This document shows, piece by piece, positions 1 to 64,000 of a stretch of 64,000 bases of DNA. Source of the stretch: Pedobacter sp. BS3 (GTDB taxonomy: Bacteria > Bacteroidota > Bacteroidia > Sphingobacteriales > Sphingobacteriaceae); the NCBI RefSeq assembly GCF_008274585.1, contig NZ_VTRT01000008.1, forward strand, positions 62,001 to 126,000, written 5' to 3'. The notes beneath the pieces were generated by a model. It had not been told where the DNA came from. It made no database searches and worked only from the letters and a program-made list of their open reading frames with translations. Position numbers and translations under genes: made by a program. Position 1 is the stretch's first letter. Every line of letters begins with the position of its first letter.

Positions 1-70
1 TAATCAAAAGATCATCAATTCGTTAGAGCGTATAAAGCAATTTTTGCTTAATGTAAAAGAGCAGTTGTAA
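1..70 (+). CDS. C-terminal end of an unidentified upstream protein (partial)
   Basis: An open frame enters from the left edge and stops with TAA at 68-70. It encodes about 22 residues ending in an Ile/Leu/Lys-rich, probably helical segment (SLERIKQFLLNVKEQL). The next gene starts 12 nt later on the same strand, so the two probably form an operon. Too little is present to name a family. The call rests on the open frame, the helical composition and the tight spacing. Confidence 0.45.
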   Translation, partial: NQKIINSLERIKQFLLNVKEQL

Positions 71-82
71 ACGGCAGAGTGT

Positions 83-964
83 GTGAAAGTCCTTTTTGTC
101 ATTAATCCAAAATCAGGACGCCAACCTGTAGCAAACCTGGAAAGCCAGATTGCTGATGCGGCGGCACAGAGTGGATTTGAATACCAGGTGCACCTGATGG
201 AAGCATCCAATGAGGAGCAACGAATTTCCCGGCTGATAAAAACGTACCGCCCTGAAATTGTAGCCGGCGCCGGCGGAGACGGCACCATTAACCTGCTGGC
301 CCGCATTTTAAAACACACGCCCGTTAAATTATTAATTCTTCCTATTGGGTCGGCTAACGGAATGGCCCGTGAGCTGCAGCTTGGCAATCATATTGATGCC
401 TTGCTGCAGCTGATCTCTTCCGGGAAGACCATTGCTATTGACCTGCTACAGGTAAACGGTCATATCTGCATACATCTGGCAGATGTTGGCCTGAATGCCC
501 GCATTGTTAAACGCTTTGAACTGGACACCCGCCGCGGATTGCTAACTTATGCCCGGCATCTGTTCAGGGAAGTGTTCTTACTCAAAACCTACAAATTTAT
601 TATCCGCAGCAATGACCTGGAAAGCCTGCACAAAGCTGTATCGCTAACTTTTGCCAATGCTTCCAGGTATGGGACTGGCGCCGTGATCAATCCTATTGGC
701 CGAATCAACGATGGTAAGTTCGAATTGGTAATTGTAAAACCCTTCCCGAAGATCTACTTGTTTGCCATCGCCTGGAAAATGTTCAGGGGAACCCTGCAAA
801 CATCCGATTATGTGAAAGTGATCAGTTGCTCCGAAGCGCATATCATCTCGTCACGGAAAACCACCTTACAAATTGACGGTGAGGTAATTGGCAAGGTTAA
901 ACGGATATCTGTTGAAATATTGCCCCAGGCATTACAGGTAATCGTTCCACCGGAATCGTTGTGA
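83..964 (+). CDS. Diacylglycerol kinase family lipid kinase (DAGK_cat)
   Basis: This is a 293-residue soluble lipid kinase of the DgkB/YegS type, expected to phosphorylate diacylglycerol or a related lipid with ATP at the cytoplasmic face of the membrane. The N-terminal FVINPKSG strand, the nucleotide loop GAGGDGT near residues 53-59 and the PIGSANGMA motif near residues 88-96 are the hallmarks of the DAGK catalytic domain. The C-terminal half fits the usual beta-sandwich domain, and the length is typical. The start is a GTG at 83, chosen because the conserved first strand begins at the second codon and no ATG lies upstream in frame. It sits 12 nt after the upstream stop. The lipid substrate cannot be read from the sequence. 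Confidence 0.88.
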   Translation: MKVLFVINPKSGRQPVANLESQIADAAAQSGFEYQVHLMEASNEEQRISRLIKTYRPEIVAGAGGDGTINLLARILKHTPVKLLILPIGSANGMARELQLGNHIDALLQLISSGKTIAIDLLQVNGHICIHLADVGLNARIVKRFELDTRRGLLTYARHLFREVFLLKTYKFIIRSNDLESLHKAVSLTFANASRYGTGAVINPIGRINDGKFELVIVKPFPKIYLFAIAWKMFRGTLQTSDYVKVISCSEAHIISSRKTTLQIDGEVIGKVKRISVEILPQALQVIVPPESL

Positions 965-1015
965 CAAGTTGTATGCCCAACCTGTTAACCAAGCTTTCGG
1001 ATTCATCGACGGTAG

Positions 1016-1036
1016 TTTTGACTTTTGACTTCTAAA
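1016..1036. repeat. Short heptad repeat over the metallophosphoesterase stop codon
   Basis: Two perfect TTTTGAC heptamers (1016-1029) are followed by a diverged third (TTCTAAA). The third unit contains the TAG stop (1032-1034, minus strand) of the metallophosphoesterase gene. It is one of many 7-nt-period arrays in the window. Confidence 0.5.
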
Positions 1037-2084
1037 GTATCTGCTTCTCATACGCCAGCTCCCCTTCTTTACGGATATGGTTCACTACCCACGATGATAA
1101 ATAAACCGAACCATCCGGCTGAAATACCAGCTTAAAAAAACCCTTTGCCTTTCTGCCAAATTCGAGATATTTACCTTCCTGGATCACATATTTCAGCTTT
1201 GACCCTGCCCCGCTAATGATGAAGTGATTATTGTTTTTGCAGATATATTGCAGGTTATGTTCATGCCCCGAAGCATAGATCAGGTTGCTGTACCGTGAAA
1301 AAATAGCTTTCATCTGCTTACGCAGATTACGGTATCGCGGATGCGCCATATCTTCCTCTGCACCAATAAACTTACGGTAAAGCGGTAGCAATGAACCGAT
1401 AATCGGCAATGGAATATAAGCATCTTTATCATAGATGGTTAAAGGGAATAAATGATGTTTTAGTTTAAATCGCCCGCCGTGAATGGCGTAGCTGTACACC
1501 GGGTGATGCCCGGCTATAACAACACGCTTATTCCTGTTCTTTTCAAGTATCTGCTCCAGAATAGTAAAGAAATCATCTTCAGACGCGGCCCGGCAACCGT
1601 ACCGCTGTCCTATCGGGCGAACACCTTTTTGCATCCACCACTGGGTGTTAATGAGCACAATGCTCAGTTTATCATTTATAGAAACTTCGGTTGGGCCGGG
1701 GCATCCCTTACTCGGCAGGAAGATATTTTTACCGTCAAAGAGTTTCTCCAGGTATTTTTCCTGCCGCAGGATATAATCATAGCCGTCTTTACGCCCTTTA
1801 TTCCAATCGTGATTACCCGGGATAAACAGCACTTTACCCGGATAATCCTTTAATGCTTCGTGATGCGCTTTCAGGATCGCTTCGGCAGCTTTTCTAAGCA
1901 GATGCCCTTTTGGGGGAAGACCACGGGGATAAATATTATCTCCCAGGAAAATAATAGCTGATAAATGATTTGGCTGAATATGGCTGTGAAGCATTTCCAG
2001 CACCGCGTCCGGTTTGCCGGTTGCCACACTGCCGGTATCGCCGATCAAAAACAGGTCAAACCTTCCGTTCTGCTCATCAGCCAT
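1032..2084 (-). CDS. Calcineurin-like metallophosphoesterase
   Basis: A 350-residue protein with the full metallophosphoesterase motif series: GDTG near residue 15 (metal ligand Asp), GDN near 48, GNHDW near 91, GHHP near 193 and GHEH near 274. These residues bind two metal ions and hydrolyse phosphomonoesters or diesters. The overall pattern resembles purple-acid-phosphatase-like proteins of Bacteroidetes. No signal peptide is visible, so it is probably cytoplasmic. It ends convergent to the lipid kinase and starts 7 nt downstream of the META-domain gene on the same strand, so the two are probably co-transcribed. The substrate is unknown. Confidence 0.85.
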   Translation of the reverse strand: MADEQNGRFDLFLIGDTGSVATGKPDAVLEMLHSHIQPNHLSAIIFLGDNIYPRGLPPKGHLLRKAAEAILKAHHEALKDYPGKVLFIPGNHDWNKGRKDGYDYILRQEKYLEKLFDGKNIFLPSKGCPGPTEVSINDKLSIVLINTQWWMQKGVRPIGQRYGCRAASEDDFFTILEQILEKNRNKRVVIAGHHPVYSYAIHGGRFKLKHHLFPLTIYDKDAYIPLPIIGSLLPLYRKFIGAEEDMAHPRYRNLRKQMKAIFSRYSNLIYASGHEHNLQYICKNNNHFIISGAGSKLKYVIQEGKYLEFGRKAKGFFKLVFQPDGSVYLSSWVVNHIRKEGELAYEKQIL

Positions 2085-2091
2085 TAAGCGC

Positions 2092-2493
2092 TTATTTTTT
2101 AAAGGTCATCAGCAGCATATTCGAATCGTACAGGTAAAGCATACCGTAACGGATCTCGTACCGGTTAGCTTTTTGCAGATTGGTAAGAATCAGGTTCTCC
2201 TGATCCATCAGGTTGTTGCAAAACATTTTTGTTGAACCAATTTTACTGAATTTAATGGATTTAGACCGGGCTTCATATTCTCCAAAAAAGCTGTTACAGG
2301 CAGCCTTCCCTGAGATCTTATCGCCGTCTTTGAGCTCCAGGAAAGCATTATCTCCAAAATCGACCGGCTTTTGATCCAGGGCGATCAGCTTCCAATGCGT
2401 ATTCTCCAACGCCGGCTGATCTGAACTCTGTGTCAAGGTTTTACAGGCTGATACACTAAGCAGCAAAGCTATAGCGGACAAAATATATTTCAT
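2092..2493 (-). CDS. META-domain (HslJ-like) lipoprotein
   Basis: The reading frame begins at an ATG at 2517, but the start at 2493 is preferred because it gives a clean lipoprotein signal peptide (MKYILSAIALLLSVSAC, lipobox Ser-Ala-Cys). The mature part has the META-domain hallmarks HWKLIALD, the GKAACNSFFGEY segment and the TKMFCNN segment, with two conserved cysteines. META proteins include E. coli HslJ, linked to heat and novobiocin tolerance, but their biochemistry is poorly defined. It is 133 residues long, usual for a single META domain. It probably shares a transcript with the phosphoesterase downstream. Confidence 0.8.
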   Translation of the reverse strand: MKYILSAIALLLSVSACKTLTQSSDQPALENTHWKLIALDQKPVDFGDNAFLELKDGDKISGKAACNSFFGEYEARSKSIKFSKIGSTKMFCNNLMDQENLILTNLQKANRYEIRYGMLYLYDSNMLLMTFKK

Positions 2494-2574
2494 GTTTAAC
2501 GTTTTAACGAATAACAATTATAGGTAATTTCAGTTTTGAAACCTACACGTGAGTTCGATAATAATCCCCACCGC

Positions 2575-2633
2575 TTGGTCTGTCCCCCGACAGACCAACA
2601 TTATTCGTTCCGGCCTGTCGGGGGACAGGCCGG
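2575..2633. repeat. REP-like pair of 10-bp hairpins with complementary loops
   Basis: Two perfect hairpins lie side by side in the META-purL spacer. At 2575-2598 a 10-bp stem TTGGTCTGTC / GACAGACCAA encloses the loop CCCC. At 2610-2633 a 10-bp stem CCGGCCTGTC / GACAGGCCGG encloses GGGG. The spacer is 11 nt. The core CTGTC-N4-GACAG is inverted between the two, so the loops can pair. The same architecture recurs at 13851-13917, which suggests a dispersed REP-type element. Confidence 0.75.
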
Positions 2634-2753
2634 GGAAAGCTCTTAACCTGACGCTAATACGTACGCACGGGAAGGATCGTCGAAATTGACGGTACTTTCT
2701 GATTTTTTCTAACAACCGCTTTTAGAAACTTTACACGAAACTTCCCCTGCAAT

Positions 2754-5700
2754 TTACCGCTGTTCCAGCCACTTCCGGGCATTCACAAAGGCCTCCATCC
2801 AGGGCGATACCTCATCATTTCTGCCTTTAGGATAATTCGCCCAATGCCATTGAAACAATGAACGCTCAATATGCGGCATCATTACCAAATGCCTGCCGGT
2901 ATCGTCACACAGCATCGCCGTATTAAAATCTGAATCATTTGGACTGGCCGGATAATTCTCATAAGCGTATTTGGCAACTATGCGGTATTTATCTTCGGTA
3001 TACGGCATTTTAAAACGTCCCTCACCATGCGACACCCACACACCCAGCGTACTACCGGCCAATGAGGAAAGCATCACCGAATTATTTTCCTGTATCGTCA
3101 ACGAAGTAAAGATACTCTCGTGCTTATTGCTGCGGTTGTGCAGCATCTTTGGCTTCTCGGCATGATCTTTATTAATAAGCCCCAGCTCAATGAACAGCTG
3201 GCAGCCGTTACAAATACCAACCGATAAGGTATCTTCCCGGTTAAAGAAGTTCTCCAAGGCAACACGGGCTTTCTCATTGTATAGAAACGCACCGGCCCAG
3301 CCCTTTGCGGAACCCAGAACGTCCGAGTTGGAAAACCCTCCTACCGCACCAATAAACTGAATATCTTCCAGCGTCTCACGGCCTGCTATCAGGTCGGTCA
3401 TGTGCACATCTTTTACATCAAAACCTGCCAGGTACATGGCGTTAGCCAGCTCACGTTCAGAGTTGCTGCCCTTTTCGCGGATAATGGCAGCCTTGATACG
3501 GGGTTTTGACGCATCCCAAACCGGCTTTTTACCATCAAAATGTGCCGGGAATGCATACCGCAATACCTGGTATTTATAGTTATCAAAGCGCTCCTTTGCT
3601 TTTTCGGCGCCGCTTTGTTTAATGTCCAGCAAATACGATGTTTTGAACCAGACATCACGTAAATGATCAATATCAAAGCTGAAGCGCTCAGCGCCATTTT
3701 TCACGTCCAGCTTAGCGGATGACGTAACCTGACCAATATTATAAAAATGCACCTTAGCGGCCGTTAACACCGGTTCTACCTCTGCCGAAGCCTGGAACAC
3801 CACACCCATATTTTCGGCAAATAGTACTTTGATGCTATCCGCTTCACCCAGTGCCGATAAATCGATGGTTGCACCCAGATCACGGTCGGCAAAGCACATT
3901 TCCAGCAAAGTGGTAATTAAACCGCCGCTGCCGATATCGTGTCCGGCGGCAATTTTACCGGCTTTAATAAGCTGTTGCAGTATATTGAACGCATTTTTAA
4001 ACGCTTCTGCATCGGTAATATCCGGCGTTTCGTTTCCAATTTTATTGACAACCTGCGCAAATGACGAGCCGCCCAGCTTATACGTATCGTTAGAAAAGTT
4101 GATATAGTAAATATTGCCGCCGTCTTTTTGCAGCACAGGTTCTACCACTTTCCTCACATCGCTGCAGTTGCCCGCAGCCGAAATAATGACCGTTCCGGGA
4201 GCAATAACCTCATCGTTTTTGTACTTCTGCTTCATGGAAAGCGAGTCCTTCCCGGTAGGAATATTAATTCCCAGGCTGATAGCGAAATCAGAACAGGCTT
4301 TTACCGCTTCGTATAAACGGGCATCTTCACCCTCGTTCTTACAGGCCCACATCCAGTTTGCAGAAAGCGAAACGCTTTTCAAACCGTCTTTCAGCGGCGC
4401 CCACACGATATTGGTCAATGCCTCGGCAACTGCATTACGACTTCCCGCAGCCGGGTCAATAAGCGCCGACAGTGGCGCATGCCCGATGGATGTGGCAATA
4501 CCTTCCTTACCCTGGAAATCCAATGCCATAACACCGCAGTTATTAAGCGGCAATTGCAGCGGACCGGCACATTGCTGTTTGGCAACACGGCCACCCACAC
4601 AACGGTCAACCTTGTTGGTAAGCCAGTCTTTACAGGCTACAGCCTCCAGTTGCAGCACCTGCTCCAGATAGGTATGCAGGTTAGCCTTATCGTATGTAAC
4701 AGGCTGGTAAGCACGTTGCACACTTTTATCTTCCATTACCATTTTCGGCGAGCTTCCGAACATATCTTTCAGCTCCAGATCCATTGGCTTAACACCGGTA
4801 GAAGCAGATTCGAAGGTAAAACGGTGATCGCCGGTAACATCGCCAACCGTATACATCGGCGAACGCTCCCGGTCGGCAATTTTCTGTAAGGTCGCGATAT
4901 CGCCTGTTCCGATGACCAAACCCATACGCTCCTGCGATTCATTACCGATAATTTCCTTGGCAGACAAGGTCGGATCGCCCACAGGCAGCTTATCCAGATC
5001 GATTTTACCACCGGTTTCTTCTACCAGTTCCGAAAGGCAATTCAGGTGGCCGCCGGCGCCATGGTCATGTATGGAAATGATGGCATTATGGTCGCTCTCT
5101 ACCATGCCGCGAACCGCGTTGGCTGCCCGTTTCTGCATTTCGGGGTTAGAACGCTGGATGGCGTTCAGCTCAATACCGCTGCCATGTTCGCCGGTATCAG
5201 CGGATGAAACGGCGGCTCCACCCATGCCTATCCGGTAGTTTTCGCCGCCGAGAATGACAATTTTATCGCCGGCCTTTGGATGATGTTTCTGTGCCTGGCT
5301 GGCCTTTCCGTAACCTACACCTCCGGCAAGCATAATCACCTTATCATAGCCCAGCTTACGGTTATCTTCCTCGTGCTCAAAAGTTAACACAGAACCCGTA
5401 ATTAAGGGCTGGCCGAATTTGTTTCCGAAATCTGTCGCTCCGTTAGACGCCTTGATCAGGATATCCATAGGCGTTTGGTACAGCCATTCGCGTTCTTTAA
5501 CGGCTTTTTCCCAGGGGCGGTTTTCTTCCAACCGCGACAGCGCCGTCATGTAAACGGCTGTTCCGGCAAGCGGCAAAGCCCCTTGTCCACCGGCAAGCCT
5601 GTCCCTGATCTCTCCGCCCGAACCGGTCGCTGCACCGTTAAACGGCTCCACCGTAGTGGGAAAATTATGCGTTTCCGCTTTAAGCGAAATTACCGATTCA

Positions 5701-6419
5701 AATTCTTTTACCTCGTAAAAATCGGGCACATCGGCACGTTTGGGCGCAAACTGCTGAACAACCGGCCCCTTAATAAAAGCCACATTGTCTTTATATGCCG
5801 AAACAATATCGTTAGGGTTTTCTTCGGATGTTTTCCGGATAAGCTTAAACAGCGAAGTTGGTTTTTCTTCGCCGTCGATGATAAACTTACCATTAAATAT
5901 TTTATGGCGGCAATGCTCTGAATTTACCTGGGAGAAGCCGAAAACCTCCGAATCGGTAAGCGGACGACCTAAGCGTTTAGACAGGTTTTCAAGATATTCA
6001 ACCTCTTCATCGCTTAAAGAAAGGCCCTCCTGTTTGTTATAAGCAGCAATATCGGTTATTTCAAGAACCGGCTCCGGCTGAATATGGATGGTATAAATAT
6101 CCTGGTGAAGGCCATTGTATTTTTGCGACAACATAGGGTCGTAATCCGAAAAATCGTTACTCACCCGCTTAAATTCTTCTATCCGGATGATGCCTTCAAT
6201 ACCCATGTTCTGGGTAATTTCAACAGCATTGGTACTCCAGGGGGTTACCATAGCGGCACGCGGGCCCACAAAAAAGCCTTCCATAGTCGGCCCGGATTGT
6301 AATTTGGCGTTACCAAAAAGCCACTCAAGTTTTTTAACGTCTTCTGAAGAAAGTTCGCGGTTGGTCTGTAAAGCGAAAATAGTGTCGGATTGACCTGAAA
6401 AGAGGTGAATCATGCTCAT
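2754..6419 (-). CDS. purL: Phosphoribosylformylglycinamidine synthase (single-chain PurL)
   Basis: A 1221-residue cytoplasmic enzyme of de novo purine synthesis that converts FGAR, glutamine and ATP to FGAM. It is the large single-chain form with an N-terminal domain, tandem AIR-synthase-like halves and a C-terminal glutamine amidotransferase. Visible signatures are FGFSQVNSEHCRH near residue 160, the KAETHNFPT segment near 247, PTGKDSLSM near 725, and the glutaminase nucleophile in SVGICNGCQL near 1083 with the later SHGEGRF histidine. The length agrees with the enterobacterial type. It is preceded by a TACCTTTG promoter box at 6432-6439. No other purine gene is adjacent. Confidence 0.97.
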   Translation of the reverse strand: MSMIHLFSGQSDTIFALQTNRELSSEDVKKLEWLFGNAKLQSGPTMEGFFVGPRAAMVTPWSTNAVEITQNMGIEGIIRIEEFKRVSNDFSDYDPMLSQKYNGLHQDIYTIHIQPEPVLEITDIAAYNKQEGLSLSDEEVEYLENLSKRLGRPLTDSEVFGFSQVNSEHCRHKIFNGKFIIDGEEKPTSLFKLIRKTSEENPNDIVSAYKDNVAFIKGPVVQQFAPKRADVPDFYEVKEFESVISLKAETHNFPTTVEPFNGAATGSGGEIRDRLAGGQGALPLAGTAVYMTALSRLEENRPWEKAVKEREWLYQTPMDILIKASNGATDFGNKFGQPLITGSVLTFEHEEDNRKLGYDKVIMLAGGVGYGKASQAQKHHPKAGDKIVILGGENYRIGMGGAAVSSADTGEHGSGIELNAIQRSNPEMQKRAANAVRGMVESDHNAIISIHDHGAGGHLNCLSELVEETGGKIDLDKLPVGDPTLSAKEIIGNESQERMGLVIGTGDIATLQKIADRERSPMYTVGDVTGDHRFTFESASTGVKPMDLELKDMFGSSPKMVMEDKSVQRAYQPVTYDKANLHTYLEQVLQLEAVACKDWLTNKVDRCVGGRVAKQQCAGPLQLPLNNCGVMALDFQGKEGIATSIGHAPLSALIDPAAGSRNAVAEALTNIVWAPLKDGLKSVSLSANWMWACKNEGEDARLYEAVKACSDFAISLGINIPTGKDSLSMKQKYKNDEVIAPGTVIISAAGNCSDVRKVVEPVLQKDGGNIYYINFSNDTYKLGGSSFAQVVNKIGNETPDITDAEAFKNAFNILQQLIKAGKIAAGHDIGSGGLITTLLEMCFADRDLGATIDLSALGEADSIKVLFAENMGVVFQASAEVEPVLTAAKVHFYNIGQVTSSAKLDVKNGAERFSFDIDHLRDVWFKTSYLLDIKQSGAEKAKERFDNYKYQVLRYAFPAHFDGKKPVWDASKPRIKAAIIREKGSNSERELANAMYLAGFDVKDVHMTDLIAGRETLEDIQFIGAVGGFSNSDVLGSAKGWAGAFLYNEKARVALENFFNREDTLSVGICNGCQLFIELGLINKDHAEKPKMLHNRSNKHESIFTSLTIQENNSVMLSSLAGSTLGVWVSHGEGRFKMPYTEDKYRIVAKYAYENYPASPNDSDFNTAMLCDDTGRHLVMMPHIERSLFQWHWANYPKGRNDEVSPWMEAFVNARKWLEQR

Positions 6420-6431
6420 ATTTTAGAAATA

Positions 6432-6439
6432 CAAAGGTA
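6432..6439 (-). promoter_or_regulatory. Bacteroidetes -7 promoter box of purL
   Basis: On the minus strand the sequence is TACCTTTG, an exact match to TAnnTTTG, 12 nt upstream of the purL ATG. The implied leader is only a few nucleotides long. A convincing -33 element is not visible. Confidence 0.55.
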
Positions 6440-6570
6440 GCGTAAAATTTTAAAATTCTGTCGCTCCGGTTGGATTATTGTGCTTTATTACGTTGTGCGT
6501 ATAATTTGCCGAGGAGTTAAAATTGTTTTGAATGGTTGGATTGCTAAATTGTTGGATTTGTTAGGTTGAC

Positions 6571-6618
6571 AATCGTTGAATCGTTGAATCGTTGAATTGT
6601 TCAATTGTTGAATTGTTG
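6571..6618. repeat. Degenerate octamer tandem repeat in the purL upstream spacer
   Basis: About six consecutive 8-nt units of the type ATCGTTGA drift to ATTGTTCA and ATTGTTGA. The 6420-6674 spacer holds this array, the purL promoter box and no supportable gene. Its period of 8 differs from the period of 7 seen elsewhere in the window, but the degenerate style is the same. Confidence 0.6.
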
Positions 6619-6674
6619 TACTACGCCAAGAGCGCCAAGTTTGTCGCGACAAATGATACTTATTCCGAAGCAGG

Positions 6675-7277
6675 CTAACGTACGCAACAATAAGAAATTC
6701 CACCACAGCCGTAGCAATACGGAGGTTTGATCTTACTTCGGGATTTCCTGAACTCATTTTCCAGATCGATACTTTTGTCTACGATAGTAATTAGTACCTG
6801 GGCTTGCCTTCTCAATGTTGTAGATTCAATAGGTGTGTTTGATTTTCTCTCCGGATAAACCGCCTGGAAACCAGCTTTAATTCTTTTGCTGCCTACAGTG
6901 ATTTCAAAAGCTAAATGATCGGGATCCAAAAAATTTATTTTACTGCATTGTTCATCATCTTCACACTTTTTAAGGGCTTCAATTCCCTGTGATTTCAACG
7001 CCTGCATCGTTGTTTTTACAACCTGCCGAGGTAAATCTTCCCTGATCTGAAAGTTCTTAACTTTTCTTACGGTAATGAAAAGGATCTTTTTTAGGGGTCT
7101 AAAAAAATCACTCGTAATATAGCCAGTATAGCTATTGTCTTTTTGCTCAATCAGGTAAATGGTTTGCGAGGTTCCAATCATGGAGATCTTATATTCTCTC
7201 CATAAATTGTCCTGGGCATAAGTGAAGTGAGAAATTATCAATACTAATAATCCTGCAAATGATATTTTTTTAAGCAT
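6675..7277 (-). CDS. Secreted hypothetical protein with Cys-rich tail
   Basis: A 200-residue protein I do not recognise. A signal peptide (MLKKISFAGLLVLIISHFTYAQ) predicts export, with cleavage after AQ. The middle is rich in beta-type segments and basic residues, and the extreme C-terminus is unusual: CYGCGGISYCC, four cysteines in 11 residues. That could form disulfides or bind metal. It lies alone between purL and fbaB with no obvious partner. The signal peptide and coding-like composition support a real gene. Confidence 0.6.
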   Translation of the reverse strand: MLKKISFAGLLVLIISHFTYAQDNLWREYKISMIGTSQTIYLIEQKDNSYTGYITSDFFRPLKKILFITVRKVKNFQIREDLPRQVVKTTMQALKSQGIEALKKCEDDEQCSKINFLDPDHLAFEITVGSKRIKAGFQAVYPERKSNTPIESTTLRRQAQVLITIVDKSIDLENEFRKSRSKIKPPYCYGCGGISYCCVR

Positions 7278-7438
7278 ATAAGATTGACGAGAATGAATAG
7301 TAAACTATCGGAATCGTATAATAACGATCTCCTGCCATAACGTTAGTTAGTTTTTAATAAAGATAACTTATTTCGCGATAGAATCGCAAACCTCGGGTAT
7401 CCGCGTTACAACTGCGAACGATAGTTTAATTTAACACC

Positions 7439-8503
7439 CTACGCCAAATCTATTTCTTTGGTCAGATAAACATCCTGTAAAGTGTGTAATAGTTTAACGC
7501 CTTCGTCAAATGGCCGCTGAAAAGCTTTCCGGCCTAATATCAGGCCTGTTCCTCCTGCCCGCTTATTGATAACGGCGCTCCTTACAGCTTCGGCCAGGTC
7601 AGCTTGTCCTTTGGCTTCGCCACCGGAATTAATCAAGCCGGCACGTCCCATGTAGCAATTGGCTAACTGGTAGCGGCACATGTCTATAGGATGATCGGAC
7701 GATAATTCGGTATACATCCGCTTATCGCTTTTAGAGAAGTTGATAGCCGTAAATCCACCATTTACATCAGGCAATTTCTGTTTAATAATATCGGCCTGTA
7801 TGGTTACGCCGAGATGATTGGCCTGACCGGTGATATCGGCTGCCGTTTCATAATTCACACCGTCCTTTTTAAAGGCATTATTACGGGTATAGCACCATAA
7901 CACACAGGCCATTCCCAGCTCATGTGCCCGTTCAAAGGCTTCGGCTACTTCAACCAGTTGCCGGTTCGACTCTTCGGAACCGAAATAAATGGTAGCTCCT
8001 ACCGCTGCCGCACCCAGGTTCCAGGCATCTTCAACCGAACCGAACATCACCTGGTTGTATTTTGTGGGATACGTTAACAGCTCATTATGATTCAGTTTTA
8101 CCAGGAATGGAATTTTATGCGCATATTTCCGGGACAACATTGCCAGGTTTCCAAAAGTAGTGGCTACGGCGCTGCTGCCTCCTTCAATAGCCAGCTTAAT
8201 AATATTTTCAGGATCGAAATACATGGGATTGGGCGCAAACGAGGCACCTGCGGTATGCTCAATACCCTGGTCTACCGGCAGTATCGATAAATAACCCGTT
8301 CCGGCAAGTCGCCCGTGGTTATACATGGCCGAAAGATTTCGTAAAACCTGCGCATTGCGGTTAGATTGCACAAAAATCTTATCTACAAAATCCGGAGAAG
8401 GCGTATGCAACAGGTCTTTACTAATGGTTTTACATTGATGATTGAGCAGGTCTTCGGCCTGCGAACCTAACAGTTCTGTAATAGCAGTATAACTCATGGC
8501 CAT
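7439..8503 (-). CDS. fbaB: Class I fructose-bisphosphate aldolase (FbaB/DhnA type)
   Basis: A 354-residue cytoplasmic aldolase that interconverts fructose-1,6-bisphosphate with DHAP and glyceraldehyde-3-phosphate by Schiff-base chemistry. It matches the E. coli FbaB type in length and in the blocks LPVDQGIEH near residue 76, the [10 protein letters not shown] segment near 131, the [19 protein letters not shown] region near 275 and the [15 protein letters not shown] region near 316. The archaeal-type DhnA family lacks the metal site of class II enzymes. It stands as a single gene 60 nt upstream of cydB on the same strand. MSYTAI two codons further in is an alternative start. Confidence 0.93.
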
Positions 8504-8562
8504 TTTATTTTGATGTACAACAATCAGAAAACGCTATTGTTGAAGCAGACTTAACAACACAA

Positions 8563-9591
8563 CTAATAACTGGTTTCATCGAGCTTAACTTTTCCTTTAA
8601 ACGTCCAGAATACAAAGCTGGTGTAAGCAACCACCAATGGAACGCCGATAGCGGCAACAATAAGCATGATAGTTAACGATTTCTCTGATGATGACGCATT
8701 TTGTACGGTTAGATTATATGCCGGACTCAACGTTGACAACACCATATTGGGATAAAGTTCAATAGCTACAATAATTAGCAGCAGGCTTACCGTTATGCTT
8801 GACGATACAAAGGCATAGATAAAACGATGCTTAGCCACGCTTCGCGTGATATTGGCTATACTGAATACCATCGCTACCGGTATCAGGAACATCCAGGTAT
8901 GATGCCGGATGGTATTGGTTAAATGCGGAATATACAGCAACGTATAAAAACTAAGCAATAAAATACATATTGAAAAAAAGATGGTGGTATTGCGCACCAT
9001 AATGGTCAGCTTGGTGTACAAACGGTTTTCGGTTTTCATCACCAGGTAAATGGCGCCGTGCATCATAAATAAAGCCAGCGTGGTAACCCCTACCATAATA
9101 GCATACGGATTGAGAAAATAAAACAGATCGCCGGTAAAATTCCCGTCCTGATCAATGGGAATACCTAATAACATGTTTCCTAACACTATTCCCAACAAAA
9201 TGGCAATGGTAGCGCTTGAAAAACAGTATGCATAATCCCACATTTTACGCCACCACAACATGGGTTCCTTGCTTCTGAACTCAATGGATATAGCCCGGAA
9301 TATCAACACGGTAAGGAACAGCATAAACGGGATATAAAACGCGGAGAAAACCGAAGCATACACTTTTGGAAATCCGGCAAATAAAGCCCCGCCACCTATT
9401 ACCAGCCACACTTCGTTTCCATCCCATACGGGACCAATGGCATTTAGCGCAATCCTGCGGCTCGCTTCTTTATTGAAAAACAGGTGCAATGCTCCTGCGC
9501 CTAAATCAAAGCCATCTAAAATGGCGTACCCGGTAAAAACCGCTCCGATAATCATAAACCACCAGGTGGCGTAATCGATACCTAAAAACAT
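8563..9591 (-). CDS. cydB: Cytochrome bd ubiquinol oxidase subunit II
   Basis: A 342-residue integral membrane protein with about eight or nine hydrophobic segments. It pairs with CydA in the bd-type quinol oxidase, which reduces O2 to water with high affinity and low sensitivity to inhibitors. CydB signatures include the N-terminal GYAILDGFDLGAG segment, followed by GPVWDGNEVWLV near residue 52. It lies 175 bp after cydA on the same strand, consistent with a cydAB operon. No cydX-like small ORF was recognised next to it. Confidence 0.95.
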   Translation of the reverse strand: MFLGIDYATWWFMIIGAVFTGYAILDGFDLGAGALHLFFNKEASRRIALNAIGPVWDGNEVWLVIGGGALFAGFPKVYASVFSAFYIPFMLFLTVLIFRAISIEFRSKEPMLWWRKMWDYAYCFSSATIAILLGIVLGNMLLGIPIDQDGNFTGDLFYFLNPYAIMVGVTTLALFMMHGAIYLVMKTENRLYTKLTIMVRNTTIFFSICILLLSFYTLLYIPHLTNTIRHHTWMFLIPVAMVFSIANITRSVAKHRFIYAFVSSSITVSLLLIIVAIELYPNMVLSTLSPAYNLTVQNASSSEKSLTIMLIVAAIGVPLVVAYTSFVFWTFKGKVKLDETSY

Positions 9592-9600
9592 GGTAATTCA

Positions 9601-9766
9601 AATTAAAAAGTCAAAAGTCAAAAAAGAAACAACGGTTACTTAAGGAATATTTCTTGTTAATTATAACCATATCAATTAATAATATCTGACTTATATGTTA
9701 CAAAATATGCAGAATGGCCTATGCCATGGGCTTTTTTAATTTCTAATTTTGACTTCTGACTTAGCA
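9601..9766. repeat. cydA-cydB spacer with two heptad-repeat patches
   Basis: This 175-bp spacer has AAAAGTC-type heptamers at about 9603-9626, and TTTTGAC-TTCTGAC heptamers at about 9747-9763 directly beside the cydA stop codon (9767-9769). No gene or terminator is visible between the patches. Confidence 0.45.
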
Positions 9767-11146
9767 TTACAGTGTTCCAATTTCTTCGGCCATAATTTTA
9801 TGTTGCGGACTATGATCGATATCGCCTTTTGAATATGGCCCATGCGTAATTTTTTTATTAAGCAGGTAAATAAACAATGCAAAAAGCAAAGTATAAACCA
9901 GCATAAACAAGATCAGCGAAAACAGTACCTGGTTGGCTGTAACGGCTTTAGACAAGGCATCGGAAGTTCGCAACAATCCATAAACTACCCAGGGCTGCCG
10001 GCCTGTTTCGGCTGCGTACCAGCCTACCTGGTTGCCTATCTGCGGAAGCAAAACAGCCCACACAAATACCATCATCAGCCAGCGTTTTTCGAACAATTTA
10101 CCTTTATACCAGAGCCAGCATGCATATAACGTGAGTAAAATCATCAGCATTCCCACGGCAATCATCAGGTGATAACTTTGAAACACAATATTTAATGCCG
10201 ATGGCCGGTCTTCGGGCTTAAAGCTTTTCAATCCCCTGATAGGCGTTGTAAAATCATTATGTGTCAAAAAGGTCAACCCTTTCGGTATTCTCAGTCCGAC
10301 GGTTTTCTGATTTTTTGTATCAATATAGCCGGCAATATACATATCGGCGACAGCCAGGCTGTCAAAATGCCCTTCGAGGGCAGCCAGCTTCGCAGGTTGA
10401 TACTTGGCTACCACTTCCGCTGATTTATGTCCGGCAAACAATTGTGCCAGTCCGGAAATGGTTGCGATGACCAGCGCTATTTTAAACGACGAGCGGGCGA
10501 AAGTAATATGCTTATTTTTTATCAGGTACCAGGCGCTGATGCTTAGCACCAGGAATGAACCGGCCAGGAAAGCGCCAATCCAGACATGGCATACCCGCTG
10601 TATGGATGATGGATTAAAAACCATAGCCCAGAAATCGGTTATTTCGGCCCGGGCTTCCAGGCCGGAACCCACAATGTGATAACCGGCAGGCGTTTGCTGC
10701 CAGGAATTGGCCACCACAATCCATATCGCCGAAAACATAGAGCCCAACGTAACCATTACGGTAGCGAAAAAATGCACCTTAGAGCTTACCCTGTTCCAGC
10801 CGAACAGTAAAACGCCCAGGAAGCCAGATTCAAGCGCAAAAGCGAAAATCCCTTCGGCTGCCAGCGCTGAACCAAAAACATCGCCTACATATTTGGAATA
10901 GGTTGCCCAGTTCGTTCCGAACTCAAATTCCATCACGATACCGGTTGCCACACCTATACCGAAAATCAGGGCAAAGATTTTGGTATAAAAACGGGCCATA
11001 TCCTCGTATAGCTTATTGCCGGTTTTAAGGTACATGCCTTCCATTGCCACCATAACCAAGCCAAGGCCGATGCTTAACGGCGGATAGATGTAATGAAAGG
11101 AGATGGTAAATGCGAATTGTATGCGGGCTAATATTTCTACATCCAT
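9767..11146 (-). CDS. cydA: Cytochrome bd ubiquinol oxidase subunit I
   Basis: A 459-residue multi-pass membrane protein holding the hemes of the bd oxidase. The N-terminal [16 protein letters not shown] segment carries the conserved heme-ligand His near residue 18, and [15 protein letters not shown] near residue 373 is the family signature next to the quinol site. It is about 60 residues shorter than E. coli CydA (522), as expected for the short Q-loop subfamily. The first 39 codons and all upstream DNA to 11433 are duplicated in tandem at 11434-11836, so two copies of the 5' region precede this intact gene. A TATTTTTA box about 20 nt upstream of the ATG may be its promoter; it too is duplicated. 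Confidence 0.95.
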
Positions 11147-11376
11147 AACCAGACTGTTGATGAAGGTAAAAATACATGCTATAGCTTAAAAAAGAGAAAT
11201 TTATATCACCATGAAGTATTTTAGAATGAATATGAATTGAAAAATTCAAAAGTAAACACCTGAACTAATCTTAATTCGCAACTTGTCTCCGATAGTTCGA
11301 AAAAACAATTAAAAGTTGGCCGGTCAAGGGACAAGACCAAGATTGAAGAAAATATTTTGATTTTTGCTCCCCGAAC

Positions 11377-11422
11377 AGCGTTACAAACGCTGGATAATAA
11401 TGCACTCGTTATTGTAAACGAG
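11377..11422. repeat. Paired hairpin repeat (GTT-ACA-AAC type), copy 1
   Basis: AGCGTT-ACA-AACGCT (11377-11391) is followed by CTCGTT-ATTGTA-AACGAG (11405-11422). The unit is copied with the 403-bp duplication (11780-11825). Diverged copies occur at 11863-11908, 30966-31008 and 61959-62001, so it is a dispersed REP-like family. Confidence 0.7.
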
Positions 11423-11549
11423 CGCAAGCAGGATACATGCCTTCCATTGCCACCATAACCAAGCCAAGGCCGATGCTTAACGGCGGATAGATGTAATGAA
11501 AGGAGATGGTAAATGCGAATTGTATGCGGGCTAATATTTCTACATCCAT
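11409..11549 (-). pseudogene. Truncated cydA 5' copy (46 codons)
   Basis: This is the cydA start region from the second copy of the 403-bp duplication. It begins at an ATG at 11549 and encodes the first 39 CydA residues. It then crosses the duplication junction, adds PACARLQ and stops at TAA (11409-11411). It keeps its own copied upstream region, so it may be transcribed and translated into a short hydrophobic peptide ahead of the intact cydA. It has no oxidase function. Confidence 0.8.
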
Positions 11550-11836
11550 AACCAGACTGTTGATGAAGGTAAAAATACATGCTATAGCTTAAAAAAGAGA
11601 AATTTATATCACCATGAAGTATTTTAGAATGAATATGAATTGAAAAATTCAAAAGTAAACACCTGAACTAATCTTAATTCGCAACTTGTCTCCGATAGTT
11701 CGAAAAAACAATTAAAAGTTGGCCGGTCAAGGGACAAGACCAAGATTGAAGAAAATATTTTGATTTTTGCTCCCCGAACAGCGTTACAAACGCTGGATAA
11801 TAATGCACTCGTTATTGTAAACGAGCGCAAGCAGGA

Positions 11837-12014
11837 ATATTTTTGAATTTTTATTGCCCAACAGCGTTACAAACGTTGAATATCAATACACTCGTTATTG
11901 TAAACGAGCGCAAGCAGGATTAATAAAGTCAAAATTCAAAAGTAAAAAATAAAATACCTTAGGTCAGTTAAGTAAACATTCTCCTTGCTTTTTACTTTCC
12001 ACTTTTAACTTTCT
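11837..12014. repeat. Third, diverged hairpin-repeat copy and heptad patches upstream of the duplication
   Basis: 11837-11920 is an imperfect copy of the end of the 403-bp unit, including AGCGTT-ACA-AACGTT (11863-11877) and CTCGTT-ATTGTA-AACGAG (11891-11908). It is followed by AAAGTCAAAATTC-type heptads, and another heptad run (11985-12012) reaches the argS stop codon. The whole 11147-12014 spacer holds repeats and the truncated cydA copy, with no other gene. Confidence 0.6.
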
Positions 12015-13787
12015 CTACATCCGCTCCGGCACATCAATACCCAATAAGCGCATGGCTTTTTTCAGCACAGCCGCCGTAGCGTCTGATAGCCGCAACCGGA
12101 ACTGCTTTACATCTTCATGCCCGGCCTTTAAGATGGATTCTTCGTGGTAAAATTTGTTGTACAGCTTAGCCAAATCGTAGGCATAATTGGCAATCAATGC
12201 CGGACTAAAGCCCTGTGCAGCAGCTTCTACCTGCTCAGGATAACGGCTTAATTCAATGATCAGATCGCGTTCTGTAGGTGTTAAGGCCCTGTTGTATGTT
12301 CCTTCCTGGTTTTGTTTAGTAAATTCTGCCTTAGCCAGTACCGAACGAATGCGGGCATGCGTGTACTGTATAAATGGACCGGTATGCCCCTGAAAGTCAA
12401 TGGACTCGTTCGGGTCAAACAACAGGCGTTTTTTAGGCTCAACTTTTAACAGGAAGTATTTTAAAGCGCCCATACCGATCATACGATACAGGCTTGCTTT
12501 CTCGTCTTCAGAAAATCCTTCTACTTTACCCAGCTCTTCGGTGCGCTGACGGGCCGTTTCAACCATTTCAGCTATCAGGTCATCGGCATCAACCACGGTT
12601 CCTTCACGGGATTTCATTTTACCGGATGGCAGATCAACCATTCCATACGATAAATGAAACAGCCCCTTTGCCCACGACTTACCCAGCTTTTCGAGGATAA
12701 GGAAAAGCACTTTGAAGTGATAATCCTGCTCATTACCCACTACATAAATGGATTCATCCATCTCGAAATCATCGTATTTCAACTGGGCTGTTCCCATATC
12801 CTGCGTAATGTAAACCGATGTTCCATCGCCACGCAACACCAGCTTTTCATCCAGTCCATCGGCTGTAAGGTCAATCCAAACCGAATTATCTGCCTTTTTA
12901 AAGAAAACACCTTTATCCAGGCCTTCCTGGATAATATCCTTGCCCAGCAGGTACGTATCAGATTCGTAATAATATTTATCGAACGATACTCCCAAGTTTT
13001 TATAGGTTACGTCAAAACCGGCATAAACCCAGCCGTTCATGGTTTTCCAAAGCTGTATGATTTGCTCATCGCCGGCTTCCCATTTTTGCAGCATCACCTG
13101 CGCTTCTTTTATTAAAGGCGCATTCTTTTTAGCGTCTTCTTCGCTTTGACCGGAAGCTTTCAGGTCATCAATCTGCTTTTTATATTCTTTATCGAAAATA
13201 ACGTAGTACTTACCTACCAGGTGATCGCCTTTCAAGCCGCTGCTTTCGGGAGTTTCACCGTTACCGAATTTCTGCCAGGCCAGCATGGATTTACAGATAT
13301 GTATACCCCGGTCATTCACCAGGTTGGCCTTGATCACTTCGTATCCATAGGCTGAAAGAATTTCAGCGACTGAAAATCCCAGTAAATTATTGCGGATATG
13401 ACCTAAGTGCAGCGGTTTATTGGTGTTAGGCGATGAATACTCTACCATCACCTTTTTGCCATTAGACTGGAATACACCAAACTGCGGTTGTAAAACGGTA
13501 TGCGTAAATAAATTTATCCAGTAATTATCAGATAAGGAGATATTTAAAAATCCCTTAATAACGTTGAAACCGGCTATTTCGCTCACATGCTCCTTCAGAA
13601 AGGTGCCTATTTCCTGTCCGGTTTGCTCCGGCGATTTCTTCGTATATCGTGTAAACGGGAAAGTAACCACGGTGATCTGTCCTTCAAATTCTTTACGGGT
13701 TTGCTGCAAAGTAACATCCGACGGACTGATATTTACCTGGTAAAGATTCTGGAGGGCGTTGGTTACGCCGTTAATAATGAAATTCAT
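12015..13787 (-). CDS. argS: Arginyl-tRNA synthetase
   Basis: A 590-residue class I aminoacyl-tRNA synthetase that charges tRNA-Arg. It has an N-terminal additional domain, the signature EYSSPNTNKPLHLGHIRNN region around residue 115-133 with HLGH as the HIGH equivalent, and MKSREGTVV near residue 394 in place of KMSKS, as usual for ArgRS. A C-terminal DALR anticodon-binding domain (FIQYTHARIRSV onward) completes it. A TATTTTTG box lies only 4 nt before the ATG, so the mRNA is probably leaderless. Confidence 0.97.
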   Translation of the reverse strand: MNFIINGVTNALQNLYQVNISPSDVTLQQTRKEFEGQITVVTFPFTRYTKKSPEQTGQEIGTFLKEHVSEIAGFNVIKGFLNISLSDNYWINLFTHTVLQPQFGVFQSNGKKVMVEYSSPNTNKPLHLGHIRNNLLGFSVAEILSAYGYEVIKANLVNDRGIHICKSMLAWQKFGNGETPESSGLKGDHLVGKYYVIFDKEYKKQIDDLKASGQSEEDAKKNAPLIKEAQVMLQKWEAGDEQIIQLWKTMNGWVYAGFDVTYKNLGVSFDKYYYESDTYLLGKDIIQEGLDKGVFFKKADNSVWIDLTADGLDEKLVLRGDGTSVYITQDMGTAQLKYDDFEMDESIYVVGNEQDYHFKVLFLILEKLGKSWAKGLFHLSYGMVDLPSGKMKSREGTVVDADDLIAEMVETARQRTEELGKVEGFSEDEKASLYRMIGMGALKYFLLKVEPKKRLLFDPNESIDFQGHTGPFIQYTHARIRSVLAKAEFTKQNQEGTYNRALTPTERDLIIELSRYPEQVEAAAQGFSPALIANYAYDLAKLYNKFYHEESILKAGHEDVKQFRLRLSDATAAVLKKAMRLLGIDVPERM

Positions 13788-13791
13788 GCGG

Positions 13792-13799
13792 CAAAAATA
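13792..13799 (-). promoter_or_regulatory. Promoter box giving a probably leaderless argS mRNA
   Basis: The minus strand reads TATTTTTG-CCGC-ATG, an exact TAnnTTTG match whose expected transcription start falls on the argS start codon. pyrD shows the same 4-nt spacing. Confidence 0.55.
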
Positions 13800-13850
13800 G
13801 AAATCTTATTCCTAATAGGAATAATTTTCTCTTCTACGATAGTATCTTCC

Positions 13851-13917
13851 CCAGCCTGTCTCCTGACAGGCTGGAACATATTATAAAACATATTTGGCCT
13901 GTCGGAAGACAGGCCAA
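13851..13917. repeat. REP-like pair of 10-bp hairpins, second locus
   Basis: CCAGCCTGTC-TCCT-GACAGGCTGG (13851-13874) is followed by TTGGCCTGTC-GGAA-GACAGGCCAA (13894-13917). Stem length, loop size and the CTGTC/GACAG core equal those at 2575-2633. Nearby, 13806-13824 is a separate 9-bp hairpin (TTATTCCTA / TAGGAATAA) followed by TTTT on the plus strand. Confidence 0.75.
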
Positions 13918-13959
13918 GCTTAGAGAAATTCTGTTTAATAAAGCTATCTGGATCAGACA

Positions 13960-14694
13960 CTAATCCTTCCCGGCAGCATATTGAATCCCGCCCCAGATAT
14001 GCTTTAAAAAGGCTTCGTCGGTATAATTTTCTTCACGATGCCCTAAAACGGTATAGAAAACCCGTCCACCTTCAAATTCATGGTACCATGATGCCGGATG
14101 AAAATCGCCCATTGTTCCACCTTTGTATGTTTTCTCATCCAACGTGATGAGGGTATGAATATCCGGGTTTACATCCTTAAAATTATACCATTCGTCGGTA
14201 TGTACCCACGGCGATTTCAGGTCCCGTGTTGAAATATGCGTGCTATCTGTAATGGTAAGCACAGCCTGCTGCTGTTTGGGATGTTTCAGGAAGTATGCGC
14301 CGATCAGCTTCCCGTACCAGGGCCAGTCGTACAAGCAATCGGTAGCGGCATGTATACCTACCAATCCGCCGCCCTTATGAATGTAATTCTGAAAAGCGGC
14401 TTTCTGAGCTTCGTTAAACAAGCTATTACCCGTAGGGCTCAAAAAAACAATAACCTTGTATTTCTTAAGCTGCTTATCGGTAAATAAAGCCGGGTTAGTT
14501 GTGGTATCTACGCTAAAGCCCTTCTCCTCGCCCATTTTCTGCAAAGCCACAATTCCGTTGGCAATACTTTTATGGTGATACCCTTTGGTCAGCGAAAATA
14601 CCAGCACCCTGAACTTTGATTTACTATATGCTCCCGGCACTGCAACCAGATACAAACCAATAAACAGGATACAACTTAAAATTGCCTTTTTCAT
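13960..14694 (-). CDS. ThuA-like secreted protein
   Basis: A 244-residue exported protein with a signal peptide (MKKAILSCILFIGLYLVAVPGAYS). The rest is one ThuA-like domain, a glutamine-amidotransferase-like fold often found with sugar metabolism. Typical blocks are VLVFSLTKGYHHKSI, YIHKGGGLVGIHAATDCLYDWPWY near residue 105 and the final FYTVLGHREENY. The precise reaction is unsettled for this family. Its ATG overlaps the ppc stop by one base (TAATG), which suggests translational coupling to ppc, an unexpected partner. Confidence 0.85.
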   Translation of the reverse strand: MKKAILSCILFIGLYLVAVPGAYSKSKFRVLVFSLTKGYHHKSIANGIVALQKMGEEKGFSVDTTTNPALFTDKQLKKYKVIVFLSPTGNSLFNEAQKAAFQNYIHKGGGLVGIHAATDCLYDWPWYGKLIGAYFLKHPKQQQAVLTITDSTHISTRDLKSPWVHTDEWYNFKDVNPDIHTLITLDEKTYKGGTMGDFHPASWYHEFEGGRVFYTVLGHREENYTDEAFLKHIWGGIQYAAGKD

Positions 14695-17273
14695 TAAGCC
14701 AGGTTTCTACCGGCATTTACAATGCCGTATACCGTACGAATGATCAACTTATTGTATATATCGGTTTGCTCTTCGCTTAATTTGCCTGTTTTCAGTTGCT
14801 GCAAGGCATAATGCTGGATAATGACCAAGGGCAATACAATCCGTTCCCGGATAGCAATAGAACGACGTTCTATCGGGTAATTCTCCATCAATACCGAAGT
14901 ATTGGTAAGCTCCAGGATCAGTTTTTTGGTCAGTTCAAACTCAATACGCAACTTCTCCCAAAAAGCGCCAAATTCTTTATCTTCTTTCAGATAGGATGTT
15001 ATCCGGAAATCAGATTTGGACATTGACATCATACAGTTGTCGATGATGGTTTTAAACTGTCCGGATGTTTGATATAACTGTACCACATTATCCCACAAAC
15101 CGGCATCTTTAATATCCTGCAATGCCGTACCAACGCCATAGAAACCCGGAATATTCTGTTTCAGCTGGCTCCACGATGTTACAAAGCTAATGGCACGTAA
15201 ATCTTCCAGTCTCAGCTCGGCTCCCGAATTACGTTTTACCGGCCGGCTGCTGATGTTTATCTGTGACAGCAATGTTAACGGACTGAGTTTCTCCAGATAT
15301 TTGATAAACAGCGGATCTTCGCGTAAAGCAACAAAGTTTCTATAGCTGTCTTCGGCCATTTTAGCAAATAATGACTTTTGCGAATTGCTCATAGTTTCCT
15401 TGTCGGCAGAATTCAGAGCAGAAACCAAACCGGCATTAATCAGCTGTGAAATATTGTAATGAGCCGTATCCCACGAACCGTACTGGCTGCTGATGGTTTG
15501 CCCCTGTATGGTCAGCTGAATATGATCGTTGGCAATTTCGCGACCCATTGTAGCGTAAAATTTCTGTGTTTTACCGCCGCCACGTGCTGGTGGGCCGCCA
15601 CGACCATCAAAAAACGCCAGCTGAATATTGTGTGTACGGGCAATGGTTGTAAGCTCTATCTTGGCCTTGTAAATAGACCAGTTGGCCATCAGGTAACCAC
15701 CGTCTTTGGTGCTGTCAGAAAAGCCCAGCATCACAATTTGCTTATTACCACGGCGTTTAAGATGCTCTTTGTAGAACGGATGTGAATACAGCTTATCCAT
15801 TACGCTGGCCGCGATAGTTAGATCGGGCACTGTTTCAAATAGCGGCACAAAATCAATGCTCAGCTCTTCGGCTTTCCACCCGCTCCATAAAAACAGGTTC
15901 ATGAGTTGCAGAATATCTGATGCCTGCTGACAGTTACTGATAATGAAACGGTGACATCCTTTCTCGCCGTTTGCCTGTTGTATATCTTTGATCAGGCGGA
16001 TAGTTTGCAAGGTATCTTTAACCAGAGGATCATCTCCATCGGTGCACTGAAAATCGTGCTCTTCAAATGTAATATGCTTGAGTTTCTGTTCTTCCGGTAA
16101 AGAATCGTAATCTTCTGAAGTAAAAGAGGTTATCCCAATACTTTCGCGACAATGTTTATGTGTATTACGCAGTACACGGCTATCCTGCCGGATATCCAGC
16201 GAGGCAAAATAACATCCGAAAAGTCGCACCTTACGGATAAGATCTTCCACTACATTGATGAATAAACTATCGTGATCACTTATAAGTACTTCCTTGATCT
16301 TTTGCAGGTTTTCAATAATTTCGTCCTGCTGATTGGCCAGGTTTTCCTGATCGCTAAAACTGTTAACATAAAGTAAATCATAAAGTTTACTCATATAAGT
16401 CTCTACACCTCTGAAGGTTATGCGACGCTTAAGCACCCTGAAATCGCGGTAGTAGCAACGGAATAATATTTTACGGAGCAGCTCGGAAACTTCGCGTGTG
16501 CCTTGTGTTGTTACATTAGGATTGCCATCGCGATCGCCCCCGGGCCAGAAACCCAGCTCAATAAGCTGATGCGATTCCAGTAATGGTGCATCATCAAACT
16601 CATCCTCGATTTGTGATTGTATGGCAGCGCTAACCGGATAGAATACATTTTCAAGGAACCAGGCCAGGCTTACGGCTTCATCAACCGGTGTAGGCTTATT
16701 TTTATTAAAGAAGGGCGTTTTACCTAATTGTTGCAGCAGCAGGTTGACGTTGCTGATATCATTTTGCTTAACCGCTTCGGTCAGATCGTTGATAATGGCC
16801 AGCACCGTACCCGGATAAAACTGCGTAGGGTGAGCGGTCAGCACTATGCGTAATGAAAACTCCTGCAGCTTTTCCCGCATTTTTTCTTTTAATCCCGGCG
16901 TATTGGCCGCCTGCCGCAATAGCCCTTCCAGCGAGGCCGAATCTTCGGAACGGGAAGTTTTATTGAAAGCAGAATCTTCTATGGCATCAAAAAGCACCAC
17001 CTGCCGCTCAATGTAACGTATAATACGAAACAGCAGGTCAATGCGGTCGGCTTCCTGCACATATTGCTCATACTGTCCGAAAAAGCTCTCGATAATATTT
17101 ACCGGCGACAATTGCTGCTTGACGCCCTGTTCGCAATGAGAGGTAAAAAATGGCAACAGGATACCGGTATGCTTCACCTTGTAAAAGGGCAAGGTTAAAA
17201 ACAAGCTGTTGTACAGCTCGAACCGCGTAACTACTTCGTTGTTAAATGTGGCTTCTTTCTGACTGAGTTTCAT
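14694..17273 (-). CDS. ppc: Phosphoenolpyruvate carboxylase
   Basis: An 859-residue cytoplasmic enzyme that carboxylates PEP with bicarbonate to oxaloacetate, refilling the TCA cycle. Family signatures are present: VLTAHPTQ near residue 144 (catalytic His), FWPGGDRDGNPNVT near 247, MLGFSDSTKDGGYL near 515 and the FFDGRGGPPARGGG loop near 557. The length is close to E. coli Ppc (883). It overlaps the thuA-like gene by one base. No regulatory site is obvious in its upstream spacer. Confidence 0.96.
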   Translation of the reverse strand: MKLSQKEATFNNEVVTRFELYNSLFLTLPFYKVKHTGILLPFFTSHCEQGVKQQLSPVNIIESFFGQYEQYVQEADRIDLLFRIIRYIERQVVLFDAIEDSAFNKTSRSEDSASLEGLLRQAANTPGLKEKMREKLQEFSLRIVLTAHPTQFYPGTVLAIINDLTEAVKQNDISNVNLLLQQLGKTPFFNKNKPTPVDEAVSLAWFLENVFYPVSAAIQSQIEDEFDDAPLLESHQLIELGFWPGGDRDGNPNVTTQGTREVSELLRKILFRCYYRDFRVLKRRITFRGVETYMSKLYDLLYVNSFSDQENLANQQDEIIENLQKIKEVLISDHDSLFINVVEDLIRKVRLFGCYFASLDIRQDSRVLRNTHKHCRESIGITSFTSEDYDSLPEEQKLKHITFEEHDFQCTDGDDPLVKDTLQTIRLIKDIQQANGEKGCHRFIISNCQQASDILQLMNLFLWSGWKAEELSIDFVPLFETVPDLTIAASVMDKLYSHPFYKEHLKRRGNKQIVMLGFSDSTKDGGYLMANWSIYKAKIELTTIARTHNIQLAFFDGRGGPPARGGGKTQKFYATMGREIANDHIQLTIQGQTISSQYGSWDTAHYNISQLINAGLVSALNSADKETMSNSQKSLFAKMAEDSYRNFVALREDPLFIKYLEKLSPLTLLSQINISSRPVKRNSGAELRLEDLRAISFVTSWSQLKQNIPGFYGVGTALQDIKDAGLWDNVVQLYQTSGQFKTIIDNCMMSMSKSDFRITSYLKEDKEFGAFWEKLRIEFELTKKLILELTNTSVLMENYPIERRSIAIRERIVLPLVIIQHYALQQLKTGKLSEEQTDIYNKLIIRTVYGIVNAGRNLA

Positions 17274-17443
17274 TATAAGAACAGGGTGTTAGATGAAATT
17301 GATAAAACTTACTGCCCACCAGGAGCAATTTGTCTGTACCGGCTATAAACTAATAAAGTTTATGAATCCGGTGCAAAAATAAAAGTATTACGTTGTTCGC
17401 AAAGCATTATGCTTAAAAAGCTGTAATTATCCGGTTATTCATA

Positions 17444-17908
17444 CTATTTTACCAGCCTGGCGTCAACAGCCAATTTCTCTACTGATTCAATTTTAACCAG
17501 ATGATGATATCCCGGGAACAGGGGATTAAGCAAATAATTGTATTCAAATTTATTAACGGCCGACCTGACTTTAATGGCTATAAACTGCTGTTTCTCCATC
17601 AGAGAATCGCCCAGGCTTTTATTTTCAAGATTACCGATTTCCTGCCAATGTTTTGGATAATCCTTATCAGGAAGCGTATAAATTAGCGAACTGTCTTCCC
17701 TGATATGTAAACCTGTCAGGTATAAATCCGGGGGAATATTTCCAGCCTCAAAATAAACCAGGTTTTCAAGATACGCAAGTGAACTGTTTTCGCTGGTATA
17801 AAGCATATACGTTCCGGGATTATTCCAGCGGCCCCCTTCTTTAAACGCCCCCATACCGGAAATATCCCTTGCCCGTTTCTCAGATTTGGCTATGCGATAA
17901 ACCAGCAT
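17444..17908 (-). CDS. RES-domain toxin of a RES/Xre toxin-antitoxin pair
   Basis: A 154-residue RES-domain protein. RES toxins such as MbcT and ParT are ADP-ribosyl-transferase-fold enzymes that destroy NAD+ or modify a metabolic enzyme using it. The frame starts with YRIAKSEKRARDISG, and the conserved Arg (GGRWNNPGTYMLYTSE near residues 26-41), Glu (ENLVYFE) and Ser (GDSLMEK) positions are all visible. Its ATG overlaps the TGA of the upstream antitoxin by one base (TGATG), the usual coupling in this family with the antitoxin first. Nothing points to loss of function. Confidence 0.85.
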   Translation of the reverse strand: MLVYRIAKSEKRARDISGMGAFKEGGRWNNPGTYMLYTSENSSLAYLENLVYFEAGNIPPDLYLTGLHIREDSSLIYTLPDKDYPKHWQEIGNLENKSLGDSLMEKQQFIAIKVRSAVNKFEYNYLLNPLFPGYHHLVKIESVEKLAVDARLVK

Positions 17909-18423
17909 CAGGAGTAAACGCCTTCTTCAATCCGTCCCAAAACATTATCAACCATAGTTAATCCTGTAGGCATATAAAATAAATCAATGGGTTTCAGCTG
18001 ATTTAAGGCCCGGTTAGGTGTATTAAGCCATTGCTGTACTGCTTTCTGATCTTCAAAAACCTCAAAGGCGTGACTCACTACTTTTGCCACTTCTATGATA
18101 TGTGAAGACGTATACTTATCAAGCACATCATCACCCTTTTTTCGTTCAAGCGTTTTGACTGAAAGGTGTAATATATCTTCGGCAAAGCTTTTTTTGGTCA
18201 TACCCATGTGACTAACCAAGGCATCTAAAGAAGCTTTTTTGATACCCTCGTTACTCAGCGAGATCAAATCAAACGCCGATTTGATTTTTTTATGTATCAA
18301 CCCGGCGCCACCTAACAGGTACACCAGATTGGCAACAGGGTCTTTTCGTTTTTGCAGAACTTCCATAACAGACATTTTTACCAAATGTATGGAAAATTTG
18401 TCGTACTTAAAAATCCTATCCAA
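17908..18423 (-). CDS. Xre/MbcA/ParS-type antitoxin
   Basis: A 171-residue antitoxin partner of the RES protein. The middle carries a helical Xre-like region (LVSHMGMTKKSFAEDIL, residues about 68-84). The C-terminal part fits the MbcA/ParS toxin-binding domain (AFEVFEDQKAVQQWLN ... FYMPTGLTMVDNVLGRIEEGV). The longest frame starts at 18423 and overlaps the tex stop codon by 8 nt; starts at 18375 (MSVMEVL) or 18366 are equally possible and would free it from tex. Such antitoxins usually repress their own promoter, which here would lie inside the 3' end of tex. Confidence 0.82.
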   Translation of the reverse strand: MDRIFKYDKFSIHLVKMSVMEVLQKRKDPVANLVYLLGGAGLIHKKIKSAFDLISLSNEGIKKASLDALVSHMGMTKKSFAEDILHLSVKTLERKKGDDVLDKYTSSHIIEVAKVVSHAFEVFEDQKAVQQWLNTPNRALNQLKPIDLFYMPTGLTMVDNVLGRIEEGVYS

Positions 18424-20641
18424 ATTTACTTTTCAGGGCTGCCAGCTTGCTTTGCATATCATTTTCCGGTCTTCGCTGCGGTTTACCAGCCGGTTTTTTA
18501 GGAGATGGCTGGCTTTCAGTATCTTTCATTGATAACGAAATCCGCTTACGGGCGGCATCTACTTCAGTTACAGTTACCATCACCTTCTGATGTACTTTTA
18601 CTACCTCATTGGGGTCTTTTACAAAACGGTTTGCCAGTTGGCTGAGATGCACCAAACCGTCCTGGTGCACGCCAATATCTACAAAGGCGCCGAAATTGGT
18701 AATATTGGTTACAATTCCCGGCAGCTTCATGCCGATCTTTAGATCGTCAATGGTATTAACGCCTTCGGTAAAGCTGAATTGCTCAAACTGCTCACGCGGA
18801 TCGCGGCCGGGCTTGGCAAGTTCCTGCAAAATATCATTCAACGTTGGCAAGCCCACCGTATCTGAAATGTAATTTTTCAGGTTGATGCTCTTGCGCAGCT
18901 TTTCGTCTTTCATCAGATCAGCTACGCCGCAACCGGCATCTTTAGCCATTTGCTCAACCAATGCATAACGCTCGGGGTGCACTGCACTGCTATCCAATGG
19001 GTTATCCGCATGGCGGATACGTAAAAATCCGGCTGCCTGCTCGTACGCCTTGCCACCTAAACGCGGTACGGAAAGCAACTCCTCGCGGCGTTTAAAGGCA
19101 CCGTTTTTATTACGATGTTCTACAATATTCTGTGCCAGCTGCGGCCCTAATCCCGATACGTAAGACAGGATCTGGCTCGACGCCGTATTCAGCTCCACGC
19201 CTACGGCATTTACACAGCTGATAACCACATCATCCAGCGAGGTCTGCAATTTATTCTGATCCACATCATGCTGGTACTGCCCCACTCCTATAGATTTCGG
19301 ATCGATCTTTACCAGCTCGGCCAAAGGATCCATCAGGCGGCGACCGATAGAAACGGCTCCCCTGACGGTCACATCTTTATCCGGGAATTCCTGCCGGGCC
19401 ACTTCGGAAGCTGAATAGATGGATGCGCCGCTTTCGCTTACCATCACCACAATTACTCCCGGCAGATTCTGCTTACGGATAAACGTTTCCGTTTCTCGTC
19501 CGGCAGTTCCGTTACCAATGGCAATGGCCTGTATGGCATATTTTTCAACCAGGAAAGCCACGGTTTTAGCGGCTTCCTGCTCACCTCTTCCGCCGGTATG
19601 CGGAAAGATGGCCGTATATTCCAGCAGCTGACCCTGCTCATCCAGGCAAACCACTTTACAGCCTGTACGGAAACCGGGATCAATAGCCATCACGCGTTTT
19701 TGGCCCAAAGGCGCAGCAAGCAGCAACTGGCGGGCATTTTCTGCAAATACCCGGATAGCTTCTTCGTCGGCTGCTTTTTTGGTAACCAGCCTGATCTCCG
19801 TTTCCATCGATGGTTTGAGCAAACGCTTATAACTATCGGCCACAGCCAGCCTTACCTGGTCTGAAACCGTGTTGAAGCCTTTTACAAACATGCGGTCGAG
19901 GATAGCGATCGCTTCATCTTCCGGCGGCTGAATATCGAGCCACAGGACTTCCTCTTTCTCCCCGCGACGCATAGCCAGCACCCGGTGCGAAGGCGCCGTT
20001 TTTACCGGTTCGCTCCACTCAAAATAATCCTTGTATTTAATACCGGTTTCTTCCTTTCCCGGCGCAACACGGCTCTGGATAGTCCCTTTCTCCATAAACA
20101 GGTTACGCAATGCGGCACGGGCTTCGGTATGCTCGGCAATGTATTCGGCAATAATATCGCGTGCTCCGGCCAAAGCATCTTCCTCGCTGTTTACGCCCGA
20201 TTCTTCATGGATATAGGTAGCGGCTTCGGCCTGTAAATCAATGGATTGCTGCTCCAGGATAAGGTCAGCCAAGGGTTGCAGCCCTTTCTCACGGGCCACA
20301 GAAGCACGGGTTTTTCGTTTGGGTTTGTATGGCAGGTAAATGTCTTCCAGCACAGCCATGGTTTCGGCTGCCTCTACCTGCTGCTGCAATTCGGGCGTGA
20401 GCTTACCACTTTCGGTTAATGATTTTAATATTGCTTCGCGGCGTTTATCCAGCTCACGTAATTGCTGCATACGATCGCGTATGGCGGTTACCTGCACCTC
20501 GTCCAGCGAACCGGTCAGCTCTTTACGGTAACGTGAAATAAACGGAACCGTTGCTCCCTCATCCAAAAGTGTAATGGTGTTTAACACCTGTTTTCCAGCC
20601 AGCGAAAGTTCGCCGGCAATCTGTGCGATGTGTTTATCCAT
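18416..20641 (-). CDS. tex: Tex family RNA-binding transcription accessory protein
   Basis: A 741-residue Tex/YhgF protein that binds nucleic acid and associates with RNA polymerase and RNA turnover. The domains in order are an N-terminal helical region, a YqgF-like RNase H fold (MAIDPGFRTGCKVV near residue 320), helix-hairpin-helix repeats (VSGLGPQLAQNIVEHR near 500) and a C-terminal S1 RNA-binding domain (VTNITNFGAFVDIGVHQDG near 645-663). The tail is basic, as common in the family. Length and order are normal. Confidence 0.95.
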   Translation of the reverse strand: MDKHIAQIAGELSLAGKQVLNTITLLDEGATVPFISRYRKELTGSLDEVQVTAIRDRMQQLRELDKRREAILKSLTESGKLTPELQQQVEAAETMAVLEDIYLPYKPKRKTRASVAREKGLQPLADLILEQQSIDLQAEAATYIHEESGVNSEEDALAGARDIIAEYIAEHTEARAALRNLFMEKGTIQSRVAPGKEETGIKYKDYFEWSEPVKTAPSHRVLAMRRGEKEEVLWLDIQPPEDEAIAILDRMFVKGFNTVSDQVRLAVADSYKRLLKPSMETEIRLVTKKAADEEAIRVFAENARQLLLAAPLGQKRVMAIDPGFRTGCKVVCLDEQGQLLEYTAIFPHTGGRGEQEAAKTVAFLVEKYAIQAIAIGNGTAGRETETFIRKQNLPGVIVVMVSESGASIYSASEVARQEFPDKDVTVRGAVSIGRRLMDPLAELVKIDPKSIGVGQYQHDVDQNKLQTSLDDVVISCVNAVGVELNTASSQILSYVSGLGPQLAQNIVEHRNKNGAFKRREELLSVPRLGGKAYEQAAGFLRIRHADNPLDSSAVHPERYALVEQMAKDAGCGVADLMKDEKLRKSINLKNYISDTVGLPTLNDILQELAKPGRDPREQFEQFSFTEGVNTIDDLKIGMKLPGIVTNITNFGAFVDIGVHQDGLVHLSQLANRFVKDPNEVVKVHQKVMVTVTEVDAARKRISLSMKDTESQPSPKKPAGKPQRRPENDMQSKLAALKSKFG

Positions 20642-20704
20642 AAAAATTATCAGCTGGCGAAATTGTGGCTAAGTAAGGATATATCCAAGAAAAGTTTTAA
20701 TTAA

Positions 20705-20753
20705 TGGCTAACGGCTGATGGCTATTAGCTGATAGCTATTGGCTAACGGCTTA
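20705..20753. repeat. Seven-unit heptad array ending on a stop codon
   Basis: Exactly 49 nt reads as seven 7-nt units: TGGCTAA, CGGCTGA, TGGCTAT, TAGCTGA, TAGCTAT, TGGCTAA, CGGCTTA. The last three bases are the stop codon (minus strand) of the T9SS PKD protein. The core GGCT/AGCT is fixed while flanking positions vary. Confidence 0.75.
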
Positions 20754-23700
20754 TCGCACAATAGTTATATATCCTGTCATCTGATTCCGGCCGTTCCTGG
20801 GATTAATGATGTAATAATACGTGCCTGTGGGCAGATCCTGACCGTTTGCTCTGCCATCCCAGGGAACGGTGTAACCGACAGAATGATATACCCTAACGCC
20901 ATAGCGATTAAATACATCAACTGTACACCCCGGATAGCTTCCCAGGTACTCAATGGCCCAGGTGTCGTTACGCCCATCGCCATTAGGGGTAAACGTGTTG
21001 GGAACTTTGGGCGCTTTAAGGATCGTAATATTCACCTCATCCGAAACAGAACAGTTATTAGCCGAAATAGCGGTAAGCGTGTACTGAGTATCCTTTTCAG
21101 GCGATGTTAGCACCGGATCCAGAATATTCGGATTACTTAGCCCGGCTGCCGGCTCCCATTTTACGGATGTATATCCCGTAGCACGGCCATGCAGCCGAAT
21201 ACTGCCGCCATACAGCATCACGGTATCATTGCCTGCATTAACGGTTGGCACAGGCCATACGGTAATATCTTTTGAGGCTATATCCTGGCATCCGTTGGCC
21301 GCGTTGAACGTATAAGTTATGGTGTGTGTTCCCGGGCCTGCTTTGGCCGGGTCGAATAAGCCGCTCGCAGTTATACCATCGCCGGAATAGGTTCCGGCTC
21401 CGGGAACATTGCCGGTTTCCTTTGCCTGCGTAACCATAAAGGGCTCTGCATTCTGGCATACCGACTGCAGATCGTTAAATTGTATAGCCGGGGAAGCGTA
21501 CAGCGTAATTTCACGGGAAACAGTGTTAGCACAGGATATACCTGAATAGGCCACCAGCTTTACTGTATATGTTTTTGTTGCCGGCGAGGTGAAGGCCGGA
21601 TAAGTATGCGGATGAGGTTGGCCGGGCTGCCCGGCTTCTTTACCTGTTGGATCATTATCCGCATCGAAATACCATTCTACACGGGTTATTTTACCAAAAT
21701 CTACAGTAGAGTTATCTGTAAAAATTACCGGCTGGTTGCTGCACAGAGGCGCTGCATTTTGAATGGTAAAATCAGCATGAGGCTGGGCGCCGTTCACGGT
21801 AAAGGTCTTTACGGTAGTTTCAGAACAACCGTATTTAGAAGTTACAGTGAGCGTTACGGTGTAATTACCTGCCTCGCCATAACGGTGCGATGGATCTTTT
21901 TCTGTAGAGCTGTTCGGGTTTACGGCAGTGGCATGGCTATCGCCAAAGTTCCATAAATACGTAAAATCAGCCCCGGTATGATCTGAAATTGTACTTTTAT
22001 TGGTAAAGGTGGCCTTTGCATCGCTCAAACAAACATCGGGCATTTCAAAATCAGGCACAGGGGTTGGGTACACTGTAATTGGCAAAGCATACGGTTCGCT
22101 GATACAACCTTTATCGGTTTTTACCTGTAATGAGACGGTATATCTACCTGCCGCTGCATACGTATGCCTGGCCTGGTCTGATGACAAAGTTTCTTTTGTA
22201 CCATCACCAAAATCCCACATCCAGGAGGTGATGGCCCCACCGGTAGCCTGGGATATATCTGTGAATACGGCTTCTTTCTGTTCGCAAATAATTGCCTGCG
22301 GGCTGAATTTAGCAGCAGCCTTATTTATTATAACAGATTGTGTAATAATTGCCGGATCGCAACTTGTTTTGGTGCTTACCGCAAGTTTTACCTGGTACGT
22401 TTGGGCGGCTGTAAAAATATGTTCCGGGTTCTGCACATCCGATGTTGTACCATCGCCAAAATCCCAATGCCAGCCTATAATGTCAGAGCCTTTGCCATCG
22501 CTCTTATCTATAAACTTCACAGGATCGCCAATGCAGGCTTCTGCCGGCGCAGTAAAACCGGCAACTGGCGGCGGGTTAATGGTAAAATCTGAGGTAATAT
22601 CTTCGGTAGCCCCGCAACTGGAAGCAGTAGTGCGGGTCACGGTTACCTTCCAGCTATAATCGCCGGCAGCGGTATAAACCGCATCTCCGGGATAAGTGTA
22701 TGAATAATACGTTTTCCCGTCTTTCTGGAATATGGCCGGCGAAGGATTGTTATCGGTAACCGTACCTTTACCATCGCCGATATTCCATTCCAGCTTCAAA
22801 GCCGGGTACAGCAGGTTGATCTTTATGGCCATCGGTTCGCCCACGCAGCCCGATGTAATTACCTGCGCTGGCGTTGACTTTTTATCAACCTCGAAGGTGA
22901 AATTTTGCACATTAGCCCCGGCCAGGTACGCATACGACTCAATCTTGCCATATCCGTACGCAATAGCCGAAAAACCACCATTGGCCGTTAAATGGTGCTG
23001 TTCCTGCAAGTTGGTTACATTGATAATGGCATAGCTGTAATCGGAATTAGGTATGGCCGTAAACGATGCCGAATACGATACCCCGTCTATCTGGAAAGAA
23101 GAGGCATCGGCGGTTTTAATAATGATATTCAGGTAATAAACGTTAATATTTGTCGAGACTTCCCCAACACTGCCGAGCTTTGAGTAAACGGTAATATCGT
23201 CCAACGTTTGCTCCACCGGGTTGAGCATGGTAATTTCGGGATCACCAGGATAGGTATATACGTTACTATTGGAACTATTGTTAACATTGCAGCCTTGCGA
23301 GGTTTGGTACTGGGCTACGCCAATAGGTTTGGTAGCCGAAATTTGTACCGGTGCAGCAGAATAAAAAGTAATGATGCTTCCTTTATTATAGGGATTAGAC
23401 AAGGATATGTTTATATTTCCCTTTATGGTAATATTAGTATTATCTTCCGATACAATAATTCGAAAAATATCCTGACTTCCCCTGGTAGCATTATAGAATG
23501 GTGCGGTTACAAAGTTTTTCCCCCAGGCTTCCACCGGGAATACCTGCTGATATAGATTATCACCACTCCCTGCGCTTTTATTATTACCGGGCTCACAGAA
23601 ATTAATCCAGCTACTCCCTGAAAACACAGCAATCGGCTTACAGTTAAGCACCTCGATATAGCTACCGGACAGGTCATCAGCAGACTGATATTGGTATACA

Positions 23701-24302
23701 TCACCTTTATCTAATGTAACTGTATATGATTGATTGGCAGCCTGGTTATTTCGCGAGGCTTTTGTAGGCGTTATTTGTATTACAGTGCCGTCCTCTGTAG
23801 CCACAATAGCAAATTCAGAATATACCGGATTATTATTATTACCTGTTGTTAAACTTTTACTTTGGTATGAAAAAGCATAATATAACTTACCCAAAGCGCT
23901 GGTGGGTAACACCATAGTACCGCCGGTTTGAGCCTGATATGATATTACACTGTATAGGGAAATAGGGACATTGGTCACAACATGTACACCTTTTCCGCTT
24001 TCTATAGTTTCTGATGTACTGACGTATGCACTGGATGGATCAATGGTAACCGGCGTTGCCGAGTTAGCAGGAATAGTTCCCGAAAACAATGGTGCTGCTG
24101 ATGTCCCGATAAAAACCTGGTAATTGGTCGCCTGATCGGCAGATAGAAAAAGCGTCATTTTTGAAGACGGCCCATTGACGTGCCCCATATAGACCACCCA
24201 GAAATCCTTCCCTTTGTTTGAAGAATTTTGAGCCATCGCCCAATTGCACAAGCCGACCACAAGCAGCAAACACTTTATAAGTGCCGTAAAATATTTTTGC
24301 AT
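20751..24302 (-). CDS. Secreted IgGFc-like/PKD-repeat protein with type B T9SS sorting domain
   Basis: A 1183-residue exported protein. After a signal peptide (MQKYFTALIKCLLLVVGLCNWAMAQ) comes an IgGFc-binding-like N-terminal region (GKDFWVVYMG through about residue 470). PKD-type modules follow, marked by WHWDFGDGT, WMWDFGDGT, YLWNFGDSH and a diverged WYFDADND. The protein ends in the type B (gliding-motility-associated) sorting domain: VPNTFTPNGDGRNDTW, VDVFNRYGVRVY and the LPTGTYYYII region. It is therefore probably secreted by the type IX system and displayed on the cell surface, with an adhesion or scaffold role. No catalytic domain is visible. It is monocistronic. Confidence 0.9.
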   Translation of the reverse strand: MQKYFTALIKCLLLVVGLCNWAMAQNSSNKGKDFWVVYMGHVNGPSSKMTLFLSADQATNYQVFIGTSAAPLFSGTIPANSATPVTIDPSSAYVSTSETIESGKGVHVVTNVPISLYSVISYQAQTGGTMVLPTSALGKLYYAFSYQSKSLTTGNNNNPVYSEFAIVATEDGTVIQITPTKASRNNQAANQSYTVTLDKGDVYQYQSADDLSGSYIEVLNCKPIAVFSGSSWINFCEPGNNKSAGSGDNLYQQVFPVEAWGKNFVTAPFYNATRGSQDIFRIIVSEDNTNITIKGNINISLSNPYNKGSIITFYSAAPVQISATKPIGVAQYQTSQGCNVNNSSNSNVYTYPGDPEITMLNPVEQTLDDITVYSKLGSVGEVSTNINVYYLNIIIKTADASSFQIDGVSYSASFTAIPNSDYSYAIINVTNLQEQHHLTANGGFSAIAYGYGKIESYAYLAGANVQNFTFEVDKKSTPAQVITSGCVGEPMAIKINLLYPALKLEWNIGDGKGTVTDNNPSPAIFQKDGKTYYSYTYPGDAVYTAAGDYSWKVTVTRTTASSCGATEDITSDFTINPPPVAGFTAPAEACIGDPVKFIDKSDGKGSDIIGWHWDFGDGTTSDVQNPEHIFTAAQTYQVKLAVSTKTSCDPAIITQSVIINKAAAKFSPQAIICEQKEAVFTDISQATGGAITSWMWDFGDGTKETLSSDQARHTYAAAGRYTVSLQVKTDKGCISEPYALPITVYPTPVPDFEMPDVCLSDAKATFTNKSTISDHTGADFTYLWNFGDSHATAVNPNSSTEKDPSHRYGEAGNYTVTLTVTSKYGCSETTVKTFTVNGAQPHADFTIQNAAPLCSNQPVIFTDNSTVDFGKITRVEWYFDADNDPTGKEAGQPGQPHPHTYPAFTSPATKTYTVKLVAYSGISCANTVSREITLYASPAIQFNDLQSVCQNAEPFMVTQAKETGNVPGAGTYSGDGITASGLFDPAKAGPGTHTITYTFNAANGCQDIASKDITVWPVPTVNAGNDTVMLYGGSIRLHGRATGYTSVKWEPAAGLSNPNILDPVLTSPEKDTQYTLTAISANNCSVSDEVNITILKAPKVPNTFTPNGDGRNDTWAIEYLGSYPGCTVDVFNRYGVRVYHSVGYTVPWDGRANGQDLPTGTYYYIINPRNGRNQMTGYITIVR

Positions 24303-24416
24303 GAATAAGAGCTATATCATCAGCGGTTAGCCTAATCTTTCAGAAATTAAATATAAGAGTAAACTTGTGTTTCCGGGTTTAATTGCCTGCAATTTATTTT
24401 TATGGAAGCGTTGAGT

Positions 24417-24518
24417 GAGTATTGAGTAACGGGTACTGCGTATTGAGCCCTATACCATTAAGCCTTATCATTGTCAATTGTCAATTGTCAATTATCAATT
24501 ATCAATTATCAATTATCC
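24417..24518. repeat. Heptad arrays in the spacer between the PKD gene and the helicase gene
   Basis: 24417-24444 reads as four degenerate heptads (GAGTATT, GAGTAAC, GGGTACT, GCGTATT). 24470-24518 reads as exactly seven: three ATTGTCA, three ATTATCA and ATTATCC. A third short run (TTTTAAC-TTTTGAC-TTTCAGC) follows at about 24524-24544. The 24303-24590 spacer holds no other gene. Confidence 0.7.
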
Positions 24519-24559
24519 GCTCATTTTAACTTTTGACTTTCAGCTTGAATGCAATTTCT

Positions 24560-24584
24560 TAATTTCGCATGAGAAAAACAGGAG
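24560..24584 (+). promoter_or_regulatory. Promoter box and strong ribosome-binding site for the TTG-started helicase gene
   Basis: TAATTTCG (24560-24567) matches TAnnTTTG with one change. AGGAG (24580-24584) lies 6 nt before the TTG at 24591, an unusually good Shine-Dalgarno for this phylum. It supports TTG as the start. The ATG at 24569 is out of frame. Confidence 0.5.
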
Positions 24585-24590
24585 TTACTA

Positions 24591-26867
24591 TTGGAATATT
24601 TAAAGGGCTTAAACCCTTCGCAAAGAGCAGCAGTTGAACAAACCAGCGGCCCGGTAATGATCGTGGCCGGAGCCGGTTCGGGTAAAACACGGGTTATTAC
24701 ATATCGTGTGGCCTACCTCATCGACCAGGGAGTTGATCCGTTCAACATCCTGGTGCTTACCTTTACCAACAAGGCGGCCAAAGAAATGCGTGAACGTATC
24801 AGCAACGTAGTGGGAGCCGAAGCCAAAAACATCTGGATGGGCACATTCCACTCGGTATTTGCAAAAATCCTGCGTGTTGAGGCCGATAAGATCGGATACC
24901 CACATAACTTTACCATTTACGATACCGACGACAGCAAAAGTCTGCTGCGTGCTATACTGAAAGAACAACAGCTGGATGATAAGCTGTATAATGCCAACTT
25001 TGTGTATAACCGCATTTCGTCTGCAAAAAACAACCTCATTTCCCCTGCCGAGTACCTGCAGAATGAACAGATACAGGCCGAAGATTTTTCTACCGGACGT
25101 GGTAAGCTGGGTGAAATTTACCAGATCTACACGCAGCGTTGCTTCAAGGCCGGCGCTATGGATTTTGACGACCTGCTGTTTAAAACCAACGTGCTGCTGC
25201 GTGAGCATCCCGATGTACTTTACAAGTACCAGAACAAGTTTAAATACCTGATGGTTGATGAGTACCAGGATACTAACTTTTCGCAATACCTGATTGTGAA
25301 GCGCCTGGCAGCTATTAATGAGAATATCTGTGTGGTTGGTGATGATGCCCAGAGCATTTACGCTTTCCGCGGAGCTAATATCCAGAACATCCTCAACTTT
25401 GAGAAAGACTATCCCGATCTGCATGTATTCAAGCTGGAGCAGAACTATCGTTCCACACAGAATATTGTAAACATTGCCAACAGCATCATCGCCAATAATA
25501 AGAACCAGCTAAAAAAGCATGTGTATTCAGAGAATGAGGAAGGCGATAAAATAAAGGTGGTCAGGGCGTTCAGCGATAACGAGGAAGGGAAAAACGTGGC
25601 CGAAGCTATTATGCAGGAACGGGCGCTGAAAGGATTAAACTACCAGGATTTTGCCATCCTGTACCGCACCAACGCCCAGTCGCGGGCAATGGAAGAAGCC
25701 CTGCGCAAGCTGAACATCCCGTATAAAATTTATGGTGGATTATCCTTCTATCAACGTAAGGAGATCAAGGATCTGATCGCCTATTTCAGGCTCACGTACA
25801 ATCCTAACGATGAGGAAGCATTAAAACGGGTGATCAATTATCCCCGGCGGGGCATTGGCGATACTACGGTAGAACGCATTATCATTGCCGCCGATAAGCA
25901 TGACCTCAGCTTGTGGGATGTAATTGTTAACGCCCACAGCTACATAGAAGCCCGGAGCGCCGGCGCCGTAGCCAACTTCGCGACACTTATCCAAAGCTTC
26001 CAGGTAATGGGTAAAGGCAACAATGCTTATGATACCGCCCTGCACATCGCCCAGCATTCGGGTTTGCTGAAAGATTTGTACGACGATAAATCGGTTGAGG
26101 GCTTAAACCGCTATGAAAACATCCAGGAGCTCCTTAACGGGATCAAGGAATTTAGCGAACGTGAAGATATTGAAGAACGTGGTTTGGATATCTTTATGCA
26201 GGATGTGGCCCTGCTGACCAACGATGACAACGATAAAAATCCCAATGCCGATACGGTTTCGCTGATGACCATCCATTCGGCAAAAGGGCTTGAATTTCCG
26301 CATGTGTTTGTTGTTGGCCTCGAAGAAAACCTGTTTCCTTCGCAAATGTCACTCAATTCGCGGGCCGACCTGGAAGAAGAACGCCGGCTATTTTATGTAG
26401 CCATTACCCGTGCCGAGAAAAAACTTACCTTAAGTTATGCTACTTCCCGCTATCGCTGGGGCACATTAACCAGTTGCGAGCCAAGCCGTTTTATCGACGA
26501 GATCGATGCCAAATACCTGGAACTTGATTTCAAGGCTCCGCAAAAAAGTGTTGGCGGTATGTCATTCGAAAACGAGCGCAAGGCATGGTCAACATCAACA
26601 GCCGATACTTTTTCAAAACCAAAAGCAGCAACGGGCGTTAAAACCACGTCTGTTCTTCCTAAAGCGCATGTACCCAGCCAGGGTTTCAAACCATCCGATA
26701 CATCGGGATTACAGGTAGGTATGGAAGTAGAGCACGAACGGTTTGGCTATGGCAAGGTAGTTAGCCTGGAAGGCAACAAACCCGACATCAAGGCAACAAT
26801 ATTTTTTAAAGAATTAGGACAAAAGCAACTTTTACTTAAATTTGCCAAACTACGCATTGTAACATAA
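24591..26867 (+). CDS. UvrD/PcrA-type ATP-dependent DNA helicase (SF1)
   Basis: A 758-residue 3'-5' DNA helicase for repair and replication restart. Motifs are in order: Walker A AGAGSGKTR near residues 27-35, TFTNKAAKEMRER, VDEYQDTN (Walker B), GDDAQSIYAFRGA, EQNYRST, SLMTIHSAKGLEFPHVFVVG and the RRLFYVAITRAEKKL motif VI. The C-terminal tail has a Tudor-like VGMEVEHERFGYGKVVSLEG segment, typical of PcrA/UvrD. The start is TTG, supported by the ribosome-binding site. DUF4290 follows 50 bp later on the same strand. Confidence 0.95.
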   Translation: MEYLKGLNPSQRAAVEQTSGPVMIVAGAGSGKTRVITYRVAYLIDQGVDPFNILVLTFTNKAAKEMRERISNVVGAEAKNIWMGTFHSVFAKILRVEADKIGYPHNFTIYDTDDSKSLLRAILKEQQLDDKLYNANFVYNRISSAKNNLISPAEYLQNEQIQAEDFSTGRGKLGEIYQIYTQRCFKAGAMDFDDLLFKTNVLLREHPDVLYKYQNKFKYLMVDEYQDTNFSQYLIVKRLAAINENICVVGDDAQSIYAFRGANIQNILNFEKDYPDLHVFKLEQNYRSTQNIVNIANSIIANNKNQLKKHVYSENEEGDKIKVVRAFSDNEEGKNVAEAIMQERALKGLNYQDFAILYRTNAQSRAMEEALRKLNIPYKIYGGLSFYQRKEIKDLIAYFRLTYNPNDEEALKRVINYPRRGIGDTTVERIIIAADKHDLSLWDVIVNAHSYIEARSAGAVANFATLIQSFQVMGKGNNAYDTALHIAQHSGLLKDLYDDKSVEGLNRYENIQELLNGIKEFSEREDIEERGLDIFMQDVALLTNDDNDKNPNADTVSLMTIHSAKGLEFPHVFVVGLEENLFPSQMSLNSRADLEEERRLFYVAITRAEKKLTLSYATSRYRWGTLTSCEPSRFIDEIDAKYLELDFKAPQKSVGGMSFENERKAWSTSTADTFSKPKAATGVKTTSVLPKAHVPSQGFKPSDTSGLQVGMEVEHERFGYGKVVSLEGNKPDIKATIFFKELGQKQLLLKFAKLRIVT

Positions 26868-26917
26868 GCACTAACACAGTGACGGGGACAATTCCCAAAA
26901 ATTGCTAAACAGGAAAA

Positions 26918-27580
26918 ATGAATTTTGATTATAACAGCACCAGGGAGAAATTAATTCTTGCCGAATATGGCCGTAATGTGCAAAACATGGTGGCCTATAT
27001 CTGTACCCTTCCTACAAAAGAAGAGCGCAACCGCCATGCACAGGTGGTGATAGACCTTATGGGATTTTTAAATCCCCACTTACGTGATGTGGCCGATTTT
27101 AAACACAAATTGTGGGATCATTTATATATTATATCCGGATTTAAGATCGATGTGGATTCGCCGTATCCCAAACCTTCCGAAGAAAATATACACATTAAGC
27201 CTGAACCGCTTAAATATCCGCAGAACCGTATTCGTTACAAACATTACGGCAAAACGGTAGAATATATGATCGAAAAGGCCAAGCAAATTGAAGACCCTGA
27301 CCGGAAGCAAAATATGGTACAGGCCATTGCCAATTTCATGAAGATATCTTACGTTACCTGGAATAAAGATACCGTAGCCGACGAAACTATTATCAGCGAT
27401 CTGAAAGAGATGTCGAACGGTGAATTGGTTTTACAGGACAACGTAAACCTGAATAAGGTAGAGTTCCGCGTACCGCCCCCGGGCAACCGTCAGCGTAACA
27501 GCAATCAGAACCAGAGCTCAAACAAAGGCAAGCAGAATAACAACCGCAACCAGGGTAAACGGAAACAACAACGTTATTAA
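26918..27580 (+). CDS. DUF4290 family protein
   Basis: A 220-residue protein matching the Bacteroidetes-specific DUF4290 family, with the signatures YNSTREKLILAEYGRNVQNMV at the N-terminus, NPHLRDVADFKHKLWDH near residue 50 and the RYKHYGKTVEYMIEKA segment near 104. The last 35 residues are a low-complexity Asn/Gln/Arg/Lys tail that may bind nucleic acid. Its function is not established. It lies between the helicase and murA on one strand; a murA neighbour is common for this family as far as I recall. Confidence 0.88.
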   Translation: MNFDYNSTREKLILAEYGRNVQNMVAYICTLPTKEERNRHAQVVIDLMGFLNPHLRDVADFKHKLWDHLYIISGFKIDVDSPYPKPSEENIHIKPEPLKYPQNRIRYKHYGKTVEYMIEKAKQIEDPDRKQNMVQAIANFMKISYVTWNKDTVADETIISDLKEMSNGELVLQDNVNLNKVEFRVPPPGNRQRNSNQNQSSNKGKQNNNRNQGKRKQQRY

Positions 27581-27589
27581 GGGTTGCAG

Positions 27590-27659
27590 GTTATGAGTTA
27601 TGAGTTATAAGTTATAAGTTATAAGTTATAAGTTATAAGTTATAAGTTATAAGTTTTAC
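27590..27659. repeat. Ten-unit heptad array downstream of the DUF4290 gene
   Basis: Two GTTATGA, seven GTTATAA and one GTTTTAC units run without a break, beginning 9 nt after the DUF4290 stop. This is the most regular heptad array in the window. Confidence 0.8.
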
Positions 27660-27729
27660 GTGGCCAATGGTTCATAGCTTATAGTCCGGAAGACCGAAAG
27701 TCAGAAAAGACAGGAAGCAACCTTTAATA

Positions 27730-27757
27730 ATTAACAGTTGACAACTGACAGTTGACA
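27730..27757. repeat. Four-unit heptad array
   Basis: ATTAACA, GTTGACA, ACTGACA and GTTGACA form 28 nt of degenerate 7-nt units in the DUF4290-murA spacer. Confidence 0.55.
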
Positions 27758-27829
27758 ATGCCTGTATGATTTATAGGTTATGATTGAGAGACAAAAACAT
27801 AGAAACAAAACAAAGAGCATACTCCTACT

Positions 27830-27950
27830 CCCTCCCTCAGGGAGGGCCGGGGTGGGCTAATAGACAAGAAACAAGACGATAACATAGTCTGCTTATTCCC
27901 TCCCTTGCGCCACCGCTAAAGCTAAGGCGGCACGCGGTTGGGAGGGTTGG
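27830..27950. repeat. Two GC-rich palindromic REP-like elements upstream of murA
   Basis: CCCTCCC-TCA-GGGAGGG (27830-27846) is followed by CCGGGGTGGGCT. A second element pairs CCCTCCC (27898-27904) with GGGAGGG (27940-27946) around an inner GC-rich imperfect hairpin and is followed by TTGGGGGGGGCTTT. Both have a palindrome plus a G-rich right flank ending in GGCT. With the heptad arrays they fill the 27581-27975 spacer, which holds no gene. Confidence 0.6.
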
Positions 27951-27975
27951 GGGGGGCTTTTTACTTTACCATCAG

Positions 27976-29301
27976 ATGAATGCTTTCGAAATATACGGCG
28001 GTAAACCGTTACGTGGCGAGATAATTCCGCAGGGTGCAAAAAACGAAGCGCTGCAGGTTATTTCGGCGGTGCTGCTTACCAAAGATAAAGTTACCATCAG
28101 CAATATACCCGATATTAAAGACGTAAATAAGCTGATCGAGCTGTTAGGCGATCTGGGCGTACGCATTGAGCGCATCAGCAAAGACACTTATACTTTCCAG
28201 GCCGATAACATTAACCTCGATTTTTTTCAGTCGGATATTTTTAAAGCCAAAGGCGGAAGCCTGCGAGGCTCCATCATGATCGTTGGCCCGCTGCTTGCCC
28301 GTTTCGGTAAAGCCGCCATCCCTAAGCCGGGTGGCGATAAAATCGGTCGCCGGCGTTTGGATACTCATTTCCTGGGATTTGAAAAACTGGGCGCCAAGTT
28401 CAACTACAATACTGAGTCAGGCTTTTTTAACATCGATGCCAGCAACCTCAAAGGAACATATATCCTGCTGGACGAAGCATCGGTAACCGGAACAGCCAAT
28501 ATTGTAATGGCGGCAGTGCTTGCAAAAGGTAAAACCACGATCTACAATGCCGCCTGTGAGCCCTATTTGCAGCAGCTTTGTAAAATGCTGAACCGTATGG
28601 GAGCCAATATCTCCGGTATCGGTTCAAACCTGCTAACCATAGAAGGTGTTGACGAGCTTTCAGGAACGGAACATCGCCTGCTGCCGGATATGATAGAGAT
28701 CGGTTCATTTATTGGCCTTGCGGCAATGACCGAATCTGAAATTACCATTAAAGATGTACAATTCCAGGAGCTGGGCATCATCCCCGATGTATTTAAACGC
28801 TTAGGCATACAATTCGAGCTTCGTGGCGATGATATTTATATTCCGCAGCAAGCGCATTACGAGATCGACACTTTTATTGACGGATCGATCATGACCATTG
28901 CCGATGCGCCCTGGCCGGGCTTCACTCCCGACCTGCTGAGCATCATCCTGGTGGTTGCCACACAAGCCAAAGGCAACGTGCTTATTCACCAGAAAATGTT
29001 TGAAAGCCGCCTGTTCTTTGTTGATAAGCTGATCGATATGGGCGCCCAGATCATTCTGTGCGACCCGCACCGGGCAGTGGTTATGGGCCTGAACAAACAG
29101 GTAAAGCTTCGTGGTATCCAGATGACCTCGCCGGATATCCGTGCGGGGGTTTCGCTGCTTATTGCCGCCTTATCAGCCAACGGACGTTCTATTATCCACA
29201 ATATTGAGCAGATTGAACGCGGTTACCAGGATATCGACATCCGCTTACGGGCGCTTGGAGCCAATATTACCCGGATCGATGCCATGCCGGCGACACATTG
29301 A
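27976..29301 (+). CDS. murA: UDP-N-acetylglucosamine 1-carboxyvinyltransferase
   Basis: A 441-residue enzyme catalysing the first committed step of peptidoglycan synthesis: transfer of enolpyruvate from PEP to UDP-GlcNAc. The EPSP-synthase fold signatures are clear: GAKNEALQVISA near residue 20, MIVGPLLARFG near 101 and the PDIRAGVSLLIAAL region near 386. The active-site loop reads PGGDKIGRRRLD, so the usual catalytic Cys (position 115 in E. coli) is Asp here, at about residue 121. MurA enzymes with Asp at this place, such as the mycobacterial one, are not alkylated by fosfomycin. It faces pyrD across a short spacer. Confidence 0.95.
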   Translation: MNAFEIYGGKPLRGEIIPQGAKNEALQVISAVLLTKDKVTISNIPDIKDVNKLIELLGDLGVRIERISKDTYTFQADNINLDFFQSDIFKAKGGSLRGSIMIVGPLLARFGKAAIPKPGGDKIGRRRLDTHFLGFEKLGAKFNYNTESGFFNIDASNLKGTYILLDEASVTGTANIVMAAVLAKGKTTIYNAACEPYLQQLCKMLNRMGANISGIGSNLLTIEGVDELSGTEHRLLPDMIEIGSFIGLAAMTESEITIKDVQFQELGIIPDVFKRLGIQFELRGDDIYIPQQAHYEIDTFIDGSIMTIADAPWPGFTPDLLSIILVVATQAKGNVLIHQKMFESRLFFVDKLIDMGAQIILCDPHRAVVMGLNKQVKLRGIQMTSPDIRAGVSLLIAALSANGRSIIHNIEQIERGYQDIDIRLRALGANITRIDAMPATH

Positions 29302-29304
29302 CGC

Positions 29305-29326
29305 TTTATTCCCCCCGGGGAATAAA
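29305..29326. terminator. Hairpin between the convergent murA and pyrD genes
   Basis: TTTATTCCCC-CC-GGGGAATAAA is a 10-bp perfect stem with a 2-nt loop, 4 nt after the murA stop. It has no long T tract in either direction, so termination is plausible from position but not proven. Confidence 0.4.
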
Positions 29327-29422
29327 ATAAAGTGCCTATTGCTGCGTAGAAATAGATCCAGGGCCCCTGAGAAGCTAAAAGGCTTGTACTCCCTATGGGA
29401 TCGGAAATGCTTTTAAGTTGGT

Positions 29423-30448
29423 TTATTGCCTGATCAGGCTCCGTTTTATCCGGCTGATCAGTGCCGGGCCTTCGTAAATAAAGCCCGTGTACACCTGCAC
29501 CAGGCTGGCGCCAGCGTCCAGCTTTTCCTGTGCGTCGCGGGGTGAATGAATACCTCCTACCCCGATAATTGGAAAGGCTTTTCCTGATTTTTCGGACAGG
29601 TAACGGATCACTTCGGTTGAACGCCGCGTTAAGGGCTTGCCGCTTAATCCTCCGGTTTCTTTAACAAGCCGTGGTTCTGATGATAAACCTTCGCGGGATA
29701 TGGTGGTATTTGTGGCAATAACTCCGGCTATACCTGTTTCTTTCACTATTTCGATAATATCATCCAGTTGGGCATCGGTCAGGTCGGGAGCAATTTTTAA
29801 CAAGATAGGTCGAGATATACCATTCTTTGAATTTCGCTGCTGTAACGTATTCAGAATTTGCTTTAACGGTTCTTTCTCCTGCAAATCACGCAAGCCGGGC
29901 GTATTCGGCGAGCTTACGTTTACCACAAAATAATCAACCACATCAAACAATTGCTCAAAACATTTGATGTAATCGCTAACCGCGTCCTCGTTAGGTGTAA
30001 TTTTATTTTTACCAATATTTCCCCCGATGATCAGGCCGTTCCGCTTTAAACGCCGCAGCCGCTCTGCTGCTACTTCCACACCCTGGTTGTTGAATCCCAT
30101 GCGGTTTATCAGGGCTTCGTCGGCTACCAGGCGAAACATGCGTGGTTTCTCGTTTCCCGGCTGGGGCAGTGGCGTAACGGTTCCAATCTCAATAAAACCA
30201 AAACCAAAAGCCGACAGGGCGTCCACCCATTCCGCATTTTTATCGAAACCTGCGGCCAATCCTACAGGGTTTTTAAACGTGAGGCCGAATACCTGACGTT
30301 CTAACGACGGATGCTCAACATTGTAAACCGAGTTTACGAGCTTTTTGATCACCCGTACCCGGTTTGCCCGCTTTAAGGCAGAAGTTACCAGATGGTGGGC
30401 ATTTTCGGGTTCAAAACGAAACAGCAATGGTTTTAGTAAAGCGTACAT
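29423..30448 (-). CDS. pyrD: Dihydroorotate dehydrogenase (quinone), class 2
   Basis: A 341-residue membrane-associated flavoenzyme that oxidises dihydroorotate to orotate in pyrimidine synthesis and passes electrons to quinone. The N-terminal amphipathic helix ([20 protein letters not shown]), the FMN-binding [17 protein letters not shown] region near residue 60, the catalytic Ser in [12 protein letters not shown] near residue 178 and [19 protein letters not shown] near 297 identify class 2. A TACCTTTG box lies 4 nt upstream of the ATG, so the mRNA is probably leaderless. Confidence 0.95.
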
Positions 30449-30452
30449 GCCG

Positions 30453-30460
30453 CAAAGGTA
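30453..30460 (-). promoter_or_regulatory. Promoter box giving a probably leaderless pyrD mRNA
   Basis: The minus strand reads TACCTTTG-CGGC-ATG, an exact TAnnTTTG box 4 nt from the start codon, with the same geometry as argS. It lies immediately beside the 100-bp tandem repeats. Confidence 0.55.
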
Positions 30461-30464
30461 AGGA

Positions 30465-30801
30465 CATTTGATTTACGATTTACGATTTTTGATTTACGAT
30501 TTAGGCAAAAGGTATTCCTTTAGGAGATTTTTTGATTTAAGACTGGGTACGAAGCATTACTGCACATTTGATTTACGATTTACGATTTTTGATTTACGAT
30601 TTAGGCAAAAGGTATTCCTTTAGGAGATTTTTTGATTTAAGACTGGGTACGAAGCATTACTGCACATTTGATTTACGATTTACGATTTTTGATTTACGAT
30701 TTAGGCAAAAGGTATTCCTTTAGGAGATTTTTTGATTTAAGACTGGGTACGAAGCATTACTGCACATTTGATTTACGATTTACGATTTTTGATTTACGAT
30801 T
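30465..30801. repeat. Perfect 100-bp tandem repeat, 3.4 copies
   Basis: Units at 30465-30564, 30565-30664 and 30665-30764 are identical by eye, followed by a partial unit to about 30801. Each unit begins with five degenerate heptads (GATTTAC, GATTTAC, GATTTTT, GATTTAC, GATTTAG) and contains the small hairpin AAAGG-TATT-CCTTT. It lies directly upstream of pyrD. There are no variable spacers, so it is not a CRISPR array. Confidence 0.9.
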
Positions 30802-30965
30802 TTATGCTCAAGGCATCTCCTTACCAAAGAACTCTTTGGAAGAACGATTAAGAATTTCCATTTTTATCATAAGTTAATGTGAGTTCGGGATAGGAAACGC
30901 ACAATCTGTTATCAGCATTTATAACACTAATAATAGCGATATTTGAATATTTTAAGCAATAGTGC

Positions 30966-31034
30966 GGCGTTGCAAACGCCGTTTTCGGCATCCCGATTAC
31001 AAATCGGGACGAGCCCCTGCTTGACAAGCCAGGG
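30966..31034. repeat. Three-hairpin repeat downstream of the GH106-like gene
   Basis: GGCGTT-GCA-AACGCC (30966-30980), CCCGATT-ACA-AATCGGG (30992-31008) and an imperfect CCCTG...CAGGG hairpin (31015-31034) lie beside the stop of the GH106-like gene. The first two share the GTT/ATT-(G/A)CA-AAC/AAT tip of the dispersed hairpin family. With the 100-bp repeats they account for most of the 30449-31068 spacer; 30802-30960 shows nothing recognisable. Confidence 0.55.
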
Positions 31035-31068
31035 AAACGGGATTCGTATTTTCGCCCGGTTTTACCGG

Positions 31069-34000
31069 TTAGTATGAAAAAACCGTAAAATCTTCCTGCA
31101 GGCCATAACCGTATGTCTGATACTGATTACCCGGCGGATAGGATTTTATATTATACCATTTGCCGGGGTCAACCAATCCCGGTGCAGGATTTTTATGATG
31201 CGGCCCCAGCAGGTTCTTTAAACTTCCGATAACCGCTACCTCAATCTTATTGGTCCCTTTTTTAATGAATGGCGTTATGTTCAGCGTATTGGGTTCGGAC
31301 GTGATGATGCCGGCAAATACATTATTTACTTTTACGGCGGCAACAGTTCCATTCCATTTACCTAACTGCACCTCGTATTCTTTCTTTACATCCGAAACCG
31401 TTACATTTTTACTGTAGGTTACCGACTGACCATACATCGGCAGCCCTTGCTTATTCCAATCGCCTAAAGCCAACGTGCCGGGCCGGATAATTTTCCAGCC
31501 TTTAGCTGCCGGAACGAGGTTAAAATCGCCCAAAATATATACCGGTTCTATCTCGGCGTATACACTCATTGGCGAAACCGTTAATGAAATACTGTTTTTG
31601 CCGGGTTTGAGATATTTGCCAATTTCAATAACACCAAATGAACGGTCGAGCCACCATTTACCTTTTACAGGCTGCACTTTTATTCCATTAACGGCTATGC
31701 TCTGCCATAGTTTGGGTTGTTCAACAACAGCCCTGAAATGTTCTGTCGTTACATCGCCGGCAATATCGAAATAATAGGTTGCCGTGTATCCTGTACCCAC
31801 GGAGAAGGTATCGCGGGCCACAATTTTATCTTTAAACTGTGTCCGGTTATTCCACGGGTTGCCAACGCCGTCGGTAAAACCGAAATGCTTAAAGGCGGTA
31901 TTCGATGCTAAACCGACATGCATATCCTTGTAGCTGGTATCCGGTTTATGTAATTGCAAATCGCAGAAATCAATGGTCAGGGTATTTTCTGCCGGTCTTG
32001 CTATTTGTAACGGGCCAGTTTTAACAAGGGTTCTATTGCCGGGTATGGTATAGGATTTATATCCCGTCTGCTTTTTATTGCTGATAAACAGCATCATGCT
32101 GCCGGCAGCCGGTATATCAAACGAAACGGATATTTTCCCGGCATATTCCTGTTCAGGATAGTCCTGTATTTCGCCGGTAAAGAGGTTCATGTACAAGGCA
32201 TCTTTTCCCTGAATGGTAAGCGTTCCCACCGAGGCTTCGGTCATGCTGGCATTGGAAAGAAACAGCAGCTGCCCATCCGAAAATTGCCGGCGCTGGTAGT
32301 ACAGGTTACCTCCTACCGGGTTTGCCCATATGCCTGACAAGGTAAAATCTTTTGGTAACAGATGCGTACGAACAATACCTTCATTCGGTGTATCGACATG
32401 CAGCATGTTGGCTTTAGCCGTGTTAAAATCATCCAACTGCTTGTTTTCTGCACCATCCAGGTATGTGAGCTTTTCAAAAAACAGCACCTTGCCTCCCTCC
32501 CGTACATACTGCTTTAACAAGCGGAATGTAGCATTATCGATATTTTCCATCCCGGGAGGAATTACTACCGTACTGTATGCCCGCTGCCCGATCACAAATT
32601 TTCCGTTCTCGATTTTCCCGTGATCTTTGATGATATTTTCGGAGCCTAAATCAAATTCGGCATGTGTTTTTTGCAGCAGGGTCACAAAATCATTGAAGCT
32701 CTTACCGATCTCAAAAAAACGCTTGTTTTCCTTACCCCTGAAGTAATACATCCAGGCAGAGGTTGTTGGCTCGATAACCAGGATATCATTTTTTTGCTGA
32801 CCGGAAGCAAGGCAAAGCGATAAACGGGCATAATAGTGATTCAGCGCTTTATAATACGGCCACCAGGGCTCGTGGTATGAAAAACTTGGCGGATAATCGT
32901 ATTTACGTGCCCCGGTAAGCGTCATGAATGATAAATGCTGATTCAGGAAGTTAACACCGAGCACAAATTCCCAGTCGGCCAGGCGTTTCATATCCTTAAA
33001 TGTCAGCTCCCAGCCCGAACCACCATAGGTTTCTGAAAGCGTTCTTTTTTTACCGAGCTGGTTGGCCACGCTACCCAGCTCTTTAACAGCCCTGATATTG
33101 CCAAACTGAACCGGCTTTTCCTCGTTAAACTGGTTGAACAGCATATCTATTCCCGGCATCTGGTGCCAGGCGTACATGGCCATGTTGTCCGGTCCGTGGT
33201 ACGGGCTTGGCCAGCCGTGCTCCCAGTAATGCCCCGTCCAGGTGAGGTTGTGCTGTTCCATGTACTGATGCATCGGCTTTGACCACCGGTCTATAAACAG
33301 TTGCAGCAGCGTTTGAAAATAGTTGTGCCTTACCCGTTTCCAGTCGCCGGTTTCCTCGAATAGTGACGGCAGGTTGGGTTGCAGATCATAGCCCCACTTT
33401 TGCTTAAAGGTGCTGAACAGATCAGGTGTCCAGCGTATGCAATCCTTGCCTTCATTAACAATGGTCGGCTCGTCTGAGAATACACCGGGAACCGTTTTAC
33501 CAAATTCGGCGCCGGCCACCCTTTCGTAGCCTTTAAACGTAACATCAATGAATTTTTGGGTCACTCCTTTTGCCATGAGGTCAACATACGATACGCCAAT
33601 AGGCCCCGCCACGGTTCCCCGGTTTGACTTCTGGTAATTTACCTTCCGGAAAAGCCGGTAGTTCCCGGTTTTCCCTTTTTCGGCCGGCAAATTATTGGTA
33701 ATGTCTCTGTATTGGCCGTTTTCTTCTTTCAGGCAAACAAACACATCTTTTGTATCGGCCGGAATACTGCTTACCTCATCCATATACAGCATCTGGCCCT
33801 GGTTATACGCCTCGGGCATCTGCTCTCCTACAAGACCACCGCCGAAACCGGTAGGATATGAGTTTTCATCGTATATCCACACTTTTAATCCCAGCTCTTT
33901 GCCTTTCTGTTCGGCATATTGAAACAGGTTATACCATTCATCAGAAAGATATTCTGTGATCAGGCCGGGCCGGGCATGGACAATTACGCCGCCAAAATCA

Positions 34001-34239
34001 TTTTTCCTGTAATCCAGCAGCATGGAATCGATGACCGGTTTGGTCACTTTAGCATTCCAAACCCAGAATGGTGTAGTGCCATATCCTGCACGGGGATCGC
34101 GAAAAGCGGTTTTTAATGCTTCAAAGCTATCCGGGTTCTCTTTATTATCATCCCGGTTTTGAAAACCGAGCGTAAGAAGTAATGTAGCGGTTAAAATACT
34201 GAACAGGATTGTTTTTAATTTCATTTTTATCAGGGACAT
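31069..34239 (-). CDS. GH106-like glycoside hydrolase (probable alpha-L-rhamnosidase), PUL1
   Basis: A 1056-residue exported enzyme with an N-terminal hydrophobic signal (MKLKTILFSILTATLLLTLGF; 34224 is an alternative start). The opening catalytic block, TPFWVWNAKVTKP near residue 56 followed by FGGVIVHARPGL and LKVWIYDENSYPTGFGGG, matches the barrel start of GH106-like proteins, which cut terminal alpha-L-rhamnose. The C-terminal third has galactose-binding-like beta-sandwich segments with GTNKIEV-type motifs. It is the last gene of PUL1 and would supply sugars for the SusCD importer. The GH106 assignment rests on block resemblance; a related but uncharacterised hydrolase family is possible. 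Confidence 0.75.
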   Translation of the reverse strand: MSLIKMKLKTILFSILTATLLLTLGFQNRDDNKENPDSFEALKTAFRDPRAGYGTTPFWVWNAKVTKPVIDSMLLDYRKNDFGGVIVHARPGLITEYLSDEWYNLFQYAEQKGKELGLKVWIYDENSYPTGFGGGLVGEQMPEAYNQGQMLYMDEVSSIPADTKDVFVCLKEENGQYRDITNNLPAEKGKTGNYRLFRKVNYQKSNRGTVAGPIGVSYVDLMAKGVTQKFIDVTFKGYERVAGAEFGKTVPGVFSDEPTIVNEGKDCIRWTPDLFSTFKQKWGYDLQPNLPSLFEETGDWKRVRHNYFQTLLQLFIDRWSKPMHQYMEQHNLTWTGHYWEHGWPSPYHGPDNMAMYAWHQMPGIDMLFNQFNEEKPVQFGNIRAVKELGSVANQLGKKRTLSETYGGSGWELTFKDMKRLADWEFVLGVNFLNQHLSFMTLTGARKYDYPPSFSYHEPWWPYYKALNHYYARLSLCLASGQQKNDILVIEPTTSAWMYYFRGKENKRFFEIGKSFNDFVTLLQKTHAEFDLGSENIIKDHGKIENGKFVIGQRAYSTVVIPPGMENIDNATFRLLKQYVREGGKVLFFEKLTYLDGAENKQLDDFNTAKANMLHVDTPNEGIVRTHLLPKDFTLSGIWANPVGGNLYYQRRQFSDGQLLFLSNASMTEASVGTLTIQGKDALYMNLFTGEIQDYPEQEYAGKISVSFDIPAAGSMMLFISNKKQTGYKSYTIPGNRTLVKTGPLQIARPAENTLTIDFCDLQLHKPDTSYKDMHVGLASNTAFKHFGFTDGVGNPWNNRTQFKDKIVARDTFSVGTGYTATYYFDIAGDVTTEHFRAVVEQPKLWQSIAVNGIKVQPVKGKWWLDRSFGVIEIGKYLKPGKNSISLTVSPMSVYAEIEPVYILGDFNLVPAAKGWKIIRPGTLALGDWNKQGLPMYGQSVTYSKNVTVSDVKKEYEVQLGKWNGTVAAVKVNNVFAGIITSEPNTLNITPFIKKGTNKIEVAVIGSLKNLLGPHHKNPAPGLVDPGKWYNIKSYPPGNQYQTYGYGLQEDFTVFSY

Positions 34240-34300
34240 TATCAGAATTACTGTCTTAAATTACAATTTTCTATATATGAATGACGAATATAAATCAAAC

Positions 34301-35311
34301 TTAATTACACTGCTTAAACTGACCATCAGCAGAATAACTAAATATATTTTCTAACAACCAGCGTGCTTTATAAATTCTAAGATTGTTTTGCATATAAAGC
34401 GATTCACCATTCATGCTCAAAATTTCATCTGTCCACCAGGATATTTTGCTCCGTATAATAATTGTCGGGAAGCCGGCCGGCCCTGATGAAACGCTTTTTA
34501 CACCCACGGAAGATTGTGCGATAGGAATAACCTCGAATTGTTTTGTATCGAACTTGTATTGGTACACCTTACTTCCTCCCGATAACCATAAGGCATCTTC
34601 GCCATATACCGGGAACAGGTCATGCAAGCCTTCGGGAAGCGTCAGCGAATAGGAAAAAGTTAATCCGGGAGCTGCACAATCAAAATTATACGTATACGCC
34701 TGTAAATCCAAAGCCGAACCAGCCCATAAAACTTGTCGTTTTTTGTCCCATACCACGTTATGCCCATCGTTGATGGGATACGTTTTAGTATACACATTAT
34801 CCGGATAATGCAGGGTGTCTACCTTAACCAGGGTAAGCTTATTACCAGCAGACGAAGCAGCTACAATATTCCCATCGGGCAATAATTCTGCAGAATGCAC
34901 ATTACCGCCTACATACGCATAAAACATCAGTTTTTTATCTGCTATGCGTACCAGCGCTACAGCTTCGCCTGTTAATAAGATGTATTTGTTATTATAGACC
35001 GGCTTGGCTTCTGTTGGAGAAGAAAGCCATTGTATATGAGCTGCCGGAATAGTGGTGTTCATTGCAGCAGACCACTCCCATATCATGGTTTTAGATGGCA
35101 GATCCACTATCGCTATCCTGTTTTGAGACTGCTCGCTTAGTATCACGCATTTCTCGCATTGAGCAACAGATGCAGGAGGCGGTGGTAAAGCTGCAGGTGG
35201 TTCCGGCCCAGAAGTACCGGGCGGTGCGGGGTCTGTCTTGCCGCATCCGCAGAAAAACCAGGCAACATATATAAGTAATACAATGTTTTTCATCAATACA
35301 ATACTTTTCAT
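34301..35311 (-). CDS. Surface lipoprotein, beta-propeller-like (DUF6528-type), PUL1
   Basis: A 336-residue lipoprotein. An N-terminal membrane segment ends in FFCGCGK with a lipobox Cys, followed by a Pro-rich linker (about residues 27-47). The body has repeated short beta units such as NRIAIVDLPSKTMIWEWS, VHSAELLPDGNIVAAS and HNVVWDKKRQVLWAGS, which suggest a small beta-propeller. It resembles Bacteroidetes proteins annotated DUF6528, from memory and not verified. It lies between SusD and the hydrolase in PUL1, so a surface glycan-binding or auxiliary role is a reasonable inference. Confidence 0.6.
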   Translation of the reverse strand: MKSIVLMKNIVLLIYVAWFFCGCGKTDPAPPGTSGPEPPAALPPPPASVAQCEKCVILSEQSQNRIAIVDLPSKTMIWEWSAAMNTTIPAAHIQWLSSPTEAKPVYNNKYILLTGEAVALVRIADKKLMFYAYVGGNVHSAELLPDGNIVAASSAGNKLTLVKVDTLHYPDNVYTKTYPINDGHNVVWDKKRQVLWAGSALDLQAYTYNFDCAAPGLTFSYSLTLPEGLHDLFPVYGEDALWLSGGSKVYQYKFDTKQFEVIPIAQSSVGVKSVSSGPAGFPTIIIRSKISWWTDEILSMNGESLYMQNNLRIYKARWLLENIFSYSADGQFKQCN

Positions 35312-35338
35312 TGTAAGCGGAATTTAGTTATCTGATCA

Positions 35339-35406
35339 ATGAGCCCGTCCTCCGGTTATTGTCTTTTTTACACCAGCAACAATATACCGGATACGGACAG
35401 GCTCAT
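35339..35406. promoter_or_regulatory. Long imperfect hairpin between susD and the lipoprotein gene
   Basis: ATGAGCC at 35339 pairs with GGCTCAT ending at 35406. Inner segments CGTCC/GGACG-like, CCGGT/ACCGG and ATTGT/ACAAT extend the stem to over 20 paired bases around a loop containing TCTTTTTTA. A structure of this size inside an operon may protect the upstream susCD mRNA or cause partial termination. Confidence 0.5.
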
Positions 35407-35420
35407 ACTAACACCATTAA

Positions 35421-36980
35421 TCAATAACCGGGATTTTGTTCTAATTTTTCATTAAGCAAAATTTCGGCGTTGGGTATAGGAAATAACAACCGATCCTGGG
35501 TAACATTATAGCTACCTGGCTGCAAATAGCTGTATTTTTGTTTCTGACTTACCCCAAAAGCATTCATCACAGTAATGGCATTCCCTGTACGTACTAGGTC
35601 TATCCACCGTTTATTTTCAAAGGCAAGCTCCACTCTTCTTTCATGAAGGATAATGGATCTAAGCGCTCCAGGATCTGTTGTGATAACAGGGCTTACGCCA
35701 GCGCCAAAGGCCCGGTCCCGCACCATATTCAGGTAAGTTAATGCCTGCGGCGATTTACCTGGCTGCTCATTTAAACTCTCGGCCAACAGCAATAGCACTT
35801 CTGCATAACGGTATACCGGCCAGTTATCGTTTGTTTGATTTCCGATAGTATGTGCATGCAGAAATTTCCTGGCAAATGGTCTTCCTACTTTACCTGCCGG
35901 CGCCGTATAACCTGCAATAGGCTTAACCGCTGTTGCTGTAAAATCATCATTAGCATTGAATGTTCCTTCGGCAACGGCAATAGTAGCATCTAAACGTTTA
36001 TCGCCCGGCTCATAATCATTTATCAGGTTATCTGTAGGTGTATTATAGCCACCCATATCCTGAATAGTGTTTTGATTTACGCCGGTTATGATTGTTGAGC
36101 TTGCCATCCGCGGAATGTAGTTATAAACTGATGCAGCCGTATTAGGTTGCGGAGTAGCCAATGCGGTATTGAATTGTATCTCAAATATAGATTCTTTGCT
36201 GTTTTTGTTGGCTAACTGATACACATCGGTATAATTTGGCAACAAATCATATCCCATTAACAGTACCTGGCGCAATGCTGATTCAGCCAGATCATATTTT
36301 TTCAATGTAACGTATACATCGCCCAGTAAGGTGAGCGCCGAACCCTTAGTTGCCCGACCTGTTTGTGGAAATGCCGGAGGTGATAGCTTTTGCGCAGCAT
36401 CCGTAGCATCAGCTATTATAAAATCATATACCTGCTGTACTGTTGACCGCGGTATGTAGGTTTCGGCACGGCTTAGTGGTGCATGCGGATAGATGGGAAC
36501 TCCACCATAATAACGTACCAGTTCCAGGTAAGAAAGTGCCCGCAGAAACCTGGTTTCGCCAATTATTTTATCTTTACTCTCTGCCGGAAGTGTAATATCA
36601 TCGATATGATCTAATATGGTATTGGCTGCCGATATGGCGTTGTAAGCAGCATTCCACTTGGCAGGTGTTTGTGTGTTCAGCTTATCATCCAGGAAATCTG
36701 CCACGGCATATTTGTTAACTGTAGCTACGCCCTGATCTGATGATTTATAATCATAGTGTGCATTATCTGACCGCATTTCGCCCATCAGCCAGGCACTTTT
36801 ATTATTATAAATGCTTCTTACCTGTGCATACGCACCATTTAGCGCCAGGTTAAAATCATTCTCGGTCTTAAAATAATTACCCAGGTTAATGGTAGTGGGA
36901 TTATTTTCTTCGAGAAAATCTTTACAGGATGCCAGACAAAGTGCCAGCATCAATAAACTATATATTCCAAATCTTTTCAT
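35421..36980 (-). CDS. SusD/RagB family glycan-binding outer-membrane lipoprotein, PUL1
   Basis: A 519-residue SusD-like lipoprotein that caps the SusC transporter and binds oligosaccharides at the surface. The start at 36980 gives a proper lipoprotein signal (MKRFGIYSLLMLALCLASC). The body has the family features: KDFLEENNPTT after the Cys, TPR-like helices (GETRFLRALSYLELVRYYG near residue 140) and the C-terminal ERRVELAFENKRWIDLVRTG. An in-frame ATG at 37058 overlaps the susC stop (TAATG) and would add 26 residues that destroy the signal, so it is disfavoured. Confidence 0.93.
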   Translation of the reverse strand: MKRFGIYSLLMLALCLASCKDFLEENNPTTINLGNYFKTENDFNLALNGAYAQVRSIYNNKSAWLMGEMRSDNAHYDYKSSDQGVATVNKYAVADFLDDKLNTQTPAKWNAAYNAISAANTILDHIDDITLPAESKDKIIGETRFLRALSYLELVRYYGGVPIYPHAPLSRAETYIPRSTVQQVYDFIIADATDAAQKLSPPAFPQTGRATKGSALTLLGDVYVTLKKYDLAESALRQVLLMGYDLLPNYTDVYQLANKNSKESIFEIQFNTALATPQPNTAASVYNYIPRMASSTIITGVNQNTIQDMGGYNTPTDNLINDYEPGDKRLDATIAVAEGTFNANDDFTATAVKPIAGYTAPAGKVGRPFARKFLHAHTIGNQTNDNWPVYRYAEVLLLLAESLNEQPGKSPQALTYLNMVRDRAFGAGVSPVITTDPGALRSIILHERRVELAFENKRWIDLVRTGNAITVMNAFGVSQKQKYSYLQPGSYNVTQDRLLFPIPNAEILLNEKLEQNPGY

Positions 36981-37057
36981 CTGTATTAATTTGTTTATAA
37001 ACGGTAATACACCGGCAGATACATCCGGCTTGTTCTTACTATATTTTAGCCGTTCCA

Positions 37058-40000
37058 TTATAATCCCAGGTTAAGTCCGAACGTAAATGTGCGGGCCAAC
37101 GGATAAGCTCCAAAATCCTGCCCCTGGCTTACTGAATTCAGCCCGGAGGAACTCACCTCCGGATTTCCCGGATAACTGGTAAAAATAAATGCGTTTTGTA
37201 CAGTAGCATACAAGCGCAGATTTTTGATGTATGGCATACTACGGAACTTATTAAAGGTATAGCCCAAAGCAATATTATTTATAGTAAGGTGCGATGCATC
37301 GTGTACCCATAAGGTTTGATTGGCACGGTATGCCGCTGTTGTATTTGCAAGCGTCCGCGGAACCCGTCCGTTACCGGGATTTGATTCCGAGCGCCAGCGT
37401 TGTAACAATTCGGGTGGCCCGTTAAACACCCCATCCAGGTTATAGGTACTTTCTTCCATACCGTTATACAGATCGTTGCCGTAAGTACCCGACAGCGTAA
37501 TATTTAAATCAAAGCTTTTATAACGGAAATCATTGCTGAGACCAAAAATAAAATCCGGATTAGGATCGCCGATAACAGTCATATCTTCGGGAAAAGTAAT
37601 TTTATTATCACCGTTCAGGTCTTTATAACGTACCGTACCTGCCCGCGATAATGTTGTTGACGATGCCCCATAATACTTCGGGCCTTTATCTGCTTCGGCC
37701 TGTGTCATAAATACGCCATCAAATACATAACCATAGAACTGGCCAATAGGCTGACCTACCAATGTACGCCAGTCGGTAAATTCACTTAAGGTTGTACCGG
37801 GCCTATCAGCAAACGAAACGTTATTCAGTCCTATCCGCTTCACAATATTCCTGTTAAATGAAATGTTAAAGCCGGTGTTCCATTTAAAATCATGTACTAA
37901 ATTCTTAGTGCTTATAGTAAACTCATGTCCCCATTGCCTGATATCGCCCAGATTATCCTGAACGCTTGAATAGCCGGATGACTGTGGAACCGGAACTGTA
38001 AACAACAGCCCATCGGTAAACTTATTATAATAATCGTACGTAACGTTAATTCTGTTTTTTAACAAACCGATATCTATACCGGCATCAAACTGTTTGTTGC
38101 GCTCCCAGGCCAAATCTGCATTTCCCAGGCTGCTCTGTACTTTTCCGGAAGCCAGACCGTTGCTGAATACGTAGTTGCTATTGGCAATAACGGGTGTTTG
38201 CGTATAATTGCCAATTTCATTCTGCCCGGTCAGTCCGTAGCTGGCCCTCAGTTTTAAAAGACTTACCTGCCGGATATTTTTCATAAAAGGTTCGTCACTG
38301 GCAATCCAACTGGCACCTATAGAAGGAAATGTTCCCCAGCGGTTATTTGCGCCAAAACGTGATGAACCATCACGGCGCAATGAACCTTGAACGAAATATT
38401 TATCTTTATAACTGTAGCTTACCCGCCCTAACACAGACAACATAGACCATGCCTCGGCATAGCTGTTAGAGGTTGTAAAACGTGTAGCCGCGTTTAAATA
38501 ATGGACATTATTGTCCGGAAAATCACGTCCTACGAGTGTGCTCCAATATCGCGTATAACGCTGAGCGGTAAAACCGGCAAGAACTTCCAGCGAATGGTTA
38601 GCAAAACTTTTTTTAAAGCTTAGCAGGTTTTCGTTTAACCAGGTATTACCATTGTCAACTACCGATTCGCCCAGGGCCGAATCATTACCGGGGCCTGGAA
38701 ATTCTACCGGAACATCGTTAAAACCGCCCAGGGCAGTAGAGGGAATAAACCGTTTACGCTGTAGCTGGGCAAGATCAACACTACCCGAAGTTTTAAAGGT
38801 AAAATCTTTCAGGAACTTAATTTCAGAAAATGCGCTTGCCAATAAACGCAGCCGGTTGGCATCATCGCTTACTTCTAACAACTGCCGCAAGGGATTGGCC
38901 CAGGCAAACAGGTTGGTAAATCCCTTAATGCCCAAAGCCAGGGAACCGTCAGGGTTATAGGGCGAGCCCATAGTTGGTATCATGGATGCTGATGCAAAAA
39001 TGGCCCGTTGACCATCTACGTTAAAACTTGAACCCTGCCTGTTATTATGCTCCAGTTGCATGGAGGGCGCTACGTTCACGCCTACTTTAATATTTTTATT
39101 GAGGGTAAAATCACCATTAACACGTAATGAAAATCGCTTATAACCCGTATTGAGCACGATGCCATCCTGGTCAAAATAACCGCCTATTACACTTAGCGCT
39201 GATTTATCAGTAGCTGTTGAGAATGATAAACTATAATTCCGGGTAGCCCCTGTACGGGTTAGCACATCGAACCAGTCTGTACCTGTACCATACTGCTCCG
39301 GATTCTGGTATACGTCAGGAATACCTCCGGTATACCCTTCATATAAGGCCTTATCCTCGTAAAAACCTTTCATATAAGTGGCCAACTGAGTGGCATTCAT
39401 TACCGGCGGCGTAAGCTCTTTCATGAGCGAGGCCATACCGTAATACGAGCTAAAGTCAACTTTGTGCACACCTGCCTTGCCACGTTTGGTAGTAATTATA
39501 ACAACACCATTTGCTGCCCGCGAGCCATACAATGCCGTTGCCGATGCATCTTTCAACACCGAGAAATTTTCAATTTCATCGGGATTAATGTTATTGATGT
39601 TGTCAACAGCACCAATCATAGGTATACCGTCAACCACAAATAAGGGTTGTACACTTGATGTAAATGAAGCGGCTCCGCGGATGCGAAGATCCATACCCTG
39701 CCCCGGGCGGCCGGTAGCCTGGGCCAACTGCACGCCGGGAAGCTTTCCTTCCAGACGTTCTGCAAAAGTCCCGGTAGGCTGATCTGCTATATCTAAAGCT
39801 TTTAAGGTGGCTACAGCACCTACCACCTCTTTTGCTGATTGTGTGCCATAAGCCATTACAACTACCTCATTTAATGCCGTTACAGTTTCTTTTAGTTGCA
39901 CATCAATAGAGGTCTGGCCATTTACGGCTATTTCCTGCGTAGTAAAACCGATATAAGCAAATACCAGCACTCCTGACGCATCGGGTATGGTGATGGCATA

Positions 40001-40498
40001 ATTACCATCATTGTCGGTATTAACAGCAGTAGCTGTGCCTTTTAATCTAACAGTAACGCCCGCAAGAGGCTGGCCCTTGGTATCTGTTACTTTACCCTTT
40101 ACCGTTATCTTACTTATAGCCGGCTTTATCAGCGCATCCGCAGCCTTACGCACAACAATAATATTTTGCACTATGCTGTATGTTACCTGCTGCCCCTCGA
40201 AACATTTTTCGAGCACGTTTTTTAAGTTACTGTTTTTGACATTGAGCGTAACGGGATGGGCATTTTTTATAATATCAGCATCGCACAAGATATCAAAACC
40301 TGTTTGCTTACGTATCGCTGTAAATATTTTTGCAATTTTTGCATTCTTTTCTGATAAGGTAACCTGCTGGGCATATCCCGTAGCATTAACCTGCATTAAG
40401 CCGGCAAGCAGAAAAAATACAACAAGTTTCATGATTAACAATAGTTTATAACCCCTGTAATATTTTCTATTACAAAGCTCATAAGAATAAAATTCCAT
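37058..40498 (-). CDS. SusC/RagA TonB-dependent glycan transporter with STN signalling domain, PUL1
   Basis: An 1146-residue outer-membrane TonB-dependent transporter. In order: N-terminal membrane signal, STN domain (TLSEKNAKIAKIFTAIRK to the NIIVVRKA segment, about residues 45-115), carboxypeptidase-like regulatory domain (GKVTDTKGQPLAGVTV near 133), plug domain with VVVMAYGTQ and the GAASF...PLFVVDGIP segment, then a 22-strand-type barrel ending in TFGLNLGL. The STN domain allows contact with the FecR anti-sigma encoded upstream. MKLVVFF at 40432 is an alternative start that would begin directly with the signal segment. Confidence 0.94.
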   Translation of the reverse strand: MEFYSYELCNRKYYRGYKLLLIMKLVVFFLLAGLMQVNATGYAQQVTLSEKNAKIAKIFTAIRKQTGFDILCDADIIKNAHPVTLNVKNSNLKNVLEKCFEGQQVTYSIVQNIIVVRKAADALIKPAISKITVKGKVTDTKGQPLAGVTVRLKGTATAVNTDNDGNYAITIPDASGVLVFAYIGFTTQEIAVNGQTSIDVQLKETVTALNEVVVMAYGTQSAKEVVGAVATLKALDIADQPTGTFAERLEGKLPGVQLAQATGRPGQGMDLRIRGAASFTSSVQPLFVVDGIPMIGAVDNINNINPDEIENFSVLKDASATALYGSRAANGVVIITTKRGKAGVHKVDFSSYYGMASLMKELTPPVMNATQLATYMKGFYEDKALYEGYTGGIPDVYQNPEQYGTGTDWFDVLTRTGATRNYSLSFSTATDKSALSVIGGYFDQDGIVLNTGYKRFSLRVNGDFTLNKNIKVGVNVAPSMQLEHNNRQGSSFNVDGQRAIFASASMIPTMGSPYNPDGSLALGIKGFTNLFAWANPLRQLLEVSDDANRLRLLASAFSEIKFLKDFTFKTSGSVDLAQLQRKRFIPSTALGGFNDVPVEFPGPGNDSALGESVVDNGNTWLNENLLSFKKSFANHSLEVLAGFTAQRYTRYWSTLVGRDFPDNNVHYLNAATRFTTSNSYAEAWSMLSVLGRVSYSYKDKYFVQGSLRRDGSSRFGANNRWGTFPSIGASWIASDEPFMKNIRQVSLLKLRASYGLTGQNEIGNYTQTPVIANSNYVFSNGLASGKVQSSLGNADLAWERNKQFDAGIDIGLLKNRINVTYDYYNKFTDGLLFTVPVPQSSGYSSVQDNLGDIRQWGHEFTISTKNLVHDFKWNTGFNISFNRNIVKRIGLNNVSFADRPGTTLSEFTDWRTLVGQPIGQFYGYVFDGVFMTQAEADKGPKYYGASSTTLSRAGTVRYKDLNGDNKITFPEDMTVIGDPNPDFIFGLSNDFRYKSFDLNITLSGTYGNDLYNGMEESTYNLDGVFNGPPELLQRWRSESNPGNGRVPRTLANTTAAYRANQTLWVHDASHLTINNIALGYTFNKFRSMPYIKNLRLYATVQNAFIFTSYPGNPEVSSSGLNSVSQGQDFGAYPLARTFTFGLNLGL

Positions 40499-40622
40499 AT
40501 CTTTGAATATTAGGATTGGTTTAATAATTTGTTGTCACTCATTATTGTGTCTGTTAAAAGACAAGACCACCTAACCGCATACAGTGCGGCAATCAGGGGC
40601 GTTCCAACCGCTCCTGATTTTT
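40498..40622 (+). ncRNA. Candidate cis-antisense RNA opposite the susC leader, PUL1
   Basis: On the strand opposite to the PUL genes, TATCTTTG (40498-40505) is an exact TAnnTTTG box overlapping the susC start. About 70 nt later come a hairpin CCGCA-TACAG-TGCGG (40575-40589) and a terminator-like hairpin: an 11-bp stem AATCAGGGGCG / CGCTCCTGATT with one G-U-type pair at 40591-40619, followed by a T tract to 40622. The predicted transcript is about 110 nt. Small RNAs in this position are known in Bacteroides PULs. A good -33 element is not seen. Confidence 0.45.
40591..40622 (+). terminator. Rho-independent-type terminator on the strand opposite to fecR-susC, PUL1
   Basis: An 11-bp stem (AATCAGGGGCG / CGCTCCTGATT), a 7-nt loop and TTTTT form a terminator reading plus-ward. 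The minus strand lacks a T tract after the stem, so it does not look like a terminator for the PUL genes themselves. Confidence 0.6.
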
Positions 40623-40646
40623 AGGTAATCATTAGAACGTAATATT

Positions 40647-41888
40647 TTATTTCATAACGATTATCCTCCTTTCCCCGTTATATTGTGTTTCTATTTTAAA
40701 ATGAACAACTCCTGTAAGCTCAAGCATTTTCAATACTTCCGATACATTTTTAAACCGCGATACGGTTCCCCATAAAGCTTTGTCTTTCAAATTATCCTGA
40801 TACACAATTTCTACATTATACCAACGCGATATTTTCCTCATGATGCTTTGTACAGGCTCATTAATAAACATAAAGTAGCCATTCTTCCAGGCCACAGCCT
40901 CTTCTATATTGATATCGTTATTTACTGTTATTGCCGTTGGGCTAACCTGCGATAGTACAGCCTGCTGCCCGGGATGAAGTTTTACTCCGGCATCCAGAAG
41001 AGCAGCGGAATTAGGTTTAGATACCTTTACACTACCTTCTAAAAGGGTGGTTTTTATAACTTCCTCATCGGGATAGGCATTAATGTTAAAGTGTGTGCCT
41101 AATACTTCTACCCGTTGTCCTTCGGCCATCACAATAAACGGCACCCAAGCCTCTCCCCGCCCCGCCAGCCGGCTGGAGAGAGCGTGTTGTTTCCCCCTTT
41201 GAGGGATCAAGGGGGCCTTTGCCACTTCAAAATAACCTTCGCCCGTTAATGTTACCAGTCTCTCATTACCTGAAAATGTGGTAGGATATGTTAACGAAGA
41301 TGCCGCATTTAACCATACCCTGGTGCCATCGGGTAATACAACCTGGTATTGCCCGCCTTGTGGTGTGCTTAATGTATTATATGCCAGTGGTACGGCAGAC
41401 GATGCATCTGCCACATGATATACCAGTTGTCCATCTGCTGTTTTGGTAACCCGGATACCTGATTGCTGTGCAAGCTCCCCATCTTTTACATCAGTGAGGC
41501 TTATTTTGCGACCATCGGCAAGGGTCAGTATCGCTTTATTACCTCCGGGAGCAATATCATTTTTCTGGTTTACCACTAACGGCTGTTTACTGCCCGGATA
41601 TTTCCAGAAATATAAACCAATAGCGCAAACAAGAATAACTGCTGCTGCATATTTCCAGAACCTGCTTATACTAAACACAGGGGCTGTTTTCGCTGGTGCC
41701 GCAATAACTGCCTGCAAGCGATTAAGCATCTTCGCCTCGAGCTCTTCTTTTGTACCAAGTTCCAGCTCATCCCAATCCTGCGTATGCTGAAATGAGTTGA
41801 AATAGTCTGCAAGCCATTGTTCTTCCTGCGGAGTAGCTTGTTTATTAAGATATTTATCGACTAATTTTAAAAATTCCTGCTTTTCCAA
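40647..41888 (-). CDS. FecR family anti-sigma factor with a 23-residue in-frame repeat insertion, PUL1
   Basis: A 413-residue single-pass membrane anti-sigma regulator. The N-terminal cytoplasmic region (FLKLVDKYLNKQATPQEEQWL) binds sigma, a membrane segment follows (FWKYAAAVILVCAIGLYFW near residue 73-91), and the periplasmic FecR domain and C-terminal DUF4974 domain (VQSIMRKISRWYNVEIVY) receive the signal from SusC. Between GYFEVAKA and VPFIVMAEGQRVEV there are 23 extra residues, encoded by 41145-41213, where FecR proteins normally have only a few. The DNA there is GC-rich and palindromic. It is cotranscribed with the sigma gene 59 bp upstream. Confidence 0.9.
   Translation of the reverse strand: MEKQEFLKLVDKYLNKQATPQEEQWLADYFNSFQHTQDWDELELGTKEELEAKMLNRLQAVIAAPAKTAPVFSISRFWKYAAAVILVCAIGLYFWKYPGSKQPLVVNQKNDIAPGGNKAILTLADGRKISLTDVKDGELAQQSGIRVTKTADGQLVYHVADASSAVPLAYNTLSTPQGGQYQVVLPDGTRVWLNAASSLTYPTTFSGNERLVTLTGEGYFEVAKAPLIPQRGKQHALSSRLAGRGEAWVPFIVMAEGQRVEVLGTHFNINAYPDEEVIKTTLLEGSVKVSKPNSAALLDAGVKLHPGQQAVLSQVSPTAITVNNDINIEEAVAWKNGYFMFINEPVQSIMRKISRWYNVEIVYQDNLKDKALWGTVSRFKNVSEVLKMLELTGVVHFKIETQYNGERRIIVMK
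41145..41213. repeat. REP-like palindromic insertion inside fecR
   Basis: 69 nt, a multiple of three, interrupt the FecR coding sequence in frame. The minus strand contains CCCCCTT...AAAGGGGG and CTCTCTCC...GGAGAGGCTT palindromes, similar in style to the elements upstream of murA. The boundaries are set by comparison with the usual FecR motif and could shift by a few bases. Confidence 0.65.
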
Positions 41889-41947
41889 TTACCTGCTTTT
41901 TGATAATAAGAGTAAAAAAGACAGGTTATCCCCTACGTGATTAAAAA

Positions 41948-42532
41948 TTATTTTTTACTTTGAAAAAGCAGGTTAAGCATTACAATAAGGGTTGGTAGAT
42001 TATTTAAGGATAGCCGAACCTGCTGCAGGGCTTTTGTGAGATGATTTTCTACTGTTTTTGTTGAAATATTTAGCCGGGCGGCAATTTCTTTATGTGATAA
42101 ATGTTCCTCACGGCTTAGCAGGTACACTTCCCGGCATTTGGGCGGTAATTTTTCAATCACCATGTTGATCTGATGCACTAACTCCCGGTGTTCAATATTT
42201 CCATAATCAGGTTGGGTGATCAGTTGCTCTGTTAAACGGTCAAAAATTTCGTCCCGTACTTTACCACTTTTAATTTGCCTGTACACTTCATACCTGACCG
42301 CGGCAAACAGGTAGGCTTTCAGAGATATATTAATGTGTAGCTTATCCCGCTTATCCCAGATCCTGATAAAAAGCTCCTGGATAATATCCTCACAAGCTTG
42401 TTTATCTTTGAGCACATTGTATGCCGCTGTAAACAAGGGGCTCCAATACCTCCGGAAAATTGCTGTTAATGCAGCATCATTGCCCGAGGCAAGAAGTTGT
42501 ATCAGCTCTGAATCGTTTACAGCATTTACCAT
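41948..42532 (-). CDS. ECF-type RNA polymerase sigma factor, PUL1
   Basis: A 194-residue sigma-70 family ECF factor of the Bacteroidetes expansion group that drives PUL transcription. Region 2 is seen at residues about 22-90 (LFTAAYNVLKDKQACEDIIQ, then FIRIWDKRDKLH), and region 4 at about 125-180, ending in the helix-turn-helix HLSHKEIAARLNISTKTVEN. It is the first gene of PUL1, directly upstream of its FecR anti-sigma. Activity is presumably released when SusC binds its glycan. Confidence 0.93.
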   Translation of the reverse strand: MVNAVNDSELIQLLASGNDAALTAIFRRYWSPLFTAAYNVLKDKQACEDIIQELFIRIWDKRDKLHINISLKAYLFAAVRYEVYRQIKSGKVRDEIFDRLTEQLITQPDYGNIEHRELVHQINMVIEKLPPKCREVYLLSREEHLSHKEIAARLNISTKTVENHLTKALQQVRLSLNNLPTLIVMLNLLFQSKK

Positions 42533-42723
42533 AGGCTACAACCGCTTTAACATAGTGCCACCGAACTATTCCGCAGTCCAAAAAATCAAAGCAGTAAATT
42601 GATTAATATTCAAATCAAATTTATACTAATAACGCATATCATTGTATAACTTCCATAAATTTATTTTGAATTTTTTATTAAGAACCTGCTAAAAAAACCA
42701 CCTTTTATCCCAGTATTATTAAC

Positions 42724-42731
42724 TATTTTCG
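42724..42731 (+). promoter_or_regulatory. Promoter-like box of the polysaccharide deacetylase gene
   Basis: TATTTTCG matches TAnnTTTG with one change, 21 nt upstream of the ATG at 42753. It lies in the 220-bp spacer divergent from the sigma gene. Confidence 0.4.
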
Positions 42732-42752
42732 CACCGTTAATACAGATTTTAT

Positions 42753-43613
42753 ATGATTTTAAGAATTACCTGTGGAATACTGATTAGTGGAAGTGTATTC
42801 CTGCTCTCCTGTCAATCTAAATCGGCCTCCAAGCTGCCGCAAACAACAACCGAAACCTCACCGGAACAGAAACCCGGTGCAGCTGCATCTCAAGCCTCAA
42901 CTGCTAAACCGGCCACCGCTGCCGAAATTATTGCCCGCAAACAGGTGCCGGTATTATGCTATCACCAGGTACGCGACTGGAAGCCTACCGACTCTAAAGT
43001 GGCGAAGGACTATATCGCACCTATTGACGTGTTCAAAGCGCACATGAAAATGCTGGCCGATAGCGGTTATCACAGCATTTTGCCCGATCAGCTGTATGAT
43101 TACCTGACCAAAGGCACTCCGCTGCCTTCAAAACCCATTATGCTTACGTTTGATGATACCGACCTGGATCAATACACCATTGTTGCTCCTGAGCTAAAGA
43201 AATATGGCTATAAGGCCGTATATTTTGTAATGACCGTATCGCTGGGGCGCCCTCATTACATGAACAAACAGCAGGTTAAGGAGCTATCGGATGCAGGCAA
43301 CGTTATTGGCAGCCATACCTGGGATCATCATAATGTTAAAAAATACCAGGGTAAGGATTGGGAGATCCAGATTGACAAACCTACCAAAACGCTGGAGGAA
43401 ATTACGGGTAAGAAAATCGAGTACTTTGCTTATCCCTTCGGGTTATGGAGCCATGAAATCCTGCCGGAGATTAAAAACCGCGGTTTCAAAGCTGCTTTCC
43501 AACTGGCTGATAAACGCGATCCGGAATATCCGTTGTATACCATCCGGCGCATTATTGCCAGCGGCTATTGGAGCCCGAAAACATTGCATAATAACATTGT
43601 ACGCAGCTTTTAA
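42753..43613 (+). CDS. Polysaccharide deacetylase (NodB-like, CE4) lipoprotein
   Basis: A 286-residue exported lipoprotein with signal and lipobox (ISGSVFLLSCQSK) and a Thr/Pro/Ala-rich linker to about residue 65. The NodB-homology domain shows LTFDDTDLDQY near residue 130 (usual motif TFDDG, here with Thr), the metal-binding GSHTWDHHN near residue 190, and FAYPFGLWS near 228. Such enzymes remove N- or O-acetyl groups from polysaccharides such as peptidoglycan or surface glycans. It is the only plus-strand gene between the two PULs and has its own promoter-like box. Confidence 0.88.
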   Translation: MILRITCGILISGSVFLLSCQSKSASKLPQTTTETSPEQKPGAAASQASTAKPATAAEIIARKQVPVLCYHQVRDWKPTDSKVAKDYIAPIDVFKAHMKMLADSGYHSILPDQLYDYLTKGTPLPSKPIMLTFDDTDLDQYTIVAPELKKYGYKAVYFVMTVSLGRPHYMNKQQVKELSDAGNVIGSHTWDHHNVKKYQGKDWEIQIDKPTKTLEEITGKKIEYFAYPFGLWSHEILPEIKNRGFKAAFQLADKRDPEYPLYTIRRIIASGYWSPKTLHNNIVRSF

Positions 43614-43635
43614 TAAAGGCTCTGTAAGATATATC

Positions 43636-43670
43636 AACGCAGACGGGTTGCAAACCTGTCTGCGTTTTTA
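43636..43670. terminator. Strong bidirectional terminator after the deacetylase gene
   Basis: A 14-bp stem AACGCAGACGGGTT / AACCTGTCTGCGTT (one G-U-type pair) with loop GCA is followed by TTTTTA. It sits 22 nt after the deacetylase stop and between convergent genes. Its GTT-GCA-AAC tip equals that of the dispersed hairpin family. Confidence 0.85.
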
Positions 43671-43685
43671 GTTTCCAGGAATTTC

Positions 43686-43994
43686 TCAGGCAATTATCTT
43701 AAAGGTAATCAGTATTGTAATAACAAATATCAGGAGCAATCCTGCCATGAACGCATATTCAGCAATATTCTCAAACACAACATGCAGCCTGATGCTTTTT
43801 CCTCGTATACTTAGAAATGCGAACAGACAGCTTACCATAAAGATCAATAAGGCGGTGGCAGTCAGCTCATCAACCAGGGTTTGGTCGCTTAATTTCAGGA
43901 ATTTAAGCGAGGTTAATACCAGGAAACAAAACCCCAGCAGGTTTGACGACGCGTTTAAGATGTGGCTGGTTTTATTGCTGTAATCCTGTGTCAT
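43686..43994 (-). CDS. Small membrane protein overlapping the SPFH gene
   Basis: About 102 residues from the ATG at 43994 (the frame also has an ATG at 44003). Hydropathy indicates three membrane segments: SSNLLGFCFLVLTSLKFL, ATALLIFMVSCLFAFLSI and FMAGLLLIFVITILITFKII. No family is recognised. Its 5' end overlaps the 3' end of the band-7 gene by over 20 nt, so translation is probably coupled and the two products may work together in the membrane, as SPFH proteins often have small membrane partners (though NfeD-type motifs are absent). Confidence 0.7.
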   Translation of the reverse strand: MTQDYSNKTSHILNASSNLLGFCFLVLTSLKFLKLSDQTLVDELTATALLIFMVSCLFAFLSIRGKSIRLHVVFENIAEYAFMAGLLLIFVITILITFKIIA

Positions 43995-44925
43995 CGGCAT
44001 CATTACCGGGTTGCTGTTTCAACATGGTCATACTCATCATTTCCTGCATGGTGCGTTTCATGCCTTCGCCGGAACCATCTAAAAATATCACATTCCCTTT
44101 AGAGTTTTCCGAAAAATGCTTGATAGCCTCCGTCCACATGGTAAACAGAATTACCGAGGTATCCATATCGGCACGCTGCATTTCCAACGCGGCAACAGAC
44201 ATCCCTTTGGCCACTTCTTCGCGAAATAAGGCAATACCCTGTCCACGCAGCTGAGCGGCTTCGCGTTCGGCTTCGGCAGCTATCTTAATGGCATTTCCCT
44301 CAGCCTCGGCGGCTTTTGTTTTGGTGATCAGCAGCGCCTGACCTTCGTTTTCGGCCGCGGCTTTCAGGTTATTGGATGCCACCACCTGGCTCATGGATTT
44401 CATGATAATATCATCAAACGTAATATCATTCAGCTGTAAATCCTGTAAGTGATATCCCCAGCCTTCCAGCGTCTGGTCAATCTGCTCTTTAACATGCTCT
44501 ACAATGTCTTTACGCAAAATCAGCACATCGGCCTGCCTTTTGGTAGCTACAAATGCCCGTATTGATCCTTCCACTGTACGAATCAATGCCTGCATCAGGT
44601 TACGTTCGTCCACAAATTTGAAAGCCACGTTCTTTATCGTTTCCTCTTTCTGGTCAAGCACCGAGTAGAGCAGCATCGCCTTAAAATAAACGTTTGCCTG
44701 GTCTACCGTAACGGCCTGAAACTCCAGCTCTACCGAGCGGTTTTGCACTGAAATTACCGAATACACACTCTCTATGAGCGGGATTTTAAAATTCAGTCCC
44801 GGCAATAAAATACGCCTGTACTTACCAAAAATGGTGATCACAGCAATACGGCCCTGCTTTACCGTAGTAAATGACGATGCCAGTATAACGATTACAATGA
44901 ACAAGAGAATATATCCCGTTACCAT
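43972..44925 (-). CDS. SPFH/band-7 domain (slipin/stomatin-like) membrane protein
   Basis: A 317-residue stomatin-like protein. An N-terminal membrane segment (YILLFIVIVILASSF) is followed by the SPFH domain (TVKQGRIAVITIFGKYRR ... PGLNFKIPLIE) and a long charged helical region (KAAEAEGNAIKIAAEAEREA, about residues 206-225) typical for oligomer formation. The tail is rich in Met and Gln. These proteins build membrane microdomains and often regulate proteases or transporters. It forms a two-gene unit with the small membrane protein. Confidence 0.9.
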   Translation of the reverse strand: MVTGYILLFIVIVILASSFTTVKQGRIAVITIFGKYRRILLPGLNFKIPLIESVYSVISVQNRSVELEFQAVTVDQANVYFKAMLLYSVLDQKEETIKNVAFKFVDERNLMQALIRTVEGSIRAFVATKRQADVLILRKDIVEHVKEQIDQTLEGWGYHLQDLQLNDITFDDIIMKSMSQVVASNNLKAAAENEGQALLITKTKAAEAEGNAIKIAAEAEREAAQLRGQGIALFREEVAKGMSVAALEMQRADMDTSVILFTMWTEAIKHFSENSKGNVIFLDGSGEGMKRTMQEMMSMTMLKQQPGNDADDTGLQQ

Positions 44926-45022
44926 AAGCTGAATTTTTAATAATTCAATAAAGATATATAATTATCCGGGTTACCATTAAAAATGTGAAATTACTTTTAG
45001 CACTTCGATGTAATAACTGTAA

Positions 45023-47911
45023 TTATATGAATATCTCCCGGATAATATCGTAACTCACCATTGTACCCGGATCAAAATCTTCTGATAATAAATAATTCAG
45101 CAAACTGTACCGGAATTGTGCAGCCACTTTCCGGTTATCTAAATCTGTAGTAATATCCATGCTGCATAACATTAGTTTTCCGTTGCCGGCTTTTACTTCT
45201 GTTAATACGGATAGCTTTCTGTTGACTTTCCAGGATGGGATCATCTGGATTAAGGGCTTAAAATCTTTAGGGAAAGGATTTTTCGCTTCAAAATCATCCA
45301 AAATCATTGGCGAAGCTTTTACCAACAGTTCCCACCACTGCCAGTTTCCGTGAAAGTCTGTGGGAAAATACTTAAAAACCGGATGCTCCGGATTGGTTAA
45401 CAAACCACATGCGGAAGTTTCTCCACCGTGAAAATCAAAAGCCGTCCAGTAAAATGTACCGAAACACTGTACCAGCTTACCTTTTAAATGTTCACGTTCC
45501 GGCAGTAATAGAACGGTTTTACCCTTATCTAATGCCGTTTTCACTTCTTCATCAAACGTTTTCGCAATCAGAATATCCGGAGTGTCAATAGATGGCAAAT
45601 ATTGAGGATAAACCCAGAAATCCCAGTCATTTACCACCGCATCCATAGAAATTTCGAGTGTATATTTCGCAGGAACGGAAAAAGAAGCTAAACTGGCAGT
45701 GATGTTTCCAACCGGCCGGATACCTTCATCTGCGTATATTTCAGGATCAAATTCTTTTTGATAAACGGTTTTTCCATCGGCAGATTTAATGATACAGGTA
45801 GTTTTAGCGGGTTTAAACGGTTTCCCTGAAAAATTATACAGATCAACATCAGCTTCGAAATGTTCGTTTGTAAACCAGGTTCGTTTTTTTATCCGGGCCA
45901 GGATAACCAGCGAATTACAAAACTTAATTACACGGCCTGATGTGACGTATGGTTTGGCGTCATAAAAGAAATCCATAAAGCCTACGGGAGCTGTCCCCTG
46001 ACCAGGAAAATCCTGCAAGGACAGCAAATGAAAGCCACCGATTCCTGACGTTCTCAGATTTGCTTCAATTTCTTCTTTGTATAGTTCTACCTGCCATTTT
46101 CCCGAAGCGTTTACAAAATCGGGTACCTGATGCAACATTCCGCGTTCTTCCAGTTGGTCACGGGCAATATCCAAGTACGTAGGCTGCAAACTGCCGGTAA
46201 ACTTTTTGGGCAGGTTAATTACATCGGGATAAGCGCAGCGTTGCGCAATTTCGTGGGATATGAACGGCCGGGAATCGTCTTTAACCGCCTGTATATAATC
46301 TCTGGTAGTAGCAGGCTGAAACTGGTAAAAGTAAGAGGGCTCGGGCCTGGGTGGCCAACCCAGATAATATCTTGCCCGTGTTCCTTTTTTTGAAGCGCCG
46401 CCAACATAGTAATCGGCAGCATCCAATAAAGGTTTTCCCCCGGTTTTGCCGGTATACAGCCTTCTTTTGTCTTTTTTCCAGATGGTAAACAGGCTTTCCA
46501 GGTATTCTTTCTTAATGCTCTTCTCGTTTCCCAATGCCATCATGATGAAACTGGGATGATTGCCGTAGCGTTTCAGAATGGCTTTACTTTCTTCTATTAA
46601 AAAATTAAGCTGAACAGCAGTATTATCGCTGGCCCATTCGCTGCATTCAGGCTGAAGATAAATTCCCACTTCATCTGCTGCGGCAAAAGCAGCCTCAGGC
46701 GGACACCAGGAATGAAATCGCACCAGGTTCATTCCCCAGTCTTTATACCGTTTCCACAAGTTCTTCCACCAGGTTGCGTCCATTTCAGGATAACCATTTA
46801 CCGGAAAAATTGCACAATCCACATTGCCCCTGAAATGAACTACTTTATTATTCACGGAAACCTGTGTTCCTTTTACGGTAACTTTCCGCATACCAAATTG
46901 TACCGTTTCTGTATCTGAATAGTTATCCGACCCACTTTTGCCCTTGAATCTGGCATTAAGCGTATACAATACGGGATGATGCTCATCCCACAGAGAAATG
47001 TTATCTTCTAAAGGGTAATCTACCTGCAAATAATATCCATTGGCCGATACTGTAATTGCCTTACTGACAGCGGGCAGTTTTTCTCCTGCACCGGTCACAG
47101 TTAATTCTAAAATACCGGTGGCATCATTTTTCAATAAACTGCCCATAGTAAGCGCTACACTTATTTTCCGGTTTTCAATATCGGGGTAAACCTGCATGTC
47201 ATCAATCCACACCTTATCCGTGATACTGAGCGCTATCCTTCCCACAATACCATTCCAGGTTCCCTGTGTTTGTTCTGAAATGCTGTGTGGCATATCGCCG
47301 ACGTCTATTTTCCTGGAATTATCAACCCGGATAGCAATGGTATTTTTTCCCTCCGAAAGAAAACCGGTAATATCATAGTGATGGGCTGTTCCCAGATAGT
47401 TTTGCGAACCGGCCCTTTTTCCATTTATGTACACAGTACTTTCCCAGTGTACCCGCTCAAGCAGAAGTGTGACACGCTTATTTTTCCAGTTCTCGGGGAT
47501 AATAAATTCCTTTGAATACCAAACGGCCCCCAGGTAATGCTTTTCAGGCTGAAGAAATTCATAATTTTTAACATTTCCCGGCTGACGGTATTTCTCGTAA
47601 ACCGGACTGGTCTTCCAAACGCCTTTTAGCTTACCATCCCACCACTCTGTTTCGGCTGTCACTTCATTTCCATATCCCTGCGCCTGTATAGAACCAGGTA
47701 ATTTTGCGGTTCCGGCAAACCTGGTTTTATACCATTCTTGTTCAATGCCTTTATTTTCAGGATCTAAACGAAAATACCAATCTCCGGCTAACAGCTGGGA
47801 TGTTGTCGTAGTGGTGCCGGAAGTAAAATTACGAAACAGCCGGCAGGCCGGAAGCATTAGCCATGCGCTGCCCAATGTGGTGTTCTTTATAAAATTTCGC
47901 CTGGTTGTCAT
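45023..47911 (-). CDS. Glycoside hydrolase family 2 protein (beta-galactosidase-like), PUL2
   Basis: A 962-residue exported enzyme. The N-terminus MTTRRNFIKNT has the twin-arginine pattern, then a hydrophobic stretch ending in LPAC, so a Tat-exported lipoprotein is likely. GH2 domains follow in order: sugar-binding jelly roll (GTWNGIVGRIALSI near 225), immunoglobulin-like domain and TIM barrel with RFHSWCPPEAAF near 410, the acid/base Glu in MALGNEKS near 465 and the likely nucleophile in SHEIAQRC near 555. The C-terminal part is a long accessory region. It is the terminal gene of PUL2; the exact sugar cannot be read. Confidence 0.88.
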   Translation of the reverse strand: MTTRRNFIKNTTLGSAWLMLPACRLFRNFTSGTTTTTSQLLAGDWYFRLDPENKGIEQEWYKTRFAGTAKLPGSIQAQGYGNEVTAETEWWDGKLKGVWKTSPVYEKYRQPGNVKNYEFLQPEKHYLGAVWYSKEFIIPENWKNKRVTLLLERVHWESTVYINGKRAGSQNYLGTAHHYDITGFLSEGKNTIAIRVDNSRKIDVGDMPHSISEQTQGTWNGIVGRIALSITDKVWIDDMQVYPDIENRKISVALTMGSLLKNDATGILELTVTGAGEKLPAVSKAITVSANGYYLQVDYPLEDNISLWDEHHPVLYTLNARFKGKSGSDNYSDTETVQFGMRKVTVKGTQVSVNNKVVHFRGNVDCAIFPVNGYPEMDATWWKNLWKRYKDWGMNLVRFHSWCPPEAAFAAADEVGIYLQPECSEWASDNTAVQLNFLIEESKAILKRYGNHPSFIMMALGNEKSIKKEYLESLFTIWKKDKRRLYTGKTGGKPLLDAADYYVGGASKKGTRARYYLGWPPRPEPSYFYQFQPATTRDYIQAVKDDSRPFISHEIAQRCAYPDVINLPKKFTGSLQPTYLDIARDQLEERGMLHQVPDFVNASGKWQVELYKEEIEANLRTSGIGGFHLLSLQDFPGQGTAPVGFMDFFYDAKPYVTSGRVIKFCNSLVILARIKKRTWFTNEHFEADVDLYNFSGKPFKPAKTTCIIKSADGKTVYQKEFDPEIYADEGIRPVGNITASLASFSVPAKYTLEISMDAVVNDWDFWVYPQYLPSIDTPDILIAKTFDEEVKTALDKGKTVLLLPEREHLKGKLVQCFGTFYWTAFDFHGGETSACGLLTNPEHPVFKYFPTDFHGNWQWWELLVKASPMILDDFEAKNPFPKDFKPLIQMIPSWKVNRKLSVLTEVKAGNGKLMLCSMDITTDLDNRKVAAQFRYSLLNYLLSEDFDPGTMVSYDIIREIFI

Positions 47912-48198
47912 TATGGATAATTAAGAATTAAAGTATAGTAAAGTAAAGATGATCAGGTTATTTAGTTAATAACTGCCGGCTCATAAGCTTTTGAATTTTA
48001 ATAAAGGTATTCAAAAGCTGGAGAAGCAGTTACATTCCCTGCTTTCTACCTTTTACCCGGAGTACCGGCAGGCCTCTTATCATCTGTTTTACTAAAGCCA
48101 TTTCTGGCTCAGCAATATGTTCAGATCAATAATTGGCGCTACCGGTCCGGATCAACTATTGGGTAAAATAGTTATATTGTTAAACAGTACACTTATTA
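47912..48198. other. PUL2 susD-GH2 spacer with an 11-bp inverted repeat
   Basis: The only structure seen outside the MITE-like element is AGCTTTTGAAT (47986-47996) / ATTCAAAAGCT (48009-48019) with a 12-nt loop. Short coding-like frames are present on the minus strand but all are interrupted. No gene can be supported. Confidence 0.5.
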
Positions 48199-48336
48199 AA
48201 GCATGACCAAAAAGCCATTACGTCATTCTGTCCGAGTGTTGCAGAATCTCTTTCACAGGCAGCGTATAGGTTGTTGAGGTCTGTCCCGGAATTACCGGGA
48301 CAAACGACGTTTGTTCATGGCTTTTTGGTCATGCTT
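48199..48336. mobile_element. 138-bp MITE-like element with 20-bp terminal inverted repeats
   Basis: AAGCATGACCAAAAAGCCAT (48199-48218) is perfectly inverted at 48317-48336. Inside, a second imperfect inverted pair (ACGTC...GTCC / GGAC...GACGT) lies next to the arms. TATTA occurs at 48194-48198 and again at 48339-48343, possibly a target-site duplication offset by 2 nt. No ORF is present. It ends 4 nt from the susD stop codon. Confidence 0.65.
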
Positions 48337-48340
48337 CATA

Positions 48341-50338
48341 TTAAAAACCTATTGGCCCCTCGTTGGCATCAAGCGGCCAGCCGGGGTTTTGATAAATCGG
48401 AGACGTGCTGACGTCATTATTTTTTGATGTAATAAGAAAATGCTGAATGGCAATCGGGTTAAAATAATGTGCCATGGTCCACCTGTAACCGTTATACACT
48501 AACGAGGTTGGCGTTTTTTGATACACACGCAGGTAAGGACTTAACGATGGCGCAGAAACAGTACTCTTATCGCCTATGCCATAAGTAAGATTTGAGGCCT
48601 TGTACCAATATTGCATGGGCCCCCAGAGCTTAAATCCTTCAATATGATAGGGTGTGTTTATCATTTGATCCATGGCTCTCCACCTGCGCAGATCCATGTA
48701 ACGCAGTCCCTCGCCCATTAGCTCGCAACTGCGTTCGCGACGTATATTGTACAGCACTTTATCTACCATCTGCCCGGCGGAATAAACTCCCCAGTCATTT
48801 TTTGCTTCTATTGTCAGATCGGTGGCATTAATGGTTTTCTGGAAATCAGGATCTACGCCACCCCGTATCCTGATCTTCCGCCAGTAAGATTCTGCCGTTC
48901 CATCCAGGGTTCCGTTCTTCTCATAGCAAGCCTCCATATAATTCAGGTAAGCCTCTACTGCCCGGAATACAATGCTTCCTACATCGCCTTTGCCGTTACC
49001 TAATTGTGCGCCATCGTACACATTCCCTTTACGACCTATGTACCCGGTGGGATGGTCGTGATTTCCTAACAGGTTCAAGATATCCGGGTAAGGAACAACC
49101 GGCGTAGCATGAGTACCCAATGGCGATGGATGCAGGATATTGATCTGGCCGGGCTGGGCCAGGAACAGCCATAAACGGCCATCGCGGTTTATCCGTACCA
49201 GGTGTACTGAATCATCGCCGGCATAACCTGATCCCGGCGCATAAATGGGTAAGCCATTGGCCATTACAAAGCGGTCAACGTATCCCCGCGTATAGCCCCA
49301 GTCGCGGTGCGACTGGATAACATTGGGAATGGCATTGGCAATACCAAGTCCCAGATCATAATCACGCCATAAAAGTACCTCGCTAAAGCCGGACAGATCT
49401 GTTTCGCTAAACATTCTGCAAAACGGGTTGGCTTCGCTGGCTAAGGCAAATGCCTCATTTGTGTTTTGTGATTCTGCCGTCATGGTGTTATTTACCAACG
49501 GGACAGCATCGGCTACAGCTTTAGCGGCATCCATAGCCTGCGACAAAAAGAAATCGATCTCGCCGTCTATGCTTCCTGAAGGGAAGTTGTAAGACGCATT
49601 GTAATCCTTGCTTTTGCCCGGCCAGCCAGGGCCATTTGGCACAAAGGCTGTTCCCTTGAAATATTTTAAAAAGGTTCCTTCGTAAAGGGCTACACGCGAT
49701 TTAACTAATTGTGCACAGGCTTTTGACAAGCGGTTTTTCTTACCATCCGGCGCAACGGGGCTCATCAGCAAAATGGCCGAATCTAAATCTGAGAGAATAA
49801 AGCGGGCCACTTCTGTTTGCGGGGCACGTTTGCTGGCCGCTGTCAGCACTTCCATATTATCGGGAAGCGTTGTTTTAATGATGGGGAAATCGCCCAGGGA
49901 CTGAAGTTTCTGGAAATAGGCCCAGGCCCGCATAAAATACATTTCGCCGATGTAGTGTTTGATATTTGTGCTGTTGCCGGTAATGGTACCTGCATTATAC
50001 CGGGGCATCACGGTTTGCAGGAAGTAATTGCACTGAAAAATATCGGTAAATGACCACTGGCCACCGCTCTGCCCTACTTTCCATTGGCCGGGAACGTATT
50101 TGTTATCGTAAGTTCTCCGTGCCTCAATATCGGTATGACTGTCGCCATCAAAGTACCCGAATATAGGTAAATTGTCGTATCGTGCTATTGCGTAAGCCGC
50201 CAGCTGCGATTCTTCTACCAGGTAATTTTCCGGTGTAATGTCAGAAAGCGGCTCCCGTTCCAGGAAATCTTTCTTGCATGCATTAAACAATGCCAGTACA
50301 ACCACGCCTGCCAGCATTAATATTTCTTTTGTTTTCAT
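48341..50338 (-). CDS. SusD/RagB family glycan-binding outer-membrane lipoprotein, PUL2
   Basis: A 665-residue SusD-like protein, longer than the PUL1 paralogue. It has a lipoprotein signal ending in LFNACKK, followed by DFLEREPLSDITPENYLVE. The TPR-like core shows GEMYFMRAWAYFQKLQSLGD near residue 128, and the conserved C-terminal block is RRERSCELMGEGLRYMDLRRW near 543. It follows susC by 11 bp. Its usual partner is a full-length SusC, which here is frameshifted. A MITE-like element lies directly after its stop. Confidence 0.93.
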   Translation of the reverse strand: MKTKEILMLAGVVVLALFNACKKDFLEREPLSDITPENYLVEESQLAAYAIARYDNLPIFGYFDGDSHTDIEARRTYDNKYVPGQWKVGQSGGQWSFTDIFQCNYFLQTVMPRYNAGTITGNSTNIKHYIGEMYFMRAWAYFQKLQSLGDFPIIKTTLPDNMEVLTAASKRAPQTEVARFILSDLDSAILLMSPVAPDGKKNRLSKACAQLVKSRVALYEGTFLKYFKGTAFVPNGPGWPGKSKDYNASYNFPSGSIDGEIDFFLSQAMDAAKAVADAVPLVNNTMTAESQNTNEAFALASEANPFCRMFSETDLSGFSEVLLWRDYDLGLGIANAIPNVIQSHRDWGYTRGYVDRFVMANGLPIYAPGSGYAGDDSVHLVRINRDGRLWLFLAQPGQINILHPSPLGTHATPVVPYPDILNLLGNHDHPTGYIGRKGNVYDGAQLGNGKGDVGSIVFRAVEAYLNYMEACYEKNGTLDGTAESYWRKIRIRGGVDPDFQKTINATDLTIEAKNDWGVYSAGQMVDKVLYNIRRERSCELMGEGLRYMDLRRWRAMDQMINTPYHIEGFKLWGPMQYWYKASNLTYGIGDKSTVSAPSLSPYLRVYQKTPTSLVYNGYRWTMAHYFNPIAIQHFLITSKNNDVSTSPIYQNPGWPLDANEGPIGF

Positions 50339-50349
50339 CTTTTTAAATT

Positions 50350-52119
50350 TTATAAGGTTATACTTACACCAAAAGAATAGACTTTAGATAAGGGATAAAC
50401 GCTCCCGTTCCAGCCGCCGTCAATGGTTTCGGGGTCGAACATGGTTGCGATATTGGATATGGTCCAGACATTTTCGCCGGATACATAAGCCCTGAACTTG
50501 TTAACTCCTAATTTTTTGGTGATGGATTGTGGTATGGTATACCCTACCTGGAGGTTTTTCAACCTGATATACGATGCATCCTGTAAATATTTGGTTTGAA
50601 CCAGCTGATTTTTAGCACTTAATAAAGGGCGTGGATAATAGGCATCCAGGTTTTGACCAAGCGGATGGTTGGGGTCGTCCCGGAAATAATCGGCATGTTC
50701 TTTTAAGCCTGCCGAGCTGTATATGGTGGTAGAAGCTCCCCAGAAGTAAAAGCTGTTATTAAAATAATCGCGTTTCAGCACTCCCTGAAAAAATGCCCGA
50801 AAGTCAAATCCTTTATAATTGGCTCCCAGGTCTAATGAAGCCAGGTACCGTGGCGTGCTGTTGCCGATAAGAACTAAATCGCCATGATCAGTAATGGTAT
50901 TGGCACCGGCATTGATCTTGCCATCGCCATTTACATCCACATACATTAAATCGCCGGCTTTCCAGTTGCTGCCCAAAGCATTCTGACCACCGTTGGGCAA
51001 CGAAGCTAAATGCGCATCCATTTCGGCCTGGGTTTTAGCTATACCAATGGTTTGATATCCCCATATTTCGTTCATCATGTGCCCGGCCAGGTAAGTGCTA
51101 AGGCTTCCCGTTGGGTTAGGATATTTTGTGATCTCGGTTTTAGAATCGGATAATAAGAACCGCACATTGTACCCTAAACCATTATGTAAACGGTCTTGCC
51201 ATGCTACATCCAGCTCAAATCCCGAGGTTTTAAGGCTTGTATTATTCGCTTTAGGTACAGGTGTGCCTAAAATAATCGGTAGCTCTGGCGCCGGGCCGGT
51301 CATATTGTCGGTATAACGGGTAAAGCGCTCAAAGGTAGCGATAAGTCTGCCTCGCAGGAAGCTGGCATCTACACCGATGTTCCAGGTTCTTGCCTGTTCC
51401 CAGGATAAATCGGAAGTAACCAGACCCGGAGCCGATGCCGTATTGGGTTTTGCACCGTTGACCAGCCAACTACCATTAGCGGTTCCGGTAGGCATAGTAC
51501 TGTATGTGGGATACCAGTTATTTGTATTCTGGTTGCTCAACTCCCCATAAGAACCACGTATTTTAAAGGTGTTTACATACTTTTGTAAAGGTTCCCAGAA
51601 AGATTCTTTATCAATATTCCATCCCGCAGATGCTGACGACGAATAGATCCAACGCTTTTCACGACGAAAACGTGATGAACCGTCGTAACGAAGATTGCCT
51701 TCAACTAAATAACGCTCTTTATAATTGTAATTAATCCGACCGAAATAGCCTGCGGTAGACCAATGCTGATTGGATCCGGCAACGCTGGGAGGCACCGCCT
51801 TACCGTTAGGGTCATTACCCGATGTTACATCAATTACCGTAAGCGAGGGAACAATAACACCCTGGCGCTCGGCCATCATATAATGGGTTTTCATTAATTC
51901 GGACTGCATACCAAGCAACACTTTGAAATTATGATTCCTCAATGACCGGGCGTATTCCGTATACAGGTTGGCATTTAGGTAATTATCACGGCTACCTTCT
52001 TCATGCACTTCAGATGCGGTGCTTGCCGGGTACGGATTGCCATTTACATCATGATTATAGGTTCGCTGAAGATCCCAGTGGTAAAATATATCGGTAATGC
52101 TGTAGTTAACATCTCCCAT
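50350..52119 (-). CDS. C-terminal half of the frameshifted SusC, PUL2
   Basis: This 589-residue frame starts at an internal ATG and encodes most of the TonB-dependent beta-barrel (RYLVEGNLRYDGSSRF near residue 135, ending in YSFGVSITL). It has no signal peptide. Upstream in the same frame, the codons before 52119 read RDGGRGNRQTDGISQQLKL, normal SusC sequence, which proves that it was once continuous with the N-terminal half. Confidence 0.85.
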   Translation of the reverse strand: MGDVNYSITDIFYHWDLQRTYNHDVNGNPYPASTASEVHEEGSRDNYLNANLYTEYARSLRNHNFKVLLGMQSELMKTHYMMAERQGVIVPSLTVIDVTSGNDPNGKAVPPSVAGSNQHWSTAGYFGRINYNYKERYLVEGNLRYDGSSRFRREKRWIYSSSASAGWNIDKESFWEPLQKYVNTFKIRGSYGELSNQNTNNWYPTYSTMPTGTANGSWLVNGAKPNTASAPGLVTSDLSWEQARTWNIGVDASFLRGRLIATFERFTRYTDNMTGPAPELPIILGTPVPKANNTSLKTSGFELDVAWQDRLHNGLGYNVRFLLSDSKTEITKYPNPTGSLSTYLAGHMMNEIWGYQTIGIAKTQAEMDAHLASLPNGGQNALGSNWKAGDLMYVDVNGDGKINAGANTITDHGDLVLIGNSTPRYLASLDLGANYKGFDFRAFFQGVLKRDYFNNSFYFWGASTTIYSSAGLKEHADYFRDDPNHPLGQNLDAYYPRPLLSAKNQLVQTKYLQDASYIRLKNLQVGYTIPQSITKKLGVNKFRAYVSGENVWTISNIATMFDPETIDGGWNGSVYPLSKVYSFGVSITL

Positions 52120-52148
52120 CAGTTTCCACCCTTTTACAGGCTCAACAG

Positions 52149-53906
52149 TTAGTTTAAGCTGCTGGGAAATTCCATCGGTTTGCCTGTTACCCCGCCCGCC
52201 ATCTCTCTGAGACCGAGGGCCGGGGATGGCTCATCATATAAATAGCCGTTATTATCATACAGCGGCAATACGGGCCATCCCTGCCGGGCAATGTTTTGAT
52301 TAAGCGTATTCGTCATCCGGCTGGGCCGGGCAAATTCTTCGCGGCTAAACCTGCCGATATAGGTTAACGATGCTTTCTTTGATAATTTACCGTCAATGTT
52401 AGCTGATGTATTATACCGTTTAAAATTGTCGCCGCCAAACCGCATTAAACCGGTCTGGCCCAGGTAACTGCCTGCTACATAATAGGTAACATTTTCATTT
52501 CCACCACTGGCGTTCACCGAATATTCCTGCGAAGGTGTCTTTGTTTTGTATATGGCCCTGTACCAGTCTATATTATCATTACCTTCAAAATAGCCATCGG
52601 CCCAAATATTTTCCTGGCCGGCACGCGGAATAATGGTAGTAGTTATTTTACCATCCATATAATCTTTAATACGCTGCATCCGCACGTCGGTAAAATATAC
52701 CCCCTGCCCTGAATTGAGCCTTGCATCATTAAAATAGGTGGCAAAGGTGTATGAATCCATCATTCTGGGGAGCAAAACGGGACTGTTTGAACGAAAATTA
52801 GCATTTGCACCGATCAACGGTTTGCCGGGTTTCCCCCTTTTCGTGGTAACCAGGATAACGCCAAACGGCGCCCGAGAACCGTATATAGACGAAGCTGACG
52901 CATCTTTGAGCACAGAAATATTATCAATATCCTGCGGGCTGACAGCATTAATATCGCCTTCCATACCGTCTATTAAAATAAGCGGGCCACCTTGAGATCC
53001 TGCTCCGATTGTTCCAACGCCGCGAATATTAATACTGGGCCTGTTCTCTAAACTGCCGGCCAATGCGCCGCTCTGGGTAATGTTCAACCCCGGAGCCATA
53101 CCTTGCAGCGCCTGTGCAACGTTAGATACCGGGCGTGAGTCTAACGCTTCAGAATTTATGGTTGATACAGCTCCCGTCAGGTTCACTTTTTTCTGTGTAC
53201 CATATCCTACCACAACAACCTCGTTCAGCGCCTTCTGATCGGCTTCCAGCATTACGTTGATCTGGCCGCGGTTATTAACGGGCACTTCAAGAATTTTATA
53301 TCCGATATACGAGAAAATAAGCACGGCATCGTCTGAAACATTGGTTATGGTTAGCGAATAGCGCCCATCTTTATCGGTAGAAGTGCCTGTATTGGTTCCT
53401 TTTATGGTGACGCTTACACCGGGCAACGGCTCTCCTGTTTTGTTATCGGTTACCGTTCCACTGATTTGCAACTGCCTTAAATTGAGATCGGTACGAAGCT
53501 GAATATCGGGCGTATTAAAATCAAATCCTGAAGTTTTAAGCAGTTCCTGCCTGCCCGGGGCCTGTGTTACTGTTATTGTATTATTTAGAATTTTAAATGC
53601 CAGGTTCATTTCTGAAACCAGCTTTTTTAAAATACTCTCCACCGTATTGTCTTGTCCGGCAATGCGTATATTCCGGTCGGTGTCTACTTTCCGGGCATCG
53701 TAAACAAATCTAAAAGTGGTTTCTTTTTCAATGATCTTAAAAACCTGCCGTACAGATTTTGTCTCCAGGTTTTGATGAATAACAGCGTTCATCTGGGCGC
53801 TGGCGCTGTATCCAAGTAACACATTATAGGTAAATAACTGGATCAGCAAAACGATTAACATTAGTCGCGATGACATAATGAGAAGTTTTAATAAACTTTT
53901 TTTCAT
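52149..53906 (-). CDS. N-terminal half of the frameshifted SusC, PUL2
   Basis: This 585-residue frame contains a signal segment, an STN domain (NLETKSVRQVFKIIEKETTF to the NNTITVTQ segment), a carboxypeptidase-like regulatory domain (SGTVTDNKTGEPLPGVSV near residue 149) and the plug (EVVVVGYGTQKKVNLTGAV, GGPLILIDGMEGD). It ends prematurely soon after PSPALGLRE by frameshift. The STN and plug could still reach the periplasm, but no barrel can form. Confidence 0.85.
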   Translation of the reverse strand: MKKSLLKLLIMSSRLMLIVLLIQLFTYNVLLGYSASAQMNAVIHQNLETKSVRQVFKIIEKETTFRFVYDARKVDTDRNIRIAGQDNTVESILKKLVSEMNLAFKILNNTITVTQAPGRQELLKTSGFDFNTPDIQLRTDLNLRQLQISGTVTDNKTGEPLPGVSVTIKGTNTGTSTDKDGRYSLTITNVSDDAVLIFSYIGYKILEVPVNNRGQINVMLEADQKALNEVVVVGYGTQKKVNLTGAVSTINSEALDSRPVSNVAQALQGMAPGLNITQSGALAGSLENRPSINIRGVGTIGAGSQGGPLILIDGMEGDINAVSPQDIDNISVLKDASASSIYGSRAPFGVILVTTKRGKPGKPLIGANANFRSNSPVLLPRMMDSYTFATYFNDARLNSGQGVYFTDVRMQRIKDYMDGKITTTIIPRAGQENIWADGYFEGNDNIDWYRAIYKTKTPSQEYSVNASGGNENVTYYVAGSYLGQTGLMRFGGDNFKRYNTSANIDGKLSKKASLTYIGRFSREEFARPSRMTNTLNQNIARQGWPVLPLYDNNGYLYDEPSPALGLREMAGGVTGKPMEFPSSLN

Positions 53907-54028
53907 AATTTTATGAATTGGTTAGAGTGATACGTCAGCAGCATGAGCGACCAAACTTATACCGCACTGACGTGTTAAAATTTTACCATAAATTGAGCCG
54001 GAGGCCCGTCATAGCTTCCGGCCTTTTT
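53906..54028 (+). ncRNA. Candidate cis-antisense RNA opposite the susC leader, PUL2
   Basis: The arrangement is that of PUL1. A promoter-like box TAATTTTA (53906-53913, one change from TAnnTTTG) overlaps the susC start. A hairpin ACGTCAG (53932-53938) / CTGACGT (53967-53973) follows. Then comes a terminator GCCGGAGGC / GCTTCCGGC (53997-54022) with T tract to 54028, all on the strand opposite to the PUL. The expected size is about 110 nt. Sequence similarity to PUL1 is low; only the layout is shared. Confidence 0.4.
53997..54028 (+). terminator. Rho-independent-type terminator opposite to fecR-susC, PUL2
   Basis: A 9-bp stem GCCGGAGGC / GCTTCCGGC (one G-U-type pair), an 8-nt loop and TTTTT read plus-ward. 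The orientation is the same as for the PUL1 hairpin, antisense to the operon. Confidence 0.6.
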
Positions 54029-54057
54029 AACTGCTGTCTGTATACATTATTTAATTT

Positions 54058-55014
54058 TTATTGTGAAAGAATTACTTTGTCCTTCTCTATGCGATAATGA
54101 ATATTATAGTTGAATGAAAGGCTTTCCAGTATCTCCTTTAATGAAAGGTTTTTATATTCTCCGTTCAGCTTCCAATCTCTATCTGTAAGGGCCGAATAAT
54201 CAAACGTTACTCCATAGTACCGCTCCAGATCGCTAATAACCTTTTCAATACCGGCATCTTTAAAATACAGTACGTGCTCAGTCCAGCTAAGCCGTTCTTT
54301 TGCTGAGAAATGGTTTTTATGCAGCTTTTTATTTTCGTGCCAGGTAACCTCTTCTCCCGGTTTCAGGATAATTACGTTTGAGCCTTGCGATTTTTTCTCA
54401 TCCTGTATTTTAACCATGCCTCTCTCCAGCGATACGAACGTTTCTTCGCCGGGATAAGCCGAAACATTAAAAACTGTACCCAGTGCGGTGGTAGAAATAT
54501 GATTTGAGTAGACAATAAACGGCCGGCTTTTATCTTTCTGAACTTTAAAATACCCCTCGCCGGTGAGGTAAAGCTCACGCCGGCTTTTTCCGTAATCTTC
54601 CGGAATTTTTAATTCTGACATCACATTAAGCATCACCACGGATCCATCCGGAAGATTAACCTGCCTGGTTTCGCCATAACCCGTTTTAAACTTTTCGCCG
54701 GTCCACCATAATACTCCCCCGGTATAATGATTAAACAACCACACCCCGGCAATAAACGCCAGCACGGCAGCGTATCGCAATAAATGCTTAGCTTCCCAGC
54801 TTCTGTACTTCGGAAGCGGCTTTAATCCCTCCAATACCGAAATTAACCGTTTCCAGTTTTTTTGCTCCCTGCGCCTGTATCGTTTCTCACTCAGAAAAAA
54901 CGGATACTCATCAGCATCGTTGGCATCAATCCATAAGTGGATCTGTTCCTCCTCTTCGGGCGTACATTGGCCTTTGATATATTTTTCAATAAGGGCACGG
55001 TCAACTGGTTGCAT
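54058..55014 (-). CDS. FecR family anti-sigma factor, PUL2
   Basis: A 318-residue membrane anti-sigma factor. The N-terminal sigma-binding region has RALIEKYIKGQCTPEEEEQI, a membrane segment is near residues 82-97 (LLRYAAVLAFIAGVWLF), the FecR domain includes REVNLPDGS-like VNLPDGSVVMLNVMSEL and GYFKVQKDKSRPFIVYSN, and the C-terminal DUF4974 domain includes IEKVISDLERYYGVTFDY. Unlike its PUL1 counterpart the GYFKVQKDKSRPFIV region has no insertion, which makes it a useful reference for the inserted one. It is followed by susC after a 151-bp spacer. Confidence 0.92.
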   Translation of the reverse strand: MQPVDRALIEKYIKGQCTPEEEEQIHLWIDANDADEYPFFLSEKRYRRREQKNWKRLISVLEGLKPLPKYRSWEAKHLLRYAAVLAFIAGVWLFNHYTGGVLWWTGEKFKTGYGETRQVNLPDGSVVMLNVMSELKIPEDYGKSRRELYLTGEGYFKVQKDKSRPFIVYSNHISTTALGTVFNVSAYPGEETFVSLERGMVKIQDEKKSQGSNVIILKPGEEVTWHENKKLHKNHFSAKERLSWTEHVLYFKDAGIEKVISDLERYYGVTFDYSALTDRDWKLNGEYKNLSLKEILESLSFNYNIHYRIEKDKVILSQ

Positions 55015-55110
55015 AAATTATATATAGCACTCCTTTGGGGAGTTTTATATATACAGTGTATAAAACGGCCAGATACCCTAAGAAAAATTTAAAAAAATCC
55101 GGGAAGTGCG

Positions 55111-55674
55111 TTATAACTGTGATAGCACCAGCAAAACACATACGGCAAGCTCTTTGGAAAATTTCTTTAAAGCAATTGAAATATGATATTCAACCGTTTT
55201 AACAGAAACGTTCATGGCCTCTGCAATCTGGGGATAAGTAAGACCTTCAAAGCGGCTAAGGGAGAACATTTGCCGGGTTTTGAGCGGTAATGATTCCAGC
55301 AATCTTTCAATCAGGCGCTCCAGCTCTTTACAGGTAAGATAATCTTCGGGACTATTTGCCGGAGCATGGGCCTCATAATGATAGCTTTGCTGCCTGTTTT
55401 GAAGTTTGAGGTAGAAAAACGATGTGTATTTAACGGCCTTAACCAGATAAGCCTCTATAGAAACTTTAATATTTAAATGCTGCCTGCGATACCATAACGA
55501 GCTAAACACATCCTGAACTATATCTTCGGCTTCAGATTCAGACCGTACAATATAGTAAGCTATATTATACAATTTCCGCCAGTACAACTGATAAATTATT
55601 TTGAATCCTACCGGATCATTTTCCTTTATCCGCTGTAACAGTTCATTGGTTTCAAATACCTTCTCCATGTTCAT
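55111..55674 (-). CDS. ECF-type RNA polymerase sigma factor, PUL2
   Basis: A 187-residue ECF sigma factor. Region 2 is at residues about 20-90 (YYIVRSESEAEDIVQDVFSS), and region 4 ends in a helix-turn-helix (FEGLTYPQIAEAMNVSVKTV). It is followed after 96 bp by its FecR partner. It would activate PUL2 transcription in response to the SusC STN signal. A second ATG two codons in is an equally good start. Confidence 0.92.
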   Translation of the reverse strand: MNMEKVFETNELLQRIKENDPVGFKIIYQLYWRKLYNIAYYIVRSESEAEDIVQDVFSSLWYRRQHLNIKVSIEAYLVKAVKYTSFFYLKLQNRQQSYHYEAHAPANSPEDYLTCKELERLIERLLESLPLKTRQMFSLSRFEGLTYPQIAEAMNVSVKTVEYHISIALKKFSKELAVCVLLVLSQL

Positions 55675-55903
55675 TGAAATATTCGCAAGCTAAATTGCAA
55701 TAGCAATGTTATCTTTACATTAGACAATTGATAACTTAGGAATGGCTACTCAAACATAGGAGCTAAGGGCAAAACATGAAATGTGCTATTCGCCGGAAAA
55801 GATAGATAATCTTCCGGCGTTGCGCTGTAGGGGGTAATACATCACTTCTTAAAATTTTTTATTATTTAACATTTCATTAACATTTCTATCCAATAAAGGG
55901 TTG

Positions 55904-55997
55904 TATATTTGTATCGTTAAAGGATTCCCCCTTTAATATTTAGGTTTATAATTGGTTAGTTTGAAAGCTCCTGCCCATCAGGAGCTTTTACTTTTTT
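55904..55997 (+). ncRNA. Candidate stand-alone small RNA of about 75 nt
   Basis: TATATTTG (55904-55911) is an exact TAnnTTTG box. At the expected start a hairpin begins: TTAAAGG (55917-55923) / CCTTTAA (55930-55936), loop ATTCCC. A U-rich linker leads to a terminator, stem AAAGCTCCTG / CAGGAGCTTT (55964-55988), loop CCCAT, followed by a T-rich tail to 55997. A separate TACCTTTG box for the methyltransferase follows at 55999-56006. No ORF fits inside and no known RNA family was recognised. Confidence 0.55.
55964..55997 (+). terminator. Rho-independent terminator of the candidate small RNA
   Basis: A perfect 10-bp stem with a 5-nt loop and a T-rich tail containing TTTTTT. It lies upstream of the methyltransferase start, so the longer reading frame that begins at 55952 is unlikely to be used. 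Confidence 0.85.
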
Positions 55998-55998
55998 A

Positions 55999-56006
55999 TA
56001 CCTTTG
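55999..56006 (+). promoter_or_regulatory. Promoter box of the methyltransferase gene
   Basis: TACCTTTG is an exact TAnnTTTG box 8 nt upstream of the ATG at 56015 and directly after the terminator. It predicts a leader of almost zero length. Confidence 0.55.
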
Positions 56007-56014
56007 GGCTATTC

Positions 56015-56713
56015 ATGGACGTTTACGGCAGCGCTTTACGCGATTTTTATAAAAATAAACTTTCTGAGATACTTTGGCTGCATAACTCGTACGGTGAGCC
56101 AGAGGAGATGCCGGTTGAAGAATTTTTCAGGAACGAAGCGGATATGCCTGATATTGAGCTTGCTGCGCTGACCTGTTGCACCGGCCAGGTACTGGACATT
56201 GGCGCCGGGGCAGGCAGTCACAGCCTGATTTTGCAGCAGCGGGGTATAGCGGTAACCGCCTTGGAGCATTCTGCGCTGGCCTGTACAATTATGCGTGAAC
56301 GGGGCGTGAAAACTATTATTGAACAGGATATTTTCAATTACGGGGATAAGCGTTTTAATACGTTGCTGTTACTTATGAATGGTATTGGCCTTTGCGGGAC
56401 GCTTTCGGGACTTGAATTATTTTTAGACCATGCCAGTAATTTGCTCCTCCACGACGGGCAGTTGATCTTTGATTCTTCAGACATCAGTTACCTGTATGAG
56501 GATATTGCCAAACCGAAAGACAGGTACTACGGTGAATTATCCTATTGTTATGAATATAAAGGCCAGATGGGCGACTGGTTTAACTGGTTATATATTGATC
56601 CTGAAACCCTGGCTGCAATAAGCAAAAGGAAAGGCTGGCAATGCCAGATACTGGATTATAACGAAAACGACCACTATTTAGCCAGACTTAAGAAGTTGAC
56701 AGTGGAAAGTTAA
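56015..56713 (+). CDS. Class I SAM-dependent methyltransferase
   Basis: A 232-residue protein with a Rossmann-type methyltransferase fold. Motif I is VLDIGAGAGSHSL near residue 55-67, with an acidic residue at the end of the second strand (VTALEHSALA). NTLLLLMNGIGLCG near residue 115 is the motif IV region. The substrate is unknown. The start at 56015 is preferred over an upstream in-frame codon at 55952, because the terminator and the gene's own promoter lie between them. The final codons and the stop lie inside a heptad-repeat array. Confidence 0.82.
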   Translation: MDVYGSALRDFYKNKLSEILWLHNSYGEPEEMPVEEFFRNEADMPDIELAALTCCTGQVLDIGAGAGSHSLILQQRGIAVTALEHSALACTIMRERGVKTIIEQDIFNYGDKRFNTLLLLMNGIGLCGTLSGLELFLDHASNLLLHDGQLIFDSSDISYLYEDIAKPKDRYYGELSYCYEYKGQMGDWFNWLYIDPETLAAISKRKGWQCQILDYNENDHYLARLKKLTVES

Positions 56714-56744
56714 AAGTGGACAAGGGACAATGGACAATGAAAAG
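56696..56744. repeat. Seven-unit heptad array crossing the methyltransferase stop codon
   Basis: Exactly 49 nt: TTGACAG, TGGAAAG, TTAAAAG, TGGACAA, GGGACAA, TGGACAA, TGAAAAG. It encodes the last residues (LTVES) and the TAA stop (56711-56713) of the methyltransferase. Confidence 0.75.
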
Positions 56745-56839
56745 TGTTAAATTGCTTCTATTGTTGAATTGATAGATACAGGTAACAACTAATCACGAAC
56801 AACTAACCAACTAAAGAGCCAAAACCCTAACTTTATGGC

Positions 56840-57295
56840 ATGTTTGAACCCATCGCTTTAAACCTTCCGGCTTATCCGTTCAGGATGAAAACTGAGAACG
56901 ATAAAGTTTTCATTTTTGATGAATTGCGGAAGAAATATCTCGTATTAACGCCCGAAGAGTGGGTCAGGCAGCACTTTATTAATTATCTGGTGCTGGAGAA
57001 AAAATATCCCAAAACACTGGTTCAGCTCGAAGCCGGGCTAAAGCTCAATCAGCTGCAAAAACGCACCGATGTAGTAGTTTTTAACCCGCATGGTCAGAAG
57101 ATACTGCTGGTAGAATGCAAAGCTCCTTCCGTAAAAATAACACAGAAAACTTTCGACCAGATTGCCCGGTACAACATGGTGCATAAAATCAGTTTATTGG
57201 CCGTAACTAACGGCATACAGCACATTTACTGTCGCATTGATTTTGAAAAGCAGACCTATCAGTTTCTCCCGGATCTGCCTGAATATTCACGGTAA
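56840..57295 (+). CDS. Stand-alone HsdR_N-like nuclease-fold protein
   Basis: A 151-residue protein made only of the N-terminal type I restriction HsdR_N-like domain. The PD-(D/E)xK arrangement is visible: Asp in QKRTDVVVF near residue 78, then Glu and Lys in LLVECKAPS near 92-95. The usual helicase and translocase parts are absent, and no hsdM or hsdS is near. Such short proteins are common in Bacteroidetes and may act in DNA repair or be uncharacterised nucleases. TAACTTTA at 56828-56835 is a possible promoter box only 4 nt from the ATG. Confidence 0.82.
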   Translation: MFEPIALNLPAYPFRMKTENDKVFIFDELRKKYLVLTPEEWVRQHFINYLVLEKKYPKTLVQLEAGLKLNQLQKRTDVVVFNPHGQKILLVECKAPSVKITQKTFDQIARYNMVHKISLLAVTNGIQHIYCRIDFEKQTYQFLPDLPEYSR

Positions 57296-57527
57296 GGGGT
57301 GTCTCCTTTGACTGGGTAAAACAGCAAACAGCTTCTTCCCGGACGCATAAATTTCTATTTTTCACACAAAGAACACCAGGCATTTCACACAGAGAGCGCA
57401 TAGCATGATTCTTTGTATTCCTTGCGCCAAGCGAAGCGTTGTAATGATCTTTTCGTGAATGCCTTCAGAACGCAAAGATTTGCTCTGCAAGCAGTAGCAG
57501 ATTTTTTCACACCTCTTCGATAGACAA

Positions 57528-58169
57528 TTACTGGTTATTAACCCGGATGCTGGTTAACCGTACATCCATTCGGTATAGCAGCCTGTTAGTAGTTTCTACC
57601 GTTTTTTCTTTCTGAAAATCCCTGATTTCATTAATATCGATATTCTTTTTATCTATCATATCCAAATGACCGCCAATGCAAGGCTGTTCCTTTTCTATGG
57701 TTCCGCCGTTAAAACTAACGATTTGACCCGGGTCAACATTCTCATAGAAGTTATTGAATGTAAGCGGCATTAAGCCATTTAGCTTTTGTATTTCTTCGGT
57801 ATTTAGCCCAATCTGAAATCCATCCTTGGTATGGTACGGCGAATCATCAGCACTCACTTCCAGATATTTAATGTGCGTAAACGGAGCGCTTTTCTCTTTC
57901 CAGAATACATTGACCTGTTTAGATGTGCCATCCCATACCGATGTATAAACACCCGAAATAGTATTTTCGTGCTCAGATAACGCCTTTGCACCAAAACGCT
58001 TCTCCAGGTCGGCATACGTATCACTTATCTTTACTTCCCCGATCCCCTCGCAGGTGATCAGGTTTTTGTCTACTTCGGCAGATGCCCCTTTTTTGCCTTG
58101 CGGCGATTGACAAGCCGCCATGCATACCGATACCGCTATCAGTACATGGCTTACATTCATTTTTTTCAT
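57528..58169 (-). CDS. Lipoprotein of unknown function
   Basis: A 213-residue protein with a lipoprotein signal ending in VCMAACQS. The body begins with ITCEGIGEVKISDTYADLEKRFG, a pattern seen in small periplasmic proteins that I cannot assign, and has charged, soluble character throughout. The tail (LYRMDVRLTSIRVNNQ) is conserved-looking. It lies 110 bp downstream of valS on the same strand. No enzymatic motif is visible. The 57296-57527 spacer before it contains nothing supportable. Confidence 0.7.
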   Translation of the reverse strand: MKKMNVSHVLIAVSVCMAACQSPQGKKGASAEVDKNLITCEGIGEVKISDTYADLEKRFGAKALSEHENTISGVYTSVWDGTSKQVNVFWKEKSAPFTHIKYLEVSADDSPYHTKDGFQIGLNTEEIQKLNGLMPLTFNNFYENVDPGQIVSFNGGTIEKEQPCIGGHLDMIDKKNIDINEIRDFQKEKTVETTNRLLYRMDVRLTSIRVNNQ

Positions 58170-58222
58170 AAAAAGATGTTTAATAAGTAAAAATTATCTT
58201 CGATGAGCTCGCTAAAGCTCGG

Positions 58223-58245
58223 TTTAAAAGTAAAAAGTAAAAAGC
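58223..58245. repeat. Short heptad patch downstream of valS
   Basis: AAAAGTA/AAAAGTA-type 7-nt units lie in the spacer after the valS stop. A related patch (CAAAAGT-TAAAAGT-CAAAAC) lies upstream of valS at 60966-60984. Confidence 0.4.
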
Positions 58246-58279
58246 CCAAATAAAGCCTTTGTCACAAAATTGATATCAT

Positions 58280-60949
58280 TTAAGCATTTAGCTCAGTTAA
58301 TGATTCCTGCAGGATAATCAATTTCGCTTCCGCGTCTGCTTGTTTCTTACGCTCATTAGCTACTATTTCGGGTTTTGCATTTTGTACGAAACGTTCATTA
58401 GAAAGTTTGGCGTTTACTGATTTCAGAAAGCCCTGCAAATAGATGATTTCCTTTTCAATACGTTCAATCTCGGCTTCCTTATCGACGTTATCTGCCAGGG
58501 GCACAAAAAACTCATCGGTACCGGCCATAAAGCTCACAGAACCAGCAGGTTTTTCGGCGGCAAAATCAACCTCGCTGATATTGGCCAATTTGATAATAAG
58601 CGATAAATACTGCGAATAATCAATTCCCGAATTCGCCCGCACAACTAATTTTAGCGGTTCTTTTGGCGATAGCTGTTTGGCATTACGAATATTACGTATT
58701 TCTGATATCGCCTGTTTTACCTGCTCTACATCTTTTAACAGGGTCTTATCTACGGATCTTGCCACCGGATAAGCAGCCACAATGCAGCAATCAGTTGCAG
58801 TGCGTTCCCCAAAAAGCTCATCATGCCACAGCTCTTCGGTGATAAACGGCATAAATGGATGAAGCAACTTCAAAATGTTCTCAAAAAACTGCAAGGTAGC
58901 TGTAAATGTTCCCTTATCGATGGGTTGTTGGTAGGCAGGCTTGATCATTTCCAGGTACCAGGAGCAGAAATCATCCCATACCAGCTTGTAAATGGCCATC
59001 AGCGCCTCAGACAAACGATACTGGTTAAAACATTCCTCAATTTCTGTCAATGCTTCGTTGAAACGGCTTTCAAACCAGCTAACTGCTTTCTGATTGTCCC
59101 CGGCTTCTTCCGAAATTTCCCAGCCTTTTACCAGCCTGAACGCATTCCATATTTTGTTGGCGAAGTTGCGCCCCTGCTCACAATAGCTTTCATCAAACAT
59201 CAAATCGTTACCCGCAGGCGAGCACAGCAACATCCCCACCCGAACGCCGTCGGCGCCATATTTTTCTATCAGTCCCAGCGGATCGGGTGAATTACCCAAC
59301 GATTTAGACATCTTACGACCCAGCTTATCGCGTACAATACCGGTAAGATAAACGTTTTTGAACGGTGCTTCACCCCTGAATTCATGACCGGCCATGATCA
59401 TCCGGGCTACCCAGAAAAATAAAATTTCAGGAGCGGTTACTAAATCATTGGTTGGATAATAATACTGTACATCGGCATTTCCTTTGCTTTCCGGATCAGC
59501 AAATACGGTGGTATCAAATACCGAAACTGGCCACAGCCACGATGAAAACCAGGTATCTACCACATCTTCATCCTGCTGCAAATCCGCTTCGTTAACTGAT
59601 ACTTGTTTTTTACGAAATTCCTCAGCCGCCTCGCTCCTGCTTTTGGCAATAACGTAATCGCCGTCAGGCAGATACCAGGCCGGAATACGCTGCCCCCACC
59701 ACAACTGCCTGCTGATGTTCCAGTCCTTTACATTTTCCATCCAGTGACGGTAGGTATTGATGTATTTATCGGGAATCAGCTTTACCCCGCCATTTAACAC
59801 ATAATCCAGGGCCGGTTTGGCCATTTCGCTCATTTTGCAAAACCACTGCAACGACAGTTTAGGCTCTATCACCGCATCGGTACGCTCAGAAAATCCAACC
59901 TGCGATTTATATTCTTCTACTTTTTCAAGCAAGCCGGCTTCCTCAAGCATTACGGCAATCTTCTTCCGGGCGACAAAACGATCTATTCCAATCAATTCGG
60001 GGATTTCGGCATAATTGTTTAACGTACCATCGTCATTCAGAATATCAATAACTTCCAGCTTATGCTTTAATCCCAGCTCATAATCGTTCAGGTCGTGGGC
60101 CGGTGTAACTTTCAGGCAACCGGTACCAAATTCCATGTCCACGTACTCATCTTCTATGATAGGTATTTCACGGTTAACCAGGGGAATGATCACCTGTTTG
60201 CCTTTCAGGAATCTGAAACGTTCATCGTTCGGGTTGATACACACCGCCGTATCGGCCATAATGGTTTCGGGCCGTGTGGTAGCAATAGTTATGTAAGTTG
60301 AAGGGTTCTCTTCATCCGCCTTATACTCTTCGCCTTTTACCTTATACCTTATATAGTACAGCTTCTGGTTTACCTCCTTACGGATAACTTCCTCGTCAGA
60401 AACGGCGGTTTTCCCTTTCGGATCCCAGTTTACCATGCGTATACCGCGATATATCCAGCCCTTTTTGTACAGGTGGATAAAGGTATCGGTTACCGCTTCG
60501 GAAAGCGCTTCATCCATGGTAAAACACGTACGATCCCAATCGCAGCTGGCGCCCAGTTTTTTGAGCTGCTCCAGAATGATGCCGCCGTACTTCTCTTTCC
60601 ACTCCCAGGCATGGGTCAGAAACTCTTCGCGACTAATATCCTTTTTTTCTATACCCTTTTCTTTCAGCATATTTACCACCTTGGCTTCGGTAGCAATGGA
60701 TGCATGGTCTGTTCCCGGAACCCAGCAGGCATTTTTGCCCATCATCCGGGCACGACGGATCAGCACATCCTGTATGGTATTATTGAGCATGTGCCCCATG
60801 TGCAAAACGCCGGTCACATTGGGCGGAGGCATTACAATCGTATAGGGTTCCCGGTCGTCGGGCACCGAACGGAAGAATTTATGTTCAAGCCAATACGTAT
60901 ACCATTTATCTTCTGCTTCTTTAGGGCTATAGGTTTTAGATATGCTCAT
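58280..60949 (-). CDS. valS: Valyl-tRNA synthetase
   Basis: An 889-residue class I aminoacyl-tRNA synthetase. The HIGH motif is [15 protein letters not shown] near residues 41-55, the KMSKS motif is [14 protein letters not shown] near residue 545, and the editing domain holds [13 protein letters not shown] near 230. The C-terminal tail has the typical coiled-coil tRNA-binding arm ([19 protein letters not shown]). Length and domains are normal. It is flanked by heptad patches on both sides. Confidence 0.97.
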
Positions 60950-61212
60950 GTATGTTGGTTCAATTCAAAAGTTAAAAGTCAAAACAAGCAACCTGTTTAA
61001 TGTTAGTGGCATCGTTATTTGTAAATTGCGATACGTTAACTTAACAGTAGCAGTTTGAAAATAAAGTGCAAAAATAGCGTTTTAAAGCAATATTTAAGCA
61101 CGAAGGTTGATGCAGTTACCTGCGTACCAAAGAAAATTGGGTAAGTTGTCACATCAGCAGAAATTTTGTATAATGATTTTTCGTAAATTTGAAATAGTAA
61201 GCATTTAAGCAC

Positions 61213-61449
61213 ATGAAAACAGCATTGCAAATAGATATAACATTTGACCAAATTTTATCTATAGTAAAGCAGCTGCCACAACAGCAAAAGTTAAAACTGA
61301 CCAAGGAACTGGAAAAAGAAATTATCGACTCGAAGTTATCCCGTTTATTAAAAACATTCAGGGCAAAAGACCTGGACCTGCACACGATAACCAAAGGAGT
61401 AGAAAATGTAAGACAGGAAATCTATGACAAGCGTCAAAGTAATTTTTGA
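61213..61449 (+). CDS. Putative antitoxin of a PIN-type toxin-antitoxin pair
   Basis: A 78-residue small, highly charged protein (TFDQILSIVKQLPQQQKLKL ...). The gene overlaps the PIN toxin start by 26 nt, the arrangement of a type II antitoxin. No DNA-binding fold can be named with certainty. The partner is decayed, so this antitoxin is probably a leftover. The surroundings are AT-rich, unlike most neighbours. Confidence 0.6.
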   Translation: MKTALQIDITFDQILSIVKQLPQQQKLKLTKELEKEIIDSKLSRLLKTFRAKDLDLHTITKGVENVRQEIYDKRQSNF

Positions 61450-61706
61450 TACCAACGTTTGGATTAGCTTTCTTATCGGCAAACGCCTTGCAAAAATAAG
61501 GCACCCTATCTCGAATGGTAGCATAACTACAGAGCAACTTCTCACCGAAATAAAAATTGTAACGAGCAGAGAAAAACTCAAAAAGTACTTCCTCCAAAGA
61601 AAGCGTAAAAGAATTGCTTGATCTTTTAGAAAATACAACACAGATTCTAACGCCCGCAGAATTTGAAGAACAACCTGAAGAATATCCCCGAAGCAATTAT
61701 CAATAA
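61424..61706 (+). pseudogene. Decayed PIN-domain toxin (TIGR00305-like), frameshifted and truncated
   Basis: The 5' frame (61424-61621) encodes VIFDTNVWISFLIGKRLAKI with the first PIN Asp, then EQLLTEIKIVTSREKLKKYF. A +1 change at about 61590-61605 is needed to reach the frame SKESVKELLDLLENTTQ, which ends at TAA 61704-61706. The central and C-terminal catalytic acids (TGD-type motif) are missing, so it cannot be an active RNase. Family identification rests on the N-terminal motif and the antitoxin neighbour. Confidence 0.75.
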
Positions 61707-62016
61707 CAAAAACACACCCATGTAACAATATTTTTATCAGAGCACAGTTATAATCATATATTAAATTGGTGATACGTGATGAAGCTGCTTTCAAATCATA
61801 AATTGACCTCTCTGCTGCTCAACTACTTCCTTATCCGGAAACTATTTGGCTGGTTTAATAAATAATTAACGATCCTCAAAAATTTATTCGTGTTTTACCA
61901 GGGCAAACGTGTCAAAATTAAACTATGGGTGCTCTTGAAAAGTGCGCTATGAACCTACGGCGTTACAAACGCCGGATAACGATGCACCCGTTATAAACGG
62001 GCGCAAGCTTGTCACA
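61707..62016. repeat. Spacer with a GTT-ACA-AAC paired hairpin repeat
   Basis: GGCGTT-ACA-AACGCC (61959-61973) and CCCGTT-ATA-AACGGG (61987-62001) match the elements upstream of cydA in spacing and layout. The rest of the stretch contains degraded sequence after the toxin remnant and no supportable gene. Confidence 0.6.
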
Positions 62017-64000
62017 TTATTTTACAGTATAACGGTATGTTCCGCGGGCTACGTTTCCTTCAGCGTCAAAACCTTCTACAATAGCACGATAGGTGCCTCT
62101 GCCATCGGCATTGTAGTACTCAAACGAGGCATTCCCGCTTTTATCGATCAGCACATTAGGATTCCAGTATATGGTTGTGCGCAGGTCGTTGCCGGGAACG
62201 CTTTTACTGGGCACATCATATTTGGGCGAATAAAATTGCCGGGCTTTATCGTAGCCTTTCGGCGAAATGGTGAGCTGGTTACTCTGCGGCAGCATTCTTT
62301 TCAGATCGTCAATTTTCATTGGCGTGCCTTTGGGCGCTTCCTTCATGTTAATGACTACCACACCATTGGTGCTATACAGCCTGTTGATACCGCTCACGCC
62401 GTCCTGGAAAAACACTTCTACAGATTCTATCTCGGCTGGATTAAGGCTGCTGACGTATGGAATGTCGGCGGGCATACCTTTTACAAATACCTGCACGGGT
62501 GTACGGCCGCCGGCATTGTAATCGCGGGTGAGGTATAGATTATCATCCGCATAGGTAAGACCGGCCGTCATCAGGCAATTCAATATCATGCCGCAGGCAG
62601 TAAACTGGTCGCCGGACAGAGTTCGGTCGGCGAGCATGCTTAACCCGGTTAAAGCGGGATAATCTTCGTGGCTGGGTTTCTTGCTTACTTTCTCGGTAAT
62701 TACCACCTCTTTCAGCACATTCATGCTGCGATGCTGGCGTTCACTGTTTTTCAGATACGGTGCAAGGGTGCTGTCGATATTGATAACTTCCTCATAAGGT
62801 TCGGTTTTAACCGATGCTGCCGGAGCGTAGGTATTATCCAGCATGATCATCATGTTTTTACCGTTCACATTGTATTTGGCGCTCACTATTACCTTCGATG
62901 AATCGGGAAAAACCAGGTTAGAGAACTTGAACTTCCCGTAGGCGTCGGTTGTGGCTTCGGCAGAGAAATGTTTATCGGGAACCTGGAGACGTACTTTACC
63001 TTTAAATACCGGCATCCCGTTAAGGGTACGCAACGTTCCGCTGATCTCTATACCCTGCTCGGGCATAAAATACAGCTTGGGATATTTGCCCGCGATAATA
63101 TCGGGGTATGAAAAATAACGATAGCCCTGCGTAAGCATCAGCACATCCAGATCTGCCAGCCGCTTTGCATCGATATGATTGAAATAATAATTCGGTTGTT
63201 CGATATAGCCTTTCAGATCTGACGACAGCAGCATGGCGCTCAGAATGGATGTTTCAGCGTTTTCATTATATGGCACCTTGGTTTCGTCAACCACAGCTAC
63301 CGAGAAATTGCCTTCCACGGGCTGTTTATCTCTGCGGGCAGCCACCGTCATTTTAACCCGCTGGCGAATGGTATAGGCCGGTTTCTCGGTAGTAACATTC
63401 AGGCTCAGATCGCCGGCATGCCGGATAAATGCCAGCCGCTCGCTCAGGGGCTGACCGCCGGAGGTTAACAGGGTAACCTGGGCCACACCTGAAGGAAACT
63501 TTGATTTGGGGATGCTGGCTGTAAACACCTGGCTGCGCAACGCGGCCTGGGCCGCATAACATACAATACCTCCGCTTTGGGCGATAATGTAAAAGCTCTT
63601 TCCGCGATATTTGGCAAAGAAAGGGTCGTTAGCAATAACTTTCACACTCAGACTTTCCGCGTCTTTATTGTTTACACTGATGCTGATACCTTCGTCCTGC
63701 ACCTGCGGAAGATTGTAGATGTGGTGTGTTCCATCGGGAAAGGTAACGTTGGCCTTGTACGTTTGCCCGCTTTGCGGAACCAGAATAAATGTTCCCATGC
63801 CTAAGTGCTGCGACTGAAATTTGGCAACTTCTACATTGTCTTTATCCAGTATCACACCTTTAACATCTACGCCCAGTCCATTGGGTTTGATGGCTTTAAA
63901 CGCTACCTGTAAGGGAATGCCTGCGTTCAGGGCGCCGCCCTCGGGGAAAAACTGTACATCGGCGGCCTGCTGTGTAATTATTCCTTTTAGCTGGAATGAG
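62017..64000 (-). CDS. Secreted MG-domain/TonB-plug protein (5' end beyond window)
   Basis: The frame stays open to the right edge, so the N-terminus is missing; 661 codons are visible. The edge part reads as an MG-type domain (VQFFPEGGALNAG, PLQVAFKAI). A second MG-like module with AYTIRQRVKMTVAARR and a carboxypeptidase-like regulatory domain (FSAEATTDAYGKFKFSNL near the middle) follow. A TonB-receptor plug-like segment comes next (TPVQVFVKGMPADIPYVSSL, AEIESVEVFFQDGV, YSTNGVVVINM), without any beta-barrel. Such proteins are abundant in Bacteroidetes, exported, and of unknown function. Confidence 0.8.
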   Translation of the reverse strand, partial: SFQLKGIITQQAADVQFFPEGGALNAGIPLQVAFKAIKPNGLGVDVKGVILDKDNVEVAKFQSQHLGMGTFILVPQSGQTYKANVTFPDGTHHIYNLPQVQDEGISISVNNKDAESLSVKVIANDPFFAKYRGKSFYIIAQSGGIVCYAAQAALRSQVFTASIPKSKFPSGVAQVTLLTSGGQPLSERLAFIRHAGDLSLNVTTEKPAYTIRQRVKMTVAARRDKQPVEGNFSVAVVDETKVPYNENAETSILSAMLLSSDLKGYIEQPNYYFNHIDAKRLADLDVLMLTQGYRYFSYPDIIAGKYPKLYFMPEQGIEISGTLRTLNGMPVFKGKVRLQVPDKHFSAEATTDAYGKFKFSNLVFPDSSKVIVSAKYNVNGKNMMIMLDNTYAPAASVKTEPYEEVINIDSTLAPYLKNSERQHRSMNVLKEVVITEKVSKKPSHEDYPALTGLSMLADRTLSGDQFTACGMILNCLMTAGLTYADDNLYLTRDYNAGGRTPVQVFVKGMPADIPYVSSLNPAEIESVEVFFQDGVSGINRLYSTNGVVVINMKEAPKGTPMKIDDLKRMLPQSNQLTISPKGYDKARQFYSPKYDVPSKSVPGNDLRTTIYWNPNVLIDKSGNASFEYYNADGRGTYRAIVEGFDAEGNVARGTYRYTVK

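Follow-up and report, generated by a model that had tools for sequence, protein, structure and literature searches.

The spacer between a fecR and a susC gene of Pedobacter sp. BS3 probably carries, on the strand opposite to the operon, a gene for a DonS-type antisense RNA acting in cis. It would be one member of a family that is represented in most FecR-to-susC spacers that we examined. An antisense transcription unit had been predicted at this place in a first-pass annotation of the window (the whole stretch of 64,000 nucleotides analysed here). Comparison gave this prediction strong support: the promoter box and the terminator recur, and the structure of the predicted RNA is strand-specific.

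Elements of the predicted antisense unit in the window

The elements of the unit and the neighbouring genes are listed in Table 1. The exact TAnnTTTG box that had been claimed over the susC start was found there, and it is followed by the claimed hairpin and the 11-bp terminator hairpin with its T tract, small hairpins lying in between. The idea of an antisense RNA over the susC leader held with one correction and one gap. It is the box that lies on the start codon, whereas the predicted RNA starts about 5 nt past this codon and thus covers the leader only. In addition, no TTTG or TTG was present 19-21 nt 5' of the box, so the window copy is without a -33 element.

Table 1. Predicted elements of the antisense units and adjacent genes (positions in the window).
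Feature	Position	Strand	Remarks
Exact TAnnTTTG box, TATCTTTG	40498-40505	+	-7 box of the Bacteroidota primary sigma factor; over the susC ATG of the opposite strand
Predicted antisense RNA, ~111-113 nt	~40510-40622	+	Complementary to the susC leader; 5' end placed ~5 nt past the box
Closed 5' domain	40510-40574	+	UUAGG (40510-40514) pairs with CCUAA (40570-40574), inner hairpins enclosed; MFE fold
Small hairpin, CCGCA-TACAG-TGCGG	40575-40589	+	Similar hairpin in Pedobacter sp. ok626 (L068)
Intrinsic terminator	40591-40622	+	11-bp stem 40591-40601/40609-40619; T tract 40618-40622
susC homologue, TonB-dependent transducer	37058-40498	-	STN, carboxypeptidase-regulatory-like and plug domains
FecR-type anti-sigma factor	40647-41888	-	FecR and FecR_C domains
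ECF sigma factor	41948-42532	-	Domain match
Second antisense unit, other FecR-susC junction (L063)	53906-54027	+	TAATTTTA, box one letter off; antisense terminator d = 14

The terminator stem of the window copy, AATCAGGGGCG-TTCCAAC-CGCTCCTGATT (40591-40619), consists of 11 pairs, one of which reads G-U in a + strand RNA and A-C in a - strand RNA. Its T tract is short (five T's), its score is modest (d = 6 in the antisense versus -21 in the sense direction), and this terminator was absent from the output of a simple terminator scan of the window. The z-score of the RNA body differed little between the strands (-2.5 on the + strand versus -2.1 on the - strand); the end-pairing of the RNA reached 9.9 versus 2.7 in shuffles.

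At the other FecR-susC junction of the window, where a FecR and sigma pair likewise precedes susC, the susC gene (50350-53906, -) is interrupted by a frameshift that is either real or derived from the assembly; its two ORFs (52149-53906 and 50350-52119) lie in different frames. The predicted antisense unit is found at this junction even though its susC is split.

A single copy alone would be weak evidence. Boxes of the form TAnnTTTR were accompanied by a terminator at sRNA distance in 10 of 911 cases within 400 kb of the same genome and in 5 of 133 cases within the whole window. Two of these five window units are the FecR-susC junctions (40498 and 53906); the other three, at 55904 (+), 18079 (+) and 27924 (-), are located away from such junctions. 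The observation goes beyond chance because box and terminator repeat at homologous places.

Recurrence within the Pedobacter sp. BS3 genome

Among 26 FecR-to-susC spacers of this genome (60-400 nt), the exact box was present over the susC start in 21 and missing in 5, and an antisense intrinsic terminator (d > 0) was detected in 20, the remaining 6 having none above the threshold. Sense terminators were found in none of the 26. By comparison, the box occurred at 0 of 264 ordinary gene starts of the same genome (Fisher's test, 1e-27), and co-directional control spacers contained an antisense terminator in 1 and a sense terminator in 3 of 45 cases (2e-11 for the antisense terminator). The box was scored as its complement, CAAANNTA, within -12 to +2 of the ATG, and the control starts were the first ATGs of ORFs of at least 150 codons. 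The terminator score followed a d'Aubenton Carafa-type formula, with one threshold for cases and controls.

The set was drawn from 30 loci and 20 regions among 111 susC-like places. Ten spacers were picked by reading the upstream protein tails; the other sixteen were admitted by a fixed rule that required an upstream ORF and a spacer length of 60-400 nt. Each of the 26 follows a FecR_C match, and 38 such matches are listed for the genome, some inside susC itself. Outside this count are L057 (FecR, spacer of 19 nt), L062 (26 nt), L064 and L065, together with FecR_C places that include C1:523440, C1:622070 and C3:10809. Since some copies are alike (e.g., L046 and L055), the 26 are not fully independent. 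Nevertheless, the FecR-linked SusC proteins of the genome share 28-42% identity with the window SusC, which implies that recent copying of the window locus does not by itself account for the signals they have in common.

Relative to the ATG, the box was in register -7 in 12 loci, -3 in eight and -8 in one; in the -3 register it extends into the second codon, which encodes Tyr in 8 of 8 cases. The maintenance of the box in differing registers marks it as a DNA signal that is independent of translation. The predicted length of the RNA was 78-128 nt in 21 of 22 copies, and TTTG or TTTA at spacing 19 from the box was present in 7 of the 23 copies of this genome and in 7 of the 33 from relatives.

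Three other identities of the element were rejected. A repeat element (REP or MITE) was dismissed as the genome holds no second full copy of the window spacer: the next best match (90% over 29 bases) was the homologous hairpin, a piece of another fecR-susC spacer. Plasmid copies of the element gave no match at E <= 1e-5. As for a small protein encoded in the RNA, a closed ORF of at least 10 codons, counting ATG starts and leaving GTG and TTG outside, was present in 2 of 23 own RNAs and not in the window copy.

Recurrence in relatives and across the phylum

Relatives identified by their susC belonged to Chitinophaga, Pedobacter, Mucilaginibacter, Niastella and others. Of 79 loci, 73 gave a start and 43 were FecR-linked (phmmer, E < 1e-5), 41 of them with a spacer in range. 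These 41 contained the box in 32 cases, an antisense terminator in 34 and a sense terminator in none. In relatives with a susC lacking the FecR link, the box and the antisense terminator were each found in 2 of 30 and a sense terminator in 7 of 30. The 41 relatives hold near-duplicates; 33 copies with a box remained after the removal of identical ends, and 36 spacers entered the closing-helix test described below.

In the 19 closest loci (susC 52-70% identical) the exact box and the antisense terminator were each present in 18, the exception being L075 with neither a box nor a terminator above the threshold. It had been put forward that the antisense RNA would be refuted if orthologous PULs did not conserve the hairpin with its T tract; both are kept, the terminator scoring above the threshold in 18 of the 19 loci. 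When the window was aligned with 13 of them, the stem was paired in 99.2% of cells, with compensatory changes.

The box could also be read as a conserved translation-start or N-terminal coding signal over the ATG, with the hairpins unrelated to it; A-rich starts are common in Bacteroidota. We consider this extremely improbable, since none of the ordinary starts carried the box, its register to the ATG differs between loci, and the susC genes without a FecR link are mostly boxless.

A comparison of fecR-susC spacers across related genomes had been suggested as a check of the antisense RNA, and box and antisense terminator indeed recurred in several lineages. Further spacers were entered through FecR_C; these regions are high-scoring matches among those listed, not random ones, and in the counts for Pedobacter sp. 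ok626, Prolixibacteraceae, Arenibacter and Bacteroidaceae the box was allowed to end in G or A. In Pedobacter sp. ok626 (20 high-scoring matches out of 123, 3 of the 20 loci being excluded for spacers of -1, 1 and 67 nt) the box was present in 14 of 17 spacers, the antisense terminator in 12 and a sense terminator in none, which leaves 3 without the box and 5 without the terminator; three loci of this genome seen earlier were all positive. One Prolixibacteraceae MAG (20 of 108 matches) had the box in 16, the antisense terminator in 17 and a sense terminator in 0 of 18 spacers, and Arenibacter (12 of 20 matches) had them in 10, 9 and 0 of 11, respectively. The only locus of a Cytophagales MAG was negative (0/1). 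In the set that covered Prolixibacteraceae, Arenibacter, the Cytophagales MAG and the first Bacteroidaceae sample, L254 and L311 were without a next ORF, and L244 and L269 were not entered.

The fecR-susC spacers of the Bacteroidaceae sample were mostly short. Its nine usable spacers yielded two boxes (both at -12), no antisense terminator and two sense terminators. In a second Bacteroidaceae set (20 regions of FecR-rich members, one without a next ORF) most spacers were below 80 nt, too short for the element; among the longer ones, L328 had a box with a terminator score of d = -21 and L334 a terminator (d = 21) and no box. No full copy was found at the fecR-susC place in the Bacteroidaceae samples. 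Of 69 loci in a sample spread over the phylum, 3 had no next ORF and 29 could be used; among these 29, the box with a G or A end was present in 15 spacers (exact in 9) and absent from 14, the antisense terminator was likewise present in 15 and absent from 14, and one sense terminator was found; nearly all positives lay in genomes of the same family or class. Judged by these sequence signs, the pattern recurs in Pedobacter, in one Prolixibacteraceae genome and in one Arenibacter genome, and is rare at this place in the sampled Bacteroidaceae.

Strand of the predicted RNA and its conserved fold

T tracts, wobble pairs and a conserved fold all indicate that the RNA would come from the antisense strand. 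T tracts scored on the antisense strand only, both in the own and in the susC-found FecR-linked spacers. Among stems picked without strand preference, G-U pairs favoured the antisense strand by 26 versus 4 in the own genome (the stem picked in L019 and L051 differing from the terminator stem) and by 34 versus 2 in the relatives, which are not independent of each other.

Fourteen Chitinophaga orthologs were aligned without structure (A2) and folded by RNAalifold. In the resulting fold, helix P1 pairs the 5' end of the RNA (GUUUGAG) with CUCAAAC just before the terminator; this helix shows compensatory changes and is the counterpart of the one that closes the 5' domain of the window copy. The fold also comprises an enclosed helix P2 and then the terminator. 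A 4-pair hairpin drawn over the promoter box, outside the RNA, was left out of the counts. The 24 pairs were formed in 99.1% of cells, six of them with changes on both sides, and this degree of pairing and two-sided change was matched by 0 of 500 shuffles; the number of further pair types was not above shuffles (212/500). On the antisense strand there were 46 G-U cells versus 0 A-C cells, 14 of the 46 belonging to one invariant pair.

On the antisense strand, the RNA body without the terminator also folded better than shuffles, and better than on the sense strand, with mean z-scores of -2.12 versus -0.81 in the own copies (n = 22), -1.93 versus -0.70 in relatives (n = 31), -2.78 versus -1.33 in Prolixibacteraceae (n = 15), -2.71 versus -0.93 in Arenibacter (n = 9) and -1.59 versus -0.39 in Pedobacter sp. 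ok626 (n = 11). Pairing of the 5' end with the last 30 nt of the body exceeded that of shuffles in 19 of the 21 own copies measured, the exceptions being L023 and L059, and in Arenibacter the end-pairing was not above chance (p 0.62).

These data bear on the alternative that the hairpin region acts in the sense RNA as a structured susC leader, an attenuator or a terminator of the sigma-fecR operon. The - strand of the window does fold as a three-way junction with a closing stem of 9 pairs that includes two G-U pairs, and a closing helix around the hairpin was somewhat more frequent than expected by chance: 7 of the 25 own spacers and 8 of the 36 from relatives reached p <= 0.05. However, the absence of sense terminators from the 26 own and 41 relative spacers led us to reject the sigma-fecR terminator, the wobble pairs of the hairpin favour the antisense strand (26 versus 4), the body on average folds less well on the sense strand, and the G-U bias of the closing helix was not significant (7 versus 1, p 0.07, in own spacers; 7 versus 9 in relatives). 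Action in the sense RNA instead of an antisense RNA is thus very unlikely in our view, and a sense structure may coexist alongside the antisense RNA. One arm of the closing helix (L016, L068, L081 and others) lies past the T tract of the antisense RNA, and this helix could therefore form only in the sense RNA or in an antisense RNA that reads through the terminator. Inspection of the Chitinophaga spacers by eye for a sense sigma promoter revealed no motif at constant spacing.

The same sequence signs would be expected if the antisense promoter and terminator were real and their product irrelevant, collision or occlusion holding susC down and the terminator only protecting fecR. Indeed, the terminator lies within the spacer, in the cases read often ~20-60 nt from the fecR stop and farther in some. 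We regard such convergent transcription without a functional product as unlikely: apart from the terminator, the body retains a fold that is specific to one strand and supported by compensatory changes, and passive transcription would have no need of such a fold. The retention of a fold beyond the terminator favours an active antisense RNA.

Motifs in the fecR tails and susC leaders

At the very end of the window fecR (40653-40672, -), AAAGGAGG is followed by ATG AAA TAA. In 10 of 26 own loci, AAGGAGG lies about 21 nt before the fecR stop and precedes an ATG whose frame closes after two or three codons. AGGAGG was present in 11 of 26 own fecR tails versus 1 of 264 ordinary gene tails, and upstream of 1 of 264 starts in this genome; Bacteroidota rarely use Shine-Dalgarno sequences. 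The Shine-Dalgarno-like signal was found in the fecR tails of all 14 Chitinophaga orthologs and of 11 of 17 Pedobacter sp. ok626 loci, and was absent from the 18 Prolixibacteraceae and 11 Arenibacter loci. The reading frame in which the signal stands is not the same at all loci, and AGG accounts for a minority of Arg codons, 46 of 382 in eleven ORFs of the window. This signal may sit at the head of the susC leader and could represent a leader mini-ORF or a stabiliser of the mRNA 5' end.

A second motif, AACC(A/C/T)A, stood shortly before the start in 17 of 26 FecR-linked susC genes, 6 of 17 other susC genes and 18 of 264 ordinary genes. In the window it is located at 40516-40521 (-), its complement lying near the start of the antisense RNA.

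Comparison with known RNA systems

DonS and other PUL-associated cis-antisense RNAs of Bacteroides were reportedly described by Cao and colleagues in 2016. In the accessible text of PMC7366714, the DonS family measures 78-128 nt, the primary-sigma promoter of Bacteroidota consists of a -7 TAnnTTTG and a -33 TTTG, and no -33 motif was identifiable in Flavobacterium johnsoniae. According to the accessible parts of the respective sources, 32 PUL-associated antisense RNAs are annotated in B. thetaiotaomicron, with mixed correlation with their PULs (PMC10994844, PMC7366714), many small RNAs of this species have a primary-sigma box and a terminator (PMC7366714, PMC10994844, PMC11697453), and DonS represses its PUL by a mechanism given as unknown (PMC11697453).

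The DonS-type layout proposed in the first-pass annotation agrees in size, orientation, -7 box and terminator with the part of the published description available to us. The window copy shares the antisense position at the susC 5' region, the predicted length and the terminator, the last with a modest score; of the primary-sigma promoter it has the exact -7 box and lacks the -33 TTTG. The predicted family as a whole resembles DonS in being antisense to the susC 5' region, in a predicted length within 78-128 nt and in its many copies per genome. It differs in that the copies are tied to FecR-to-susC spacers and were found mainly outside the Bacteroidaceae, and in the box on the start codon and the conserved fold with a closed 5' end, DonS being compared by description only.

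FopS and GibS of B. thetaiotaomicron are likewise multicopy small RNAs with a 5' part and a terminator hairpin, and FopS represses susC translation (PMC11697453, accessible text). The same text has FopS and GibS acting in trans via a single-stranded 5' seed, whereas the 5' end is predicted to be paired here and each RNA fits its own leader. A search of Rfam 15 returned no family match at E <= 5; the FopS structure is deposited in Rfam, and release 15 may lack it. A common trans-acting seed was rejected, as the median duplex energy was -9.5 with susC genes without FecR versus -9.4 with ordinary genes (p 0.21). Pairing to the leaders of susC without FecR was slightly better than to shuffled leaders (-8.9, p 4e-4), and pairing to other FecR-linked susC leaders reached -10.3 (p 5e-10), a difference that may be due to the leader motif they share.

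CopA/RNA I-type antisense RNAs, known from plasmid copy-number control, are constitutive, folded and complementary to a folded leader. The predicted RNAs are similar in that loop contacts could start the pairing; kissing is only a possibility here. The transcriptome of Flavobacterium psychrophilum contains many antisense RNAs, and the accessible part of that paper names no FecR-susC class (PMC9723704). For Chitinophaga and Pedobacter, our search of the open-access literature returned no report of RNAs of this sort. The RNA is probably of a known kind, that of the PUL antisense RNAs of Bacteroides, with a family-wide fold that may be a variant.

Proposed mode of action and significance

We propose that transcription from the primary-sigma -7 box, which overlies the susC start codon in antisense orientation, would be stopped before fecR by the antisense intrinsic terminator located ~70-130 nt downstream, giving an RNA whose own 5' end is predicted to pair back to the segment before the terminator. 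Since the box is of the primary-sigma type, RNA polymerase with the primary sigma factor would make this RNA in the uninduced state, and it would be fully complementary to the susC leader. In PUL24 of B. thetaiotaomicron, a susC 5' end was mapped 291 nt upstream, to a point within the last part of the anti-sigma gene, and the authors suggest an ECF sigma start (PMC11501099, accessible part). If the susC 5' end is placed as in PUL24, the whole spacer would be in the leader and the antisense RNA would complement a long folded part of it.

Pairing with the leader would keep leaky susC expression low, with convergent transcription assisting it or taking its place. Upon substrate binding, the ECF sigma factor would be freed, and strong sense transcription over the antisense promoter would outnumber the antisense RNA, resulting in a sharper off/on switch. 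As far as the sequences can tell, pairing with the susC leader would be the most likely action, with transcriptional interference as its main rival, and the RNA would probably serve as a brake that holds the importer off until its sugar is present. Some PUL antisense RNAs of B. thetaiotaomicron correlate positively with their own PUL (PMC10994844, accessible part), so repression is not safely inferred from the layout.

We tentatively suggest a stronger reading, in which these RNAs would form an uncatalogued structured family with a shared architecture (5' end paired back before the terminator, an enclosed hairpin and a terminator with G-U pairs). Most FecR-controlled TonB transducers whose spacer is of sufficient length would have such an RNA, and the fold itself, rather than transcription as such, would act by loop contact with the complementary folded susC leader. 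Equally tentative, and jointly with that reading, the family could reach across Sphingobacteriales, Chitinophagales, some Flavobacteriales and non-Bacteroidaceae Bacteroidales, with some twenty or more members per genome. If this is true, each sugar importer would have a private RNA lock besides the sigma/anti-sigma lock.

Antisense control of polysaccharide loci has already been described for Bacteroides; our data suggest that FecR-controlled importers of other Bacteroidota lineages regularly include an RNA of this sort. The fold with its compensatory changes makes helix-by-helix mutation possible, and with the promoter box fixed over the start codon and a fold that can be mutated, RNA pairing versus transcriptional interference becomes directly testable. 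If the RNAs are made, about twenty or more small RNAs per genome would be invisible to protein-gene annotation alone.
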